A DNA stretch of 62,760 bases from Gemmatimonadota bacterium. Lineage in GTDB: Bacteria > Gemmatimonadota > Gemmatimonadetes > Longimicrobiales > Gaopeijiaceae. A model generated the notes under the pieces. The model searched no databases. It was not told the origin of the DNA and was given only the letters and a program-made list of their open reading frames with translations. Location of the stretch: positions 1-62,760 of the forward strand of contig VXMI01000064.1 in assembly GCA_009841165.1 (NCBI GenBank), given 5' to 3'. The position numbers and the translations under genes are program-made. The first letter of the stretch is position 1. Each line of letters starts with the position of its first letter. Shown here piece after piece: positions 1-62,760 of the stretch.

Positions 1-69
1 AAAGCGGACACATTGCGTGCTCCGAAAAGCGGACATATCATTTGCTCTCGACACATTTGCTCTCGACAC
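1..69. repeat. short direct repeats at window edge, possible mobile-element end
   Basis: The 10-mer AAAGCGGACA occurs at 1-10 and again at 26-35. A perfect 15-bp tandem repeat, ATTTGCTCTCGACAC, follows at 40-54 and 55-69. The stretch is richer in AT than its surroundings and has no open gene of its own. Repeated short units at an element end are typical of the IS21 family, so an IS end or remnant is possible, but no transposase is visible and the sequence to the left is not in the window. Bases 70-169 hold nothing I can recognise before the channel gene stop. Confidence 0.5.
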
Positions 70-169
70 GGTAGCGGCGAGGTGGCCGTTGACATCGAGG
101 TGCATGAGTCTCAAGCCCTCTGGTGCAGGTGGAAATGGGGAACGGACCTGGCGGCCCGGGGACAGCCTG

Positions 170-1873
170 TCACTTGAACACCCGCTCGAATTCGTCGCGC
201 TGAGAGGCCGTGCCGACGAAGAGCACGCGCTCGCCGCGGCTGAGTTCGCGCTCCGGACGGGGGTGGGGGTCGACCACGCCATTGCCCTCGATGGCGACTA
301 CGGCGAGGCCCGTGCGTGCCAGGATTCCGCTGTCCAGGAGCGGCGTTCCTTCCAGCGAGCGGGGTACTTCGGCGGTGAACATGTCGAGACCTTCGCCCAG
401 GATCATCGGCTCGGTTCCCCTGACCGCCGCCAGAACCGACTGGATCTTGATCTGGGAGTCGCTGACGGCGAAGTCGGCGCCGGCCCGGTGGATGGCCTCG
501 ACGTTGGAGGGGTGCGTGATCCGGCTGACGATGATCGCGTCGGGGTTGAGCTTCCGGCAGTACACGGCGAGGAAGATGTTCGTGGCGTCGTCGTTGGTGG
601 TCAGCACCAGGGAGGCCGCGGTCCTGATCCCCGCTCGCTCGATGACCCGGTCGTCCGTCATGTCCCCGATCAGCACGTCCGTCGTGACCTCCGCGATGCT
701 CTGGCGGAGCTGGGGATCGCGCTCCACGATCCGAACCGACGCCCCCCGTCGTTCGAGTGCCCGCGCGACCTGGCACCCCACGGGGCCACCGCCGATCACC
801 ACCACGCGGCCGGCGCCCGAGACGCTGCCGCCCAGATACCCGCTGAGGGCTCTCACCTGGCGGGGGCTTCCCACCGCCAGCCCAATACAGTCCTTTCGCA
901 GCTCGGTGGTCGGCAGCCCCGGCTCCAGGTGCCCCCGCTTGGCCACGGCGAACACGGTCACACCGGTTTGTGTCCGCACCTCGGCATCCCCCAGCGTCAG
1001 CCCGCCAAGCCGTGTGTTGCGAATGGGGAACTCGGCGATCGAGACCTCTCTGTAGCGCCCCACCGTCAGGGCGCGCACCGATCCGACCGGTACCCGGTTG
1101 GCCAGGTGCCTGCCGAGCCGCCGGGTGGTCAGCACGACCTGATTGGCCCCGGCCAGCTCCAGCACCGCCTCGGCCTTGGGACTCACGGCAGTGGCCACGA
1201 TCGGCACCCGCTCCGAGACTTCGCGCGCGGTCAGCACGATGTTGGTGTTGATCACATCCGTCGAATTCGCCAGCAGGAGCCTCGCCCGTTCGAAGGCGCA
1301 GCTCTCGTAGGTGGCCCGCACCCCCAGCTCCGCGCGCACCACCGGCACCTTGTCCGCATGCATCGAAGCGGCTCGCACCGGGTCGGACTCGACTACCACG
1401 CTCCCGATTCCGGCGTGCGCGAGCTGTTCGATGAGTTCGTCGGCCTCGGCGTCGTAGTTGCAGATGATCACGTGCCCGTCGAGGTGATGGGGCACGCGTG
1501 TGCTGACCCGGGTCTTGAGCTGTGCTTCAAGCCACGGAGCGTAGAAGAACCGGATGAACGCGAAGGGCAGGACGATGAGCAGGAGGATCACGCCGGTGAC
1601 CAGCACCACCATGCTGAAGACGTGGCCGAGATCCGACTGGAAGACGATATCTCCGTATCCCAGCGTGGTCATTGTCGTGAGCGTCCAGTAGATGCCCGTA
1701 AACCAGTCGTGCCGCTGGCCTTCGTGGGCCATCAGCACATGGAAGGTCACCGAAAAGAGAGCGACGACGAGGGCGAGGAGGACTCCGAAGCGCAGGAGCG
1801 TCAGGGGCTTGAGTTCGGAATGGTCCCGATAGCTCCTGAGAAGGTTGGTGATCGCCCCGATGGAGCCCTTCAT
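170..1873 (-). CDS. two-TM potassium channel with two RCK (TrkA-N/TrkA-C) domains
   Basis: This is probably a K+ channel of the MthK/Kch type in the inner membrane. A first hydrophobic helix (about 24-48) is followed by a pore loop with the selectivity filter TLGYGD at residues 70-75 and a second helix (about 83-105). Two cytoplasmic RCK units follow. The first (from about 132) has a Rossmann strand whose glycine motif is degenerate (CNYDAEA). The second (from about 350) has a canonical GGGPVG motif. Each is followed by a TrkA-C-like lobe, the last ending at residue 567. The ATG start lies 7 bases after the mscS-like stop, so the two ion channels are very likely co-transcribed. The ligand (Ca2+, nucleotide or other) cannot be told from sequence; the odd first RCK may not bind nucleotide. 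Confidence 0.88.
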   Translation of the reverse strand: MKGSIGAITNLLRSYRDHSELKPLTLLRFGVLLALVVALFSVTFHVLMAHEGQRHDWFTGIYWTLTTMTTLGYGDIVFQSDLGHVFSMVVLVTGVILLLIVLPFAFIRFFYAPWLEAQLKTRVSTRVPHHLDGHVIICNYDAEADELIEQLAHAGIGSVVVESDPVRAASMHADKVPVVRAELGVRATYESCAFERARLLLANSTDVINTNIVLTAREVSERVPIVATAVSPKAEAVLELAGANQVVLTTRRLGRHLANRVPVGSVRALTVGRYREVSIAEFPIRNTRLGGLTLGDAEVRTQTGVTVFAVAKRGHLEPGLPTTELRKDCIGLAVGSPRQVRALSGYLGGSVSGAGRVVVIGGGPVGCQVARALERRGASVRIVERDPQLRQSIAEVTTDVLIGDMTDDRVIERAGIRTAASLVLTTNDDATNIFLAVYCRKLNPDAIIVSRITHPSNVEAIHRAGADFAVSDSQIKIQSVLAAVRGTEPMILGEGLDMFTAEVPRSLEGTPLLDSGILARTGLAVVAIEGNGVVDPHPRPERELSRGERVLFVGTASQRDEFERVFK

Positions 1874-1880
1874 CGTGTTG

Positions 1881-3056
1881 TTACGCCTTGTCTCCGCTCG
1901 GAAGGAGTTGGGCCGGTGTTCCCTGCTTGATGTACAGATCCCGCTTCGGATACGGGATCTCGATTCCGGCCCTGGCGAACCTGACCATCGCCTTCTCGGT
2001 GATCTCGTCGGCGATCCGGCGGCGGTTCCGCGCCTCCTGGATCCATACGCGGAGCTGCAGGTTGACCTCCGACGGTCCGAACCCCCGCACGATGACGATC
2101 GGCGCCGGGTCGAGCTTTACGCCGTTCACCTCGTGGGCGACCTCCTTGAGCAGGACCTTGGCCCGCTCGATGTCCGCCTCGTACGCGCAAGAGAAGGGAA
2201 TGCGCAATCGGATGTCTTCGCCCGACATCGTGTAGTTGATGATGTCGCGCCGCATGATCTCGTTGTTCGGCACCACCACCACGAGGTTGTCGGGATTACG
2301 GATCTTCGTTGCCCGCAGGCCGATCTCGATCACGTCGCCCCAGGTGCCGGTCTCGCGGGGCGCGTTCCAGAGTTCGATCCGGTCCCCCACCTGAAAGGGA
2401 CGGTCCATGATGAGGAGTACGCCCGCGATCAGATTCGAGAGGGTATCCTTGGCGGCGAGCGACAGCGCCAGTCCGGCCACGCCGGCACCCGCGAGCAGTG
2501 GCGCGATCTCGAATCCCAGGTGTGTCATGGCGAGAAGGATGCCGATCGCGATCACGATAAAGCGCACGAATCGGTTGATCATCGGCAGCGCGGTCTCGTC
2601 GAGCGCCGTCTCGGAGGTGCGGGAGATCACCCTCGTCTCGAAGCTTCGCATGACGTGCCCGACGAAGCGGCTCAGGGGGAAGAAGACGACGCCGATCCAG
2701 ATGCCCCATACCCAGTCGCGCGGCTGCGTCGCGTACGCCACCCAGGTGCCCTCCGCGTTCTCCGAGCCGAGGACGGGTACCCAAAGACCGATCACCTGCC
2801 ACAACGCCCACGCCACTACCGTCAGCCGGAACGCATGACGAATGGTTCGCACCAGCTCGTCGTCCAGGTCTGTCTGCGTCGTCGCGGCGAGTTTCCGTTG
2901 AATGCGCTTCAGAATCCGCCCGCCCACCAGGTAGGCGAACCCGGCGATCAGGAGCGTGCCCAGGGTAGGCAGCCAGCGGGTCGCCACGTATCCCACCGCG
3001 GCGTTCCACAAGGCCACAACATCGGCCCAGCTGAAGTCGATGCCAAAGATGTCCAA
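1881..3056 (-). CDS. MscS-family mechanosensitive ion channel
   Basis: A small-conductance mechanosensitive channel that releases solutes on hypo-osmotic shock. The 391-residue protein has N-terminal membrane helices (about 20-45, 75-95, 115-130, 160-182), then the Gly/Ala-rich pore helix (about 188-222, with the segments AGAGVAGLAL and AAKDTLSNLIAG). The conserved beta-domain start, DRPFQVGDRI, and a C-terminal alpha/beta domain follow. The start is TTG at 3056, three bases beyond the CocE-like stop; a GGAGA sequence inside the end of that gene can serve as ribosome site. It sits between a secreted hydrolase and a K+ channel in one operon, which suggests an osmotic or envelope-stress role. 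The family is clear, the exact gating stimulus is not. Confidence 0.9.
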   Translation of the reverse strand: MDIFGIDFSWADVVALWNAAVGYVATRWLPTLGTLLIAGFAYLVGGRILKRIQRKLAATTQTDLDDELVRTIRHAFRLTVVAWALWQVIGLWVPVLGSENAEGTWVAYATQPRDWVWGIWIGVVFFPLSRFVGHVMRSFETRVISRTSETALDETALPMINRFVRFIVIAIGILLAMTHLGFEIAPLLAGAGVAGLALSLAAKDTLSNLIAGVLLIMDRPFQVGDRIELWNAPRETGTWGDVIEIGLRATKIRNPDNLVVVVPNNEIMRRDIINYTMSGEDIRLRIPFSCAYEADIERAKVLLKEVAHEVNGVKLDPAPIVIVRGFGPSEVNLQLRVWIQEARNRRRIADEITEKAMVRFARAGIEIPYPKRDLYIKQGTPAQLLPSGDKA

Positions 3057-3059
3057 GGT

Positions 3060-4886
3060 CTATCGTCTCCGGATCACGGGCAGCACGACTTTGGACGGAT
3101 GCGCCGGACCGTGGTGAATCGTCTGCGTGGCCACGACCGCCTCGTCCGAGGTGGCGAGACCCGCGTTGTCGCGTCCCGAGTTGAGGTTGCGCAGGTAGAA
3201 AGGATAATAGCTGCTCGAGATTTCGACGCGGATCCGGTGGCCGGGGCCGAAGACGTTCCCGGTGACGCGCCAGAACTCCATGTGGTAGCGGTGGACCCGC
3301 CCGGGCGCGATCTCGCTCAGGCGGTCGGGGTTGAAGCGGCCCTCGTTGTCGGGGTCACGGTGGCGCGCGCGCATGACCGCCTCGGCCAGCAGCATCGCCG
3401 AGCCGTCGGGACCCACGTCGACGAGGCGCACCATCCAGTCGGTGTCGCGCGCGGAGGTCGCCGCGTACAGCACCGCCTCGATCGGCCCCGTGACCTCCAT
3501 CGCTTCCCGGAACACCGGCGTCTGGTAGACGAGGACGTCGTCGCGCAGGGCGGGCTCGCCGGCTTCGACTGCGCCGGGGATGTGGCCGTGGTCGCCGTAG
3601 GGGGACGGGGTGGGGTCGTTCGGGTCATAGACGTATGTGTCGGTCCCGTCCGCCGCGGGCATGTCCCGTTCGAGCATGCCGTCGCCCCGGCTGGAGTTGG
3701 CGCTGCCGCCCGACGTGAGGTACAGGTCGGTCCACTCGGTGCCCGGGAGCGGCCAGTCGTCGGCCGTGTACCAGCGGTTCGGCCCCATGACGAAGACGTA
3801 CACCGGCGGGTCGTTCTCGACGCCGTTGTCGATGCCCTTGAGGAAGTGGTCGTACCAGCGGGTGATGTAGCCGTCGAGGTCGATCCGCGCCTCCGGCCCG
3901 TAGTCGATGCCGCCGACCACGCGGTCGTTCAGCCCGTGGAACCAGGGCCCGATGATCAGCCGAGGGCGCCGGGCCTCGGGTGTGGCGCCATGCGCCTTCA
4001 TGCCGAGGTAGTTGATGGGCGATCCGGGGAAGTCGGCGTCGAACCATCCGGTCATGTTGAGCGCCGGCACGGTCATGCGCGACCAGCTCTCCGGCGACTG
4101 GTACTCCATTCCGTCCCAGTACGGGTCGGAGGCCACGTATCCGTTGATCCAGGACTTCCACCAGCCGCCGTCCTTCATCCCCCGGGCCTCGTCGATGGTC
4201 AGGTAGGGGGTGTGCAGGAGGTCTTCCCAGCGTGAGTTCGTAAACCCTCCGTACGGCCCCTCCTCCTTCAACTGCCCCGTGCGACCCGACATCCACGCGG
4301 CCCAGTCCACGAAGGGACCGAGCATGATCCCCTGCTGGTAGGGGATGTTGTGGAAGGGATCGGGGGGCGCGACTTCGGGTGCGATCGCCTTGAGCGAGGG
4401 CGGGGCCTGGCTGGCGGTCCACCACTGGGTCCAGCCGAGGTAGGAGCCGCCGATCATGCCTACGTTCCCGTTCGACCATGGTTGCGCCCCGATCCACTCC
4501 ACGAGGTCGTAACCGTCGGTCTTGTGCTCGACGATGAACGGATCCCATACGCCTTCCGAGTCGTAGCGCCCGCGCGAGTCCGCAAGCACCACCGCGTAGC
4601 CGCGGCGCGCGAACCAGCGGGCCCGGTCGCGAGGGCCGGTGTTGTCGTAGGGCGTGATCGTGAGGATCGCCGGGAAAGGGCCGTCTCCGTCGGGGAAGTA
4701 GATGTCGGCCGACAGGCGGACCCCGTCGCGCATGGGTACCAGGTGGCCCCGCTCCTCGATCACGTCGTGGACGGCGGGCGAATAGCTGCCCGGGTCGGGT
4801 GCCTGGGCGGAGGCGAGGACGGGCGCGGCCGCCAGGACCAGCGGCAGCAGGGACTTCGGAAGCATGGTGGGGACGGGGACGGACAT
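3060..4886 (-). CDS. secreted CocE/NonD family hydrolase (X-Pro dipeptidyl-peptidase S15 fold)
   Basis: An alpha/beta-hydrolase of the cocaine-esterase/glutaryl-acylase group, acting on an ester or amide outside the cytoplasm. A signal peptide ends near ASAQA (about residue 28). The serine elbow is GGSYLG near residue 147, the acid is likely in the GWFDADFPG segment near 282, and the histidine is in GPWFHG near 318. A C-terminal jelly-roll (about 360-608) is typical. Length (608) fits the family. ATG at 4886 is favoured because AGGAGG lies about 10 bases upstream; an internal ATG at 4865 is possible. It is first in a tight group with the two channel genes. The substrate is unknown. Confidence 0.88.
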   Translation of the reverse strand: MSVPVPTMLPKSLLPLVLAAAPVLASAQAPDPGSYSPAVHDVIEERGHLVPMRDGVRLSADIYFPDGDGPFPAILTITPYDNTGPRDRARWFARRGYAVVLADSRGRYDSEGVWDPFIVEHKTDGYDLVEWIGAQPWSNGNVGMIGGSYLGWTQWWTASQAPPSLKAIAPEVAPPDPFHNIPYQQGIMLGPFVDWAAWMSGRTGQLKEEGPYGGFTNSRWEDLLHTPYLTIDEARGMKDGGWWKSWINGYVASDPYWDGMEYQSPESWSRMTVPALNMTGWFDADFPGSPINYLGMKAHGATPEARRPRLIIGPWFHGLNDRVVGGIDYGPEARIDLDGYITRWYDHFLKGIDNGVENDPPVYVFVMGPNRWYTADDWPLPGTEWTDLYLTSGGSANSSRGDGMLERDMPAADGTDTYVYDPNDPTPSPYGDHGHIPGAVEAGEPALRDDVLVYQTPVFREAMEVTGPIEAVLYAATSARDTDWMVRLVDVGPDGSAMLLAEAVMRARHRDPDNEGRFNPDRLSEIAPGRVHRYHMEFWRVTGNVFGPGHRIRVEISSSYYPFYLRNLNSGRDNAGLATSDEAVVATQTIHHGPAHPSKVVLPVIRRR

Positions 4887-4919
4887 GGGGACGAACCTCC
4901 TGCTGAACCGGCAGACTGC

Positions 4920-6122
4920 TTATGACTTCAAGCTGCCGACCGCACCCGAGCGCAGCAACTCGGCGATTTCGCCCTCGCCGAACCCGTACTCCCCAAGCAC
5001 CTGCTCGGTGTGCTCGCCCATACGCGGCGCGCCCCGCTCCACCGCGGCTGGCGCCGCCGAGAACTTGACCGGCATGCCCAGCGTCGCCGCGGTCCCGTCG
5101 CCTTCCGGCACCTGGACGACCATCTCGCGCGCGACCGTCTGGGGGTGGCGCAGCATTTCCAGAATGCTCGACACCGGCCCGGCCGGGACGTTGGCCGCCT
5201 CGAGCAGCCGCAGCCACTCGTCGGTGGTGGCGGTCCGCAGGCGCTGCGCCAGGACTTCGCGGAGGCCGTTCAGGTTGGCCATCCGGTCCGCGTTGCTCGC
5301 GAACCGGGGATCACCGGCCAGCGCCTCGAGTCCCATCACCTTCACCAGCCGCAGCCAGTTGACCTGATTCCACCCGCCGACCGTGATCCAGCCGTCCGCT
5401 GTCGGCAACGCCTCGTAGGGCGCCGCCAGCGGATGCGCGGACCCCAGCGGGCCGGGCGACTCCCCCGTCGCAAGCGCCACCGCCGACTGCCAGAACGTCT
5501 GCACGATCCCCGCCTCGTAGAGCGACGTGTCCACCCGCTGCCCCTCGCCCGTTCGTTCGCGCGCGTACAGCGCGGTGACGACTCCCATCGCGCCAAGAAT
5601 CCCGGCCGTGATGTCGGTGAGCGGCGGCCCGCACTTGACCGGCGGCCGTCCCTCGCCCTCGCCGGTCACGCTCATCATGCCGGTCATGCCCTGCGCGATG
5701 AGGTCGAAGCCCCGATGGCCCGCGAGTGGCCCGGTGTTCCCGTAGCCCGTGATTTGACAGTAGATGAGGCCGGCGTTCGCCGCACGGAGCGATTCGTACC
5801 CGAGCCCCAGTTCATCCATGACGCCCGTGCGGAAATTCTCGATCACGACATCGCAGCCCGCGAGCATGCGCCTGGCCACGTCCCTGCCCGGGTTCGACTT
5901 CAGGTCGATCACCATGCCGCGCTTGTTGCGATTCATCATGACGAAGGCCGCAGAGGACTCGCCCATCCGCGGGGGCGCGAAGGCGCGCGTCGGGTCCCCC
6001 GTCCCCGGCGGCTCGACCTTGACCACGTCGGCTCCCATGTCGCCCAGCATGCGCCCGCACACCGGCCCCGCCATGACGTGCGCGAGCTCGATCACGCGGA
6101 CCCCCGCCAGCGGCTGCGCCAC
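4920..6122 (-). CDS. CaiB/BaiF-type CoA-transferase (class III)
   Basis: Class III CoA-transferases move CoA between carboxylic acids through an aspartyl-CoA intermediate. The 400-residue product has the standard start (GVRVIELAHVMAGP), the segment GADVVKVEPPGTGDPTR and NRNKRGMVIDL, and the likely catalytic aspartate D170 in PPLTDITAG, matching Asp169 of formyl-CoA transferase. It starts with GTG, four bases after the stop of the crotonase gene upstream in transcription, and lies at the end of an operon with a TRAP transporter. The likely job is to activate the imported acid with CoA. Donor and acceptor cannot be named from sequence. Confidence 0.92.
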   Translation of the reverse strand: MAQPLAGVRVIELAHVMAGPVCGRMLGDMGADVVKVEPPGTGDPTRAFAPPRMGESSAAFVMMNRNKRGMVIDLKSNPGRDVARRMLAGCDVVIENFRTGVMDELGLGYESLRAANAGLIYCQITGYGNTGPLAGHRGFDLIAQGMTGMMSVTGEGEGRPPVKCGPPLTDITAGILGAMGVVTALYARERTGEGQRVDTSLYEAGIVQTFWQSAVALATGESPGPLGSAHPLAAPYEALPTADGWITVGGWNQVNWLRLVKVMGLEALAGDPRFASNADRMANLNGLREVLAQRLRTATTDEWLRLLEAANVPAGPVSSILEMLRHPQTVAREMVVQVPEGDGTAATLGMPVKFSAAPAAVERGAPRMGEHTEQVLGEYGFGEGEIAELLRSGAVGSLKS

Positions 6123-6126
6123 CTGC

Positions 6127-6927
6127 CTACTCCCCCGAGAAGCGGGGCTTGCGTTTCTCCATGAAGGCCGCCGTGCCCTCCCGGTAGTCGCGGGTGCGGA
6201 ATGCCTCGTAGGCCTCCGCGCGCTCCTCGTCGGTGAGCGGGCGCGGGTCGGCCGCGCGGCGCACGAATCTCTTGTGCCAGCGGTTCACGAGCGGCGCGCC
6301 CGCGGCGATGTTGCGCGCGACGGCGGCGCCCGCGGCCGCGACCTCTTCGTCCGGGACCACGCGGTTGACGAGCCCCACTTCGCGCGCGCGGTCCGCGCCG
6401 ACCAGCTCGCCGGTGAGCAGGATCTCGAGCACCGCTCCCGCCCCGGCCGCCGCGAGCAGCGGTCCCATCTCCTCGTACGCCATGGTCAGGCCGAGTCGGT
6501 TGATCGGCGCGCCGAACCGGCTCGACTCGCCGCACACCGCGATGTCGCAGCACGCGGTGATGATCATGCCGCCGCCAACGCAGAGCCCCTCGACGACGGC
6601 CACGGTGGGGTGCGGGCAGTCGTACACGCCCCTCAGGCCGCGCTCCACGGCGGCGGCGTACCGCGTGACCTGGTCGCGCGTGCTGCGCTGCGCCCCGAAG
6701 GCGCCGATGTCGGAGCCGGCCGAGAATGCCCTGCCCCCCGCCCCGCGCAGGACCACGCAGCGCACGCCGTCGTCGCCGGCCAGCTCCTCGAAGAGGGCGC
6801 CAAGGGCGTCCCATCCGGCCATGTCCAGCACGTTGAGCCTGGCGGGGTGGTCGAGCGTGACGGTGACGACGGCGCCCTCGCGGGCCGTGGCGATTCTGGG
6901 GTTCACGCGCGCAGCCTCCGTGCTCAT
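6127..6927 (-). CDS. crotonase-fold (enoyl-CoA hydratase/isomerase-like) protein lacking both catalytic glutamates
   Basis: A 266-residue crotonase superfamily enzyme acting on a CoA thioester. The oxyanion-hole segments are present (SAGSDIGAF near 69-77 and GGG at 118-120), as is the C-terminal FMEKRKP signature. Where hydratases carry Glu144 (GGGCEL) this protein has GGGMII, with Ile122, and where they carry Glu164 (QPE) it has APIN, with Ile142. It therefore cannot use the usual two-glutamate hydratase chemistry and may be an isomerase, lyase, hydrolase or decarboxylase-like member. ATG at 6927 overlaps the TRAP permease stop by 4 bases (ATGA), so the genes are translationally coupled. Family assignment is firm, reaction unknown. 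Confidence 0.88.
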   Translation of the reverse strand: MSTEAARVNPRIATAREGAVVTVTLDHPARLNVLDMAGWDALGALFEELAGDDGVRCVVLRGAGGRAFSAGSDIGAFGAQRSTRDQVTRYAAAVERGLRGVYDCPHPTVAVVEGLCVGGGMIITACCDIAVCGESSRFGAPINRLGLTMAYEEMGPLLAAAGAGAVLEILLTGELVGADRAREVGLVNRVVPDEEVAAAGAAVARNIAAGAPLVNRWHKRFVRRAADPRPLTDEERAEAYEAFRTRDYREGTAAFMEKRKPRFSGE

Positions 6928-8204
6928 CGGTAGAACAGGTCCACAAGTACCATGGAGATCGACGGCACGTACGTCACGGCCAGCAGCACGACGGCGAGCA
7001 CCCCGATGAAGCCCAGGTTGGCCTTCGTCACCGCCCAGATGTCGGCCCTGGCCACCGAGCACGCCGTCACGAGCACCGAGGCGACCGGCGGCGTCTGCTG
7101 CCCGATCCCGAGGTTGAGGGTGACGATCAGGCCGAAGTGAACCGGGTCGATCCCCATGGCCACGACGAGCGGCATGACGATCGGCACGACCAGGATGATC
7201 GCGGCCGCCGAGTGGAGGAAGAGCCCGATCACGAGCAGGAAGACGTTCAGCAACGCGAGGATTGCCAGCTTCGAGTCGGTGAAGCCGATGATCGCTCCGG
7301 CGATCCGCTGCGGCACCCGCGCTTCGGTGAGGAAGTCGCCTAGAAGCGCCGACGCCGCCACCAGCAGCATGACGACGGCCGTCTGGCACCCGCACACCAC
7401 CATCGCCCGCCTGAGGCGCGCAAGGTCGAGTTCGCGGTAGACGACACCGCCGATCACGAGTGCGGCCACGACCGCGATCCCCGCGCCCTCGGTCGCCGTG
7501 ACCCAGCCGCTGAAGATCCCGCCCAGGATGATGACGGGGAGCAGCAGCGACCATCCGGCGTCCCGAAGGGTCTCGGCCACGCGCTTCAGGCGGAAGGCCT
7601 CTTCCACGGGGAGATTGGCGCGGCGCGCCCACAGGTAGGCGACGAACATCATGAGGAGGCCGCCGATCACCCCCGGGATGATCCCCGCCACGAAGAGTTC
7701 GACGACCGAGGCCCCCGACATGACACCGTACAGGATCATCGGGATGGAGGGCGGGATGATGACGGCCAGCGTGGCCGACGACGAAGTCACGGCCGCCGCG
7801 AAGTTGCGCGAGTACCCGCGCTTCCGCATCGCCGGGATGAGGATCGACCCCATCGCCGCGACGTCGGCCACGGCGCTCCCGGAGATCTCGGCGAAGAACA
7901 TCGAGGCCGAGATGCTCACCATCGACAGGCCGCCGCGGATGAACCCGAAGAGCGCCGACGCGAACGCAACCAGGCGCCGCGAGATGCCCGACGAGTTCAT
8001 GATCGTGCCGGCCAGGATGAAGAGGGGGATCGCGATCAGGGGGAACTTGGTTGCGCCCGAGAACATGACGAGGCCGACGTTGGGAATCGCCTCGACGCCC
8101 CCGGACGCCACGATGGCGACCACGGTCATGAGCGCGAGCGCCACCGCGATGGGCACGTTGACCAGGATGAGGAGGAGGAGCAGACCGACCAGCCAGATGC
8201 TCAA
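6924..8204 (-). CDS. TRAP transporter large permease (DctM/SiaM type)
   Basis: The large membrane subunit of a tripartite ATP-independent periplasmic transporter, which couples uptake of an organic acid to an ion gradient. The 426-residue product is almost entirely hydrophobic, with about 12 helices, and holds family segments such as PLFILAGTIMNSSGIS, ASMFFAEISGSAVADVAA and IIPPSIPMILYG, plus a Gln/Pro-rich re-entrant loop (LNLGIGQQTPPVAS). The TTG start at 8204 overlaps the DctQ stop (TTGA); a longer reading would add a non-conserved Arg-rich leader. Neighbours encode the other two TRAP subunits. The transported acid is not deducible. Confidence 0.93.
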   Translation of the reverse strand: MSIWLVGLLLLLILVNVPIAVALALMTVVAIVASGGVEAIPNVGLVMFSGATKFPLIAIPLFILAGTIMNSSGISRRLVAFASALFGFIRGGLSMVSISASMFFAEISGSAVADVAAMGSILIPAMRKRGYSRNFAAAVTSSSATLAVIIPPSIPMILYGVMSGASVVELFVAGIIPGVIGGLLMMFVAYLWARRANLPVEEAFRLKRVAETLRDAGWSLLLPVIILGGIFSGWVTATEGAGIAVVAALVIGGVVYRELDLARLRRAMVVCGCQTAVVMLLVAASALLGDFLTEARVPQRIAGAIIGFTDSKLAILALLNVFLLVIGLFLHSAAAIILVVPIVMPLVVAMGIDPVHFGLIVTLNLGIGQQTPPVASVLVTACSVARADIWAVTKANLGFIGVLAVVLLAVTYVPSISMVLVDLFYR

Positions 8205-8683
8205 TGGTCGCCGCTCCCCGCCTCTCCCCGCAGCGCGTCGGGCATGCTCAGCAATTGCGCGATCACGAAGAGGACCGCCCCGATCGGGATCACCGACTGG
8301 GCCAGCGCGGAGGGCACGCTCGGCAGGCTTACGAGTGGGACGCCGGCCAGGGCGGCCTGGACCTGGAGTCCCGCCCACGCCAGCACGACGAAGAAACCGA
8401 TGACCGCAGCCTCGCCGATCACGACCGCGACGGTGCGGGCGCCGCCCTGCAGCCGCTCCACCAGAACGGGAACGCCGATATGCGCCCGGCGCAGAGCCAC
8501 GAGCGCGGCCCCGTAGTAGGTCAGCCAGGCCAGTAGGATCGCGGCGACCTCGTCATACCACACAAGGGCCGCCCCCGCCTTCCGGAACACGACGCCCACG
8601 ACCACCACCGCCGCCAGCGCGGCGACAATCGTCGCGACGACGGTTGTGAGGACCTTCTCGAAGAGGGCGTGAATCTTCGCCAC
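8201..8683 (-). CDS. TRAP transporter small permease (DctQ)
   Basis: The four-helix small membrane subunit of the TRAP transporter. The 160-residue product has helices at about 10-32, 42-62, 86-107 and 125-145. The second helix shows the family pattern WYDEVAAILLAWLTYYGAALALR-like, with the acidic residue in helix 2 and a following RRAHIGVP segment. Start is GTG at 8683, seven bases past the stop of the binding-protein gene, with an AGG ribosome site close by. Its stop is shared with the TTG start of the large permease. Confidence 0.9.
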   Translation of the reverse strand: MAKIHALFEKVLTTVVATIVAALAAVVVVGVVFRKAGAALVWYDEVAAILLAWLTYYGAALVALRRAHIGVPVLVERLQGGARTVAVVIGEAAVIGFFVVLAWAGLQVQAALAGVPLVSLPSVPSALAQSVIPIGAVLFVIAQLLSMPDALRGEAGSGDH

Positions 8684-8689
8684 GACCTG

Positions 8690-9766
8690 CTATTGTTGCG
8701 CCAACCGCAACACCCGGTCGATCAGTTCACGGCCACCTTCCACACTCGCGCTGAACTCTTCATACACCGTCTCGCTGGCCCGTTCGAAGGCTACCTTGTC
8801 CGCCCAGTTGACGGAGATGTCGGTGGCGGCCAGCTCCACCAGCAGTTCGCGGTCCAGTCGGCGGGCGGTCGCGTACACGAACGCCTGGGCCGCGCTCGCC
8901 TCTTCCTCGACGACCGTCCGCACCTCTTCGGGGACGTCGGGCCAGTGACGGGAGGAGACCGTGACGTATGCTGGCGTGTAGACATGCTCGGTGAGCGACA
9001 GGTACTGCTGCACCTCGTTGAGCTTGGCCGCGTGTATCTGGGCGAGCGGATTCTCCTGCCCGTCCACAACGCCGGTGCGCAGGGCGAGGAGGACCTCGGA
9101 GAAAGCCATCGGGACGGGGTTCGCGCCGAAGTTCTGGAAGAGCCGGACGCGCCAGGTGCCCCGGGGTGTCCTCAGCTTGATCCCGGCCAGGTCGTTCGGT
9201 GAACGGATCGGTCGCAGGTTGTTCGTGACGTGCCGGAAACCGTTCTCCCAGACGGCAAGAAAGTGATAGCCCTGGGATTCGGCGAGGGGGGCGAGCTCGG
9301 GCCACACGACCTCCGATTCGATCCGGGCCATGTGCTCGCGGTCGCGCACCAGGTAGGGCATCTCGAAGAGGCCGAACTCGGGGATGCGCGAGGACATGAT
9401 CGACGACGGGAGCGCCATGTCCACGGTGCCGAGCCTGAGCTTCTGCAGGAGGATGTCGTCGCCCCCCAGCTGGCTGGACCCGTAGACCACCACCTCGGCG
9501 ACGCCATCGAGGCGTTCGTTGACCCTCCTGGCGAACTCCTCGGCGGAGAGTGCGAAGAGCGATCCCGGCGCCCCGACGTGCCCGAAGGCGAGTTCGAGCA
9601 GCCCCTCGTCCCGACCGTCCGACCCCGACTGCGCGCAGCCGGCGGCCATGAGTGCGAGCGCGGGGACGAATCCTGTTCGCAGCAGCCGTCGCAGCTCGAC
9701 CGCTCTCGCTCTCCGCAGCAGGTCGCACCCCCCCGCATGCGGAGCTTTGGACGGCCGTTCCCGCAT
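8690..9766 (-). CDS. TRAP transporter substrate-binding lipoprotein (DctP)
   Basis: The periplasmic binding subunit of the TRAP system. The 358-residue product has a long basic N-terminus, a hydrophobic core and the lipobox LMAAGC (Cys44), so it is probably membrane-anchored. The DctP fold is shown by the segments FGHVGAPGS, QKLRLGTVDMALPSS and LAGIKLRTPRGTWR, the last holding the arginine that normally pairs with the ligand carboxylate. Start: ATG at 9766 has AGGAGG four bases upstream, so it is preferred to an in-frame start 63 bases further out. First gene of the TRAP/crotonase/CoA-transferase operon, divergent from the cupin gene. Confidence 0.9.
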   Translation of the reverse strand: MRERPSKAPHAGGCDLLRRARAVELRRLLRTGFVPALALMAAGCAQSGSDGRDEGLLELAFGHVGAPGSLFALSAEEFARRVNERLDGVAEVVVYGSSQLGGDDILLQKLRLGTVDMALPSSIMSSRIPEFGLFEMPYLVRDREHMARIESEVVWPELAPLAESQGYHFLAVWENGFRHVTNNLRPIRSPNDLAGIKLRTPRGTWRVRLFQNFGANPVPMAFSEVLLALRTGVVDGQENPLAQIHAAKLNEVQQYLSLTEHVYTPAYVTVSSRHWPDVPEEVRTVVEEEASAAQAFVYATARRLDRELLVELAATDISVNWADKVAFERASETVYEEFSASVEGGRELIDRVLRLAQQ

Positions 9767-9941
9767 TGTGCCTCCTAGTATCGTCGTGTCTTTTTCGGGC
9801 TCGCCGTGGGTTCCTTCAAGATAGTCCACCGGGCGCGTAATGTCTGCTATCCGGACTGGCCACGGCGGGCTTCATCCGCTACGCGCGCATTCGGAAACAA
9901 CTACCATTGGGAAGCACCGGCACCCGTGAGGAAGGCCCGCC
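9767..9941. other. divergent intergenic region between the TRAP operon and the cupin operon
   Basis: These 175 bases separate two operons reading in opposite directions, so promoters for both should lie here. I can see ribosome sites at each edge (AGGAGG before the minus-strand ATG at 9766, GAGGAAGG before the plus-strand ATG at 9942). I cannot identify convincing -35/-10 boxes or a clear operator palindrome. Common control of both operons is an inference from layout only. Confidence 0.4.
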
Positions 9942-10391
9942 ATGAACGACCGCATCATCGATGCCCAATCGCAGCCGCCAGCCCCGTCGCAGCGAGGGGC
10001 GGGCGGCCGGTCCGTCGCCCGCGGGCGCTCGCTCCAGCCCGTCAATCTTCTGGCGAAGTGTGAACTCTTCGACGAGCAGTGGCAGCCACGCATCGTGGCC
10101 GAGGTCAACGACTACCAGTTCAAGATCGCCCGCGTCGAGGGCGAGTTCGTCTGGCACGCGCACGAGGACACGGACGAGGCCTTCCTCGTTCTGGAAGGGG
10201 AACTGCGCATCGACCTGCCGCACGGCTCGGTCACGCTGGGTCCAGGCGAGCTCTACGTCGTCCCGCGCGGCGTCCGCCACCGTCCCGTCGCCGAGCGCGA
10301 GGCGAAGCTGATGCTTGTCGAACCCCGGGGCGTCGTCAACACCGGCGATGCAGGTGGCGAGCGCACGGCCGAGGGAGACCGGTGGGTTTGA
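9942..10391 (+). CDS. small cupin-domain protein
   Basis: A single-domain cupin of 149 residues. Motif 1 is seen as HAHEDTDEAFLVLEGEL (about residues 68-84), giving the metal-binding His-x-His and Glu, and motif 2 as PRGVRHRPV (about 107-115) with the last His. The first 35 residues are Pro/Arg-rich and not conserved. ATG at 9942 has GAGGAAGG 8 bases upstream. The stop overlaps the start region of the large FAD/Fe-S dehydrogenase, so both are made together. Cupins of this size can be sugar or acid isomerases, dioxygenase-like enzymes or ligand sensors; the role here is not known. Confidence 0.85.
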   Translation: MNDRIIDAQSQPPAPSQRGAGGRSVARGRSLQPVNLLAKCELFDEQWQPRIVAEVNDYQFKIARVEGEFVWHAHEDTDEAFLVLEGELRIDLPHGSVTLGPGELYVVPRGVRHRPVAEREAKLMLVEPRGVVNTGDAGGERTAEGDRWV

Positions 10392-13345
10392 CCGATCTCC
10401 TCGCGCTCCGCCTGCGCAACGAGGTGGAGGGCCCGGTCCGCTTCGACGCCCTGACCCGGGGCCTCTACGCGACCGACGCCTCCATCTACCAGATCGCGCC
10501 GCTGGGCGTGGTGCTCCCCCGCACCCTCGACGACGTCGACGCCACGATGGCTGTCGCGCGCGAAGAGGGCGTGCCGGTCCTGCCCCGGGGCGCGGGAACG
10601 TCCCAATGCGGCCAGACGGTGGGCCGCGCCGTGGTCATCGACACCTCCCGCTACCTCGACCGGGTGCTCGATGTCGATCGCGACGCGCGCACCGCGACGG
10701 TCGAGTCCGGCCTCGTCCTCGAACACCTCAACCGGCGCCTGGCCGCCACCGGCCTCTTCTTTCCGGTCGACGTGGCCACCGCCAGCCGCGCCACGATCGG
10801 GGGGATGGCGGGCAACAACAGCGGCGGCGCGCGCTCGATCCGCTACGGGATCATGGCCGACAACGTGCTGGAGATGGAGGTCACTCTGGCGGACGGGCGG
10901 ATCGCGACCTTCGGAGACCGCGATGCCCCTGGGAACGCGAGGGCGGGCGAACTCGCCACGACCCTCCGCAGGATCGCCACCCGCGAGGCCGACCAGCTGG
11001 AGGCGCGGGTGCCCGGCGTCCTTCGCCACGTGGCCGGCTACATGCTGCACCGCCTGCTGCGTCCTGGCGCGTCGGCGGCGGAAGCGCTCGTGGGGTCGGA
11101 GGGCACACTGGCGTTCTTCCGCACGCTGAAGCTGAAGCTGGCGCGCAGGCCGGCGCGGCGCGTCCTCGGCGTGTGCGCGTTTCCGTCGCTGCTGGAGGCG
11201 CTGGACGCCGTGCAGCACATCGTCGAACTGGATCCGCACGCCGTCGAGCTCATGGACCACAGCCTGATCGCGCTGGCCCGCGAGAATCCGGCGTTCCGGT
11301 CGACCGTCGAAGCGCTGATTCCGCCCGCCGCCCACAGCGTGCTCCTCGTGGAGTTTGCGGGTGACGAGGCGGCTCCGCTGTCCCGCAGGCTCGCGCGTCT
11401 GGGCGACGTCGTGCGGGACACCGGACCGGACCGGGCGGTGGCCGACGCCGAGGATCCGGGCGCCCAGGCCGCGATCTGGACCGTGCGCAAGGCCGCGCTC
11501 AACATCGTGATGTCCATGAAGGGCGACCGGAAGCCGGTCTCGATAGTCGAGGACTGCGCGATCCCGCTCCCCGCACTGGCCGAATTCGGCGCCTTCGTCG
11601 AGGACTCGTTCGCACGCCACGGCACCAGCAGCACCTGGTACGCGCACGCCTCGGTCGGCCTCCTCCACGTGCGCCCCGCGTTGAGCATGAAGGACCCCGC
11701 CGACATCGCCGCATTCCGCGCCATCGCCGAGGAGGTGCTCCGCGAGGCCCATCGGCTGGGCGGCTCCTGGTCGGGCGAGCACGGCGACGGCATCCTCCGC
11801 TCCGAGTTCATCGAGCCGCTCCTGGGCGGGCGTCTGGCCCGTGCCTTCGCCGAGGTCAAGCACGCCTTCGATCCGGGGGGGCTGCTGAACCCGGGCAAGA
11901 TCGTCGACGCCCCCCGCATGGACGACCGCAACCTGTTCCGCTACGGCCCGGGGTACCGAACCGTCTCGCTGCCCACGGTCGCGTCCGGCACCGGCGGCCT
12001 GTTCGCGCGCAACGTCGAGGCCTGCAACAACAACGGCGCCTGCCGCAAGCTGCACGATGGTGTCATGTGCCCCTCCTACCGCGTGACCCGCGAGGAGTCC
12101 GACACGACCCGTGGCCGCGCCAACATCCTCCGCCTCGCCATGACGGGCCAGCTCGGTCCGAGGGGTTTGGAGGGGGAAGAGGTCGCCGAGGTCCTCGAAC
12201 TCTGCGTCGGCTGCAAGGCCTGCAAGCGGGAATGCCCCGCGGGGGTGGACATGACCATGCTGAAGGCCGAAGTCCTCCACCTCAGAAATGGCCGCGGGCG
12301 CATGCCATTACGAGAGCGGCTGTTCGCGTCTCTGCCCCGGGCGGCACCGATGGCGTCGCGGCTACCCGGCCTCCTCAACCTTCGCAATCGCAGCCGGGCG
12401 CTGTCGTGGCTCGGCGAGCGCACCCTGGGCATCGCGGCGGCGAGGAAGCTGCCCGAATGGCACCGCCGGCCGTTCAGGGACACGGAGATCGGCACGGCAA
12501 CCGAGGCGTCGGCCCCAACCGGCGCGGCCGTCCTCTTCGTCGACACATTCAGCCGCTACTTCGATCCAAATGTGCCCCGCGCGGCTGGTCGGGTCTTGCG
12601 GAGACTCGGCCACGAGCCGCTGCCCCCCACCCCACCCGGGGCGCGAGACCGGCCACTCTGCTGCGGCCGCACCTGGATCAGCGCCGGCATGCTCGACCAC
12701 GCCCGCGCCGAGATTCTGCGCACGCTGGCGGCCTTCGCCCCCCTCGCCCGGCGCGGCCTGCCCATCGTGGGCCTCGAGCCATCCTGTCTGCTGACGTTCC
12801 GCGACGAGGCGCTGCACCTCTGTCCCGGCGAAGACGCCCGCGTCGTCGCCGACCACGCGGTCCTTGTCGACGAATTCCTCGCCGGGCACGTGGGTCGCGA
12901 CCAGCCCGGCGAATCCTCACCCGACCCGAGCCCCACCGCCAGCATCCATGGCCACTGCCACCAGAAAGCCGCCGGGACCGCCGACGCGACCGCCCGCGCC
13001 CTTTCAGCCGTGGCAGGCATCCACGGCACCCTTGTCGACTCCACCTGTTGCGGCATGGCCGGCTCCTTCGGCTACACCGCGAAGCACCTGCGCACATCGC
13101 GCTCCATGGGCGAACTCGGCCTGTTTCCTTCGTTGCGCGCCGCGCCGGTGGACCACCCGATCATCGCTAACGGCTTCAGCTGCCGCGCCCAGATCCGGGA
13201 TGGGACGGGGCGGCGGGCGCGGCACCTGGTCGAGGTAATGGCCGGACGGCTGGACAGGAATTCGCAGACCGCCCGTACATGGAACCGGGCGACCGACTCG
13301 CCGCAGCCACAGAACCGCTCCATGAGTGAAAAGCCAGCGCGATGA
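10382..13345 (+). CDS. FAD-binding and Fe-S 2-hydroxyacid dehydrogenase (D-2-hydroxyglutarate/D-lactate/glycolate dehydrogenase-like)
   Basis: A 987-residue flavoprotein that probably oxidises a D-2-hydroxyacid and passes electrons to the respiratory chain. Order of domains: FAD_binding_4 (about 35-215, with [14 protein letters not shown] and [15 protein letters not shown]), FAD-oxidase C-terminal domain (about 230-510), two 4Fe-4S sites (CNNNGACR...MCP near 540 and [12 protein letters not shown] near 608), then two CCG-type segments (CCGRTW near 760, GHCHQKA near 857, [10 protein letters not shown] near 889). This matches the YdiJ-like fused form rather than separate GlcD/GlcF subunits. GTG at 10382 is preceded by GAGGGAG; a TTG at 10388 overlapping the cupin stop is the alternative. 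The acid imported by the divergent TRAP system could be its substrate, but this is inference. Confidence 0.88.
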
Positions 13346-14655
13346 AGCCTCCACGACACGGATCCTCAGCAGTCCTCATTTCAGTGGTCACGCACGCCCT
13401 GATTGCAGTCGCCTTCGCGGGTGCGCCCGCGAAAGCCCAGCAGGTGATCGAACTACCGCTGGAAGACCGCCTCGTGACCGCGGACTTCTCCGAGGTGTAT
13501 CGCGTAGGTGACGGAATCCGGGAATGGGAACTGCTGTCTCGCGTGACGTCGCTGTCCTTCGACGATCGAGGCAATCTGCACATCGGGGATCTGGCCGGTG
13601 ACGAACTGTCCGTCCTCGTGGTCGACCAGCGGGGTGAACAGGTGGTCCGGTTCGGCCGGAGGGGTGAGGGTCCGGGCGATTTCCGGCGGGCCAGTCACGC
13701 GTTCGCACTGCCCGACGGGCGCACGCTTGTCGCAGATGACATGCACATGGCGTACCAGGTGTTCGACCTGGAAGGGAATCTCGACCGTTGGATTCGCTAC
13801 CCGGGAGTAGCTGCGGCGGACGACCGACCGCCGATGTATGTGCGAAGCACGGATCCACGGCTTCGCAAAGTGGACCGGTGGGAAGGAAACCTTGTCGCCC
13901 GCGTCACCTTCGCGCGGGACTTTGAGGTGGTCGACTCGGTCAACAGGCATTTCAACATTCAGACAGGCCCGGGTCCCCGAACCATCAGGCGGGTGCTCCT
14001 CGATGGAGATGAGGCGCGAGAGGTGGACCAGGCCAGCGCGAACGATCCGCAAGCGGAAAGGGACTTCCATTTCGGTCCTCTCCCGGGGGGAAGGGTCGCC
14101 TTCTCTGACACGAGCGCCTACGAGATCACGGTTGCCGGGCCCGGCGAGGGTCTCGTTCTGGTTCGCGCCTTTGCAGACAGGGTTTGGGACGACAGGACGC
14201 AGCGAGACTACAAGGAGTTCGGCAAGAGGTCGGTACGGCAAGCCGTGGCAAGGGGCGGGGACCGAGCCGAGATGGTTGGGTTGTTTGGTGGGGGGCAAGT
14301 GCTCATCGAACGGATCGAGGCCAGGGAGTTCACGGGCCCAATCCCGCATGTCGCCGCCCTGGAGACGACCTGGGATGCGAAGATCTGGGTGCTGCGCACG
14401 CCCGCGGCGGGATTCGTGGAAACCGATTTCATCGGGCTGATGGCAACGGCATTCTCGTCGGAGCCAATCGGGCTCACGGCAGCCGGTCCCGGCCCGATCG
14501 ACGTGATCACCGCCGAGGGCGAATACCTGGGCACACTTCCCGACTCGAGGATGCCCAACGCGTTCGGCCCCGACGGCCTGGTCGCCTATGTCGAAGTAGA
14601 CGAGCTCGACGTGCCGGCGGTCGTGGTCAAACGGTTGCCGGCGGCAATTCGGTAG
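13342..14655 (+). CDS. secreted 6-bladed beta-propeller-type protein of unknown function
   Basis: A 437-residue exported protein. The signal peptide runs to about residue 33 (cleavage near PAKAQ). The mature part has repeated short beta-strand blocks with the propeller signature [11 protein letters not shown] (about residues 105-115), which recurs in large families of secreted proteins in Gemmatimonadota-like genomes, and other blade-like pieces ([32 protein letters not shown]). No catalytic motif is visible. ATG at 13342 overlaps the dehydrogenase stop by 4 bases, so it is translationally coupled to that enzyme. Its role could be binding or scaffolding; I cannot tell. Confidence 0.7.
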
Positions 14656-14656
14656 C

Positions 14657-14695
14657 GTAATGTTAGCATGACATTATGTCGTGTCAACATTACAT
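14657..14695. repeat. AT-rich intergenic element, inverted pair of a 21-bp unit
   Basis: GTAATGTT at 14657-14664 and AACATTAC at 14686-14693 form perfect inverted arms, with a smaller dyad GACAT-T-ATGTC between them (14670-14680). The minus-strand unit 14675-14695 matches the unit at 24736-24756 at 19 of 21 positions. It is far richer in AT than the genes on either side. It lies just after the propeller gene stop and could act as a hairpin, an operator or the remnant of a mobile element. Confidence 0.65.
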
Positions 14696-14739
14696 TCTGG
14701 ACGATAATGGTGCCCCTCGCCTGCCAGTCATGGTGACCT

Positions 14740-15621
14740 GTGCCATCCATATCCGACGACTCCACCCCACCCCCCGACGAACTCGGCGCCCACGTCTCGG
14801 TCGCGGGCGGGGTCCACAACGCGCCCGGACGGGCGGTCGAGATCGGCGCCGCCGTTTTCCAGATCTTCACCAAGCAGCCCAACCGCTGGGCCGAGCCGTC
14901 GATCCCGGACGACATCGCCGACCGCTACCGCGCCGCCGCGCGCGGCAGCACCTTCGTCGCCTCGCACGACTCCTACCTGATCAACCTGGCAAGCCCGCAG
15001 CCGGCGCTGTGGCGGCGCTCGACGGACTGCTTCAAAGCGGAGGTGGCGCGGGCGGCGCAACTCGGTCTCGACGCCGTCGTTACCCACCCGGGCAACGCCA
15101 CCGACGGCGACCGTGCGAGCGGCATCGAGCGCAACGCGGCCGGGCTCGTCGAGGCGCTGGAGGCGACGACCAGCGGCCCGCGCATCCTGCTCGAACTCAC
15201 CGCGGGGGCCGGCACCTCGATCGGCGGCTCGTTCGACGACCTGGGCAGGATCATCGCCGCGGTCCCCGAACCGCACCGCACCCGTCTGGGCGTCTGCTTC
15301 GACACCTGCCACGCCTGGGTCGCCGGGCTCGACCTGCGGGACGACTTCCAGGGCGTGTGGATGCGCGCCGACGACACCTTCGGCGTCCACCGCGTCGAGC
15401 TCTTCCACGTCAACGACGCGAAGACGCCGTTCGGCTCACGCCTCGATCGTCACGAGAACATCGGCGAGGGGACGATGGGGCTCGCACCCTTCCGGCAACT
15501 CATGAACGCGGCGCGCTTCCGCGACGTGCCCAAGATCCTGGAGACGCCGAAGGGCGACGACGGGGTGAGCGCCGACCGCGCCAACCTGGCGGTGCTGAGG
15601 GGTCTCCGCGGCAAGGAGTAG
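14740..15621 (+). CDS. nfo: deoxyribonuclease IV (endonuclease IV, AP endonuclease)
   Basis: A zinc-dependent AP endonuclease that nicks DNA 5' to abasic sites in base excision repair. The 293-residue TIM-barrel product carries the whole set of metal ligands: SHDSY, THPGN, LELTAG, CFDTCHAW, FHVNDAK, DRHENIG and LETPKG. The start is GTG at 14740; a nearby ATG at 14730 is out of frame. It stands alone between a repeat element and a convergent gene. Length and motifs fit the family, so the call is firm. Confidence 0.95.
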   Translation: MPSISDDSTPPPDELGAHVSVAGGVHNAPGRAVEIGAAVFQIFTKQPNRWAEPSIPDDIADRYRAAARGSTFVASHDSYLINLASPQPALWRRSTDCFKAEVARAAQLGLDAVVTHPGNATDGDRASGIERNAAGLVEALEATTSGPRILLELTAGAGTSIGGSFDDLGRIIAAVPEPHRTRLGVCFDTCHAWVAGLDLRDDFQGVWMRADDTFGVHRVELFHVNDAKTPFGSRLDRHENIGEGTMGLAPFRQLMNAARFRDVPKILETPKGDDGVSADRANLAVLRGLRGKE

Positions 15622-15683
15622 GGATACCGGCAGCCCGGCGGGCTGCGAGTCCGCGCCCGGCCGGGGAATGCGCCGCAGCGATC

Positions 15684-16445
15684 TCAGCGTCCGCGCCGCC
15701 GCTCCCGCCGCTCCGCCGCGATCTCGACCAGGCGCCGCAGCTCGGCGATCGGCTCCTCGTGGTCGTCGACCTGGAGGCGCAGCACGACGTCGTTGTTGAG
15801 CCAGACGCCGCCGTCCTCCTGGACGATCAGCATCGCCGCGGACTGCATGCCGCGCGTGTCGCCCCCGGCCGCCTGGCCGGCCTCGAGCGCCGCCTGCAAC
15901 CGCAGGGACAGGTGCCCCTCCGTGGACTCGAAGGCCGTCACCATGTCGTCCACCACGGCGGGCCCGGCGAGAATGTTGCCCTGGGCGGAGCAGTGCTCGC
16001 CGACGCGATGGCCCGCCCAGTCGCTGGCGCGGGGGCCGGTGTGGGTCGCGACTGCGCCCTGGGCGTTCATGATCGAGAACTGGCGGCCCTGCTTCGTCCA
16101 TCGCTCCGGGTCCGGATCGGGGTCGCGCGCGAGAATCTCCCGCACGGCGTCGGCGGGCGTGTACCCCTCGCGCAGGAGCTCCAGCGCCTGGGGGCCGTAG
16201 CTGACGTCGACGATGGCCTGGGTCGCGACCACGCCGACGCCCGCCTCGCCCCAGATGACACCGTTCCCCACGGAGAAGACGCGTGACTGAACCGCGACGC
16301 CGACTTCTCCCGTGTCCGGGTCATAGCCCACGATCGAGAATGTCCCCACGGTCGGCCATCCTGACCCTTCCTGGGCGACGACGGGCAGGGGCCCCGAAGC
16401 GGCGACACCCAGGGCGACTGTGACGATGCGCAGGAACCTCTTCAT
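15684..16445 (-). CDS. secreted DUF1028 family protein (Ntn-hydrolase-like)
   Basis: A 253-residue exported protein. The signal peptide ends near PVVAQ (about residue 23). The body begins TFSIVGYDPDTGEVGVAVQSR, continues GVGVVATQAIVDVSYGP and ends in a charged tail; these blocks define DUF1028, which has an Ntn-hydrolase-like fold and is often found near amino-acid or amide catabolism genes. The exact activity is not established. ATG at 16445 has GGAAGGAG 8 bases upstream; an in-frame GTG 6 bases earlier is too close to that site. It is convergent with nfo and divergent from the membrane-protein gene at 16526. Confidence 0.82.
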   Translation of the reverse strand: MKRFLRIVTVALGVAASGPLPVVAQEGSGWPTVGTFSIVGYDPDTGEVGVAVQSRVFSVGNGVIWGEAGVGVVATQAIVDVSYGPQALELLREGYTPADAVREILARDPDPDPERWTKQGRQFSIMNAQGAVATHTGPRASDWAGHRVGEHCSAQGNILAGPAVVDDMVTAFESTEGHLSLRLQAALEAGQAAGGDTRGMQSAAMLIVQEDGGVWLNNDVVLRLQVDDHEEPIAELRRLVEIAAERRERRRGR

Positions 16446-16525
16446 ATTCACAACTCCTTCCGGGCTGGCATGGGCGGGTCCGGGGAATCTGGCATCCATC
16501 TTTCGCAATTGGCTAGGTTGCTGAC

Positions 16526-17431
16526 ATGTCGATGATACCCATGCGGCCCCTCGGATTCGGCGAAATCGTCGACGGGGCCCTCCAACTCTACCGCCGCGAC
16601 TTCGGCCTGTACTACCTGATCGCGCTGGTGGCGGCGTTCCCGGGCTATGTGCTGATGCTTGTGTCGGGGGTGGATCTCGCGTCCATTGCACCGACTCCCG
16701 GAGCGGATCCGGCCGAGGCGTTCGCGGCGATGGGACCGGTGTTCGCCGTGACGATGGCTGCGGCCGCGATGGCGTGGGTCGGCTGGATCGCCGTCGGCGT
16801 GGCGATGGCCGAGCGGATAGGAGAGCGGCCGGCGTCGGTGGGGCACTCGTACCGCGGGGCATTCCGGCACCTGCCGAGCACGGCGGGAGCGACGGTGGTG
16901 GCGCTGCTGGCATTCGCGCTGATCTTCTTTGCCGTGTTCTCGTTGGCGGGCATCGTTTTCGCCGCGTCCCTGGAGATCGGCGGCGTGGCGCTGGTCCTGA
17001 TGAGCACCGTGGTCGTGTTGCTGGTGCTCGCCGTGGTGGCCGCGTTCTGGATGGGCGCCACCTTCGGCATCCTCCCCGCGGTGATCATCGAGGGCCGGGG
17101 AGCGATGAGCGCGCTTGGGCGGTCGTTGCGTCTTTGCCGTGGAGGTTGGCTGCGGGTCACCGGCATCATGATCGTGGCAATGATCATCAACCTCGTCCCG
17201 ACCATCGGCGTGACGGCGCTCTTCGGGATGGGAGACCTCTTCGTTTCGCCGGACGCGGTGGGCGAAGTCAGCTCCAACGAGCAGTGGCTGCTGAACACCG
17301 TCGACCTGGTGATCGGGCCCCTTACGACCCCCTTCCTGGTCGGGAGCATCATGGTGCTCTTCCACGACCGGCGAGTGCGGAGCGAGGCATTCGACCTGGA
17401 GACCCTCGCCGGGGCGATGGACCGGCGATGA
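16526..17431 (+). CDS. multi-pass membrane protein (glycerophosphodiester phosphodiesterase membrane-domain-like)
   Basis: A 301-residue integral membrane protein. It starts with the typical RPLGFGEIVDGALQLYRRDFG segment, then has about six to seven hydrophobic helices (about 28-48, 70-90, 113-140, 148-175, 210-235, 260-280). No catalytic residues are evident. It leads an operon with DUF4129, DUF4350, MoxR and DUF58 genes, an arrangement seen in many bacteria and thought to concern envelope assembly or protein maturation. Function here is unknown. Confidence 0.75.
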   Translation: MSMIPMRPLGFGEIVDGALQLYRRDFGLYYLIALVAAFPGYVLMLVSGVDLASIAPTPGADPAEAFAAMGPVFAVTMAAAAMAWVGWIAVGVAMAERIGERPASVGHSYRGAFRHLPSTAGATVVALLAFALIFFAVFSLAGIVFAASLEIGGVALVLMSTVVVLLVLAVVAAFWMGATFGILPAVIIEGRGAMSALGRSLRLCRGGWLRVTGIMIVAMIINLVPTIGVTALFGMGDLFVSPDAVGEVSSNEQWLLNTVDLVIGPLTTPFLVGSIMVLFHDRRVRSEAFDLETLAGAMDRR

Positions 17432-17453
17432 TGCGGATCGCGCGACCCGCTTG

Positions 17454-18173
17454 ATGCGGTTTCCGGCTTCGGCGCACCCCTTGTCGCAGGGACCGTCGCC
17501 CTCGGCGGGCCAGCTTCCCTCGGCGGATGAAGTGTCGGGCGTCCTGCGGGAGATCCTCTCCGACCCCGATTTCGCGACCTTCGAGCCTCCACCGTGGCGA
17601 AGGCTGCTCGGATGGGTGTGGGATACCCTGAACAATGCGTGGGACTGGCTGCGGCGCCTCATGGGCGAGGACGGGAGCGGAGCAGCCGAGATCGTGGTCG
17701 TCCTGGTTGCGCTGGCCGCCCTGGTGGTCATGGCGAGGCTCGCGGCCGCGCACGCACCGAAGTTCCTGGCGAGCCGGGTGGAGGGCGAGCCCGCAACCCA
17801 GCCACAGGCCCCCCTGACCGCGCTCGAGTGGTTCGGCACCGCGAGTACGCGGGCCGGTCGTGGCGAGCTCCGCCCCGCGGCGACCGCGCTGTACCAGGGC
17901 TTCCTGCTGAGCCTCGACCAGCGGGGGGTCCTTTCGTATCACAAGTCCAAGACGCCCGGTGACTACGCCCGCGAGGTGGCGCGGGGCCGCGCGGCGGGCC
18001 GCTCCGCGACGGCGTTCCTGGATTCGTTCCAGGACTTCTCCTTCGGGCTCGACGAGCCCACGCCGACGCGCTATGCCGTCCTGGCAACGGCCGCCCGCGA
18101 GGCCGGCTGTCCAACCGACACGACTGAGACGGGTGCGCGCGCAGAGCCCGCGACGGAGCCCGAAGCTCGATGA
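17454..18173 (+). CDS. DUF4129 domain membrane protein
   Basis: A 239-residue protein with an N-terminal soluble part, one clear membrane helix at about 77-98, and a C-terminal DUF4129 domain (about 125-220) with the pattern RAGRGELRPAATALYQG and KTPGDYAREV. ATG at 17454 is used; a TTG three bases earlier is possible and neither has a strong ribosome site. DUF4129 proteins sit beside MoxR, DUF58 and DUF4350 genes, as here. The stop overlaps the next start by 4 bases (ATGA). Confidence 0.8.
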   Translation: MRFPASAHPLSQGPSPSAGQLPSADEVSGVLREILSDPDFATFEPPPWRRLLGWVWDTLNNAWDWLRRLMGEDGSGAAEIVVVLVALAALVVMARLAAAHAPKFLASRVEGEPATQPQAPLTALEWFGTASTRAGRGELRPAATALYQGFLLSLDQRGVLSYHKSKTPGDYAREVARGRAAGRSATAFLDSFQDFSFGLDEPTPTRYAVLATAAREAGCPTDTTETGARAEPATEPEAR

Positions 18174-19450
18174 ATGCTCGCGCTCGCGGACTCGCCGGGC
18201 TTTCGCGGAAGCCCCTGTTCTGGGTCGGATTGATCCTGGCCGCCGCCCTCGTGGGGGGATTCCTGGCTCGTCCCGAAGGGCAGAGAGCCAACGACGTCCG
18301 CCGCAGCCTGTTCCGCACCACACCCGACGGCGTAGCGGCCCTCGCTCGCGGAATCGAACGACTTGGACGGCCCACCGAGGGACGGCTCACGCCCCTTGTG
18401 GGCGCCGATCCCGTGCGCGGGACGATCGTTCTGCTCCGGCCGCCCCTGCCGCTGACGCCGCGCGAGGTCAACGCACTGCTGAAGCGGGTGAGGGACGGCG
18501 GGACGGTCATCTATGCGCCCTCGTACGCCCCCGCTGCGGGCTTTGTCAGGCGAACGCCGCTGATGGACACCCTCGGCATCGGTTTCCGCTTCCGCACCGC
18601 TCGCGACGAGGTGCTCGAACAGCGGCTGGATGGTCCCCGGTGGGGCGACCACCCCCTCACGCGCGGGTTGCCCGAGGCGCCCGAGCCCGTGCACGGGTTG
18701 CGCGTCGCGAACCTCGGCGAGAGGGAGCTCGACGGGGAGGGGGTTGAGGTGGTGGAGGGCGCACCGGGTCCCGCGGCGGCGGAAGCGTTGCTGACTGCGA
18801 GCGATCAAGCGGGTGGGGAGTGGATGGCCGCCTCCCTGCTCCGGCTGGGTGAGGGTCGCCTGGTGCTGCTCTCGGAAGCCGGCCCTCTTTCCAACGAGAA
18901 CGCTGCCGACCATCCGCTGTCGGTGCTTGCGGTGCGTGCCGCGCTGCTCTGGACCAGCGAAGCGGACACGGTCTTCTTCGCCGAGTACCACCAGGGGATA
19001 CGCGGCCAGCGGAGCCGGGCGGAGATACTCTCGGAGTTCCTCCTGGACACCACCGGCGGCCGCTTCACCCTGCACCTCATCGCGGTCGGGTTCCTTGTGC
19101 TGGCCTGTGCCGGACTGCGCTTCGGTGCTCCGGCGCCGGCCGTGGCTCCACCCGACCGCGAGCGCCGTTCGCCACTCGAACACGTCTCGGCGCTGGGAGA
19201 CCTCTACCGCAAGGCCGGGGCGGCAGAGACCGCGGCACTGCTGCTGGTGACGCGGCTCGCCAGGGCCACCCGCAATCCCCCGCCCCGCGACGTGACACAG
19301 GCGCAGGCGCTGCTGCAGAGACTCGACACCGACCCCGGCGCGGACACGCCCCTGTATCGGGCGCGCCAGGGTCTGCGCGCCGATCCCCCCGACCTTACGG
19401 CGATCGCCGACGCGATCGACGAACACCTCGCAAGGAGATTCAACACGTGA
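18170..19450 (+). CDS. DUF4350 domain membrane protein
   Basis: A 426-residue protein with an N-terminal membrane helix (about 15-34), a DUF4350 core (about 42-250, including the [19 protein letters not shown] and [15 protein letters not shown] segments), and a second helix near 300-320 ([19 protein letters not shown]) followed by a cytoplasmic tail. DUF4350 resembles a glutamine-amidotransferase/GATase-like fold, but no catalytic triad is obvious. Coupled by 4-base overlaps to the genes on both sides. Its role within the MoxR cluster is unknown. Confidence 0.82.
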
Positions 19451-20388
19451 CACCTCCAGACGCGGCGCTGCGCCTGCTCGGAGACCTCGAGCAGGTCGTG
19501 CTCGGCCAGGAAGCCGTGCTCAGGCAGCTCATGATCACCCTTCTCGCCCGCGGCCATGCACTGGTCGAGGGAGTTCCGGGCACGGCCAAGACACTTGCGG
19601 TCAGGGCGCTGGCCAGGGGACTCGGCCTCGACTTCGGCAGGGTGCAGTTCACGCCCGACCTCATGCCGACCGACCTCGTCGGCGTGAACATACTGGGCGA
19701 TTCCGGCTTCACCTACCGGCCCGGGCCGGTGTTTACCGACCTGCTGCTCGCCGACGAGGTGAACCGGGCGCCGCCCAAGACGCAGGCCGCCCTCCTCGAG
19801 GCCATGGAGGAGCGGCAGGTGACCGTCGACGGGCAGACACGTCCCCTGCCCGAGCCCTTTACGGTCTTCGCCACCCAGAACCCGGTTGAGTACGAGGGCA
19901 CCTATCCCCTTCCCGAAGCGCAGGTGGACCGCTTTCTGATGAAGATCGTGGTCGACTACCCGCCCGAGGAGGCCGAGCGGGAGATCCTCGACCGGCACGA
20001 GGCGGGATTCAGGGCCGACGACGCGTTGACCTACCCGATGGGCGACCCGATGACCCGCGAGGAGTTGCTTGGGATGCGGGCCACGGTAAACGGGGTCCAC
20101 ATGGACGAGCGGGTTCGCCGCTATGTGACCGACATCGTTCGGGCGACGCGCGACGATGCGGCCTTTGTGCTGGGAGCCAGTCCGCGCGCGGGTGTCGCGC
20201 TCTTCCAGGCGGCCCGGGCCGAGGCGTACCTCCACGGGCGCGACTTCGTCACCCCGGACGACGTCAAGTCGCTCTCCTTCCCCGTCCTGCGACACCGGGT
20301 CGTGCTGACCGCCGAGGCGGAGGTGGAGGGCCGCGCCTCCGACGACGAGCTCACCTCGTTGCTCGAGACGCTGGACGCTCCGCGGTAG
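19447..20388 (+). CDS. MoxR family AAA+ ATPase
   Basis: A MoxR-type AAA+ ATPase thought to act as a chaperone for partner proteins carrying von Willebrand A domains. The 313-residue product has Walker A GVPGTAKT (about 44-51), Walker [12 protein letters not shown] (about 99-109), sensor 1 FATQNP and a C-terminal lid domain. Start is GTG at 19447, overlapping the DUF4350 stop. The DUF58 gene follows directly and is the usual partner. Confidence 0.95.
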
Positions 20389-21710
20389 TGGGCATCAACC
20401 TGGTCCCGAGCGGGCGTACGCTGGCCCTGCTCGGAGCTGCTTCGCTCCTCTTTCTGGTGAGCACTCCGCTGGCGCTGGCCGTCGATGCCGTGGTGCTGCT
20501 CCTTTGCTCCCTGGACGGCAGACGTACCGCGGCACCGTCGGTCCAACGCGAAACGTCCCGGATTTCGGCGCTGGCGGCCGTCACGGACGTCGTCGTGACC
20601 GCGACCAATTCTTCGGCGCGCAGCGTCGTGGTCAGGATGACCGACGACCTCGACCCCTGCCTGCGGCGCGTCGGCGGACCCGGCGGCACAGACGAATGGG
20701 AAGACGGTTTCCGGCTGGAAATGCCGGCTCAGTCCGCCGTGCGCTGCACCTACCGAGTAACCCCGCGGACGAGGGGGTTCCTGACGCTGGGAACGATCCA
20801 CCTGCGGACGCTGTCGCCATGGGGACTCGCCTGGCGCCGGTCGAGGGTCGATGTGTCCCACACCCTCCAGGTGCAGCCGGGTGTGAGGGATCTGCTGCGG
20901 GAAAGGAGCGGGTATGCCATCCGGCGCAAGCTCCGCACACCGGGGCCGCGCCGGACCCGGCAGTGGGGTGAGGGTCGCGAGTTCGAGAGTCTGCGCGACT
21001 ACGTGCAGGGCGACGATCCGCGCGCCATCGACTGGAAGGCGTCCGCCCGGCGAAGAAAGTACGTGGTGCGCAACTACGAGGCCGAGCGCAGCCAGAACAT
21101 CGTGCTCGCGATCGATGCGGGGCGGCACATGCGCGAACGGCTGTCGCCCGTGCGCGAACGGATCGACTACGCTCTCGGCGCGTGCATGATGGTCGCCAGC
21201 CGGGCCCAGAAGTTCGGCGACCGCGTCGGCGTCGTGGTCTTCGACGATCGCATTCGCCACGTATCGCCTCCCAGGCGGGCGGATCCTCCGGCGTTGGCAA
21301 GGGTCTTCGCCGGCGTGGAGACACGGCTGGTCGAGCCGAACTACCCGTTGGCGTTCGCGACGCTGGGGCGCACGTTCCGGAAACGGTCGCTGGTCATACT
21401 TTTCTGCGATGTCATTGACGGGTCCGTTTCCCGGGCGCTCGTGAATTCGCTCACGCGCATCGGGCGGTCACACCTGCCGCTGGCGATCGCCATCCGGAAC
21501 CCGGCCCTCGAAGCCGCGGCGACGGAGCGCGTGGCCGAGCCCGACGTTGCATACCATCGCGCCGCCGCCGAGGAGCTGGTGCAGGCGCGGGTCACCACGC
21601 TCCAGGTCATGCGTCAGTCGGGGATCCTCGTCGTGGACACCCCGCCGGGAGATGCCCTGGTGCGAACGCTGGACAAGTACGTCGAGATCAAGGAGAGGGG
21701 GCTGCTGTAG
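20388..21710 (+). CDS. DUF58 domain protein (vWA-like partner of MoxR)
   Basis: A 440-residue protein with two N-terminal hydrophobic helices (about 10-40), a beta-rich middle part and the DUF58 core with the signature REFESLRDYVQGDDPRAIDW (about 202-221) and a following vWA-like fold (NIVLAIDAGRHM near 240). These proteins are regarded as MoxR clients. GTG at 20388 overlaps the last base of the MoxR stop (TAGTG). It is the last gene of the plus-strand cluster and converges on the RDD-SpoIIM gene 25 bases away. Confidence 0.88.
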   Translation: MGINLVPSGRTLALLGAASLLFLVSTPLALAVDAVVLLLCSLDGRRTAAPSVQRETSRISALAAVTDVVVTATNSSARSVVVRMTDDLDPCLRRVGGPGGTDEWEDGFRLEMPAQSAVRCTYRVTPRTRGFLTLGTIHLRTLSPWGLAWRRSRVDVSHTLQVQPGVRDLLRERSGYAIRRKLRTPGPRRTRQWGEGREFESLRDYVQGDDPRAIDWKASARRRKYVVRNYEAERSQNIVLAIDAGRHMRERLSPVRERIDYALGACMMVASRAQKFGDRVGVVVFDDRIRHVSPPRRADPPALARVFAGVETRLVEPNYPLAFATLGRTFRKRSLVILFCDVIDGSVSRALVNSLTRIGRSHLPLAIAIRNPALEAAATERVAEPDVAYHRAAAEELVQARVTTLQVMRQSGILVVDTPPGDALVRTLDKYVEIKERGLL

Positions 21711-21735
21711 CAGCCTCGCAGCGCGGCCTACCGGA

Positions 21736-23508
21736 CTACGCCACCCCCGGCGTATCGGGCACGCGCCGGCCCGCGAATCCGCAGTAGAGGACCAGCAGCA
21801 CGGCGGTTGCGCCGCCGAAGGCGAACTTCGCGGCGGCGGGCAGCTGCATGGGCGAATAGAAGCCCTCGATGAGCCCGGCGACGACCAGCATGAGCGCGGT
21901 TCCGGCAATGAGGGACAGGAAGGCCCGGCCACGCTCCATGAGCGCCTCGGCGCGGGTAAGCCGGCCGGGTATCAGAAGGGCCGAGCCCAGGCCGAAGCCC
22001 GCCCCGCCGGCGATGCAGATCGCCGTGAGCTCGATGAAGCCGTGGGGGAAGACCCATGCCAGGATCACACCGAGGACACCCTCGTTGCCGTACGCGCCCA
22101 TTACACCGCCGAGCGACAATCCGTTCACCAGCAGCACGTACAGCGTTCCGGCCCCCGCGAGAAGACCCCCCGCGAACGCAAAAAACGTGACTCCGACGTT
22201 GTTGGTTATCAGAGACGACGCGAAGACCGGCATTTCCAGCGCCTCGACCTCGTCGGAAAGGTACCTTGCGTTGATGTTTCCCTTTTCGGTGTTCTCCGCG
22301 CGCGTGAGCATCCCCTGCCCCGCCAGCGCACGGCCCAGCAGCGGGTCCTCGCGGACGGCGAAGTACGTGGCCACGGCCGGTCCGTAGAACAGGAGGCTCG
22401 CCAGCAGGATGTGGCGCGAGTAGAGGCGCACCGCGCGGGGGAACTCCGCCGCCACCCAATGCCCCAATGACACGGCCACCCGCCCCCGGGCGCGATACAG
22501 CAGATTGTGTCCGGCGCCGGCCCAGCGCTGTACTGTACCGAGGAGCCCGGGAGAAGCACCGTAGGTGCGTGCGCGGGCCAGATCGGCCGTGACTCCGCGG
22601 TAGAGCTGCCCGAACGCGCGCACTTCGTCCTCCGAAAGGCTCTTCAGACCCCGCTTCCTTCCCTTCTCCACCAGTTCGACGTACCTCGCCCATTCCTCAC
22701 GCTGTTCGCGGGCCATCGTCGCCGCCTGCAGGCTCGCGCCTCCCCGGCGGGCGGCATGACGCGGCGCCTCAAGCTCGTGGAGCCCGACGAGCTTCTCATC
22801 GGCAGTCCGGGTAGCGGCCCCGGGGTCCCCGTCGATGGCGAAGTCCAGGGCTTCGAGGACCGACCTGGCCACGCGGCGGCGCACCTCGTGATCCAGCCTG
22901 TCACGACGCGCGACGTAACTGGCGAGCAGTTCGAACTGCTCCACCGACAGCAGTGGCCGCCCCACGCGTGACGGAGGCGGTTCGTCGGTACCGAGCAGCT
23001 CGCTGCCCCCGGCATCGCGAACGACGATGGTCCCCGCCACCAGGTCTCCCAGCCTCTGGGCCCTCTTGTTGACGAGGATACAGACGGCCCCGGCCAGCCC
23101 GGAAAAAACCGGCTGCAGGTCCACGATCCTGATCAGATTGCGGAGCGCGGAACCCTGGAAGGTCAGGGGTTCGCCACCGGCGTGGATCACGCGCAGTCCG
23201 ACGACGCGCTTCCCCGGAGTTCGCCCGCCGTCAAGCCCTTCGAAGAGCATGAAGTATCCCCACTGCGCGAAGAACGAGGCGAAGATGAGGATGGTGCGGC
23301 TGGCGGACTCGACGACATCGCCGAGCAGACGACTGTAGTACAGCCCCAGGCCAAGCAGCAGTACCGTGCCCGCCATGATGGCGATGTCGATGGCGAGCGC
23401 GGCGGCCCGCGACCCCAGATCCGCGAGCACGTAGTCGAGGCGCACGTGCTCGGGCGTGTCCACCGCGACCCGGCGGTGGAGAGCGGTGGAAGACGAAGGT
23501 GTGCTCAT
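21736..23508 (-). CDS. RDD domain fused to SpoIIM (stage II sporulation protein M-like) membrane protein
   Basis: A 590-residue membrane protein. Residues about 20-170 form an RDD domain (LGSRAAALAIDIAIM, the segment GGRTPGKRVVGLRV, then a Rossmann-free membrane end). Residues about 260-590 form a SpoIIM/DUF95 domain with six or so helices, including SSLITNNVGVTFFAFAGG and WVFPHGFIELTAI. These two families are normally encoded as separate neighbouring genes next to MoxR and DUF58; here they are one reading frame. ATG at 23508 begins the conserved region. It converges on the cluster rather than being in it. Function is unknown; there are no other sporulation genes in the window. Confidence 0.85.
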   Translation of the reverse strand: MSTPSSSTALHRRVAVDTPEHVRLDYVLADLGSRAAALAIDIAIMAGTVLLLGLGLYYSRLLGDVVESASRTILIFASFFAQWGYFMLFEGLDGGRTPGKRVVGLRVIHAGGEPLTFQGSALRNLIRIVDLQPVFSGLAGAVCILVNKRAQRLGDLVAGTIVVRDAGGSELLGTDEPPPSRVGRPLLSVEQFELLASYVARRDRLDHEVRRRVARSVLEALDFAIDGDPGAATRTADEKLVGLHELEAPRHAARRGGASLQAATMAREQREEWARYVELVEKGRKRGLKSLSEDEVRAFGQLYRGVTADLARARTYGASPGLLGTVQRWAGAGHNLLYRARGRVAVSLGHWVAAEFPRAVRLYSRHILLASLLFYGPAVATYFAVREDPLLGRALAGQGMLTRAENTEKGNINARYLSDEVEALEMPVFASSLITNNVGVTFFAFAGGLLAGAGTLYVLLVNGLSLGGVMGAYGNEGVLGVILAWVFPHGFIELTAICIAGGAGFGLGSALLIPGRLTRAEALMERGRAFLSLIAGTALMLVVAGLIEGFYSPMQLPAAAKFAFGGATAVLLVLYCGFAGRRVPDTPGVA

Positions 23509-23560
23509 CTGTTTCGGCTCGGCTGCAGCCCGGCGCCGCGTGGGGCCGCGCTCAGCCCAG

Positions 23561-23634
23561 TGCCGGAGGAGGGACTTGAACCCCCGACACGCGGATTATG
23601 ATTCCGCTGCTCTGACCAACTGAGCTACTCCGGC
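23561..23634 (-). tRNA. tRNA with anticodon CAU, probably elongator tRNA-Met
   Basis: The minus strand folds into a full cloverleaf of 74 bases: acceptor arms GCCGGAG and CTCCGGC, D-loop AGCTCAGTTGGTCAGAGC, anticodon arm GCGGA/TCCGC with loop ATCATAA (anticodon CAU), and T-arm with GGTTCAAGTCC. The discriminator base is A and CCA is not encoded. The first acceptor pair is G-C, so it is not an initiator; a tRNA-Ile with lysidine at the wobble base cannot be excluded. Confidence 0.93.
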
Positions 23635-23730
23635 GAGGGGCATCAAAGCTCCAAATCCCGGGTACCCTTGTCAACTGCCCATGCCCGGCCCCCTATTCCC
23701 GGCATCACCCGCCATCACGGAGTACGGCAA

Positions 23731-24696
23731 ATGGATCTCGGCTTCTTTCTCATACCGGGGCTCACCACCCTCGGCGTCATCGGCCTTCTGAGTTCGCTTC
23801 GCATCCTCTGGGAGTACGAACGCGGGGTGGTCTTCCGGCTCGGCAAGCTCACGCGCGCCAAGGGCCCCGGCATCGTCTTCCTCGTGCCCTACGGCGTCGA
23901 GCGCATGAGGAAGATGGACCTGCGCATCATCGCCCTCGACATCGCGCCGCAGGACACGATCACCAAGGACAACGTCAGCTGCACCGTGAACGCGGTGGTG
24001 TATTTCCGCGTCGTGGACCCCGCCAAGGCCGTCGTGGAGGTCGAGGACTACTACTTCGCCACCAGCCAGATTGCGCAGACGACGCTCCGCAGCGTGGTGG
24101 GCCAGTCGGAGCTGGACGAACTGCTCGCCGAACGGGAGCGGATCAACGAGATCGTGCGGCGCATCATCGACATGGAGACCGATCCGTGGGGGATCGAGGT
24201 GACCGCAGTCGAGATCAAGGACATCGACCTGCCCAAGGAGATGAAGCGCGCGATGGCCAAGCAGGCCGAGGCCGAGCGCGAGCGCCGCGGCAAGGTGATC
24301 GCGGCCGAGGGCGAATACCAGGCCTCCCGCAAGCTCTCCGCCGCCGCCCAGGTGATCTCCGCGCACCCGGTGGCGCTGCAGCTGCGATTCCTCCAGACCG
24401 TGGTCGAGGTGGCCGCCGAGAACAACTCGACCACCCTCTTCCCGATCCCGGTCGACCTCTTCGCCCCCTTCGTCGAGAAGGCGACGGGCGTGCCGGGAGG
24501 CGGTTTCCCCCAGGCGATCGACAAGGACGCGGCGGCCCAGCTCGCCGCGGCGACGGTGGAAGCGCTTGGCGCCGGCTCGGGCGAGGTGATGGAGGCCCTG
24601 GAGGCGGGAGATGCCGAACGCGTCCTCGAAGGCGCGAAACAGGCGCTGGGGCTGGCCGATTCGGGCACGGCGCAGGAGGAAGAAGGAGAGGACTGA
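23731..24696 (+). CDS. SPFH/Band 7 (stomatin-like) membrane protein
   Basis: A 321-residue protein with one N-terminal membrane helix (about 4-24) followed by an SPFH domain (about 28-190), seen in the segments [52 protein letters not shown] and [13 protein letters not shown] helical region (about 190-230, [19 protein letters not shown]) and an acidic C-terminus follow. Such proteins form membrane microdomain scaffolds and often work with NfeD or proteases; neither is next to it here. ATG at 23731 has GGAG 8 bases upstream; a longer in-frame start lacks conservation. Confidence 0.93.
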
Positions 24697-24735
24697 CGCG
24701 GCCCGCATTGCCGCGCCTGGTCCCAAGGCCGACAA

Positions 24736-24777
24736 TATGTCGTTTCGACATTACATGATGTCGTGTTCTCTTTACAT
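24736..24777. repeat. AT-rich intergenic element, direct pair of a 21-bp unit
   Basis: Two 21-bp units lie head to tail at 24736-24756 and 24757-24777 and match each other at 15 of 21 positions. Unit 24736-24756 matches 14675-14695 at 19 of 21. Read on the minus strand the common core is ATGTAATGTYGAMACGACAT. A small dyad ATGTCG-TTT-CGACAT lies at 24737-24751. The right-hand end supplies the last codon and stop of ftsB. Possible remnant of a mobile element, or a protein-binding repeat. Confidence 0.65.
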
Positions 24778-25118
24778 ATCGTCCCTGTTGCGCAGCCACC
24801 GCAGGATCGACGGCGTGTCCCGCACCTCCTCCTGGACCACCGGTTCCGGCTCGGATATGCGGTACAGGTACTCGCCGTCGCGGATGAACCCGTAGCGCTC
24901 CCGGGCGTACCGCTCGAGCATCTCGTCATCCTCGCGCAGGCCGGCGATGCGCGCGCGGAGAGAGTCGATCTGGCGGTGCACGCGCCGTGTCTCGGCACGC
25001 GTGGCGGCCAGCTCGTCCTCGGCGCGGCGGGCATCCAGAACCGAGTGGTCTCCCCCCGCCATGGCGAAGTAGGCCGCCACGATGATGACCCCCGGAAGGA
25101 ACAGTCTCCGGGACCTCT

Positions 25119-25122
<4 letters not shown>
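24772..25122 (-). CDS. ftsB: septum formation initiator family protein (FtsB/DivIC-like)
   Basis: A small bitopic division protein of 116 residues: short basic N-terminus, one membrane helix (about 8-22), a coiled coil (about 30-70, with [26 protein letters not shown]) and a variable tail. FtsB and FtsL form a coiled-coil complex with FtsQ that controls septal peptidoglycan synthesis. GTG at 25122 overlaps the eno stop (GTGA) and has GGAAGGAGGT upstream. Placement directly after eno is the classic ftsB position. Its final Met codon and stop come from the AT-rich repeat at 24736-24777, so the tail may have been altered by insertion. Confidence 0.9.
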
Positions 25123-26396
<1,274 letters not shown>

Positions 26397-26404
26397 GCCC
26401 GACG

Positions 26405-26439
26405 CTACGCTGTTCCGTTCATGGGGCCGTTCCGTTCAT
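26405..26439 (-). repeat. two tandem copies of the plsC 3' end forming stop-start mini-frames before eno
   Basis: On the minus strand the 16-mer GCCCCATGAACGGAAC recurs at a 17-base period. It creates the mini-frame ATG AAC GGA ACG GCC CCA TGA (26439-26419), whose stop overlaps a second one, ATG AAC GGA ACA GCG TAG (26422-26405). Both resemble the last codons of plsC (ATG AAC GGG GAA GCG TCA TGA at 26472-26452). AAGGAA lies 8 bases before the first ATG. They could be slipped copies only, or leader peptides that couple translation into eno. Confidence 0.55.
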
Positions 26440-26451
26440 GGGGCTGTTCCT

Positions 26452-27168
26452 TCATGACGCTTCCCCGTTCATCAGTCCGACCAGCGCGTCGCGGCACTCC
26501 CGCGACAGGCGGTTGCGGTCCCGCAGGGTCAGCCCCTCCGTACTGATGGGGTTGCCCACGACGACGGTGGCCGTTCCCGGCCGGATCTCCCAGCTGCCCT
26601 TCTTCATGATCGCGCGCGTACCCATGATCGCCACGGGAAGCACCGGCACCTGGGACTTGATGGCCATGACGAACGCGCCCTTCTTGAAGCGGCCCAGTTC
26701 ACCGGTCGGCGAGCGCGTCCCCTCGGGGAACATGATGATGGTGCGCCCCTCGCGCAGCAGATCGTCGGCCCGCTTGAGCGAGGCGATGGCCGCCTGCTGG
26801 TCGGAACGGTCGATGGCGATGTTGCCCACCCTTTCCCAGGCGGCGCCGACGACCGGAATCTTCGACACCTCCCTCTTGCCCACGAAGGCGAACTTGCGCC
26901 TGAGCGCGCCTCCGAGGGCAAAGATGTCGAACCAGCTCTGATGGTTCGCAACCAGGATCTGGCCGCGTCCGAGACCGATCCGCTCCCCGTGCCTGACCAC
27001 CAGACGCGTCCCCGAACCGCGCAGAACGATCGAGGCCCATTCGCCCGTCAGGCCGTCCGCGACCCTGCGGAAGTGGCGCGGCCACAGGAAGTAGTACAGG
27101 ACCGCACGCCCCCCCGAGAAGACGGTCGCGCCGACCATCACGACGTAGGTCCAGGCGATCCGGATCAA
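26452..27168 (-). CDS. plsC: 1-acyl-sn-glycerol-3-phosphate acyltransferase (PlsC-like)
   Basis: Adds the second acyl chain to lysophosphatidic acid at the inner membrane to give phosphatidic acid. The 238-residue protein has an N-terminal membrane helix (about 5-28), the HX4D motif NHQSWFD (about 75-81), the glycerol-phosphate site FPEGTRSPTG (about 149-158) and a VVVGNP-containing C-terminus. The start is TTG at 27168, overlapping the thiL stop (TTGA). Its 3' end is the apparent source of the repeats ahead of eno. Confidence 0.93.
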   Translation of the reverse strand: MIRIAWTYVVMVGATVFSGGRAVLYYFLWPRHFRRVADGLTGEWASIVLRGSGTRLVVRHGERIGLGRGQILVANHQSWFDIFALGGALRRKFAFVGKREVSKIPVVGAAWERVGNIAIDRSDQQAAIASLKRADDLLREGRTIIMFPEGTRSPTGELGRFKKGAFVMAIKSQVPVLPVAIMGTRAIMKKGSWEIRPGTATVVVGNPISTEGLTLRDRNRLSRECRDALVGLMNGEAS

Positions 27169-28127
27169 GGTGCCTGCCCGCCGGGGGGAGCCGCGAAGTG
27201 ATCGTATCCGCCGCGGCCGGGGTCGATGCGCCGACCCTCGCGGTCCTCCAGCACGACGCCGGCGCCACGCTCGACCGACCCGATCCGTGTGACTCGCACG
27301 GTCATCTCCTGTCCCAGCTCCAGTATGCGGGTTCGCGTGCCGGGGGGGGCAGTAAACATTAGTTCATAATCTTCGCCCCCTTCGAGGGCAACCTTCAAGT
27401 CCCCCCCGGCCACGGGATCGAGAGGCAGCAGCGCCTGCCGGAGGCGCAGCTCCACACCCGATGCGCGTGCGATGCGCCTGGCATCGGTGACGAGCCCGTC
27501 GGAGACGTCGATCATCGCGCGGGCCAGATTCAGCCCCGCAAGCGCGACACCCAGCGGCACCCGGTCGGGCGGAGCGGCGAAGCGGTCTTTCGCAGCCGGT
27601 GCGGGTCGTACGCCGGCCGACCACGCCGCAACCGCCGCCCCGGCGCCGCCCAGTTCGCCGGACACCCACACGTCCTCGCCCGGTTCCGCCCCGCTCCGCA
27701 GCACCGGCGCACGCGCGCGTCCGACGGCGACCACGTCCACCACCGCCGGACCCGGCGAGCGGCCGACGTCGCCCCCCACGATCGGTGCGGCCACTCGGTC
27801 TCCCGCCCGACGGAGCCCGCGCTGCAGCTCTTCGCACATGACCGGGTCGCCGGACACGGCCATCGAGACCAGCAGCGCCCCCGGGCGCGCCCCCATCGCC
27901 GCCATGTCGCTGAGCGCCGCCGCCCCGGCCCGGAAGCCCACCTCGGCCGGAGCGATCCAGTCGAAGTCGAAGTGCACGCCCTCGACCATCATGTCCGTGG
28001 AGATGACCAGCCCCCCGCGCAGCACCGCGGCGTCGTCGCCCGGACCCACCAGCACGGCGCGGCTTCCCTTCCACCCGATGGCCACCAGCCGTTCGATGAG
28101 GGTGCTCTCGTCCATCGGGGCGGCCAC
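27165..28127 (-). CDS. thiL: thiamine-monophosphate kinase
   Basis: Phosphorylates thiamine monophosphate to the active cofactor thiamine diphosphate, with ATP. The 320-residue product has the family landmarks GDDAAVL (about 29-35), STDMMVEGVHF (about 43-53), AALSDMAAMGARP (about 71-83), GGDVGR (about 117-122), DVSDGL and GGEDYELMF. GTG at 28127 is the longest start; an ATG at 28115 is equally possible. It follows nnrD by 9 bases and overlaps plsC. Confidence 0.95.
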   Translation of the reverse strand: MAAPMDESTLIERLVAIGWKGSRAVLVGPGDDAAVLRGGLVISTDMMVEGVHFDFDWIAPAEVGFRAGAAALSDMAAMGARPGALLVSMAVSGDPVMCEELQRGLRRAGDRVAAPIVGGDVGRSPGPAVVDVVAVGRARAPVLRSGAEPGEDVWVSGELGGAGAAVAAWSAGVRPAPAAKDRFAAPPDRVPLGVALAGLNLARAMIDVSDGLVTDARRIARASGVELRLRQALLPLDPVAGGDLKVALEGGEDYELMFTAPPGTRTRILELGQEMTVRVTRIGSVERGAGVVLEDREGRRIDPGRGGYDHFAAPPGGQAP

Positions 28128-28136
28128 GGGCGTGGC

Positions 28137-29708
28137 CTAGCGGGGTGCGGCCTGGTCGAAGGTGACGAACGGGAAGGGCAGCGCGGTGACCGGCGCACTG
28201 CGGTCGGCGAGCGCGGCGGGGATCCCCTCGATCACGTCGGACGGCATGAGCGACGGGCCGAGCGCCGCGGCGGCGGCGGAACGGCCGGTGACGTGCAGCG
28301 CCAGCCCGCAGGCCGGCACCGCCTCCGCCCCCTGGGCCAGAAAGCACCCGATCGCGCCTGTGAGCACATCGCCCATGCCGGCCACGGCCAGCGACGAGGT
28401 CTCTTCGGTGGTGCTGACCAGGAGGCCGCCGCGCGGATCGGCCACGAGCGACGGCGCGCCCTTGAGCAGCGTGACCGCGCCCCTCGCGGCGGCGAAGGCA
28501 CGGGCCGCGCCGATGCGATCGCCCTGCACATCGCGAACGGACCTGCCCGTGAGCCGGGCCATCTCGCCCGGGTGGGGGGTCACCACGATGCTTCCGTCGC
28601 CGGGGAGCTCCAGGTCGTCGTCACCCGCTAGCAGCGTGAGCGCATCCGCGTCGAGGACGGCCGGCCGGTCGCCGCGGACCTTAAGGGCCACCTTGAGCTG
28701 GCGGGCCGCGGCCGGGTCCGTCCCGAGCCCGGGCCCCACCGCCAGGGCATCGCTCGCGCCGATCGCGGTCCTCAGCGCCTCCTCGTCGCCCGCATCCACG
28801 AAGATGATCTCCGGGACCTCCAGGATCGGGTCGCGCGCGTCGCGGGAGGCGCACACCCGCACCATCCCTGCACCGCAGCGAAAGGCGGACCTCGCGGCGA
28901 GAATCGCCGCCCCCGGCATCGCCGATCCCGCGACGATGGCCAGGGAACCCACCGCGTTCTTGTGGGTTGCGGCGCCGCGCCGTGGCAGGTGACGGGAAGC
29001 CCAGCCGGGGGTCACCAGCCGGGCCCAGCCCGGGTCTGGATCCGGTGGAAAACCGATCTCCACGGCGACGATGCGGCCGCAGTGCGTCCGGCCCGGGTGC
29101 AGGAGCGTGCCGAGCTTCGGCCACCCGAACGCTATGGTCAGCTCCGCCCGGATCGCGCTCCCGGGAACGGCTCCCGTCTCGCCGTCCACGCCAGAGGGGG
29201 TGTCGAGCGCCACGATCGGACGGCCCGCGGCCTCGGCTTCTTCGATCGCCGCCGCATATCGCGCCCGGGGCGCGCCCCGGATCCCGGTCCCCAGCATCCC
29301 GTCGATCACGACCGCGGAATCCCGCAGTACGCTCGGCGCGGCGTCCGCCGATGCATCGTTCTCGCGGAAATGCACGGTCGGCACCTCCCAGGCGTGCAGC
29401 ACGGGATCCTCGGGGAAGCGCTTCCCCACCACGACGGACGTCACGGTCCGCCCCCAGGCCGCCAGCGACCGCAGGCAGACCAGCGCGTCGCCGCCGTTGT
29501 TGCCTGAACCGACGAGGGCCGCCACCGGCCCTTCGGGAAACAGGTGCTGGACGATCAGCGCCGTCTGCCGTCCGGCGTTTTCCATGAGCGCCGGTTCGGG
29601 AACGCCGCGTCCTTCGATCGCAAGGCGGTCGAAGGCGGCAGCCTGGTGCGAGGTGGGCGCGCGAACATCCGGTGGGCCGAGCGGCCGGGCCGGGCTGCGC
29701 GGGGTCAT
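28137..29708 (-). CDS. nnrD: bifunctional NAD(P)H-hydrate epimerase / ADP-dependent NAD(P)H-hydrate dehydratase
   Basis: Repairs hydrated NADH and NADPH. The 523-residue product has an N-terminal YjeF_N epimerase domain (about 20-215, with GSGNNGGDALVCLRSL and DGMLGTGIRG) and a C-terminal ribokinase-like dehydratase domain (about 235-505, with HKNAVGSLAIVAGS, VGPGLGTDPA, TPHPGEMARLTGR and the AGMGDVLTGAIG motif holding the catalytic Asp). The fused arrangement matches E. coli Nnr. ATG at 29708 lies two bases past the zinc-ribbon gene stop. Confidence 0.96.
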   Translation of the reverse strand: MTPRSPARPLGPPDVRAPTSHQAAAFDRLAIEGRGVPEPALMENAGRQTALIVQHLFPEGPVAALVGSGNNGGDALVCLRSLAAWGRTVTSVVVGKRFPEDPVLHAWEVPTVHFRENDASADAAPSVLRDSAVVIDGMLGTGIRGAPRARYAAAIEEAEAAGRPIVALDTPSGVDGETGAVPGSAIRAELTIAFGWPKLGTLLHPGRTHCGRIVAVEIGFPPDPDPGWARLVTPGWASRHLPRRGAATHKNAVGSLAIVAGSAMPGAAILAARSAFRCGAGMVRVCASRDARDPILEVPEIIFVDAGDEEALRTAIGASDALAVGPGLGTDPAAARQLKVALKVRGDRPAVLDADALTLLAGDDDLELPGDGSIVVTPHPGEMARLTGRSVRDVQGDRIGAARAFAAARGAVTLLKGAPSLVADPRGGLLVSTTEETSSLAVAGMGDVLTGAIGCFLAQGAEAVPACGLALHVTGRSAAAAALGPSLMPSDVIEGIPAALADRSAPVTALPFPFVTFDQAAPR

Positions 29709-29710
29709 GC

Positions 29711-29905
29711 CTACTTGTAGCTCTGTCCGATCGACCGGCCGAAGGTGATTTCGCCGTTGTCAATGCGAATGTTGAAGCCGCAATCCGGGTTTGAGCAGAC
29801 CCAAGCCTTGTACCGGATCGGGGCCCCGTCGCGCCCGTAGTCCGACATCGGCAGCAGGACTCCGTCTCCGCACTTCTTGCACGCAGTGTATCCGTTCTCC
29901 ACCAT
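29711..29905 (-). CDS. small zinc-ribbon-like protein of unknown function
   Basis: A 64-residue protein with two cysteine pairs, CKKC at residues 9-12 and CSNPDC at 37-42, spaced as in a zinc ribbon, and an otherwise unremarkable beta-rich body (ACKKCGDGVLLPMSD, YKAWVCSNPDCGFNIRI). I do not recognise a named family. It ends two bases before nnrD and starts 63 bases after the Minf_1886-like gene, so it is probably in the same transcript. It could bind nucleic acid or a protein partner. Confidence 0.7.
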   Translation of the reverse strand: MVENGYTACKKCGDGVLLPMSDYGRDGAPIRYKAWVCSNPDCGFNIRIDNGEITFGRSIGQSYK

Positions 29906-29968
29906 CGCGTCAGCCCCCTGTCTGGTTAGTCCTGCAGCACGAAGCCGTCGGGCAGCAATCCTGATCTC

Positions 29969-30367
29969 TCACTGATATTCGAACTGCGCTTCATCTGCAA
30001 CCATCCACGGGTATTCGGCGTCGAAGACGTCCTCAAAATCGAAAACATCGTGGAAATCCCTGCGCCGGTCCTCCTCCCGCTTGACGAGAAGACCAACATC
30101 GACGAGGGCAAAGACGATCTCGCCCAGATCGTCGGTGCAATGGATGCCCCAGTGCTCAAGCACCGTGCGGGCGAGCGGGCCGTACTGGTCGATCGCGAGT
30201 CCGCAGACACCCTCGGCCAGCTCGCGGCCCGAAATGTGGCGTCTCTCCTCCAGCCCGGAAATGACGAGTCGGAGCGAATCGAGGAGAAAGACGTAGGCCT
30301 GCGGATGGTAGCGGGGGTAGCTCTCCCGCAACCGGGACATCAATTCGGCCGATTCGCACGCGTTCAT
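29969..30367 (-). CDS. Minf_1886 family protein of unknown function
   Basis: A 132-residue soluble protein matching the conserved Minf_1886/Plancto-Ver type: the N-terminal helix with YHPQAYVFLLDSL, then ISGRELAEGVCGLAIDQYGPLARTVLEHWGI and the acidic C-terminus. The family is known mainly from PVC and related environmental phyla and has no assigned function. ATG at 30367 is chosen over an in-frame TTG 9 bases earlier. It lies 67 bases after glyA and begins a possible run with the zinc-ribbon and nnrD genes. Confidence 0.8.
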   Translation of the reverse strand: MNACESAELMSRLRESYPRYHPQAYVFLLDSLRLVISGLEERRHISGRELAEGVCGLAIDQYGPLARTVLEHWGIHCTDDLGEIVFALVDVGLLVKREEDRRRDFHDVFDFEDVFDAEYPWMVADEAQFEYQ

Positions 30368-30434
30368 GGTGTGCAAAGTTAACCCGTACCGGTGGCCCCG
30401 CCAATTCTGTCAGCGCCGCTCAGCGGTGGCCCGC

Positions 30435-31670
30435 TCAACGAAACAGGGGAAACGCCGCACACAGCTCCGTGGTGCGGGCGCGCGTGCGGGTGATCAGCGT
30501 GTCGTCGCGGGGCCGGTCGAGGATGTCCGCAATCCAGCCTCCGATCCGGGTCATCTCGTCCGGACCCATGCCGCGGGTGGTGAGGGCCGGGGTCCCGATG
30601 CGGAGCCCGGAGGTCACGAAGGGCGACCGGGTCTCGCCCGGCACGGTGTTCTTGTTGACCGTGATTCCGCCGCGCTCGAGAGCCCGCTCGGCGTCCTTGC
30701 CCGTGAGATCCCGGTCGCGCAGATCCACGAGCATCAGGTGGGTGTCCGTGCCACCGGACACCAGCCGGACGCCCCGCTCCACGAGGGTGCGCGCCAGCAC
30801 GCGTGCGTTCCTCACGACATTGCTGCCGTACTCCCGGAACACTGGCGAGAGCGCTTCGCCCAGGGCGACGGCCTTTGCCGCGATCACGTGCATGAGAGGG
30901 CCCCCCTGAATGAACGGGAAGACCATCTTGTCGATGATCCTGGCGTGGGCCTCCCGGCACATTACAAGGCCGCCACGGGGGCCGCGCAACGTCTTGTGGG
31001 TCGTCGTCGTCACGACGTCGGCGTGCTCGACCGGACTGGGGTGGCATCCCGCGGCAACGAGGCCGGCGAGGTGGGCGAGATCGACGACATGGACGGCCCC
31101 CGCCTCGGCCGCGATTTCGCCGAAGGTTCTGAAGTCGAGCGCGCGCGGGTAGGCGGAAGCCCCGGTCACGATGAGTTTGGGGCGCTCGCGGCGCACCGTG
31201 TCGCGGACCATGTCGAAGTCGATCCGCCCATCCGACTCGCGCACCCCGTAGGCCGCGACACGGAAAAGGCGCCCGCTGAAGTTCACGGGGGATCCGTGGG
31301 TGAGGTGGCCGCCGTGACTCAGGTTCATGCCCACGATTCCGTCGCCCGGCTGCAGGAATGCGAAGTAGGCGGCCATGTTGGCCTGGGCACCCGAGTGGGG
31401 CTGCACGTTGGCGTGGTCCGCGCCGAAGAGCTCGACGGCGCGGGAACGCGCCAGGTCCTCGACGCGGTCGGCGAACTCGCAGCCGCCGTAGTAGCGCCTT
31501 CCCGGCAGTCCCTCGGCGTACTTGTGCGTGAAGACCGTGCCCATGGCCTCCCGAACCGCCGGAGACGCAAAGTTCTCGCTCGCGATCATCTCGAGTTGGC
31601 CGAGCTGGCGGGATTCCTCGTCGAGCACCGCCTGGTGAACGACCGCGTCGGCCTGCTTGAGGTGTTCCAT
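30435..31670 (-). CDS. glyA: serine hydroxymethyltransferase
   Basis: PLP enzyme that converts serine and tetrahydrofolate to glycine and 5,10-methylene-THF, the main source of one-carbon units. The 411-residue product shows [17 protein letters not shown] near the N-terminus, the [12 protein letters not shown] segment, [12 protein letters not shown], and the PLP lysine in [14 protein letters not shown] (about residue 222). All family landmarks are present. ATG at 31670 lies 10 bases after the acyl-CoA dehydrogenase stop and its ribosome site (GGAGACG) sits in that gap. Confidence 0.97.
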
Positions 31671-31680
31671 TCGCGTCTCC

Positions 31681-32837
<1,157 letters not shown>

Positions 32838-32841
<4 letters not shown>

Positions 32842-33701
32842 CGCGATCGCGGCGTGTAGGAATGAAAACCTCGGCCCGTCTTGCGCCCCAGCCACCCGGC
32901 CGCCACGTACTGGCGCAGCAACGGACACGGGCGGTAGCGGTCGTCGCCGAGCTCGCGGTGCAGGACCTCGAGGATATTCAGGCACGTATCGAGGCCGATC
33001 AGGTCGGCGAGCGCGAGCGGACCCATCGGGTGGTTCATTCCCAGCGTCATCACCGTGTCGATGGACTCCGCCTCGGCAACCCCCTCCATGAGCGCGAAGA
33101 TCGCCTCGTTGATCATGGGCATGAGCACCCGGTTCGATACGAAGCCCGGGAAGTCGCGCACCTCCACGGGCGTCTTCCCCAGCCTGCGCGACAGCTCCAT
33201 CACGGCCGCGGTGGTGGCGTCGTCGGTGCCGAGGCCCCGGATGACCTCGACGAGGCGCATGACCGGCACCGGGTTCATGAAGTGCATCCCGATAACCTTC
33301 TCCGGCCGACCGGTCCGCGCCGCGATCGCGGTGATGGAAATCGAGGAGGTGTTCGAAGCGAGGATCGCGTGCGGCGGCGCCACGGCGTCGAGTTCCGCGA
33401 AGATGCGGCCCTTCAGTTCGGCGACCTCCGGGACCGCCTCGATGACGAGGTCGGCGCGCGCGGCCGCCGCGAGCGAGTCCTCCGGCTCGATCAGCGCGAA
33501 GGCCCGGTCACGGTCGGCGGCCGTGATCCGTCCCTTGCCCGCCTGGCGGTCGAGGTTGCGGGCGATGGTCGCCGTGCCGCGCTTCAGGGCCGCGGGATCG
33601 GCGTCGACGAGCGTGACCCGCAGACCCGCGAGGGCGCAGACGTGCGCGATGCCGCTGCCCATCGTGCCCGCCCCGATCACCGCAATCCGCTCCATGGTCA
33701 T
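32838..33701 (-). CDS. 3-hydroxyacyl-CoA (3-hydroxybutyryl-CoA) dehydrogenase
   Basis: NAD-dependent oxidation of 3-hydroxyacyl-CoA to 3-ketoacyl-CoA. The 287-residue single-function product has the Rossmann motif GAGTMGSGIA (about 10-19), the catalytic His in GMHFMNPVPVM (about 138-148), and the C-terminal dimer domain with DFPGFVSNRVLMPMINEA. It fits the Hbd/PaaH size class rather than the large FadB type. Translationally coupled on both sides (ATGA overlaps) and close to thiolase and acyl-CoA dehydrogenase, so it belongs to a beta-oxidation or butyrate-type cycle. ATG at 33701 or the second ATG at 33695 may start it. Confidence 0.95.
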
Positions 33702-34567
33702 GAGTCCGTCCCGTCGCGGGCCGGCAGCCCGTGCGCGAACCAGCCGGCGCCGGACTCCAGGCCGTTCCTTGCACGGGCTGCGAGGAAGCCGACCGCCGCG
33801 AGGAGCCCCGCCGTGGCCGCCAGGCCGCCCTCCAACCCGAAATCACCTCCAGTGATCAGGGCGTTTCCGGGTCGTGCGACCTCCACGAGGGGCGCGTCCA
33901 CGATGGTGAGTCCGCTCACCGGCAGATCGGCGAGGAAGGTGACTGCGAAGTTCCACCCCAGGTGCAGGCCGATCGCCCACCACAGGCTGCCGGTGACCAG
34001 CAGGACCATGCCGAGCAGCAGGCCGGCGAGGGCGATGTTGACCAGGGCCAGCAGACCCACGTGGGGGTTGGCGCCGTGCAGGATGGAGAACGCGATCGTC
34101 GTGAGCACCAGGGCCGTGGCGGCGCCCCACCGCTCCATGAGCACGCGCATCGGGTACCCGCGCAGGAGCAGTTCCTCGGCGGCGGCGGGACCGAAGAGGA
34201 CGACCACGGTCCAGGCCGCGGTGGAAAGGTACTGGAGCACCGTGCCCTGGTCGGAACCGTAGCGGAGGCCGCCGGCCGCAACCGCCAGGACCAGAACCGG
34301 GATCACGATGACGATGCCCAGGAGGAAACCGCCTCCAGACCCCGAGAGGGACCCCGACCTGCTCAGCCACAGGTCGCTCAGCGGGCGACGTCCGTCGTAT
34401 CGCAGGATCAGGATGGACGCGCCGAGTGCGGCGAGAAGCGTCATGGCGCCCTGCACGCTCACGCGTTCGACGGCGTCCCCGGCCATGAGCGCCGCGCCGA
34501 CCAGAAGCGCCACGAAGATCGCCGCGAAACCGCCGAGGCGGACCAGAGCGCCGATGGCTTTCTTCAT
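33698..34567 (-). CDS. CPBP family intramembrane metalloprotease
   Basis: A 289-residue membrane protein with about eight helices. The CPBP/Rce1 motifs are clear: EELLLRG (about residue 128), FSILHGANPHVG (about 160) and HLGWNF (about 199). These bind the catalytic metal in the Abi/CAAX-protease family. Its substrate is unknown. It lies in the fatty-acid oxidation operon, overlapping the 3-hydroxyacyl-CoA dehydrogenase start, but nothing links it to that pathway chemically. Confidence 0.9.
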   Translation of the reverse strand: MKKAIGALVRLGGFAAIFVALLVGAALMAGDAVERVSVQGAMTLLAALGASILILRYDGRRPLSDLWLSRSGSLSGSGGGFLLGIVIVIPVLVLAVAAGGLRYGSDQGTVLQYLSTAAWTVVVLFGPAAAEELLLRGYPMRVLMERWGAATALVLTTIAFSILHGANPHVGLLALVNIALAGLLLGMVLLVTGSLWWAIGLHLGWNFAVTFLADLPVSGLTIVDAPLVEVARPGNALITGGDFGLEGGLAATAGLLAAVGFLAARARNGLESGAGWFAHGLPARDGTDS

Positions 34568-34610
34568 GGTGCGCAGCCCCCGGGGAAAGCCCGGGGCGGC
34601 GGGACGCGGA

Positions 34611-35189
34611 TCAGCGCCGCCGACCCCTCGCCACGATCTGGCGCGTCACCACGAAGCAGATGACCGCCTTCACAACGGCCCCGACCAGGAACGGCTGCAC
34701 CGCGGTGAGGAACAGGGCGCCGGGTCCGGAATCGGTGACCACCGAGAGCCAGCCCGCCCCCATGATGAAGATCACCGCCGATCCGACGACCAGCGCTATC
34801 GCGGTGCGCAGCGCTTGTCCTTCGGAGCCGGAGATCCACCCCACCAGCGCTGCGGCGAGAGGGAAGGCCATCAGGTATCCGCCCGTGGGGCCGAAGATCC
34901 AGGGCAGGCCCGCCCCGCCCATGGCGAAGACGGGGACCCCCGCCACCCCGAGGCCGAGGTAGAGCAGCTGGGAGGTCGCACCCGCCACAGGGCCCAGGAG
35001 CGCGCCGGCCAGCAGCACGAACAGGGTCTGCAGCGTCATCGGCACGGGGGTAATCCCCAGCGGAACCGCAACGTGGGCCCCGAGGGCGGTCAGCAGCGCG
35101 AACAGCGCCACGGCGATGGGCATCGCCAGGGACCGGCGCCCACTCGCCTCGGGTGCGAAAAACGACACCTTCGCATGCGAATCGATCAT
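34611..35189 (-). CDS. bioY: BioY family biotin transporter (ECF S-component)
   Basis: Biotin uptake S-component with about six membrane helices in 192 residues. The family region [21 protein letters not shown] is present, as is the [14 protein letters not shown] segment that lines the substrate site. No ECF ATPase or EcfT gene is next to it, so it either works alone or with a shared module elsewhere. ATG at 35189 has GAGGA 7 bases upstream. It follows thiolase by 12 bases; a link to biotin-dependent acyl-CoA carboxylation is plausible inference. Confidence 0.92.
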
Positions 35190-35201
35190 TCTTGGTCCTC
35201 T

Positions 35202-36413
35202 TCAGTTCCTTCGCACGGCCAGCGCAACGGCGTTGCCGCCACCCAGGCAGAGTGTGGCCAGGCCGGATTCGACGTCGCGGTCGGACATTGCCGCCAGGAG
35301 CGTCACCAGAATCCGCGCTCCGGAAGCCCCCAGCGGATGGCCCAGCGCCACCGCCCCGCCGTTGACGTTCACGCGCTCCGGATCCATCCCCAGCGCACGC
35401 ATGTCCGCGATGGCCTGGACGGCGAAGGCTTCATTCATCTCGACCAGCCCATAGTCGCCGACGCCGGTCCTCTCCCGCTTCATAAGGTTGCGAACCGCGA
35501 CCACTGGTGCAAAGAACAGGTCCCGCGGCTCGGTTCCGCCCGCCGCATACCCGGTAATCACGGCCCGCCATGGAAGCCCGTTCGCTTCGGCGTACTCCCG
35601 GCTGGCCACGACCAGCGCCGACGCGCCGTCGTTGAGACCGGGCGCATTCCCCGCCGTGACCACGAGCTCGTCCAGCCCCTTCGGGGCGTCGCGGGCAAAT
35701 GCCGGGCGCAGACGGCCCAGCCGTTCCAGCGAAGTGTCCCTCCTGGGGCTTTCGTCGGTATCGACGACCGTCCTGCCCCGGCGCGTCTCCACGCCCACCG
35801 GCACGATCTCGGACCCGAACCTGCCTGCGTCGATGGCGGCGGTCGCCTTGCGGTGCGATCCGAGCGCAAAGGCGTCCGCCTCGGCCCGCGTGACCCCCGC
35901 CCTGGCGGCGGTGTACTCCGCATGGCCCCCCATGTGGCACTGTCCGAACGAGCACCAGAGTCCGTCATGGACCAGTCCGTCCTGCATTGTGCGGTCGCCG
36001 AACTTGACCCCGCCGCGATGCCCGCGCACGTAGTACGGCACGTTCGACATCGATTCGAAGCCTCCGGCCACCACGAGCCGCGCGTCTCCGGCCCGGATCG
36101 CCTGCGCGGCCAGCATCACCGCCTTGAGTCCGGAGCCGCACACCTTGTTGACGGTGACCGAGGGAACGCTCGGCGGGATCCCGCCGTTCACCGCGGCCTG
36201 GCGGGCGGGCGCCTGGCCTACGCCGGCGCTCACCACATTGCCCATGATGACCTCGTCGACGTCGTTGACGTCCATGTCGGCCCTGGCAACCGCCTCGCGC
36301 ACGGCCACCGCCCCGAGGTCCGGCCCGGACAGGGGGCTCAGTCCTCCGAGAAAGCGTCCGATCGGGGTGCGGACGCCATCGATGATTACCGGGGTTGTCG
36401 CCGGACGGCTCAC
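35202..36413 (-). CDS. acetyl-CoA acetyltransferase (thiolase)
   Basis: Condenses or cleaves acyl-CoA and acetyl-CoA (acetyl-CoA C-acetyltransferase type). The 403-residue product has the nucleophilic cysteine in [11 protein letters not shown] (about 88-92), NEAFAVQA, the [11 protein letters not shown] histidine and the second cysteine in [16 protein letters not shown] at 36413 has GGAG 5 bases upstream and is preferred to in-frame starts further out that add unconserved residues. With the dehydrogenases downstream it completes most of a beta-oxidation or acetoacetyl-CoA route; a hydratase partner is missing from this operon. Confidence 0.95.
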
Positions 36414-36483
36414 GTGATCTCCAGGGTGCGGCGCCTCTCGGTGGGCGGGCCGTGGCTGTGAATGGCCACACCGCGCCTGACCA

Positions 36484-37344
36484 TTATACCAGTGTGCGCG
36501 AGCGGCGCGGTAGACCGGAACGGGCAAACAGATCCCGCTGCCCCCGCCGCGTCTTCCGGGGCCGGTAGCGCTTCAGCGAGTGAAGGTCGCCGATCCCGAG
36601 GTTCTCCGCGCGGTCCAGCAGCCGAAGCAGGATCCTCGCGGTGGCGAGCGCGTCCCCGTAGGCCCGGTGGCGCTGGTGGATGGAGATGTCGAAGTAGTCG
36701 GCCAGCGCGTCGAGATTCCGGTGGTGCAGTTCGGGCACCAGCCGGCGGGTGAGGCTGATCGTGCAGAGGCGCTGGACCTCGGGGACATCGCCGAGCGCGT
36801 CTCCCAGCTGCGCCCTGATCCAGCCCCAGTCGAACTTCGCATTGTGCGCGACGAAGACCCGGCCCGCGACGCGGCGGAACACCTCTTCGGCGACCTCGTC
36901 GAACGCGGGGGCGTCGAAGAGCATGTCGTCGGAGATCCCGGTCAGGCGCGCGGTCGCGGGGTGGACGCGGCGGCCGGGGTGCACCAGCGTGTGGAAGGCG
37001 TCGGTGACGCTGCCGCCGCGGACCTCGACGACCGCGACTTCGGTGATGCGGTGGCCGGTTTCGTAGCGGCCCCCGGTCGTCTCCACGTCCACCACCGCGT
37101 AGCATAGGCGGGAAAGAGGGGTGCCGGGGGGACGGGCGCCCCCGCGCAGGCTCCAGCGGCCGTCGGCGTCGACCTGGAAGCGCGGGTCGTCGCCCAGCAG
37201 CGCGAAGACGGCCCGGGCGGCCGCGCCCGCGTGGCCATTCAGCCCGAGGACTTCGCGTGCCAGGTGGGTGGTGGGCGCGGGACCGCGCCGCAGCACGGTC
37301 CAGGCGAGCTGGAGCAGTGATCGGCGACCGTCCTCCGGGGTCAC
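36484..37344 (-). CDS. DEDDh exonuclease (DNA polymerase III epsilon-like) with N-terminal helix-turn-helix-like domain
   Basis: A 3'-5' exonuclease of the DnaQ fold. The DEDDh motifs are all visible: DVETTGG (about 89-95), the HNAKFDWGW segment (about 168) and HRAYGDALATA (about 237). The first ~80 residues are extra; they contain LAWTVLRRG...LAREVLGLNG and end with DDPRFQVDADGRWSL, which looks like a HARE-type winged-helix domain. GTG at 37344 overlaps the rex stop (GTGA). It is too short and differently organised to be the replicative proofreading subunit, so a repair or RNA role is possible. Confidence 0.85.
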   Translation of the reverse strand: MTPEDGRRSLLQLAWTVLRRGPAPTTHLAREVLGLNGHAGAAARAVFALLGDDPRFQVDADGRWSLRGGARPPGTPLSRLCYAVVDVETTGGRYETGHRITEVAVVEVRGGSVTDAFHTLVHPGRRVHPATARLTGISDDMLFDAPAFDEVAEEVFRRVAGRVFVAHNAKFDWGWIRAQLGDALGDVPEVQRLCTISLTRRLVPELHHRNLDALADYFDISIHQRHRAYGDALATARILLRLLDRAENLGIGDLHSLKRYRPRKTRRGQRDLFARSGLPRRSRTLV

Positions 37345-37994
37345 TGCCGACTGCGGGTCAGGGCGTGGGAGAGACTCTCGAGTTCGACGAGCATGCTCAC
37401 GTTGCGCAGGGCCACGTCGTCCGGTACGCGCAACTGCACCGGCGCGTAGTTGAGCACCGCCTTGACGCCCGCGGCCACCACCCGGTCGACGAGGGACTGG
37501 GCGACGCGCGCCGGGACCGCCACGATCACAAGGTCGATTCCGTCTTCCTGCAGGACGCACTGCAGGCCCTTCTCGTCCCGGATCCGGACGTCGCCGAGGC
37601 GGGACCCCACCTTGCACGGGTCGTTGTCGATCACGGTGACGATGTTGAAGCCGCGCCGCCGGAACGGCTCGTACTCGAAGAGCGCCGTCCCGATGCGTCC
37701 TGCGCCCAGCAACGCGACCCGCCACGTCGAATCGAGGCCGAGCACGGTGCGGAGCACGCGCGTGAGCGCGGGGACCGAATAGCCGAGGCCGCGCTTCCCG
37801 ACGGAACCGAGGTGGGAGAGGTCCTTGCGCACCTGTGCCGCGGTGGTGCCTCCGCGATCGGCGAGCACGCCGCTGGCCACGTTGCTGATGCCTGAACGCC
37901 CGAAGTCCTCCAGGTAGCGCAGGTAGAGGGAGAATCGCCGGACCGTGGCGTCGGGAATCCTGTTTGTCGGAATCCTGTTTGTGAAAGTGTTCAC
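37341..37994 (-). CDS. rex: redox-sensing transcriptional repressor Rex
   Basis: Rex senses the NADH/NAD+ ratio: it binds operators at low NADH and leaves them when NADH is high, controlling fermentation and respiration genes. The 217-residue product has an N-terminal winged helix (about 15-85, with RRFSLYLRYLEDF and AAQVRKDLSHLG...GKRGLGY) and a Rossmann domain (LLGAGRIGTALF near 96), all typical. GTG at 37994 is the only start compatible with an in-frame stop at 38004-38006, just upstream. The start lies inside a Rex operator. The first residues contain a duplicated TNRIP. Confidence 0.95.
   Translation of the reverse strand: MNTFTNRIPTNRIPDATVRRFSLYLRYLEDFGRSGISNVASGVLADRGGTTAAQVRKDLSHLGSVGKRGLGYSVPALTRVLRTVLGLDSTWRVALLGAGRIGTALFEYEPFRRRGFNIVTVIDNDPCKVGSRLGDVRIRDEKGLQCVLQEDGIDLVIVAVPARVAQSLVDRVVAAGVKAVLNYAPVQLRVPDDVALRNVSMLVELESLSHALTRSRQ
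37954..37982. repeat. 14-bp direct repeat at the 5' end of rex
   Basis: GGAATCCTGTTTGT occurs at 37954-37967 and 37969-37982, a period of 15. On the coding strand this gives the duplicated residues TNRIP-TNRIP at the N-terminus of Rex. The second copy ends in the first half of the Rex operator at 37979-37996. In-frame slippage or duplication is the simplest explanation. Confidence 0.75.
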
Positions 37995-37996
37995 AA
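37979..37996. promoter_or_regulatory. Rex operator overlapping the rex start codon
   Basis: TTGTGAAAGTGTTCACAA is a perfect dyad with 7-base arms (TTGTGAA and TTCACAA, 4-base spacer) and matches the known Rex consensus, TTGTGAA-N4-TTCACAA. It covers the putative GTG start of rex (37994-37992) and lies two bases after the rsmA stop region. Rex bound here should block transcription of rex and probably of the exonuclease gene coupled to it. Autoregulation is strongly suggested but not demonstrated. Confidence 0.85.
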
Positions 37997-38003
37997 GTGG
38001 AAG

Positions 38004-38822
38004 TTAGACGCGCGGTCCCGGTCTCGCCAAGAGCCTGGCGCTCAGTTCCACGTAGTCCTGCGGCGAGAGGCGTTCCGGCCGGAGCGACGGCGACAGGCCC
38101 CTCGCCCCCAGCGCCTCCTCGACGGCGGCCGCGGTGCACCGCAGCTCCGGGTGGCGCCGCAGTATCGTCCCCATCTGCTTGCGCCGCCACGAGAAGGCCG
38201 CGCGCGTGAGGATCCGGACGCGTTCGGCTTCCTCGGCAGTGAGGCGCGACGGGGACAGCGGAGTGATCCTGATCGCCACGGACTCGACCCTGGGCACTGG
38301 CCGGAAAGCCTGGCGCGGCACCTTGCACACTCTCGTCGCCCGCGCGTGAACCGCCACTCCCACCGAGAGCGCGCCGTACGTCTTCGTCCCGGGTCCGGCC
38401 ATGATCCGCGCCGCGACCTCGGCCTGCACCGTGAGGACGATGTCGGCGGGGTACGGCAGCCGGAGCAGACGGAAGATGATCGGCGTGGTGATGTTGTACG
38501 GGATGTTGCCCGCGACGTGGGTGCGGCCCCAGTCGGCCGTGAGGGCGGCGAGATCGGCCGCAAGAATGTCGCCGTGGACGATCTTGACCTGCGGATGGTG
38601 CTCGTAGCGCGCGGCCAGTGCGGCCGCCAGTTCGTCGTCCAGCTCCACGGCCGTGACCACGGCGCCGGACTCCGCCAGGTGGCGGGTGAGCGCTCCCTGG
38701 CCCGGCCCGATCTCCAGCACCGGCTCACCCGGCACTGCCCCCACGGCTGCCGCGATCTTGCGCTGCAGGTTGGGGTCGACGAGGAAGTTCTGCCCGAGCG
38801 ACCGTTTGGCCCGCCGTCTCAT
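38004..38822 (-). CDS. rsmA: 16S rRNA (adenine1518-N6/adenine1519-N6)-dimethyltransferase
   Basis: Dimethylates the two adenines of helix 45 of 16S rRNA with S-adenosylmethionine. The 272-residue product has SLGQNFLVDPN at the start, the SAM motif EIGPGQGALTRHL (about 37-49), the catalytic NIPYNITTPI (about 103-112) and the C-terminal helical domain. ATG at 38822 overlaps the phosphatase stop by 4 bases (ATGA). Its stop is 9 bases before rex, so the promoter of rex, if separate, must lie inside this gene. Confidence 0.97.
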   Translation of the reverse strand: MRRRAKRSLGQNFLVDPNLQRKIAAAVGAVPGEPVLEIGPGQGALTRHLAESGAVVTAVELDDELAAALAARYEHHPQVKIVHGDILAADLAALTADWGRTHVAGNIPYNITTPIIFRLLRLPYPADIVLTVQAEVAARIMAGPGTKTYGALSVGVAVHARATRVCKVPRQAFRPVPRVESVAIRITPLSPSRLTAEEAERVRILTRAAFSWRRKQMGTILRRHPELRCTAAAVEEALGARGLSPSLRPERLSPQDYVELSARLLARPGPRV

Positions 38823-40171
38823 GACGTGCGCAGAATGACCGCCGTCCGGTCGTCGGCGGGGATCGACGGTACGGCGTCGCGCGACATTTCGAAGAGGGTG
38901 TCGAGGATCTCGGACACCGGGCGGTGGCGGTTCGCGGCCACCGTGTCGAGCACCCGTTCCTCGCCCGTGCTGCGGCGGGACCGGGCCAGGGTATCGGAGA
39001 GGCCGTCGGTGAAGAGTAGCAGCAGATCCTCGCCCGGACGCCACCGCAGGTTCGACTCGCCGTAGGGCGTGGGGCCGATGCCCATCGGGGGGTCCGTGGC
39101 GAACAGCCGACGCGGCGTGCCGTCCGCCTGCACCACGAACGCGTGCGGATGTCCCGTGTTCGAATACGCGATTCCGGACCGCCCGGGCGCCAGCACGCAG
39201 TAGCAGAGCGAGAGGTACATCTCGGTGGACTCGAGTTCGTCGCCGATCGCCCGGTTCAGGTACTCGAGCACCGCTGCCGGCGCCCTGCCCTCCTCGGCGT
39301 AGATCGTGGCAGCGCTCATCACGAGGGCCATGATCAGCGCGGCGGGGAAGCCGTGTCCCGAGACATCGCCGATCATCACTCCCACCCTGCCCCCCGAGAG
39401 CTGGATCACCTGGTAGAAGTCGCCGCCGACGGACGCCGCCGGGACCACGCGGGCAGCGGCCTCCACCCCCTTCATGCGCGGAATGGGAGGCAGGAGCTTC
39501 AACTGAAGGTCGTGGGCCAGCTGCATCTCCCGGGTAGCGTGTTCGCGCGCCATTTCCTCGCGCATGCGCCGGTTGGCCTCCAGCGCCGCCTCCAGATCGG
39601 CGCGGGTCGTCTCGGCCTGCCGGGCCAGCTCCGCCGATCGCGCGATCGTGGCGGCGAGAATTCTGGTGACGTCGTCGTCATCGTGTCCCGGCAGCCTGAT
39701 ATCGTGCCGCGCGGCGCCGGCAGCACGCGCGTCCTCACCGGTCGGTGCCGGCGTATCGGCGCCCCGGTCCCCCCCGCCCGGATCGCGGAGGACCAGGGTG
39801 ACTGAGTTCCCCTCGGGGTTGAAGTGCACCTCATCCATCAGGGCGCGCATCAGAAAGACCCCGCGGCCGTCGGGCCGCAGCAGGTTCGCCGGCAGGCGCG
39901 GATCGGGCACGCGATCGGGGTCGAAACCGCGGCCCTGGTCGGAGACGGACGCCCGCACCTCTCCGGGCCGGACACGGAGTTCGACCCGAACGCGGCCTCC
40001 GGGTTGGTTGCGGTTGCCGTACAGCATGGCGTTCGAGAGCGCCTCGGTCAGCCCGACGCGAAAGTTGAACAGCAGCAGCCGCCGGTCCAGCCGCGCGTGC
40101 GCGCAACACGCGACCGCGTGGTCGACCGCCCTCTCGATGGCACCGATGTCGTTGGGGAGTTCGAAAATCAC
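38819..40171 (-). CDS. HATPase (RsbW/SpoIIAB-like) plus PP2C (RsbU/SpoIIE-like) switch protein
   Basis: A 450-residue protein with two opposed activities in one chain. Residues about 5-130 form a GHKL kinase domain of the anti-sigma type with an intact N-box (EALSNAM, E43/N47) and ATP-lid motifs SDQGRGFDP (about 77-85) and DGRGVFLM (about 101-108). Residues about 160-215 are a coiled coil. Residues about 225-450 form a SpoIIE/PP2C phosphatase with SVGGDFYQV, GDVSGHG and the closing DDRTAVIL. The gene for a STAS protein, the expected substrate, lies 76 bases upstream in transcription. The kinase would phosphorylate and the phosphatase dephosphorylate such a partner. No sigma factor is nearby. 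Confidence 0.92.
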   Translation of the reverse strand: MIFELPNDIGAIERAVDHAVACCAHARLDRRLLLFNFRVGLTEALSNAMLYGNRNQPGGRVRVELRVRPGEVRASVSDQGRGFDPDRVPDPRLPANLLRPDGRGVFLMRALMDEVHFNPEGNSVTLVLRDPGGGDRGADTPAPTGEDARAAGAARHDIRLPGHDDDDVTRILAATIARSAELARQAETTRADLEAALEANRRMREEMAREHATREMQLAHDLQLKLLPPIPRMKGVEAAARVVPAASVGGDFYQVIQLSGGRVGVMIGDVSGHGFPAALIMALVMSAATIYAEEGRAPAAVLEYLNRAIGDELESTEMYLSLCYCVLAPGRSGIAYSNTGHPHAFVVQADGTPRRLFATDPPMGIGPTPYGESNLRWRPGEDLLLLFTDGLSDTLARSRRSTGEERVLDTVAANRHRPVSEILDTLFEMSRDAVPSIPADDRTAVILRTS

Positions 40172-40247
40172 TCCCGGGGGGGCGTCGGGTCCCGCCGGCG
40201 GGGGATCGGCCGGCCGGCCGGACTCCCGCGCAGGTTGCCGCGGTTCC

Positions 40248-40577
40248 CTAATCGGACAGTGCCTGCTCGAGGGAATCGCGGATCTCGAAGAGGGTGTGGA
40301 GCTTGGTGAGTTCGAAGAGCCTCTGCAGCTCCTCGCTCAGCGAGGCAAGCCGAAGCTCGCCTCCGAGTTCGCGCACCCGCTTGGAGAGGCTGATCAGAAT
40401 GCCGAGGCCGGACGAGTCGATGTACCCGGTGCGTGCGAAGTCGATGACAAAACGGCGCGCCCCGCCTTCCAGCTCCTCGAGCACAAGCCGTTTCAGCTCG
40501 TGGCGGTTGCCCACGATGAGCTGTCCGTCGACGTCGACGACCGTGGCGTTTCCGACTATTCGCGCCTTGAATGACAT
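40248..40577 (-). CDS. STAS-domain anti-sigma-factor antagonist
   Basis: A single STAS domain of 109 residues, of the SpoIIAA/RsbV class. The phosphorylatable serine is expected at Ser56 in GYIDSSGLGIL (about 51-61), matching Ser58 of SpoIIAA. ATG at 40577 has GAGG only 3 bases upstream; an in-frame ATG at 40586 is the other choice. It precedes the HATPase/PP2C gene, so both parts of a partner switch are encoded together. The protein it would free (a sigma factor or other target) is not in the window. Confidence 0.92.
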   Translation of the reverse strand: MSFKARIVGNATVVDVDGQLIVGNRHELKRLVLEELEGGARRFVIDFARTGYIDSSGLGILISLSKRVRELGGELRLASLSEELQRLFELTKLHTLFEIRDSLEQALSD

Positions 40578-40670
40578 GTGCCTCATTCCGGGGGTTGTGG
40601 TCCGGTTGGATTCCGCCGGCCCGCGGACGCGGAGGCCGCTTGCGCAGGACGCCGGGGTGCAACGCAACAT

Positions 40671-40692
40671 AAAAACTTGTCACCCGGGGTGC
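40671..40692 (-). terminator. possible weak intrinsic terminator after pta
   Basis: Just after the pta stop the minus strand reads GCACCCCGGGTG followed within a few bases by AAGTTTTT. The stem is only 4-5 pairs with a 3-base loop, so it is weak. The same AT-rich tract could instead be part of a promoter for the STAS gene that starts 94 bases further on. Confidence 0.3.
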
Positions 40693-40696
40693 TTGA

Positions 40697-41572
40697 TCAG
40701 CCGGGCTTGGACGCCATGAGCGCGGTGATCGCAGCCACCAGGACGATGTCCGAGGAGGAGGCTCCCCGCGATAGGTCGTTGACCGGGGCCCTGAGCCCCT
40801 GGAGGATGGGTCCCAGGGCCACCGCCCCCGCGAGCCGCTGCACCAGCTTGTAGGCGATGTTGGCGGCGTCGAGGTTCGGAAAGACGAGGATGTTGGCGCC
40901 CCCGCCCACCACCGAATCCGGCGCCTTGACACGCGCGATCTCCGGCACGAGCGCCGCATCTGCCTGCAGCTCACCGTCCGCGGTAACGTCCGGGTGCCAT
41001 GCGCGGAAGCGCTCCACGGCCTCCCTGACCGCTTCGACCGAACGTCCCCCGGCGCTCCCCAGGGTGGAGTAGGAGAGGAAGGCCACGCGGGGTTCGTCGC
41101 CGATCACCTGGCGCCGCAGGCGCACGGCCTCGGCCGCGATCTCCGCGAGGCGGCGGGGGCCGGGCCGGGGGACAACGGCCGGGTCGGTGAAGGTCAGCAC
41201 CTCGGCGCCGGAGCCGCGGAATGCGGGGACCTCCATGAAGAAGGACGAGGACAGGGTGCGCACGCCGTCCCGCAGGCCCACGTCGCCGAGCGCGGTACGG
41301 ATGACGCGCGCGGTCGTGTGCACCGCGCCGGCCACGACACCATCCACCCGGCCCGTGCACAGCATCGCCGCCGCCCTTTGCAGGGTGCTGCCCGCGGTGT
41401 CGGCGCCGCCCTGTTCTCCTCCCTCCCCCTCCCTCAGGAGAACGGGACGGACCACCGACCTCCGCGCGAGGATCGCCGCCGCCTCCACAACCCGCGGGTC
41501 GTCTCCCTCGGGGAAGGCGATCGTGCGGCCCAGCGGCCCGGCTCGCTCCAGAAGCCGGTCGGCGAAGGTCAT
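40697..41572 (-). CDS. pta: phosphate acetyltransferase/butyryltransferase family protein, short form
   Basis: Probably interconverts acyl-CoA and acyl phosphate. The 291-residue product has most family blocks: FPEGDDPRVVEAA, GRVDGVVAGAVHTTARVIRTAL, SSSFFMEVPAF, EPRVAFLSYSTLGSAGG, PDSVVGGGANILVFPNLDAANIAYKLVQRL and ALGPILQGL. Compared with usual enzymes of about 325 residues it lacks roughly 40 in the region between PVLLRE (about 43) and LQRAAAML (about 65), where the helix with the YELRK-type motif should be. It may still be active, or be a diverged member. ATG at 41572 overlaps coaD. Confidence 0.8.
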   Translation of the reverse strand: MTFADRLLERAGPLGRTIAFPEGDDPRVVEAAAILARRSVVRPVLLREGEGGEQGGADTAGSTLQRAAAMLCTGRVDGVVAGAVHTTARVIRTALGDVGLRDGVRTLSSSFFMEVPAFRGSGAEVLTFTDPAVVPRPGPRRLAEIAAEAVRLRRQVIGDEPRVAFLSYSTLGSAGGRSVEAVREAVERFRAWHPDVTADGELQADAALVPEIARVKAPDSVVGGGANILVFPNLDAANIAYKLVQRLAGAVALGPILQGLRAPVNDLSRGASSSDIVLVAAITALMASKPG

Positions 41573-42066
41573 CCGAAGCGTCGGCGCAGGCGCTCGTGCA
41601 CGGGGGGCGATACGAAGCTGGTGACGTCGCCCCCGAGAGAGGCCACTTCGCGGACGAGCGAGGCGGAAAGGAATGAGTAGGGCACGTCGGGTGCGAGGAA
41701 GACGGTTTCGGCCTCGTCCCAGAGTTCACGGTTCATCTGCGCCATCTGGAATTCGTATTCGAAGTCCGATACCGCGCGGAGGCCGCGGACGATGAACCGG
41801 GCGCCCATCTCGCGCGCGAAGTCGACAAGGAGCCCCGAAAACGAGACGCATTCGATGCGGGGATCGCCCGCGAAGACCTCCCTCATGATCTCCAGGCGCT
41901 CGGGGACCTCGAAGAGATGCCGCTTCGACTGCGACGACGACTCGGCCACGGCCACGACCAGCCGGTCGCAGACGCGCAGCGTGCGGCGCGCCACGTCTTC
42001 GTGGCCCAGCGTGACCGGGTCGAAGGAGCCCGGATACACCGCCACGATGGAGGGGGAGGTCGTCAT
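41569..42066 (-). CDS. coaD: phosphopantetheine adenylyltransferase
   Basis: Fourth step of coenzyme A synthesis: transfers AMP from ATP to 4'-phosphopantetheine. The 165-residue product has the nucleotidyl-transferase motif GSFDPVTLGHEDV (about 13-25), the central GLRAVSDFEYEFQMAQMNREL block, and SFLSASLVREVASLGGDV near the end. Length and motifs are standard. ATG at 42066 overlaps the rsmD stop and its own stop overlaps pta. A cluster of rsmD-coaD is widespread. Confidence 0.98.
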   Translation of the reverse strand: MTTSPSIVAVYPGSFDPVTLGHEDVARRTLRVCDRLVVAVAESSSQSKRHLFEVPERLEIMREVFAGDPRIECVSFSGLLVDFAREMGARFIVRGLRAVSDFEYEFQMAQMNRELWDEAETVFLAPDVPYSFLSASLVREVASLGGDVTSFVSPPVHERLRRRFG

Positions 42067-42599
42067 GGGTCATCTCCTGTGCGTGTCACCCTCGTCAGCG
42101 CTGTGTCGCCGTATCTGCGCTGCTCCGCCACCGCTTCCGGGGGCAATGCCTCGCGCACGTCGTGCTCGATCCACAGTTCGCGCGCGAACGGTGCCTGCCG
42201 GTAGGCGGCCAGGAGCCGCAGCGCGTAGCCATGCTCGTAGGGCGGGTCGGCGAGGGCAAGGTCGTAGCGGTCGGCTGCGGTGTTTCGGATGTGGGAAAGG
42301 GCGTCGTTCCGGATCACGGCCGTGGCGGCGCGGGCGCCCAGGGTGCGGATGTTGCGCTCGATGGTACGCACGGCCCGGTGGCTCCGCTCGACGAAGGTCA
42401 CGTGGGCCGCGCCGCGGCTCATCGCCTCCAGACCGAGCGCGCCCGAGCCTGCGAAGAGGTCCGCCACGTCCGCCCCGCGAAGCCGGTCACCCAGGATCGA
42501 CATCCAGGCCTCGCGGACCCGGTCCGTGGTGGGGCGCACGCCGCGTCCCCGCACGGTGGCCAGCCTCCGGCCCTTCCACGTTCCGGCTATGATGCGCAC
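42063..42599 (-). CDS. rsmD: 16S rRNA (guanine966-N2)-methyltransferase
   Basis: Methylates G966 of 16S rRNA. The 178-residue product has IIAGTWKGRRL at the start, VRPTTDRVREAWMSIL, the SAM-binding DLFAGSGALGLEAMSRGA (about 47-64) and the catalytic ADPPYEHGY (about 119-127). The start is GTG at 42599, 6 bases after the recJ stop. It overlaps coaD by 4 bases. Confidence 0.94.
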   Translation of the reverse strand: MRIIAGTWKGRRLATVRGRGVRPTTDRVREAWMSILGDRLRGADVADLFAGSGALGLEAMSRGAAHVTFVERSHRAVRTIERNIRTLGARAATAVIRNDALSHIRNTAADRYDLALADPPYEHGYALRLLAAYRQAPFARELWIEHDVREALPPEAVAEQRRYGDTALTRVTRTGDDP

Positions 42600-42605
42600 G
42601 GCCCC

Positions 42606-44423
42606 TCACTCGGCGGCTTTGATGTCGCGGACTTTCGCCTCGATGGTCGTGTGTCCCCGGAAGTTGTTCTCCATCAGGGTGAAGGCCACGTCCACGGGGG
42701 GAAGGGTGGCGCCCCGCCATCGGTCCGGTCCGGTCGCGGCGCCGAGCGATTCCGGAGCGAGCCTGTCCGCAAGCCCGAAGCCGATGGCGTTGAGGCTGGC
42801 GCCGTTATGGGTCATATGAAACTTGAGATGTTTGTCCTTAAGTACTTTCACAGATTTTATATGCACGTTTTGCGAAACGAACACGGGTTCCGGGTTCCCG
42901 GGGCCGAAGGGGCCCAGATAGCGGAGATAGTGGTAGAAGCCGGGGTCGATCTCGTTCAGCCCGACGGCCAGGTCGGCACGGAGTTCGGGGACGGGCTCGT
43001 CGGTCCCCAGTTCCCTGCGCGCCACCCGCTCGAAGGCCGCCCGGAACGCAGGCAGATGCTCGCGGCGGATGTCGAGCCCCGCCGCCTGGTGGTGGCCGCC
43101 GAAACGCTCGAGGTGTCCGGCGCATCTGGCGATGGCCGCATGGAGGTCGAAGGTCGGGATGGAGCGCGCGCTCCCGCGACCCGTCTCTCCGTCGAAGGAC
43201 ACCACGATCACCGGACGGAAGACACGATCGACCAGGCGCGACGCCACGATCCCGATGACACCGCTGTGCCAGCCCTCCCCCGCCACCACGACTCCCGCCT
43301 CCGACACCGAGCCGTCCCGGACGGGTAGCTCCGCGAGCGCCTCTTCCACGACGCTGTCCTCCAGCTGGCGCCGGTGCTGGTTGTTCATCTCCAGGCTGGT
43401 TGCGAAGTGGTGCGCCTCCGTCGGGTTACTGCTGAGCAGCAGCCTGAGGGCGTCGCCCGCGTCTCCGACCCGCCCGGCGGCGTTGATCCGGGGCGCAAGA
43501 CGAAACCCGACCGACGCGGAGTCGACCGGCCGCCCGGGCTCCAGTCTCGCGTGCTGCTTGAGGGCCCGCAGGCCGGGTCGCGACGTGTCCTCCAGGGCCC
43601 TCAACCCGTAGCGCGTGATCGTGCGGTTTTCGCCTTCCAGCGGCACCATGTCGGCGATCGTCGCCAGCGCCGCCAGATCCAGGTAGTCCCAGCTCTCGTC
43701 GGGCGGCCTGCCGAACTCGCCAGCTAGAAGCTGGCCCGTCTTGAACGCCACGCCCGCGCCGCACAGGCCCTTGTTGGGGTACGGGCACCCCGGCTGGTTC
43801 GGATTGACCACTGCGAGGGCGTCCGGAAGTGTGTCACCCGGCCGGTGGTGGTCGGTGACAATCACGTCCATTCCCGCCTCGGAGGCCTTCCGGACGGGCT
43901 CGTGCGCCACGATTCCGCAGTCGACCGTGACCAGGACCCCTGCACCACGCCCTGCCGCCCGCGCCACTCCCCTGTCCGACAGATCGTAGCCATCGCGAAG
44001 CCGGTCGGGCACGATCGCGTCGGCGCGCCCGCCCAGGGCCCGGATCCACGAGGTCAGCAGCACGCTTCCGGTGATTCCATCCACGTCGTAGTCGCCGTGG
44101 ACCACCACCATCTCGCGGTCGGCGACGGCGCGCGCCAGCCGGCGGGCCGCCTTCCGCGCCCCCAGCAGCAGGCCGGGGTCGTGGAGGCCGTCCAGCATGG
44201 GACGCAGAAATGCCTTCGCCGCATCGGGAGTCTCGTAGCCCCGGACCGCCAGGAGACGACAGAGAGGAGCGGGAAGCTTGAGAGCGGCCTTCAGCGTGCG
44301 GGTGACGGCCGGGCCGGGTGGAGGGGAGATGGCCCAGCGCGGTCTCGGGGGAAGGATTGCGTCGTCGGCACGGCGGCGGCGGGTCGCAGAGGCGACCGGG
44401 CTGCCCCGACGACCCGAACTCAC
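42606..44423 (-). CDS. recJ: single-stranded-DNA-specific exonuclease RecJ
   Basis: A 5'-3' ssDNA exonuclease for recombination and mismatch repair. The 605-residue product has DHH-family motifs: HGDYDVDGITG (about 105-115), the VTVDCG segment, VTDHHRPGD (about 178) and the GGHHQAAG motif of the DHHA1 domain (about 438), then an OB-fold C-terminus. GTG at 44423 overlaps the preceding stop (GTGA); the true start may be slightly inside, as the first ~30 residues are not conserved. Coupled to the zinc-ribbon coiled-coil gene, dnaG and mutS2 in one operon. Confidence 0.95.
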   Translation of the reverse strand: MSSGRRGSPVASATRRRRADDAILPPRPRWAISPPPGPAVTRTLKAALKLPAPLCRLLAVRGYETPDAAKAFLRPMLDGLHDPGLLLGARKAARRLARAVADREMVVVHGDYDVDGITGSVLLTSWIRALGGRADAIVPDRLRDGYDLSDRGVARAAGRGAGVLVTVDCGIVAHEPVRKASEAGMDVIVTDHHRPGDTLPDALAVVNPNQPGCPYPNKGLCGAGVAFKTGQLLAGEFGRPPDESWDYLDLAALATIADMVPLEGENRTITRYGLRALEDTSRPGLRALKQHARLEPGRPVDSASVGFRLAPRINAAGRVGDAGDALRLLLSSNPTEAHHFATSLEMNNQHRRQLEDSVVEEALAELPVRDGSVSEAGVVVAGEGWHSGVIGIVASRLVDRVFRPVIVVSFDGETGRGSARSIPTFDLHAAIARCAGHLERFGGHHQAAGLDIRREHLPAFRAAFERVARRELGTDEPVPELRADLAVGLNEIDPGFYHYLRYLGPFGPGNPEPVFVSQNVHIKSVKVLKDKHLKFHMTHNGASLNAIGFGLADRLAPESLGAATGPDRWRGATLPPVDVAFTLMENNFRGHTTIEAKVRDIKAAE

Positions 44424-45181
44424 CCGCCGTTCGCCGACTCCGGCGACGCCTCGGCTTCCTCGGGCAGCGGCGCGGTCACGATCACACCGCACGCCTCACA
44501 GCGGATCAGGGGGGCCGTGGTGAGGATCTCGTTCTGGAGCTGCAGGGGAATCAGCGAGAAGCACACGCCGCAGGCACCGTTCGCCGTCATGCGCGTGACC
44601 GAACTGCGGCGTCCGCTACGCTTGAGAGCATCGTAGACCGAGAGGTAACGCTGGTCGATGCCCGAGGAGAACAGGTCGCGTTCCAGTTCCATGGCAGCCA
44701 GATCCGCGCGGGCAGCCTCCTGCCGCGCGAGGATTTCGTCCCTTTTCGGGCCCACGACCGACTTCGCCTCTTCGAGTGCCTCTCGCTGCGCCGCCAGGCG
44801 ATCTTCGAACTTCGCGATCTGGTCGAGCAGGCTGACGAATTCGACTTCCTCCTGGTCGAGGGCCCGGCGCACCAGACCGAGTTCCGCCTGGACCGCCGCT
44901 TCCTCGCGCAGCGTGCGGACCAGGTTGAGGCGCTCTTCGAGCCGCTGAACGCGCTGCCGCTTTTCGTCCACGGCCAAACGCAATCGCCGCTCCTCCAGGA
45001 GCAGTTCGCGCACCCGGTTCGAAGTGACCTCCACCTCCTGCTCCAGCTGGCGGGCCGGCTCATCCACTTCCTCGAGCATGGGGTCGAAGGCAGCGACCCC
45101 GTCCCGGACCTCCCGGATTCTGTCATCGATGGTCTGCAGCTCCAGCAGCCGGCTGGAGATCTGACCGGTTTCGACCGTCAC
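44420..45181 (-). CDS. coiled-coil protein with C4 zinc ribbon (zf-RING_7 type)
   Basis: A 253-residue protein: a long helical coiled coil (about 10-180) with many Glu/Arg heptads, then a C4 zinc ribbon with CGVC (about 205) and CEAC (about 228) flanking VTRMTANGACG and LIRCEACG. Such proteins are conserved in many bacteria beside RNase H or primase genes; the function is not known, though nucleic-acid binding is probable. GTG at 45181 overlaps the dnaG stop and its own stop overlaps recJ. Confidence 0.88.
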   Translation of the reverse strand: MTVETGQISSRLLELQTIDDRIREVRDGVAAFDPMLEEVDEPARQLEQEVEVTSNRVRELLLEERRLRLAVDEKRQRVQRLEERLNLVRTLREEAAVQAELGLVRRALDQEEVEFVSLLDQIAKFEDRLAAQREALEEAKSVVGPKRDEILARQEAARADLAAMELERDLFSSGIDQRYLSVYDALKRSGRRSSVTRMTANGACGVCFSLIPLQLQNEILTTAPLIRCEACGVIVTAPLPEEAEASPESANGG

Positions 45182-46995
45182 GGTGCACCTTCTCCTTGGT
45201 ATTGCGGGCTCCCCGCAGCCCTTCGCGCGGACCTGCGCCAATCCGGGCCGCGGGATTTCTTCTTGCTGATCAGGTCCTGCTTGTCCCTTATCAGCCTGGG
45301 TTTTTCGACATCGCCGGCCCGCGCGATTTCGGCGTCGAGCACTTCGAGCCGACGATCGAGGGCCGTGTTTTCGATCTGGAGAACGGCGTCCTCGAAAATG
45401 GCCTCGGCGGGCGAAGGCACTTCCCTGTCGCTCATCAAGCGCTCGAAGTGAAGTACCGCTTCCGGCATCGTTCCTTCCGGCAGGGCCTTGAGTTCCGGAT
45501 CGTGGATCAATCCTTCGAAGATCGCACGGTACACGCCGTCCTCCAAGTCCGACGGGCCGACGCGCTCGGCGGCCTTGTCGATCCATTTGCGATGCTTGAG
45601 GAGCAGCAGGATCAGCAGGCGATCCACCCCCAGGCCGTGAAAGCGCGGCGCGGGGCGCCGCCTCGGCGTCGGGGTGCGTCGGCCAGCCTGCGCGGGTCGC
45701 GGTGCGGCCCCCTTTCGCAGTTCGGCCTCGAGCGTCTCGGCTCTTACCCCCGTGCGGTCGGCCACACGCGTGATGTAGATGTCCCGGAGCCGGGCATCCT
45801 GGACCGCCCTCAGCGTGGGGAGCAGGCGATCGAGGGCATCGCGCGTCTTCTCGATCGTTGCGAAATAGTCGCGTTCTTCGAGCATCGCGAGTTGCCGATC
45901 GAGCACGTCGACCGCTTGCCCGACATATCCGAGCACCCCCTCCGCGCCCTCGGACCGTGCCACGGAGTCGGGATCCTCGCCCTCGGGAAGGGTCACCACG
46001 GATGCCCGCAGCCCCTGTGCAAGCAGGATCTTGGCGGCCCGGAACGTCGCACGAAGGCCCGCGGGGTCGCTATCGAAGAGGATCCGCACCTGGCTGGTGT
46101 AGTTGCCCAGCAGCCGAGCGTGTTCCTCCGTCAGTGAGGTGCCCAGTGGCGCGACCGCGTTCCCGATGTCGACCGCGGCCAGGGACACGGCGTCCATGAA
46201 CCCCTCGACCAGCAGCGCGGCGCCCTGCCTGCGGATGTGGTTTCGGGCCCACCCCAGCCCGTAGAGGACGGCGCCCTTGTGGAAGATCGGACTCTCGGGG
46301 GAGTTCAGGTACTTGGGCGCCCCCTTCCCCGCCGGCCCCAGAATGCGGCCGCCGAAGGCCAGGACGCGTCCCGAGACGGATTCGATCGGGAAGATGATGC
46401 GGTTCCGAAACGCGTCGTAGGGGCGATCACGGCCCTCGCTCCTCTTGATGAGACCGAGTTCCAGCAGCATTCCTTCGTCGAGCCCGTGAACGGAGGCCGC
46501 CTCGCGGAAGGCCTCCCACTCGTCCGGCGCATAGCCGATGCCGAACCGCTCGCCGACCTCGCGGCCGATCCCGCGCTTCTCCAGGTATGCGCGAGCGGCC
46601 TTGCCGCCGTCCCATTCCCAGAGCCGCTCCCGGAAGAAGCTCCCGGCGAAGGCCGAAGCCTCGTAGTAGGGACGCCGCGGGTCGTCGCCCTTCTTTCCCC
46701 GCCTGACCTCGCGCACGTCGACGCCGCTGCGGGCACCGACGTACTTGACCGCGTCGACGAAGCTCATGCCCTGGTGCTTCATCAGGAACGAGAACACGTC
46801 GCCCGATTCGCCCGACGAGAAGTCGTGGAAGAACGCCTTGGCCGGGACTACGTAGAACGAAGGGGTCTTCTCGTCCTTGAACGGGCTTAGTCCCCGGAAG
46901 TCCTTGCCCGCCTTCTTGAGCTGGACGAATTCGCCGATGATCCCGACGATGTCGGCGCGGGCGCGCACCTCCTCGACGACGTTGTCCGGAATCAT
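45178..46995 (-). CDS. dnaG: DNA primase (DnaG) lacking zinc-finger ligands
   Basis: Makes RNA primers for replication. The 605-residue product has an N-terminal CHC2-type fold (about 1-100), the primase core and Toprim domain (about 250-340, with VEGFMDAVSL and LFDSDPAGLRA) and a C-terminal helicase-binding-like domain. The usual zinc ligands are all changed: GLSPFK (Ser37 for Cys, Lys40 for His) and FHDFSSG (Asp58 and Ser61 for Cys). A zinc-less form of this kind resembles what is seen in some alphaproteobacteria. ATG at 46995 directly follows the mutS2 stop. Confidence 0.95.
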   Translation of the reverse strand: MIPDNVVEEVRARADIVGIIGEFVQLKKAGKDFRGLSPFKDEKTPSFYVVPAKAFFHDFSSGESGDVFSFLMKHQGMSFVDAVKYVGARSGVDVREVRRGKKGDDPRRPYYEASAFAGSFFRERLWEWDGGKAARAYLEKRGIGREVGERFGIGYAPDEWEAFREAASVHGLDEGMLLELGLIKRSEGRDRPYDAFRNRIIFPIESVSGRVLAFGGRILGPAGKGAPKYLNSPESPIFHKGAVLYGLGWARNHIRRQGAALLVEGFMDAVSLAAVDIGNAVAPLGTSLTEEHARLLGNYTSQVRILFDSDPAGLRATFRAAKILLAQGLRASVVTLPEGEDPDSVARSEGAEGVLGYVGQAVDVLDRQLAMLEERDYFATIEKTRDALDRLLPTLRAVQDARLRDIYITRVADRTGVRAETLEAELRKGAAPRPAQAGRRTPTPRRRPAPRFHGLGVDRLLILLLLKHRKWIDKAAERVGPSDLEDGVYRAIFEGLIHDPELKALPEGTMPEAVLHFERLMSDREVPSPAEAIFEDAVLQIENTALDRRLEVLDAEIARAGDVEKPRLIRDKQDLISKKKSRGPDWRRSARRAAGSPQYQGEGAP

Positions 46996-49404
46996 CTACC
47001 TGAGCCTCACCACGGTGACTCCGTACCCTCCCTCGGCGGGTGTGCCCGCCCGGAACCTCTCCACGCGCCGGTCGGATTCGAGCACCGCCGACACCCTCTT
47101 GCGCAGCGCTCCCGTACCCTTGCCATGAATGACGCGCATTTCGCGGAGATCCGCCACCGAGGCGTCGTCGAGCGCGCGGCAGAGTGCAAGTTCGGCCTCG
47201 TCGGCACGCTGGCCGCGCAGGTCCAGTTCGGTGGCGGGGTCGGGCGCCACCCCGTCCCACCCCGTTGCCCGGGGCGCTGCCGTGTCCCCGGCCCCACGCT
47301 CTCCAGCCCCTCTGCCGGTCCGTCCGCCCGGTTCGCCCCGGTCCGCCGGGACGACCCGCGCCCCGTCCACCTTCATGCGCACCCCCCCCACGCTCACGAC
47401 CACGCGCGGTCCGTCGACCGCCACCACCGTGCCCGGCGAATCCAGTCCGGTCACGCGCACCGCGCTGCCCGGGGCGAGCGCGGCGGACTTGGTGCGGCCC
47501 TCCTTCTCCCGCCGCGCTAGACCTCCCGCTCGCGGCCCCTCGAGCGCCCGCGCAGCCGCCTCTACCGACGCGCGAGCATCGCGAAAGGCTTCGTGGAGCT
47601 CCCCCTGCGACTCCGCGCGCGCGGTCAGCCCGGCAATCACCTCCTCCACCTCCCGGCGAGCGTCGAGAAGGAGCTTGCGGGCCTCCCTGCGGGCGCGTCC
47701 GGCGTGCTCCTTCTCCGAGCGGCGGAGGTCCTCTTCGCGGCCCCGCAGTTGCCGGTGCAGCGCCTCGGCACGCTCCCGCTCCGCTCCCAGTTCGGCCAGA
47801 AGGCCCGTCACCCTGGCCTCCTTCGCCTCCAGGCTCTCCAGCAGCTCGTCCAGCCGGGCCTCCGCCTGGTCCCGATGGGCATCCGCGCGATCGAGCACCT
47901 CTGCCGGGAAGCCGAGACCCCGGGCGATCGCCAGTCCGTAGCTGCGCCCGGGACGTCCCTTGGTAAAGCTGTACGTGGGGGCCAGCCGCTCACCGTCGAA
48001 GCGCAGTGACGCGTTGACGATGCGGTCGCCGGGCAGGGCCAGCCGCTTCAACCCGCCCAGATGCGAAGTGATGACCGCAACGCACCCGCGCTCGGCAAGC
48101 ACCTCGACGACGGCACGCGCCAGCGCCTCGCCCTCTCTGGGGTCGGTGCCGGCACCGGGTTCGTCGATGAGGACCAGGGAGCGGGCCGTCGCGTCCGTCA
48201 GGACCTCCTGGAGGTTGCGGAGATGCGCCGAAAAGGTGGACAGGGAATCGGCGATCGACTGCTCGTCCCCGACGTCGGCGAAGAACCTGTCGAAGACCGG
48301 AAGCCGCGACCCCCGCCCGACCGGGGGAACCACCCCCGATTGTGCCAGGGCGGCGATCAGCCCGACGGATTTCAGGAAGACCGTCTTGCCGCCGGCGTTG
48401 GGACCGGTAACGACAACCACCCGTTCGTGCGGATCGAGGTCGAGGTCGAATGGGACGGCGTCCACGCCGGCAGCGACCAGGAGCGGGTGGCGGCCGCTGC
48501 GGATGGCAAGCGGTCCAGCGGTGATCTCGGGGGCACACCCCTCCCAGCGGTCGGCCGTTCGGGCCAGGGCAACCAGCTTGTCCATCTCGGTCAGCGCGTT
48601 GATGGAGTCCGCAAGTTCAGGCGCGACAGGGCGGCAACGTCGCGTAAGGGCGCGCAGAATCCTCAGGACTTCCCGCGCCTCGGCCCGTTCCAGCTCGCGT
48701 ACCCGGTTCATCATGTCGATCGCCGAGGGAGGCTCGATGAAGACCGTGGCACCCGAAGCCGACTCGTCGTGGACGTATCCGCCGACCGTCCTCCTCCCTT
48801 CCCTGCGCACCGGTATGACGTAGCGGCCTTCGCGGATGGACACCGACGCTTCCGGAACGCGGTGGCGGTCGTCCACCCCCCGGAGGAAGATCTCCAGGTG
48901 GGACACCACACGATTGTGAGCGCCGGCAAGCCGGGTCCGCAGGCGGCGGAGTTCGGTGCTCGCCCCGTCGAGGACGAACCCCTCCGGATCGACGCTGCGG
49001 ACGATGGCGTTCTCCAGGGCCCGGTCGGAGAAGGTGCGGGTGCCCAGCGCCTGCAGCGCGGGCAGATCCGCGTCCAGGGACGAGAGGGCCCGCAGAAATG
49101 TGCGGCCCGCCGCCAGCAGCAAGCCCAGCTGTGCAAGTTCCGCGGCCGAGAGGACCGAGCCCTCTACCGCGAGGCGCAGCACCGGCGCATCGGAGTCCGG
49201 CAGGCCCGGAAACGTCCAATCGCGGCGCGTCGCAAGGAACCGTCCCGCCTGCTCGACCCCGTCCAGCATCGCACGAACCGCGCCGGGGTCCCCCGTCGGC
49301 TCCAGGGACAGCACCGCCCGCCGTCCCGATGCCGAGGAGGCGAAGCCGGACGCGTACTCCAGGGCTCTCCTGAACTCCAGAACACGGAGAGCGCGCTCCG
49401 ACAT
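46996..49404 (-). CDS. mutS2: endonuclease MutS2 with Smr domain
   Basis: MutS2-type ATPase with a C-terminal Smr nuclease domain, now also linked to rescue of collided ribosomes. The 802-residue product has the clamp and core region, the Walker A GPNAGGKTVFLKSVGL (about 336), the ABC-signature-like LVLIDEPGAGTDPREGEAL (about 413), a long coiled coil (about 510-640), a KOW-like segment, and Smr with LDLRGQRADEAE (about 724) and HGKGTGALR (about 766). It lacks the mismatch-recognition domain of MutS1. It starts at ATG 49404, one base past the YqeY-like stop. Confidence 0.97.
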   Translation of the reverse strand: MSERALRVLEFRRALEYASGFASSASGRRAVLSLEPTGDPGAVRAMLDGVEQAGRFLATRRDWTFPGLPDSDAPVLRLAVEGSVLSAAELAQLGLLLAAGRTFLRALSSLDADLPALQALGTRTFSDRALENAIVRSVDPEGFVLDGASTELRRLRTRLAGAHNRVVSHLEIFLRGVDDRHRVPEASVSIREGRYVIPVRREGRRTVGGYVHDESASGATVFIEPPSAIDMMNRVRELERAEAREVLRILRALTRRCRPVAPELADSINALTEMDKLVALARTADRWEGCAPEITAGPLAIRSGRHPLLVAAGVDAVPFDLDLDPHERVVVVTGPNAGGKTVFLKSVGLIAALAQSGVVPPVGRGSRLPVFDRFFADVGDEQSIADSLSTFSAHLRNLQEVLTDATARSLVLIDEPGAGTDPREGEALARAVVEVLAERGCVAVITSHLGGLKRLALPGDRIVNASLRFDGERLAPTYSFTKGRPGRSYGLAIARGLGFPAEVLDRADAHRDQAEARLDELLESLEAKEARVTGLLAELGAERERAEALHRQLRGREEDLRRSEKEHAGRARREARKLLLDARREVEEVIAGLTARAESQGELHEAFRDARASVEAAARALEGPRAGGLARREKEGRTKSAALAPGSAVRVTGLDSPGTVVAVDGPRVVVSVGGVRMKVDGARVVPADRGEPGGRTGRGAGERGAGDTAAPRATGWDGVAPDPATELDLRGQRADEAELALCRALDDASVADLREMRVIHGKGTGALRKRVSAVLESDRRVERFRAGTPAEGGYGVTVVRLR

Positions 49405-49405
49405 G

Positions 49406-49843
49406 CTACCCGAGCTCCTCCCGGACGATCGCGGACGCGGTCCTGCCGTCGAACCGGCCGCGGATCCGCGGCATCAGCACGGACATGACAGCCCCGATGT
49501 GGGAGGCGCCGCCATCCACGATCTCGCGCACCATGTCCCTCACATCCTCGGCCGCCAGATCGGGTGGCATGTAGCCCCGGAGAACCTGCTCCTGCTCCGC
49601 CTCCCTGTCGGCAAGGTCGCGCCGCCCGCCCCGGATCATCTGGGCCGCTGCGTCCTGGCGCTGCTTGATCGCCCTCGCAAGCACAGAGCGCACACCCTCG
49701 TCGTCCAGCGCCGAACCGGTCTCGATCTCCCGGTTCCGCAGCTCCGCGAGGGTGGTCGACAGGACCAGCGTCCTCACCTTGTCCCTGGCGCGACGCGCGG
49801 CATTGAGATCCGAACGCAGCCTTTCCTTGAGCGATGTCTCCAC
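49406..49843 (-). CDS. GatB/YqeY domain-containing protein
   Basis: A 145-residue helical protein of the YqeY family, related to the tail domain of GatB, with an N-terminal helical part (LKERLRSDLNAARRARDK, TLRNREIETG-like) and the C-terminal block ASHIGAVMSVLMPRIRGRFDGRTASAIVREEL. Its precise role is not established, though tRNA-amidotransferase-like binding is proposed for the fold. ATG at 49843. It is divergent from the unknown gene at 49940 and is the first gene of the mutS2-dnaG-recJ run. Confidence 0.92.
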   Translation of the reverse strand: METSLKERLRSDLNAARRARDKVRTLVLSTTLAELRNREIETGSALDDEGVRSVLARAIKQRQDAAAQMIRGGRRDLADREAEQEQVLRGYMPPDLAAEDVRDMVREIVDGGASHIGAVMSVLMPRIRGRFDGRTASAIVREELG

Positions 49844-49939
49844 GGCCCTGCTCCCTGGTTGATGACGAGACGATGTTCCGCCGCACCAATATCAGTCAAA
49901 CGATGCCATGGGGTGGAACATCAAACCGACAAGGCAGAA

Positions 49940-50368
49940 ATGAACCGTACGACTGAGAGCATGGTGGACATCCTGCGGCGAAGCGGTCCGGGTGCGCTCC
50001 CGGCGACCCGGCTGCTGGAGGAACTGGGGCGTTGTCATCCACCGATTCGGATCACGGTCCGCGAACTCCGCCTGCTGGTGGACGAGACCGGCGGCCGCCT
50101 GGAACTGCTCGAGATCACCGCCGACGGCCCCGGGGCGGCGACGCTGGACAGCTGGGTCGTGCTCATGGATCCCGAGGACGGGCCCTCGCGATCGCGGCTG
50201 GCGGAAATGCTATGGGAAAGCCTCGCCGCGATGGCGGAGGAACTGGACCCCGCCTCCCGGACCGACGTGGCACGCTGGATGCTGCAGGCGGAGCACGCGA
50301 TACGGATCAGCATTTCCGCCGCGAGGATGGGGCTCGACGTCGCCGGCCCGGGCTACCGTCGCCGCTGA
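49940..50368 (+). CDS. conserved hypothetical protein, possible winged-helix
   Basis: A 142-residue soluble protein that I do not recognise. The first half reads like a winged helix (MVDILRRSGPGALP..RLLEELGR, then VRELRLLVDETGGRLELLEI), and the second half is helical with an acidic patch and a mixed tail. It is the only plus-strand gene between 24772 and the right edge, lying between yqeY (divergent) and dnaJ (convergent). ATG at 49940 is chosen; longer readings run through the mutS2/yqeY antisense and are not credible. A regulatory role is possible but not shown. Confidence 0.6.
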   Translation: MNRTTESMVDILRRSGPGALPATRLLEELGRCHPPIRITVRELRLLVDETGGRLELLEITADGPGAATLDSWVVLMDPEDGPSRSRLAEMLWESLAAMAEELDPASRTDVARWMLQAEHAIRISISAARMGLDVAGPGYRRR

Positions 50369-50407
50369 ATCCGCCGTCCGTGGATGGTCCGGCGCGTGTA
50401 CCGCGGG

Positions 50408-51547
50408 CTAGCCGAGCGCCTCCCTTACCCGTGACCAGAAGCCGCGTCGCCGTTGCGAGTCCATGGTTTCGGGAGGGCTCTCCTCCAACTCCCGAAGTTC
50501 CTGGATCAGGTCCCGCTGCTCGGCGTTGAGCCGGGTCGGCACCCACACGGCCAGGTGCACGAGAAGATCACCGTACCTTCGTCCGTGCAGTTCGGGCACG
50601 CCTTCACCCGCGACCCGCACCACATCGCCGTGCTGGGTGCCGGCCGGAATCTCCACCCAGGTTCGGCCGTCCACCGTGGGCACGTCGACCCGGTCCCCGA
50701 GGGCGGCCTGAGCGAAGGTGATCGGCACCTCGACGGCCAGGTCGGTCCCCGCACGCCTGAAGCGAGGATCCTCCGCCACCTCCAGAATGACCACGATGTC
50801 GCCGCGTGGTCCACCCTTCGGTCCCACGTTCCCCTCTCCACGCAACGTGATGTAGTTCTCGGAAGACACCCCCGCCGGGACCTCGATGTCGATGCGGCGT
50901 TCGACCCGGACGCGCCCCTCGCCCCGGCAGCCCGGACAGTATTCCGAAATGAGCGACCCCTCGCCCCTGCAGGCGCGGCACGGCGTGACACTGACGAAGC
51001 GACCGAAGACGGAGCGCTCCACCACCCGCTCCTCTCCCGCGCCCTCGCACGTCGGGCAGGTCCGCGGCCGGGCACCGTCCTTGACGCCGCTTCCACCACA
51101 GGGATCGCAGCTGTCGAGAACAGCCACCCGCACCTTCCGCGAGACGCCGGTGCGCACGTCCTTCAGGGTCAGTGGCAGCGTCAGCCGGAGCGATTTGCCG
51201 CGCGTCGGCCGATTGCCCCGGCGCCGCGTGCCGAAGAGGTCGTTCAGCCCGCCGAAGCCGCCGAAATCCCTCATGAAAATGTCGAGCGCGTCGGAGAAGT
51301 CCATTCCACCCTGGAACCCGCTCGGCCCCCTCAGGCCCTCCTTGCCGTACCGGTCGTATCTTGCGCGCTTGGCCGGGTCCCTGAGAACCTCGTAGGCCTC
51401 CGTTACCTCCTTGAACCGCTCCTCGGCCTCGCTGGACCCGGCGTTACGATCGGGATGGAATTTGAGAGCGACCTTTCGGTATGCCTTCTTGATCTCTTCC
51501 TGATCCGCGTCCCTCGGGACCTGGAGTAGGGTATAGTAGTCAGCCAT
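50408..51547 (-). CDS. dnaJ: chaperone DnaJ (Hsp40)
   Basis: Co-chaperone that stimulates DnaK and binds unfolded proteins. The 379-residue product has the J-domain with HPD (about 33-35), a G/F region, the zinc centre with four pairs CDPC, CPTC, CRAC and CPGC each followed by G-x-G (about 147-215), and the C-terminal substrate domains. All parts are present, so it is a full type I DnaJ. ATG at 51547 follows hrcA by 48 bases. grpE and dnaK, its usual neighbours, are absent from the window. Confidence 0.96.
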
Positions 51548-51595
51548 TCTTCTCCGGAAGATTCGGGTGCCTGGCGACGTTGGCCGGCACTGCCC

Positions 51596-52666
51596 CTACG
51601 GTTCCAGCATGCTTGTGACGAGTGAAGAGGTGTAGTCGACGATGGCGATCACCTTTTCGTAGGGCATTCGAGTAGGTCCGATCACCCCGAGGATGCCCCG
51701 GAGACTTCCAAAGCGGTAGCCGGAGGTCACCAGGGTGAACCCGGAGAGTTCGGGCCCGTGCTCGCTGCCGATGGTGACGCAGGGTCCGCCCCTGACCGCG
51801 CGGGTGCCCAGGACCTTCGCGAGCAGGTCCTTCTGCTCGGTCAGCGCGATCAGCTCGCGCAGCCGCTCGTTTGTCGAGAACTCGGGCTGCCCCACGATGG
51901 CCGATGTCTGCCCGAGTACGACCTGCTCGGGGCCGGGTGTCCCCGCGCCGAAGAAATCCTCGCTCGATTCGATGAAGATGTTCAGCACATCCCGCGCCGC
52001 GGGGTCTTCGACCGCGTCCCGAAGGCGCGCGCCGAACGAGCGGCGGATCTCGGTAAAGCTCAGGCCGCCCAGGCGTTCGTTGAGGATCCGTTCGATGCTC
52101 TCGAGGACGTCCGGCGGGGCTTCGCCGGGCAGGTCGACGTACACCGTGCGGACCATTCCTGACTTGATGGTGACCACCATGAGCACCTTCTGGGAGGAGA
52201 CCGAGATCAGGTCGATCTTCTCCAGCCGGGCCCTGTCGAGCTGCGGCACCGACCCGACGCCGAGTTCGTTCACGAGGAGGCCGAGGGCGCGCGTGGCATT
52301 CCTGAGGATTCGCTCGAGCGTACCGTCTCCTGACAGGATCTCCCTCTCGATCCGGATCTTCTCGGACCTCGCGAGTGACTCGGGGCGAACGACCCGGTCC
52401 ACGAAGAAGCGATACGCGAGGTCGGTCGGGACCCGACCCGCAGAAGTGTGCGGATGGGTCAGGTAGCCGTCCTCTTCGAGGTCGGCCATGGTGTTGCGGA
52501 TCGTCGCTGGGGAAACCCCGAAGTCGAAGCGGCGCGCCAGGGTTCGGCTGCCCGCCGGCTCGGCCGTGTCGACGTAGGTGCGCACCACGGCCTCGAGCAC
52601 GTGCCTCTCCCGCCTTGAAAGCGAGTCCCTTCTCTTGCTGCGCGTCGAGTGACGTTGAACGGCCAT
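51596..52666 (-). CDS. hrcA: heat-inducible transcription repressor HrcA
   Basis: Represses heat-shock operons by binding CIRCE elements, with GroEL as co-repressor partner. The 356-residue product has an N-terminal winged helix (RRERHVLEAVVRTYVDTAEPAGSRTL, then ATIRNTMADLEEDGYLTHPHTSAGR) and the C-terminal GAF-like dimer domain ending SSLVTSMLEP. ATG at 52666 is preferred; a TTG at 52729 overlapping the hemW stop would add 21 residues. I see no CIRCE palindrome upstream of the gene. Confidence 0.94.
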   Translation of the reverse strand: MAVQRHSTRSKRRDSLSRRERHVLEAVVRTYVDTAEPAGSRTLARRFDFGVSPATIRNTMADLEEDGYLTHPHTSAGRVPTDLAYRFFVDRVVRPESLARSEKIRIEREILSGDGTLERILRNATRALGLLVNELGVGSVPQLDRARLEKIDLISVSSQKVLMVVTIKSGMVRTVYVDLPGEAPPDVLESIERILNERLGGLSFTEIRRSFGARLRDAVEDPAARDVLNIFIESSEDFFGAGTPGPEQVVLGQTSAIVGQPEFSTNERLRELIALTEQKDLLAKVLGTRAVRGGPCVTIGSEHGPELSGFTLVTSGYRFGSLRGILGVIGPTRMPYEKVIAIVDYTSSLVTSMLEP

Positions 52667-52725
52667 GATCAGAACATCCGTTGGCAAGCTCCGTGTACTT
52701 GAAAATCCGCCGTCCGCCGATGCCG

Positions 52726-53892
52726 TCAACCTGTGCCGGATTCCTCGCCGAGGCAGGTGTCAAGCTCGAGGGTGAGGTCGTCGAGGATCAGCCATCCCTT
52801 CGCTGTGAGGCGGACCCGGCCATTCGAACCATCGGCGAGGCCTGTGGTCTTCCACCTCCGCAGGACCTGACAGGCGGCCGTATCCAGCCCGGCCCCATCG
52901 ATGCCCGGCACCGTGCGGAGTGACAGCCAGAGGGCCTCCAGTCTCCGCTGTCCGGCAGTGAGTTCCTCGCTCCCGGCCCGACCGGTTCCCGATTCGGCGA
53001 CCCGCGTGGCATACGTGCCCCAGTCCCGCTCGTTCCACCAGCGCCGTCCCGCGAAATAGCTGTGGGCTCCGTTGCCCAGTCCCAGATACGGGGCACCCCG
53101 CCAGCATGCACGGTTGTGGCGAGAATCGAAACCGGGGCGGGCGAAGTTCGACACTTCGTAGTGTTCGTAGCCTGCCCGCGAAAGCAGTTCGGCCGCCAGC
53201 AGGTATTCGTCCCGGTAGCGGTCGTCGCGGGCGATCGAGACGCGTCCTTCCCGCACCTGGCGCGCGAGAGCCGTGCCCGTTTCGATGGTGAGCCCATAGA
53301 GCGAAATGTGCGGCACGTCCAGCTGCAACGCGCGGTCGAGGTCGTCCTGCCAGCTGCGTTCCACGCTTCCCGGCAGGCCGAACATCAGGTCAATGGAGAG
53401 ATTCGTGACACCGGTCGTCCGCGCCCTGCGAACAGCCTGCACTGCGTCGGCTGCGGTGTGCAGGCGTCCCATCCACTTGAGCGCCTGCGGAGAGAAGCTC
53501 TGGACGCCGAAGGAGATGCGGTTCACCCCGCACCTCGCCCATTCCCGCGCGACGGCCGCCGTGAACGATTCGGGATTGGCCTCGGCGGTCCACTCGATCC
53601 GGCGGTCGCGCACGGGCCCGAGTCCGAACATGCCTGCCAGCGCTCCGAGCGAGCGGGGATCCAGGACCGACGGCGTGCCCCCGCCCACGTAGAGGGTCTC
53701 GATGGCATCTGCCAGCGGAGCGTCGCCCGCGGCCTCCAGGGTCTTCAGCTCGGTTCGGATCGTGTCGAGCCATCGTGTGCTGTCGGGACGCCGGTCCACA
53801 GTCACCGCGAAGTCACAGTAGCAACAACGCCTCACGCAGAAGGGTGCGTGCACGTAGACGTTGCCGATCCTGCCGTGCCCCGCGGCGGTCAC
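52726..53892 (-). CDS. hemW: radical SAM protein HemW (heme chaperone/coproporphyrinogen oxidase-like)
   Basis: A radical SAM enzyme family member; HemW proteins bind heme and help insert it into respiratory enzymes. The 388-residue product has the Cx3Cx2C cluster motif in CVRRCCYCDF (about 18-27), the GGGTPSVLDP segment (about 71-80), SFGVQSF and the later GLGNGAHSY block. It lacks the extra residues of oxygen-independent coproporphyrinogen oxidase HemN, so HemW is the better call. GTG at 53892 overlaps the dprA stop (GTGA). Confidence 0.9.
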   Translation of the reverse strand: MTAAGHGRIGNVYVHAPFCVRRCCYCDFAVTVDRRPDSTRWLDTIRTELKTLEAAGDAPLADAIETLYVGGGTPSVLDPRSLGALAGMFGLGPVRDRRIEWTAEANPESFTAAVAREWARCGVNRISFGVQSFSPQALKWMGRLHTAADAVQAVRRARTTGVTNLSIDLMFGLPGSVERSWQDDLDRALQLDVPHISLYGLTIETGTALARQVREGRVSIARDDRYRDEYLLAAELLSRAGYEHYEVSNFARPGFDSRHNRACWRGAPYLGLGNGAHSYFAGRRWWNERDWGTYATRVAESGTGRAGSEELTAGQRRLEALWLSLRTVPGIDGAGLDTAACQVLRRWKTTGLADGSNGRVRLTAKGWLILDDLTLELDTCLGEESGTG

Positions 53893-55022
53893 GCCGCGCC
53901 TTCCCGGACGGCCATGCTGCCCCGGCCGGGCGTCCGCATCACCCGGCCGTCCCTGGTTGGGGTGAGATGGCCCCTGATCTCGAGGATCGTGAGGAGCGGC
54001 CCCACTTCCTCCGGGTCTCGTCGCGACAGCCGCGCCGCTTCTTCGACGGTGACCGGCGACGGCGGGAGCGCCGCGAGAAGCTCCCGAAGATCCGGCTCCT
54101 CCGGGAGGCGGACGGTGTACTGCATTACATCGTCGGGGGCCGTCTCCACGACGATCTTCGCACCGTCGGCGATGAGACGGTTGGTCCCTTCGCTGTTGGG
54201 GCGGTCGATCGGACCCGGGACGGCATGGACCTCCCGCCCCAGGTCCAGCGCGATTTCAGCGGTGATCAGCGCGCCGCTCCTTCGCGAGGCCTCGACGATG
54301 ATCACATCGCGCGCGAGTGCCGCTATGATGCGGTTGCGCCGAGGGAAATGATGCGGCTCGGCCCTGACGCCGGGCGCGAACTCGGATACCACCACGCCGC
54401 ATTCGACGATCTTCCTGTACAGCGTCCGATTGCGTGGCGGGGACACCACATCCACCCCCGAACCCAGCACCGCAGCGGTGGGGCCGGGCAGGGCGCCCCG
54501 GTGCGCCTCCGCATCGATCCCCATTGCCATGCCAGAGACCACGCACCGCCCCTGCCCCGCCCACGACGCACCCAAACCCCTCGCGACGCGCCGCCCGTAC
54601 GCGGTGGCGCGGCGCGAGCCGACGATCGCCGCACACCTGCGCTGCAACAGTTTGGTCCGGCCCAGCGCGAAAAGCACGGGTGGCGGATCCTTCAGGTGGC
54701 GCAGCGTGGCCGGGTAGCCGGCAGTCCCGTACACGATGGCCGCGATGCCCCCTGAAGCGCATCGCTCGTGCACCTCGCGCGCTTTGCGGACCGCGTCTGA
54801 TCGGGCCGCGGTGCCTTCGGCGCCAAGCTCCAGCGTCCTTGCGAGCCTGCGCGCCGGCGTTCCGGCCGATACCTCCGGCACCGCCGCGATTTCGGCCGCG
54901 GAGGCGTCGACAGCTGCCGCAGGACTGCCGAAATGGTCCACCATGGCGCGGAAGCGCATGGGACCCACTCCCGGAAGTCCCTGCAGCGTGAGTGCATCGA
55001 TGATCCGGGTTGCTTCGCTCAT
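53889..55022 (-). CDS. dprA: DNA processing protein DprA (Smf)
   Basis: Loads RecA on incoming single-stranded DNA in natural transformation. The 377-residue product has an N-terminal SAM-like helical domain, then the Rossmann-like core with AIVGSRRATAYGRRVARGL, VSGMAMGIDAEAHRGAL, VLGSGVDVVSPPRNRTLYRKI, HHFPRRNRIIAALA and ASRRSGALITAEIALDLGR-type blocks, and a C-terminal winged helix. ATG at 55022 overlaps the obg stop (ATGA); upstream in-frame residues are not conserved. No other competence gene is in the window. Confidence 0.96.
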   Translation of the reverse strand: MSEATRIIDALTLQGLPGVGPMRFRAMVDHFGSPAAAVDASAAEIAAVPEVSAGTPARRLARTLELGAEGTAARSDAVRKAREVHERCASGGIAAIVYGTAGYPATLRHLKDPPPVLFALGRTKLLQRRCAAIVGSRRATAYGRRVARGLGASWAGQGRCVVSGMAMGIDAEAHRGALPGPTAAVLGSGVDVVSPPRNRTLYRKIVECGVVVSEFAPGVRAEPHHFPRRNRIIAALARDVIIVEASRRSGALITAEIALDLGREVHAVPGPIDRPNSEGTNRLIADGAKIVVETAPDDVMQYTVRLPEEPDLRELLAALPPSPVTVEEAARLSRRDPEEVGPLLTILEIRGHLTPTRDGRVMRTPGRGSMAVREGAA

Positions 55023-56029
55023 GGGGTCTCTGCCTCCTCCCCGATCGTTCGCGCGGCCCGCAGCTGGCGCCAACACCCCTCCAACAGCTCTCTCAGGCCG
55101 TCTCCGGTAACCGCGCTCACGTAGTAGCGGTCCCACGCGTCCGAAGCGTCCACCACGGGCTTCGCTTCGCCCCGGGCGTGCAGGTCCATCTTCGAGAAGA
55201 CCACGGCCCAGGGAAGCTCGGTGAGAGTGGGCGAGTACTCCTCCAATTCGCGGCGAAGCCCTGCCAGCGTCGCGGCCGGATCCTCGCCGTCTACCGGCAG
55301 GAGTATCGCGAGCGCCCGCGTGCGCTCGATGTGGCGGAGAAACTGGTGACCCAGACCCCTGCCGTCGTGTGCCCCTTCGATCAGGCCGGGAATGTCGGCG
55401 ACGACGAAGGAGCGATAGTCCGGCAGTTCCACCACGCCCAGGTTCGGCGTCAACGTGGTGAAGGGGTAGGCGGCGATCCTGGGCCTGGCGCGGCTGATGC
55501 GTGAAAGCAGCGTGGATTTCCCGGCGTTCGGCTCGCCAACGAGGCCGATGTCGGCGAGGAGCTTGAGTTCAAGGCGCACGATCCGCTCTTCACCGTCTTC
55601 TCCCGGCTCCCAGCGCCGGGGCGCCTGCCGCGTGGCGGAAGCGAAGCGTGCGTTGCCCCTGCCGCCCCTTCCGCCGCGCGCGACCACCAGAGTCTCGCCC
55701 GGCCCCAGTAGCTCGCCCAGCAACTCATCCGTCCCGTTGTCCAGGGCGATCGTCCCCGGCGGCACCCTCAGCTCCAGATCCTGCCCGCTTCTCCCCGTGC
55801 GGTTCGATCCCTCCCCGTGCTTTCCTCTCCCGGCACGGTGGTGGCGCCGGTAGCGGAAGTCGCTGAGCGTCGTCAGTCCGGGATCCACGATCAGCCGCAC
55901 GTCGCCGCCCCTGCCACCATCCCCACCCGAGGGCCCACCGCGCGGCACGCCCTTCTCGCGCCGGAACGCCTCTGCGCCCGAGCCACCCTGCCCGGCGCGC
56001 ACTTCGATGGTGACCGAGTCTATGAACAT
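55019..56029 (-). CDS. obg: GTPase Obg/CgtA
   Basis: An essential GTPase that helps assemble the large ribosomal subunit. The 336-residue product has the glycine-rich Obg fold (about 1-158), then the G domain: GEPNAGKST (G1, about 166-174), DIPGLIEGAHDGRGLG (G3, about 212) and a G4 that reads SKMD instead of the usual NKxD. There is no C-terminal OCT domain, as in many Obg proteins. ATG at 56029 overlaps the asparaginase stop by 10 bases. A Gly-rich GGDGGRGGDV-type run in the first domain is typical. Confidence 0.95.
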   Translation of the reverse strand: MFIDSVTIEVRAGQGGSGAEAFRREKGVPRGGPSGGDGGRGGDVRLIVDPGLTTLSDFRYRRHHRAGRGKHGEGSNRTGRSGQDLELRVPPGTIALDNGTDELLGELLGPGETLVVARGGRGGRGNARFASATRQAPRRWEPGEDGEERIVRLELKLLADIGLVGEPNAGKSTLLSRISRARPRIAAYPFTTLTPNLGVVELPDYRSFVVADIPGLIEGAHDGRGLGHQFLRHIERTRALAILLPVDGEDPAATLAGLRRELEEYSPTLTELPWAVVFSKMDLHARGEAKPVVDASDAWDRYYVSAVTGDGLRELLEGCWRQLRAARTIGEEAETP

Positions 56030-57021
56030 TCGCGGACCACCACCCGGCCGACCGTGTCGCCCAGCGTATTCGTCACCGCGGGTTCGGCGAACTCCTCCAG
56101 GGCCTGTCCGGCCGCTGCGGAGAGGATACCCGCGCGGCTTAGCACGGCCAGGAGCGCCGGCGGCGCCGCGCGCCACGCTCCGTCTTCGACCTTGAGCGCG
56201 ACACCCAAACCCGATTCCACGTCTCCGGCCATGTATACCCCCTCTGCTCCAACCTTGGCGAATACGCGCCCCCGCTCCGCCTCCATCAGCCGGGTACAGA
56301 GCCGGGCGGTACCGGCCACCATGAAAGGGTGCCGGGTCAGGGCTTCCGCCACCCGGCGCGGTGGTTCGCCACGCCCCGCGGCGGCCGCAAAGCCCGCCGT
56401 TGCGCGGGCCAGCGCCGCGACCGACACGGCGAAGCTGACTACCCCGCAACCGTCCACCCCCCACTCCATACCCTCCGCGGCGAGGCCCGTCCAGCGTGCC
56501 ACCTCCCGCCGCATGCGGAGCTGAACCGGGTGGCCGGGAAGCTGGTATCCGTCCAGCGGCCAGCCGTGAAACGCCGCCAGCGCCAGCATGCCGGCGTGTT
56601 TTCCGGAGCAGTTGTTGATGATCGCGGAGCGCGACACCCCCTCGGCGGCCATCGCCAGGTCGCGCTCGCGCAGGAGCGGCGGATGGGGACCGCAGACGAG
56701 CAGGTTCTCCTCCAGCTCGGCCTTCGCGAGGATCGACCGCGCGACGGCCAGATGTGCTTCTTCCGAATTGTGCGAACCGCAGCACAGTGCGATCTCCTCT
56801 TGCGAAAGCCCGAAGTGGTCCGCGGCTCCGTCCGCGACCAGCGGCAACGCCTGAAACGGCTTCGCCGCCGAGCGGAGCAGCGTGATACGCCCGGGATCGC
56901 CCCAGCAGCGCACCACTCGTCCCGCCTCGTCCGAAACGGCCGCATGCACCCGGTGCGTCGACTCGAGCACCGGGCCGCGATGGACGGAAACCGTCAGGGT
57001 CCGGGATTCTGCAACAATCAC
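56020..57021 (-). CDS. asparaginase (PF06089-type, Rhizobium AnsA-like)
   Basis: Hydrolyses asparagine to aspartate and ammonia; cytoplasmic. The 333-residue product shows RSAAKPFQALPLV (about 52-64), CGSHNSEEAHL (about 84-94), NNCSGKHAGMLA (about 136-147) and the C-terminal GCGVVSFAVS block, typical of the thermolabile rhizobial class and unlike E. coli type II. GTG at 57021 is preceded by GGAAG and starts near the family N-terminus; an ATG at 57087 gives 22 more residues and overlaps the S41 protease end. Located between the protease and obg, with no metabolic link visible. Confidence 0.88.
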   Translation of the reverse strand: MIVAESRTLTVSVHRGPVLESTHRVHAAVSDEAGRVVRCWGDPGRITLLRSAAKPFQALPLVADGAADHFGLSQEEIALCCGSHNSEEAHLAVARSILAKAELEENLLVCGPHPPLLRERDLAMAAEGVSRSAIINNCSGKHAGMLALAAFHGWPLDGYQLPGHPVQLRMRREVARWTGLAAEGMEWGVDGCGVVSFAVSVAALARATAGFAAAAGRGEPPRRVAEALTRHPFMVAGTARLCTRLMEAERGRVFAKVGAEGVYMAGDVESGLGVALKVEDGAWRAAPPALLAVLSRAGILSAAAGQALEEFAEPAVTNTLGDTVGRVVVRECS

Positions 57022-57070
57022 AGGGGCGCTTCCATGGCTGAACGGGCCTGATAGCGGGCCGACCCCGTGT

Positions 57071-58738
57071 TCAGCGCGGGAGACCATCCCCCGCGGCGGG
57101 ACCCTGGCCAACGGGCTGCACCTCCGCCTCCGCCAGTGGCGACCCCGCCAGCAGGAAGAGCTCCCGCTGATCCCCCGCCGCCGTGAGGAGTTCCACGGCC
57201 CGGCGGAGCGCGGCGTCCGTCCCTGCGATGCGTTCGAAGCGGCCGCCGTCGCCCCATGCCTGCAGCGCCACCTCGCTCTCCATGTGCCGGAGCACCGAGC
57301 GCCTGGCACGCTGAAGGGTCTCAATGGAGATGCCGGCTCCACGTTCCTCGAGAGCCGTGCGAAAACCGGCGAGGTCCGCGTCGGTGAGGCGGAAATCGGG
57401 GGCCAGATCGGGATGGTCCTGGAGGTAGCCCACCGCCCAGCTCTGAAGCGCCGTCACGAAGGCGCCGCCCGACGCCAGGATTTCCCTGACCGCCTCGCGC
57501 TCGCCGACCAGGAGCGTGTCCTGCAGCACCCAGAGATCCGGGACGATCCCGCCACCGCCACGCACCAGCCTTCCGCCTGCGGATCTGAACTCGGGCTTGT
57601 CCGCCAGCTCCGGCAGCTCGGCCACGTCGCCCTGCACGGTCAGCACGCCCCGGTCGCCCCTGGCCGCCTGATCCGCCGCTTCCATCTCGATGGACCGCCC
57701 GGAGGGCGTGAACCACCTGGCCGTGGTGAGCTTCAGCACGTTGCCGCCGGACAGGGGGAAGAGGGACTGGACCGATCCCTTGCCGTAGGTGGTGGAGCCG
57801 ATCAGGAGCGCCCGGTCGTGGTCCTGCAGCGCCCCGGCGACAATCTCGGCGGCGGACGCGCTGCCGTACCCGACCAGCACGACCACCGGCAGGTCGGGGT
57901 AGCTCTGGTCCGCCATGGCGGCGTACTTCTCCGGCGCCGAGGCACGGCTCCTGATCTCGACGATATCCATCCCGGGATCGAGGAAGAGGTCCGTCAGCCC
58001 GACCCCTTCCGTGAGGAGCCCGCCGCGGTTGCGGCGCAGATCGAGCACGAGGGAGGTCATTCCCTCCACCGCCAGCGAATCGATTGCCGCGCGCACTTCC
58101 TTCGTCGTGGTGCGGTTGAAGATCAGGAGCGGAACGTATCCCACGCCGTCGTCGAGCATGGTGGCAAAGGGAACCGAGGGGACGTGGATCTGCGCGCGGG
58201 TCACGTCGAAGTGAATGATCGCGTCGGCCCCCGGGCGCCGGATGCCCATGCGCACCGTGGTACCCGGCCTGCCACGGAGCAGATCGACCGCCTGGTCGGT
58301 CAGCCAGCCTTCGACCGACCTGCCGTCCACCTCGACGATCCGGTCGCCGGGCCTCACCCCGGCCCTCGCCCCCGGCGTACCCGGTATCGGCGCCACGACG
58401 GTGATGTAGCCGTCCCGGTCGGCGACCTCCAGGCCGACGCCGCCGTATTCGCCCTGGGTCCGGATGCGCTCGTCCTCCCATCTCGCCGCGGGCAGGAACT
58501 GCGAATTCGGGTCGCCGAGGTGATCCACGACCCCGGCGATGGCGGCTTCGTACAGGTCGTCCACGTCCACTTCGCCCACGAAGTGCCCCTCGATGCGTTC
58601 CACGACCTCTTCGAAAACCCGGGCATGCAAGTAGATGTTGGCACGCATGCCGACGCCGCGCTGGAGCAGCCAGCCTCCGCTCGTGACCGCGAAGACCACG
58701 ACCAGCGCCGGAACCAGCACAGCCCTGCCTCTAGTCAT
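57071..58738 (-). CDS. S41 family C-terminal processing protease (CtpA-like)
   Basis: A membrane-anchored or periplasmic tail-specific protease. The 555-residue product has an N-terminal hydrophobic signal or anchor (about 5-28), a helical pre-domain, a PDZ domain (about 100-180, with YGGVGLEV and GVRPGDRIVEVDGRSV), and the S41 core with the serine in VGYGSASAAE (about 306) and the lysine in TYGKGSVQ (about 330). A ~150-residue C-terminal region of unclear role follows. ATG at 58738 has GGAAGGAG 5 bases upstream. Transcribed after tmk and before the asparaginase. Confidence 0.92.
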   Translation of the reverse strand: MTRGRAVLVPALVVVFAVTSGGWLLQRGVGMRANIYLHARVFEEVVERIEGHFVGEVDVDDLYEAAIAGVVDHLGDPNSQFLPAARWEDERIRTQGEYGGVGLEVADRDGYITVVAPIPGTPGARAGVRPGDRIVEVDGRSVEGWLTDQAVDLLRGRPGTTVRMGIRRPGADAIIHFDVTRAQIHVPSVPFATMLDDGVGYVPLLIFNRTTTKEVRAAIDSLAVEGMTSLVLDLRRNRGGLLTEGVGLTDLFLDPGMDIVEIRSRASAPEKYAAMADQSYPDLPVVVLVGYGSASAAEIVAGALQDHDRALLIGSTTYGKGSVQSLFPLSGGNVLKLTTARWFTPSGRSIEMEAADQAARGDRGVLTVQGDVAELPELADKPEFRSAGGRLVRGGGGIVPDLWVLQDTLLVGEREAVREILASGGAFVTALQSWAVGYLQDHPDLAPDFRLTDADLAGFRTALEERGAGISIETLQRARRSVLRHMESEVALQAWGDGGRFERIAGTDAALRRAVELLTAAGDQRELFLLAGSPLAEAEVQPVGQGPAAGDGLPR

Positions 58739-58779
58739 GCAGGCTCCTTCCCCTCCCGGTACCACACTCGTGCATGCTT

Positions 58780-59442
58780 CTAAACCCCGCCTTCCCCAAA
58801 AGTTTCCGGGAAGCGCGCGACCATCTCGCTGCGGATGCGCTCTTCCACCTCGCCGGGACTCCCGTCCGCAGACACGAGCACGGCCCGGTCCACGGATCGG
58901 GCCAGTTCAAGATACCCTTCGCGGACCGCCCGTCGAAAGGTCGAATCCTCAGCCTCGAACCGATCGGGGGATCTGGCCTCGCGCGCCTGACGGGCCATCC
59001 CCTCCTCGACGGCCAGGTCGAGTACCAGGTACAGGTCGGCGGCGAGCCCCCCGGTCGCATATTCGTTCAGACGCGCCACGACATCCACACCGATGCCCCT
59101 GCCGTAGCCCTGGTACGCGAACGAGCTCAGGTCGAAGCGGTCCGACAGCACCCACTTGCCCGCGGCGAGCGCCGGCTCCACCACCTCGCGCACCACCGAG
59201 GCACGGGCGGCCAGGATCAGCAACAGCTCCGTCTCGCGCGGAACCGGACCCTCACGGCCGTGAAGCAACAGCTGGCGGATCCCTTCACCGACCGCCGTGC
59301 CCCCCGGCTCGCGCGCCATGACGAGAGGCAGTCCCGCTCCTTCGAGGAAGGCCGCCAGCCGCCGCACCTGGGTGGTCTTTCCGACCCCCTCGGCACCCTC
59401 GACGACAATGAACCGGCCGCGGCTCACTGGTACGCCCCCCAT
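58780..59442 (-). CDS. tmk: thymidylate kinase
   Basis: Phosphorylates dTMP to dTDP. The 220-residue product has the P-loop EGAEGVGKTTQVRRLAAFL (about 14-32), REPGGTAVGEGIR (about 42), the DR-x-D segment SDRFDLSSFAYQGYGRG (about 102-118) and the LID region ARQAREARSPDRFE. ATG at 59442 has GGAGG 4 bases upstream; a GTG at 59427 is the alternative. Follows the inositol-phosphate synthase gene by 52 bases. Confidence 0.96.
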   Translation of the reverse strand: MGGVPVSRGRFIVVEGAEGVGKTTQVRRLAAFLEGAGLPLVMAREPGGTAVGEGIRQLLLHGREGPVPRETELLLILAARASVVREVVEPALAAGKWVLSDRFDLSSFAYQGYGRGIGVDVVARLNEYATGGLAADLYLVLDLAVEEGMARQAREARSPDRFEAEDSTFRRAVREGYLELARSVDRAVLVSADGSPGEVEERIRSEMVARFPETFGEGGV

Positions 59443-59494
59443 TCCGCCTCCCGCACCCGCCCGGCGCCCCGGAAACGCCCTCGACACGGCCCCG

Positions 59495-60811
59495 CTATTC
59501 GTAGTACTCCCGCCCCAGATGGGTGATCTGCTCCTCTCCCGCCAGCCAGCGCAGGGTGTTCTTGAGCTTCTTGTGCTGGATGAACAGGTCGTGCTCCGGG
59601 TAGAGCCCCTCGGGCGTATGCGGGCTCTTGAAGTAGAAGGACAGCCACTCCTGGATCCCTCCCATGCCCGAGCGCCCGGCCAGATCCAGGAAGAGCGCCA
59701 GATCGAGGACGATCGGGGCGGCGAGGATCGAGTCCCGGCACAGGAAGTCCACCTTGATCTGCATGGGATACCCCAGCCATCCGAAGATGTCGAGGTTGTC
59801 CCAGCCCTCCTTGTCGTCCCCCCGGGGGGGGTAGTAGTTGATCCGGACCTTGTGGTAGAGCCGGCCGTACAGTTCGGGGTACATCCGTGGCTGCAAGATG
59901 TATTCGAGCACGCCCAGCTTGGATTCCTCCTTGGTCTTGAAGGATTCGGGGTCGTCGAGGACCTCGCCGTCGCGGTTGCCCAGAATGTTGGTGCTGAACC
60001 AGCCGCTTACCCCCAGCATCCTCGCCTTCAGCCCCGGGGCCAGGATCGTCTTCATGAGCGTCTGACCCGTCTTGAAGTCCTTGCCGGCGATGGGCACGCC
60101 GCGATCCTGGGCCAGTGCCTCCAGTGCCGGCACGTCGGCCGACAGGTTCGGCGCCCCGTTCGCGTAGGGCACTCCCTCCATGATCGCCGCCCAGGCGTAG
60201 ATCATGCTGGGCGCGATCGCGGGGTCGTCGTCGCGCATCGCCTGCTCGAAGGCCTCGGGGGTGGCGTGCGCGGGTCCCGAGCGCTGAAACACCTCGGTCG
60301 AGCCGCACCAGATCATCACGGCGCGGTTGCACCCGTGCTCCGACTTGAAGCGGCGGATGTCCTCGCGTACCGCCTCCGCCAGCTCCATCCGGCTCCCCAC
60401 CCGCTTCCGGTTCGGCCCGTCCAGCCGCTTGACGTACGCGGTGTCGAAGACCGCCGGCATGGGCTTCACCGACTTCAGAAAGTCCCGGATCGGGTCCAGG
60501 TGCTGCGTGCGGTCCAGGACACCGGCGTTGACGGCGCTGTCGTAGGCGTCGTCCGGAATGGGGTCCCACGCGCCGAAGACCAGTTGATCGAGCCCGGCAA
60601 TGTCGATGAGATCCTTGATGAGCGGCGTACGCGCTTCGGTGCGCTTGCCCAGACGAATCGTGTTCATCTGTGTCAGGCTGCCGAAGGGCTGCGCCAGGCC
60701 CCGCCTTACCGCCTCGACGCCGGCCACCACCGTGGTGGCTACCGCGCCGAGCCCGGGGAGCAGGACACCCACGCGCCCGCCGGACGAAGAGATCCTGGGA
60801 GGCTGGTCCAC
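59495..60811 (-). CDS. myo-inositol-1-phosphate synthase
   Basis: Converts glucose-6-phosphate to myo-inositol-3-phosphate with NAD as catalytic cofactor. The 438-residue product has the NAD motif LPGLGAVATT (about 18-27), the DTAYVKR and GKDFKTGQTLMKTILAP segments (about 246), SGWFSTNILGNRDGEVLDDP (about 272-291), and the later LEYILQPRMYPELYG and KVDFLCRDSILAAPIVLDL blocks (about 349). It matches the bacterial form also found in Bacteroides and mycobacteria. GTG at 60811 lies 6 bases past the CDP-alcohol phosphatidyltransferase stop, so both are co-transcribed. Confidence 0.92.
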   Translation of the reverse strand: MDQPPRISSSGGRVGVLLPGLGAVATTVVAGVEAVRRGLAQPFGSLTQMNTIRLGKRTEARTPLIKDLIDIAGLDQLVFGAWDPIPDDAYDSAVNAGVLDRTQHLDPIRDFLKSVKPMPAVFDTAYVKRLDGPNRKRVGSRMELAEAVREDIRRFKSEHGCNRAVMIWCGSTEVFQRSGPAHATPEAFEQAMRDDDPAIAPSMIYAWAAIMEGVPYANGAPNLSADVPALEALAQDRGVPIAGKDFKTGQTLMKTILAPGLKARMLGVSGWFSTNILGNRDGEVLDDPESFKTKEESKLGVLEYILQPRMYPELYGRLYHKVRINYYPPRGDDKEGWDNLDIFGWLGYPMQIKVDFLCRDSILAAPIVLDLALFLDLAGRSGMGGIQEWLSFYFKSPHTPEGLYPEHDLFIQHKKLKNTLRWLAGEEQITHLGREYYE

Positions 60812-60817
60812 TGTGAC

Positions 60818-61474
60818 CTAACCCTTTCCGGCGGTCGGACCGCCGTTGTCTAGAGGAACGCCCGTGCCGTGCCTGTACACCCGGAAGATGCGCTGCACGG
60901 CCGTGGCATTGGTCAATACGGCTACGATCACGATGATCACGGTGAGAACCAGGCCGTCCCACGCGAGACCGAAGATCAGCGACCCCAGACCGAGGATCAG
61001 GATGCGCTCGCCTCTCTGCATGAGCCCCACCGAGCAGTCGAATCCGAGCGACTCCGCCTTGGCCCGCGTGTAGCTCACCATCAGCGAGCCCCCCATTGCC
61101 AGGGCGATGATGTAGATCATCAGGATGTCGACGAACTCGACCTGGTAGGCGTTGTACAGACTCATGAGTCCGATGTACATCGCGATTTCGGAGATGCGGT
61201 CGAGGGTGGCGTCGAAGAAGGCCCCGAACTTGGAGGCGAGGCCGGATACCCGCGCCACACTGCCGTCGAAGACATCGCACAGCCCGCCGAGCAGCATGAG
61301 AAGTCCGGCCGTCCGGACATGGTCCTGCGAGTACATGACCGCCCCGGCCACGGTGACCAGGAAGCCCGCCACCGTGATGGCGTTGGGATGGACCCCCCGC
61401 CGTATCAGCCACCGGGTGATTGGCCCGGTAATCCGCTCGGTCGGCTCACGCAGGTCGCTGATGCTCCTGGGCAT
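60818..61474 (-). CDS. CDP-alcohol phosphatidyltransferase, probable phosphatidylinositol (phosphate) synthase
   Basis: Joins a CDP-diacylglycerol to an alcohol at the inner membrane. The 218-residue protein has about six helices and a perfect family motif DGSVAR-x8-GAFFDATLD (about residues 68-90), which binds the metal and CDP. Right beside the gene for myo-inositol-phosphate synthase, the most likely acceptor is inositol or inositol phosphate. A separate phosphatase for the second route is not in the window. ATG at 61474 has GGGAG 6 bases upstream; a longer in-frame reading has no conservation. Confidence 0.9.
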   Translation of the reverse strand: MPRSISDLREPTERITGPITRWLIRRGVHPNAITVAGFLVTVAGAVMYSQDHVRTAGLLMLLGGLCDVFDGSVARVSGLASKFGAFFDATLDRISEIAMYIGLMSLYNAYQVEFVDILMIYIIALAMGGSLMVSYTRAKAESLGFDCSVGLMQRGERILILGLGSLIFGLAWDGLVLTVIIVIVAVLTNATAVQRIFRVYRHGTGVPLDNGGPTAGKG

Positions 61475-61523
61475 TGAACGCTCCCGCCGTCGCCCGGACT
61501 GGTTGCTGGCCGTCACTGATCGC

Positions 61524-61883
61524 TCATGAAGTGAGGATGATGCGGGACGCTGCACCCTCCTGCATCCCCTTCTGGATGGCCGCGTTCACCCGGTACATGA
61601 CCTTGTCGAAGTTGGCCTGCGCGGAAACGAGGCTCTGATACACCGACGACGCCTGCAGCTTGTTCAACGCCGCTTCGTAGCGCTCCATTTCCGTCTGGTC
61701 CGGCTCCTTTCCTTCCCGGATCGCGGCCTGCAGCGTCCCTTCCTGCTGCCTGAGCTGGTTGGTCAGCTCCACGATCCGGCGATCGTCGTCCGCGCACTCC
61801 TTCGCCCGGGCAAGCGTCCGGTATTCGGGGGTACTCCCGAGCGCGCGACCCAGGGATCCGGCCAGGTCATCAATGTTGGTCAT
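61524..61883 (-). CDS. YlbF family protein
   Basis: A 119-residue helical protein of the YlbF/YmcA (Com_YlbF) family, with the pattern ALGSTPEYRTLARAKECADDDRRIVELTNQ and VYQSLVSAQANFDKVMYRVN. In Bacillus these proteins act in the Y-complex that adjusts RNase Y and competence. Here the role is unknown and only one member is seen. ATG at 61883 has GGAGG 7 bases upstream and overlaps the prmC end by 14 bases. Confidence 0.88.
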   Translation of the reverse strand: MTNIDDLAGSLGRALGSTPEYRTLARAKECADDDRRIVELTNQLRQQEGTLQAAIREGKEPDQTEMERYEAALNKLQASSVYQSLVSAQANFDKVMYRVNAAIQKGMQEGAASRIILTS

Positions 61884-62760
61884 GCGTCAACCTCCGTGCA
61901 AAAACATAGCGTTGGCGGCCTGTAAGGTCGTCATGCAACTGGATCGACCGAAAGCGTCCCGCATCGCTGATGAGGCCGGCCACGGTTTCACCCTGGGCAC
62001 TCCCAACCTCCAGCCCGAACCACCCGTCCGGGCGCAGGACGGCTGCCACGCCCGCAACGAGGGCGGCGATGAGGGCCAGCCCTCCCTGCCCGGCCACCAT
62101 GGCGGCGCGCGGCTCCCACTCCCGCACTTCAGGTTCGGCCCCGCGCCACTCCGCCTCGCTCAGGTACGGCGGGTTGGACAGGACGAGATCGAAGGTGAGC
62201 CCGCCCACCGGATCCAGCAACGAGCCCAGGCGGAAACCGATGGCGGGCCGGCCGCACGCCCTCGCGTTCAGCCGCGCGACCTCGAGGGCGTCGGCGGAGA
62301 TGTCGGTTGCGGTGACGGATCGGGCGAGCCCCTCGGACGCAAGGGCGATGGCGATTGCCCCCGACCCCGTTCCGACATCGAGGGCGGATTCGAAGACACG
62401 GTCGCGCCCGGCGATCCGCGCCAGCACCTCGAGCAGGTACTCGGTCTCGGGCCGCGGTATGGCGACGCGGGGGTCGACCGCGAGTTCCAGGTCCCGGAAA
62501 GGCGCGGACCCGAGCAGGTATTGCAGCGGCTCGCGCGCCGCCCGCCGCCGGAGCAGGGGACGGTAGACGGCCAGTTCGGTCTCGGCGAGCGGGCGGTCGA
62601 AATCCAGGTACAGCTGCAGCCGGTCGATCCCGAGGACGTGGGCCAGCAGGTATTCGGCGTTGAGACGGCCGTCCTCGACACCCCTGCCGCGCAGGAAATC
62701 TCCGCTCCAGCGCGCGACCTCCATGACGGTCCAGCGCCGCTCGCGGGCGCCGCCTGGGGG
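61870..62760 (-). CDS. prmC: peptide chain release factor N5-glutamine methyltransferase, 5' end probably beyond window
   Basis: Methylates the GGQ glutamine of release factors RF1 and RF2. The C-terminal part has the SAM-binding DVGTGSGAIAIAL (about 116) and the catalytic LSNPPYLSEAE (about 182), typical of PrmC. An ATG at 62724 is possible, but the open frame continues to the window end with residues like ERRWTVMEV that fit the family N-terminus, so the true start is likely outside. The entry is therefore given as partial at the right edge. Confidence 0.93.
   Translation of the reverse strand, partial: PPGGARERRWTVMEVARWSGDFLRGRGVEDGRLNAEYLLAHVLGIDRLQLYLDFDRPLAETELAVYRPLLRRRAAREPLQYLLGSAPFRDLELAVDPRVAIPRPETEYLLEVLARIAGRDRVFESALDVGTGSGAIAIALASEGLARSVTATDISADALEVARLNARACGRPAIGFRLGSLLDPVGGLTFDLVLSNPPYLSEAEWRGAEPEVREWEPRAAMVAGQGGLALIAALVAGVAAVLRPDGWFGLEVGSAQGETVAGLISDAGRFRSIQLHDDLTGRQRYVFARRLTHDQH

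Follow-up and report, generated by a model that had tools for sequence, protein, structure and literature searches.

A fused HATPase-PP2C protein encoded beside a STAS gene in Gemmatimonadota: a candidate two-gene phospho-switch

The closest described systems are outlined here from sections of the cited papers. In Vibrio fischeri the bifunctional kinase/phosphatase SypE works with a separate STAS partner, SypA, which also acts without SypE (PMC10120452). SypE joins an N-terminal serine kinase and a C-terminal PP2C domain in one chain and has a central REC domain fed by a two-component relay within the syp locus; SypA is a single STAS domain phosphorylated on Ser56. The chromosomes of V. vulnificus and V. 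parahaemolyticus, in the section describing them, carry SypA orthologues but not sypE (PMC4517449). HsbR of Pseudomonas and CrsR of Shewanella are likewise both kinase and phosphatase and have separate STAS proteins, HsbA and CrsA, as partners; the targets (RpoS, FlgM, HsbD) are not adjacent; HsbR and CrsR are response regulators of the order REC-PP2C-kinase, with the kinase/anti-sigma domain third and the signal delivered by phosphotransfer (PMC6482189). Rv1364c of Mycobacterium tuberculosis also has PP2C and an RsbW-type kinase in one chain, but its order is PAS-PP2C-kinase-STAS, with the STAS domain in-chain and SigF as the target (PMC9138534). A Streptomyces 'ATP-binding SpoIIE family protein phosphatase' (WP_327129437.1, one example) joins SpoIIE to HATPase_c_2 in the order GAF-SpoIIE-HATPase and retains its sensor. 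In Bacillus subtilis the proteins RsbU/RsbW/RsbV/RsbT and SpoIIE/SpoIIAB/SpoIIAA are separate and receive sensor or stressosome input. Their sigma genes are linked, and RsbT is a HATPase of the same superfamily as the kinase described below.

We analysed a 62,760-nt stretch of Gemmatimonadota DNA (the window), in which a HATPase and a PP2C phosphatase are fused beside a STAS gene (Table 1). The initial annotation had placed both enzymes in one 450-residue protein, and this was borne out by the open reading frame and by Pfam matches above the curated cut-offs (HATPase_c_2, E 9.1e-25, residues 6-127; SpoIIE, E 5.8e-40, residues 260-449). The adjacent STAS gene that it had noted lies directly upstream with a gap of 76 nt (Pfam STAS E 1e-21), and its product belongs to TIGR00377 (ant_ant_sig), above the cut-off. 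On the other side, the start of the ksgA/rsmA-like gene overlaps the fused-gene stop by 4 nt. The fusion beside the STAS gene is a real feature, far beyond chance.

Table 1. Positions of the fused gene, its predicted domains, the STAS gene and the flanking genes in the window.
Feature	Coordinates	Strand	Evidence
Fused HATPase-linker-PP2C protein, 450 aa	38819..40171 (stop included)	-	GTG start; ORF, Pfam, AlphaFold2
HATPase_c_2 (RsbW/SpoIIAB-type kinase) domain, residues 6-127	39791..40156	-	Pfam, genome scan, ATP-site residues 47/47 rows
Tether, residues 133-164, low-confidence, probably disordered	39680..39775	-	pLDDT < 50
62-residue predicted helix, residues 165-226; relatives have helix-GAF-helix there	39494..39679	-	models (window protein, GAF-bearing relative), junction sequences
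PP2C (SpoIIE/RsbU-type) phosphatase domain, residues 236-449	38825..39466	-	Pfam 260-449, model, Foldseek, metal-site aspartates
STAS protein, 109 aa, anti-sigma-factor-antagonist type	40248..40577	-	ATG start; Pfam STAS E 1e-21; TIGR00377 > cut-off
Ser56 codon of STAS, predicted phosphoserine	40410..40412	-	SpoIIAA alignment; Ser in 46/46 loci with enzyme pair
ksgA/rsmA-like gene, directly downstream (context only)	38004..38822	-	41/41 loci reaching that far
pta-like gene, upstream (context only)	40697..41572	-	41/44 STAS-bearing loci reaching that far

The general features of Rsb/SpoIIA-type systems were found at the locus: a HATPase_c_2 domain with an ATP site, a STAS protein with a conserved serine and a PP2C domain with metal aspartates. 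An alignment of 47 rows (46 loci and the window) was used to follow these residues; 51 loci had been found, and five (L011, L021, L049, L050 and L051) were left out, one of the two domains being missing in the available DNA. The HATPase residues E43, N47, D78, G80, G82, G102, R103 and G104 are present in 47/47 rows, and the E..N and D-x-G-x-G motifs line up with SpoIIAB (1th8), as expected from the intact ATP site read earlier. In the PP2C domain, D251 and D269 occur in 47/47 rows, D389 in 46/46 rows with a letter there and D440/D441 in 42/42 such rows. The STAS stretch D54-S55-S56-G57 (DSSG) aligns with SpoIIAA and is kept in 46/46 loci; one kinase locus of 47 (L006) has no adjacent STAS gene. 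ATP binding by the HATPase and phosphorylation of STAS are predicted from these residues. NCBIfam scores of the kinase part against the RsbW and SpoIIAB models were far under the cut-offs. By sequence, the HATPase matched SenB (PDB 9qih) best, and a search on the identity of SenB listed nothing relevant. The AlphaFold2 model of the single chain had a mean pLDDT of 82.4, and the top Foldseek match of the whole protein was Rv1364c (PDB 3ke6, E 5e-15). Against four relatives, dN/dS was 0.16-0.18 for the HATPase and 0.085-0.17 for PP2C, indicating that selection maintains both parts. A frame or annotation artefact was also considered and rejected: the fused frame is open not only in the window but also in L001 and L002, which are close to it, and in further MAGs of its clade; the purifying selection on both parts contradicts an artefact as well.

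Compared by description rather than by sequence, the window protein resembles SypE in domain order, and its STAS partner resembles SypA in being separate and single-domain, in the number of its predicted phosphosite and in persisting in relatives without the kinase/phosphatase; like SypA, it may act downstream of the enzymes. In contrast to SypE, the window protein has no REC, PAS or GAF domain, and its genes lie within a housekeeping cluster. Pfam detected no REC domain in the fused protein, whose linker consists of the tether and one helix; with the kinase first and no REC, the CrsR/HsbR order is not matched. As in B. subtilis, a long helix precedes PP2C, and the domain chemistry is shared. 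The initial annotation had also presented a switch of two genes as unusual. The pair is present, but such a makeup is not unusual, because SypE/SypA, HsbR/HsbA and CrsR/CrsA, as far as the cited sections describe them, are pairs of this kind. The unusual part is the evolutionary history of the module.

The cluster order recJ-rsmD-coaD-pta-STAS-kinase-PP2C-ksgA is conserved in Gemmatimonadota. Three separate genes for STAS, kinase and PP2C, the last two overlapping by 4 nt, were found at 32/47 loci, and PP2C carries a GAF sensor at all 32. Among the 46 separate loci in two overlapping sets, 44 have a PP2C-frame start codon that coincides with the HATPase stop (NTGA). The enzymes are fused at the other 15 loci, the window included, and 14 of these lack GAF; the sole fused locus with GAF is L012. 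As judged from these sequences, the window form is a derived one, fused and without the sensor, since most of the sampled phylum has separate overlapping genes and a GAF domain at that place. The GAF domain was excised at one shared point in seven fused sequences inspected from the window's clade and elsewhere in L014, and most of the helix before PP2C is gone in L007, L010 and L085. According to the model, the window protein has one long helix in place of GAF. Pfam found no family in the HATPase-to-GAF region of four sequences.

In a 40-taxon tree, from which 17 near-duplicate or distant rows of 57 had been removed, 13 fused members formed a clade (UFBoot 70; 0.41 in an earlier FastTree analysis), while L012 fell among separate forms (60) and L014 outside the fused clade. 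In AU tests with 5000 resamplings, flagged by the program as too few, a single clade of all fused forms was not rejected (p 0.069), although RELL bootstrap and ELW do exclude it; nor was a clade of all except L014 (p 0.53). One to three fusion events are possible. Matches to the window protein occurred in 363/395 genomes, an upper bound for the module because any other SpoIIE or HATPase protein (e.g. of the C29 type) was counted too. A scan of the region gave no promoter and one terminator-like site against 1.2 expected, which lies inside a gene. In a tblastn search of 318 plasmid records, no single place in any record covered 80% of the query.

Genomes that lost the enzyme pair were informative about the STAS protein. 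Twelve genomes without a match were identified from gaps in the match listing. Searches covered 48 genomes, and 17 readable sites were counted because in some genomes the module is cut at contig ends (STAS at the contig end in G055 and G309, module partly present in G118 and G243). STAS stood alone in 12 of the 17 and with a HATPase in one; four lacked all three. Among the 12 STAS-only genomes, nine show a SpoIIE domain nowhere, and a strong RsbW-like HATPase was not seen in eight. The dN/dS of STAS was 0.09-0.22 (ten pairs, one STAS-only genus). Ser56 is present in 10/12 and replaced by Glu in G192 and Phe in G109. A second system like C29 occurs in all three STAS-only genomes of the window's genus, and G181, which lost the pair, encodes another HATPase. 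Since genomes without both enzymes often retain STAS, we infer that STAS may itself be the output of the switch, its phosphorylation being set by the fused protein. These genomes also support the earlier hint that the target may not be a sigma factor.

The reading we prefer, at a probability of about 0.5, is a two-gene, SypE/SypA-like phospho-switch of Gemmatimonadota with STAS as its output, derived from a three-gene ancestor. The N-terminal HATPase would phosphorylate STAS Ser56 with ATP, the C-terminal PP2C would remove the phosphate, and STAS, in one of its two states, would bind a target encoded elsewhere. Before the fusion, the three genes would have been transcribed together, with the 4-nt overlap of the kinase and phosphatase frames already in place; joining the two enzymes would have fixed the kinase:phosphatase ratio. 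A helix-to-helix excision would have removed the GAF domain, formerly the phosphatase's sensor, and left one continuous helix before PP2C; the signal may now be sensed by the HATPase, as a nucleotide level or a bound protein, or come in by way of the helix that is left.

Several observations stand against STAS as the output. A retained STAS protein could be a slow relic or the partner of another HATPase. Conservation of Ser56 in most STAS-only genomes is odd if the kinase is gone; to explain it one would have to suppose a further kinase or a structural function for the serine. STAS disappeared along with the enzymes in 4/17 genomes, L006 has a kinase without an adjacent STAS gene, and Rv1364c, the top structural match, regulates a sigma factor.

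A canonical switch is possible, if on balance unlikely. Here the HATPase would be an anti-sigma factor holding an unlinked sigma factor, for example a short RpoD/RpoS-like one, which unphosphorylated STAS would free. The similarity of the HATPase to RsbW/SpoIIAB, the ant_ant_sig class of STAS and the sigma complement of the genome (19 Sigma70_r2 matches, three of them RpoD/RpoS-like short factors) are consistent with this. In the cited sections, CrsR/CrsA likewise combines two genes with an unlinked sigma factor (PMC6482189), and Chlamydia RsbW binds the primary sigma factor, sigma66 (PMC4552016). As annotated initially, no sigma gene is nearby (0/19 Sigma70_r2 matches on the window's contig); the argument that a sigma target is thereby excluded was dropped, because CrsR has an unlinked target in RpoS. 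The 12 genomes with STAS but without the HATPase argue against the canonical switch, as an antagonist of the HATPase would have no job there. Nor did any of five matches to the SigB/SigF/SigG-type model TIGR02980 pass the cut-off (best 122.7 vs 234.35 bits). At least three RpoD/RpoS-like matches were found in 22/24 genomes, and two each in G109 and G121 (one genus). Apart from these two, the STAS-only genomes retain such factors, so kinase loss is unmatched by sigma loss in most genomes; the case for sigma factors being lost together with the enzymes was considered weak.

It is also conceivable, though we consider it doubtful, that the kinase replaced the sensor. The HATPase, through ATP/ADP or its STAS cargo, would gate the phosphatase in cis and give a self-contained, sensor-free, bistable, energy-reading switch. 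Its output would be STAS itself, acting on a target that is new, is not a sigma factor and goes back to the ancestor of Gemmatimonadota, and able to outlive both enzymes. Another and quite improbable reading is that the HATPase serves chiefly to activate its own PP2C allosterically, as an RsbT-RsbU pair in one chain: ATP or STAS on the HATPase would alter dimerisation and, through the helix, switch the phosphatase on, substituting for the lost GAF. In the section consulted, RsbT turns RsbU on by making its linker fold into an ordered coiled coil, through which the PP2C domains dimerise (PMC12143880), and in our model the HATPase is attached to the same kind of helix. GAF is missing in 14/15 fused and 0/32 separate forms, and L014 differs from the window's clade in its excision point, but this association amounts to about two losses because the loci share ancestry. 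The predicted disordered tether (133-164) separates HATPase from helix in a model covering one chain, the helix has moderate heptad hydrophobicity (at best 0.53 of a/d positions) and L007, L010 and L085 do without most of it. A decaying or constitutive relic, caught in a futile cycle or locked into a single state while heading for the loss of both enzymes, would fit the loss of GAF and most of a second sensor-like region and the STAS-only relatives in the same genus, but is very unlikely given that every catalytic residue is retained and both domains are under purifying selection across the fused clade.

Partner switches are mostly viewed as sigma-factor controls. The Gemmatimonadota locus offers a natural series at one fixed site (three genes with GAF, fused with GAF, fused without GAF, STAS alone), through which the requirements of a partner switch can be explored: its sensor, its stoichiometry and the protein that carries the output. 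If the fused HATPase does gate its own phosphatase, the protein would be a minimal model for regulatory-domain control of PP2C phosphatases. The STAS-only genomes provide a sharp comparative argument that STAS may have a target of its own, and SypA poses the same question.

The single-ORF form of the switch lies on the minus strand of the window, next to its STAS partner. In the direction of transcription, the genes, whose names we take from reading of the translated ORFs and not from a family search, are presumably recJ, rsmD, coaD, pta-like, STAS, the fused gene, ksgA/rsmA, rex, an exonuclease gene and a thiolase gene. The end of the fused gene and the start of ksgA share 4 nt (38819-38822), which may couple translation of ksgA to that of the switch.

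Coordinates of the two switch genes in the window
Feature	Position	Strand
STAS	40577-40248	minus
Fused protein	40171-38819	minus

Pfam placed HATPase_c_2 in residues 6-127 of the fused protein and SpoIIE in residues 260-449. In the AlphaFold2 model (mean pLDDT 82.4, 70-row alignment), the HATPase is followed by a stretch with pLDDT below 50 (133-164), a single 62-residue helix (165-226) and finally the PP2C fold. The best Foldseek match of the model in the PDB was Rv1364c, over its PP2C-kinase part (E 5e-15), with RssB next. The domain assignment is almost certain. Across 46 related loci and the window, HATPase residues E43, N47, D78, G80, G82, G102, R103 and G104 and PP2C residues D251 and D269 were invariant, as were PP2C aspartates 389, 440 and 441 among rows having a letter there; Ser56 of the STAS protein was kept in 46 of 46. 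The dN/dS values against the relatives L001-L004 were 0.16-0.18 for HATPase, 0.085-0.17 for PP2C and 0.05-0.31 for the linker.

Kinase and phosphatase were separate ORFs in 32 of the 47 aligned loci and a single ORF in 15 (window, L001-L010, L012, L013, L014 and L017). The GAF domain of L012, the only fused row to carry one, was matched by a region in all 32 separate phosphatases. Pfam confirmed GAF in L012 and in six scanned separate PP2C proteins of the module, and did not find it in fused L005 and L014; the eighth SpoIIE protein of that scan, L053, is the REC-PP2C of a different locus. A start codon in the PP2C frame shared 4 nt with the HATPase stop in 44 of 46 separate loci, drawn from two sets with some organisms in common; the exceptions were L034, where the PP2C frame is broken, and L096. 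The two enzymes were therefore probably translationally coupled before fusion. The best 30 loci of the phylum search comprised 15 fused, 14 separate and one cut, and both kinds occur within the window's own genus. One to three fusion events may have occurred, and fusion together with GAF loss is very likely.

The model of a separate phosphatase, L016 (mean pLDDT 82.0), consists of a small alpha/beta region, a helix (79-126), GAF, a second helix (251-298) and PP2C. The first of these long helices joins the second directly, at one and the same place, in the window, L001, L003, L005, L006, L013 and L017; most of the alpha/beta region was afterwards also lost in the window and its nearest relatives. 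Only some 30-40 residues are left between HATPase and PP2C in L007, L010 and L085. The junction of L014 is at a different point, and GAF was therefore probably lost at least twice, every time in a fused gene. Residues 1-78 of the L016 phosphatase are confidently predicted as a small alpha/beta fold and gave no Pfam match in the four sequences tried; from the model, they may be an unnamed sensor-like region.

Among named relatives, the closest are MAGs of Gemmatimonadota, several of which bear the label Longimicrobiales. Of 395 genomes in the phylum, 363 gave some match to the fused protein, a figure that can only overstate how many have the module. Among loci with enough flanking DNA on the side in question, ksgA lay directly downstream in 41/41 and pta upstream in 41/44. 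In L032-L034 coaD, not pta, adjoins upstream, pta lies 1.2 kb away in L007 and 2.4 kb in L014, and rex is inverted in ten among the more distant loci. We infer long vertical inheritance of the module.

A clear ksgA locus was found in 16 of 20 genomes lacking the enzyme pair. STAS without HATPase or PP2C stood at 11 of these sites (G138, L100-L109), STAS with HATPase only at one (L112) and none of the three at four. At a 17th site, in genome G234, a gap of 56 nt is all that separates STAS from ksgA. STAS alone was kept in 12 of these 17 genomes, spanning five genera (g1, g8, g11, g13 and g119) and two families; all three genes of the module are present in G133, a member of the genus to which STAS-only G131 belongs. 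No SpoIIE match was present genome-wide in nine of the 12, and HATPase_c_2 matches were weak at best in eight. The STAS dN/dS was 0.09-0.22 in ten pairs within g8 and 0.29 in one g11 pair. The reverse arrangement, a kinase without adjoining STAS, occurred once among the 47 rows, on the short contig L006. Because an antagonist of HATPase would have no work without HATPase, these sequences suggest that STAS is probably the output of the switch. Two observations speak against this reading: 10 of the 12 STAS-only genomes retain Ser at position 56, the exceptions being G192 (L100) and G109 (L104), and a second partner switch, present in three of the 12, might act on STAS.

The phospho-acceptor position is Glu in L100 and Phe in L104, as though the protein were locked in a single state. 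In G138 (L149, C121:71500-76000), about 1.7 kb of other sequence replaces kinase and phosphatase between STAS and ksgA. L112, from genome G035, keeps STAS and HATPase without PP2C at the site, and the single SpoIIE match in that genome lies on a different contig. Unrelated sequence stands upstream of the fused gene in L006 (1-2400) where STAS is expected, a rearrangement or assembly join.

The initial annotation had noted no sigma factor nearby, and the window's contig held none of its genome's 19 Sigma70_r2 matches. The SigB/F/G model gave five matches in the genome, none above cut-off; the three best are RpoD/RpoS-like and also fell below the cut-offs of those models. RpoD/RpoS-like factors were retained in the STAS-only genomes, except that two g11 genomes had 2, not 3 or more. 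A sigma factor therefore may still be the target. The genome has only two SpoIIE matches, the window gene and a REC-PP2C gene on contig C29. There (L053; L097:5856-7871), HATPase and STAS genes diverge from the REC-PP2C gene in a second partner switch, and the STAS site reads SSAG vs DSSG in the window.

Among known systems, SypE has an N-terminal kinase, a central REC and a C-terminal PP2C and acts on Ser56 of SypA, a downstream component that functions without SypE and whose target is not known (PMC10120452). SypA orthologues are present where sypE is missing (PMC4517449). CrsR and HsbR are also fused, with unlinked RpoS as target (PMC6482189), and RsbU is activated by RsbT via a linker helix (PMC12143880). 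By analogy, the window's fused protein would work most like SypE; however, it has no REC domain and is for that reason not classed as a SypE. A text search of open-licence PMC papers for partner switching in this phylum gave five papers, each matching three or more of five terms, and neither of the two terms for Gemmatimonadota stood in any of them. We read the window protein as a fusion of kinase and phosphatase, lacking a sensor, within an old switch that spans the phylum; the output is probably STAS, and we give the whole proposed mechanism a probability of about 0.5.
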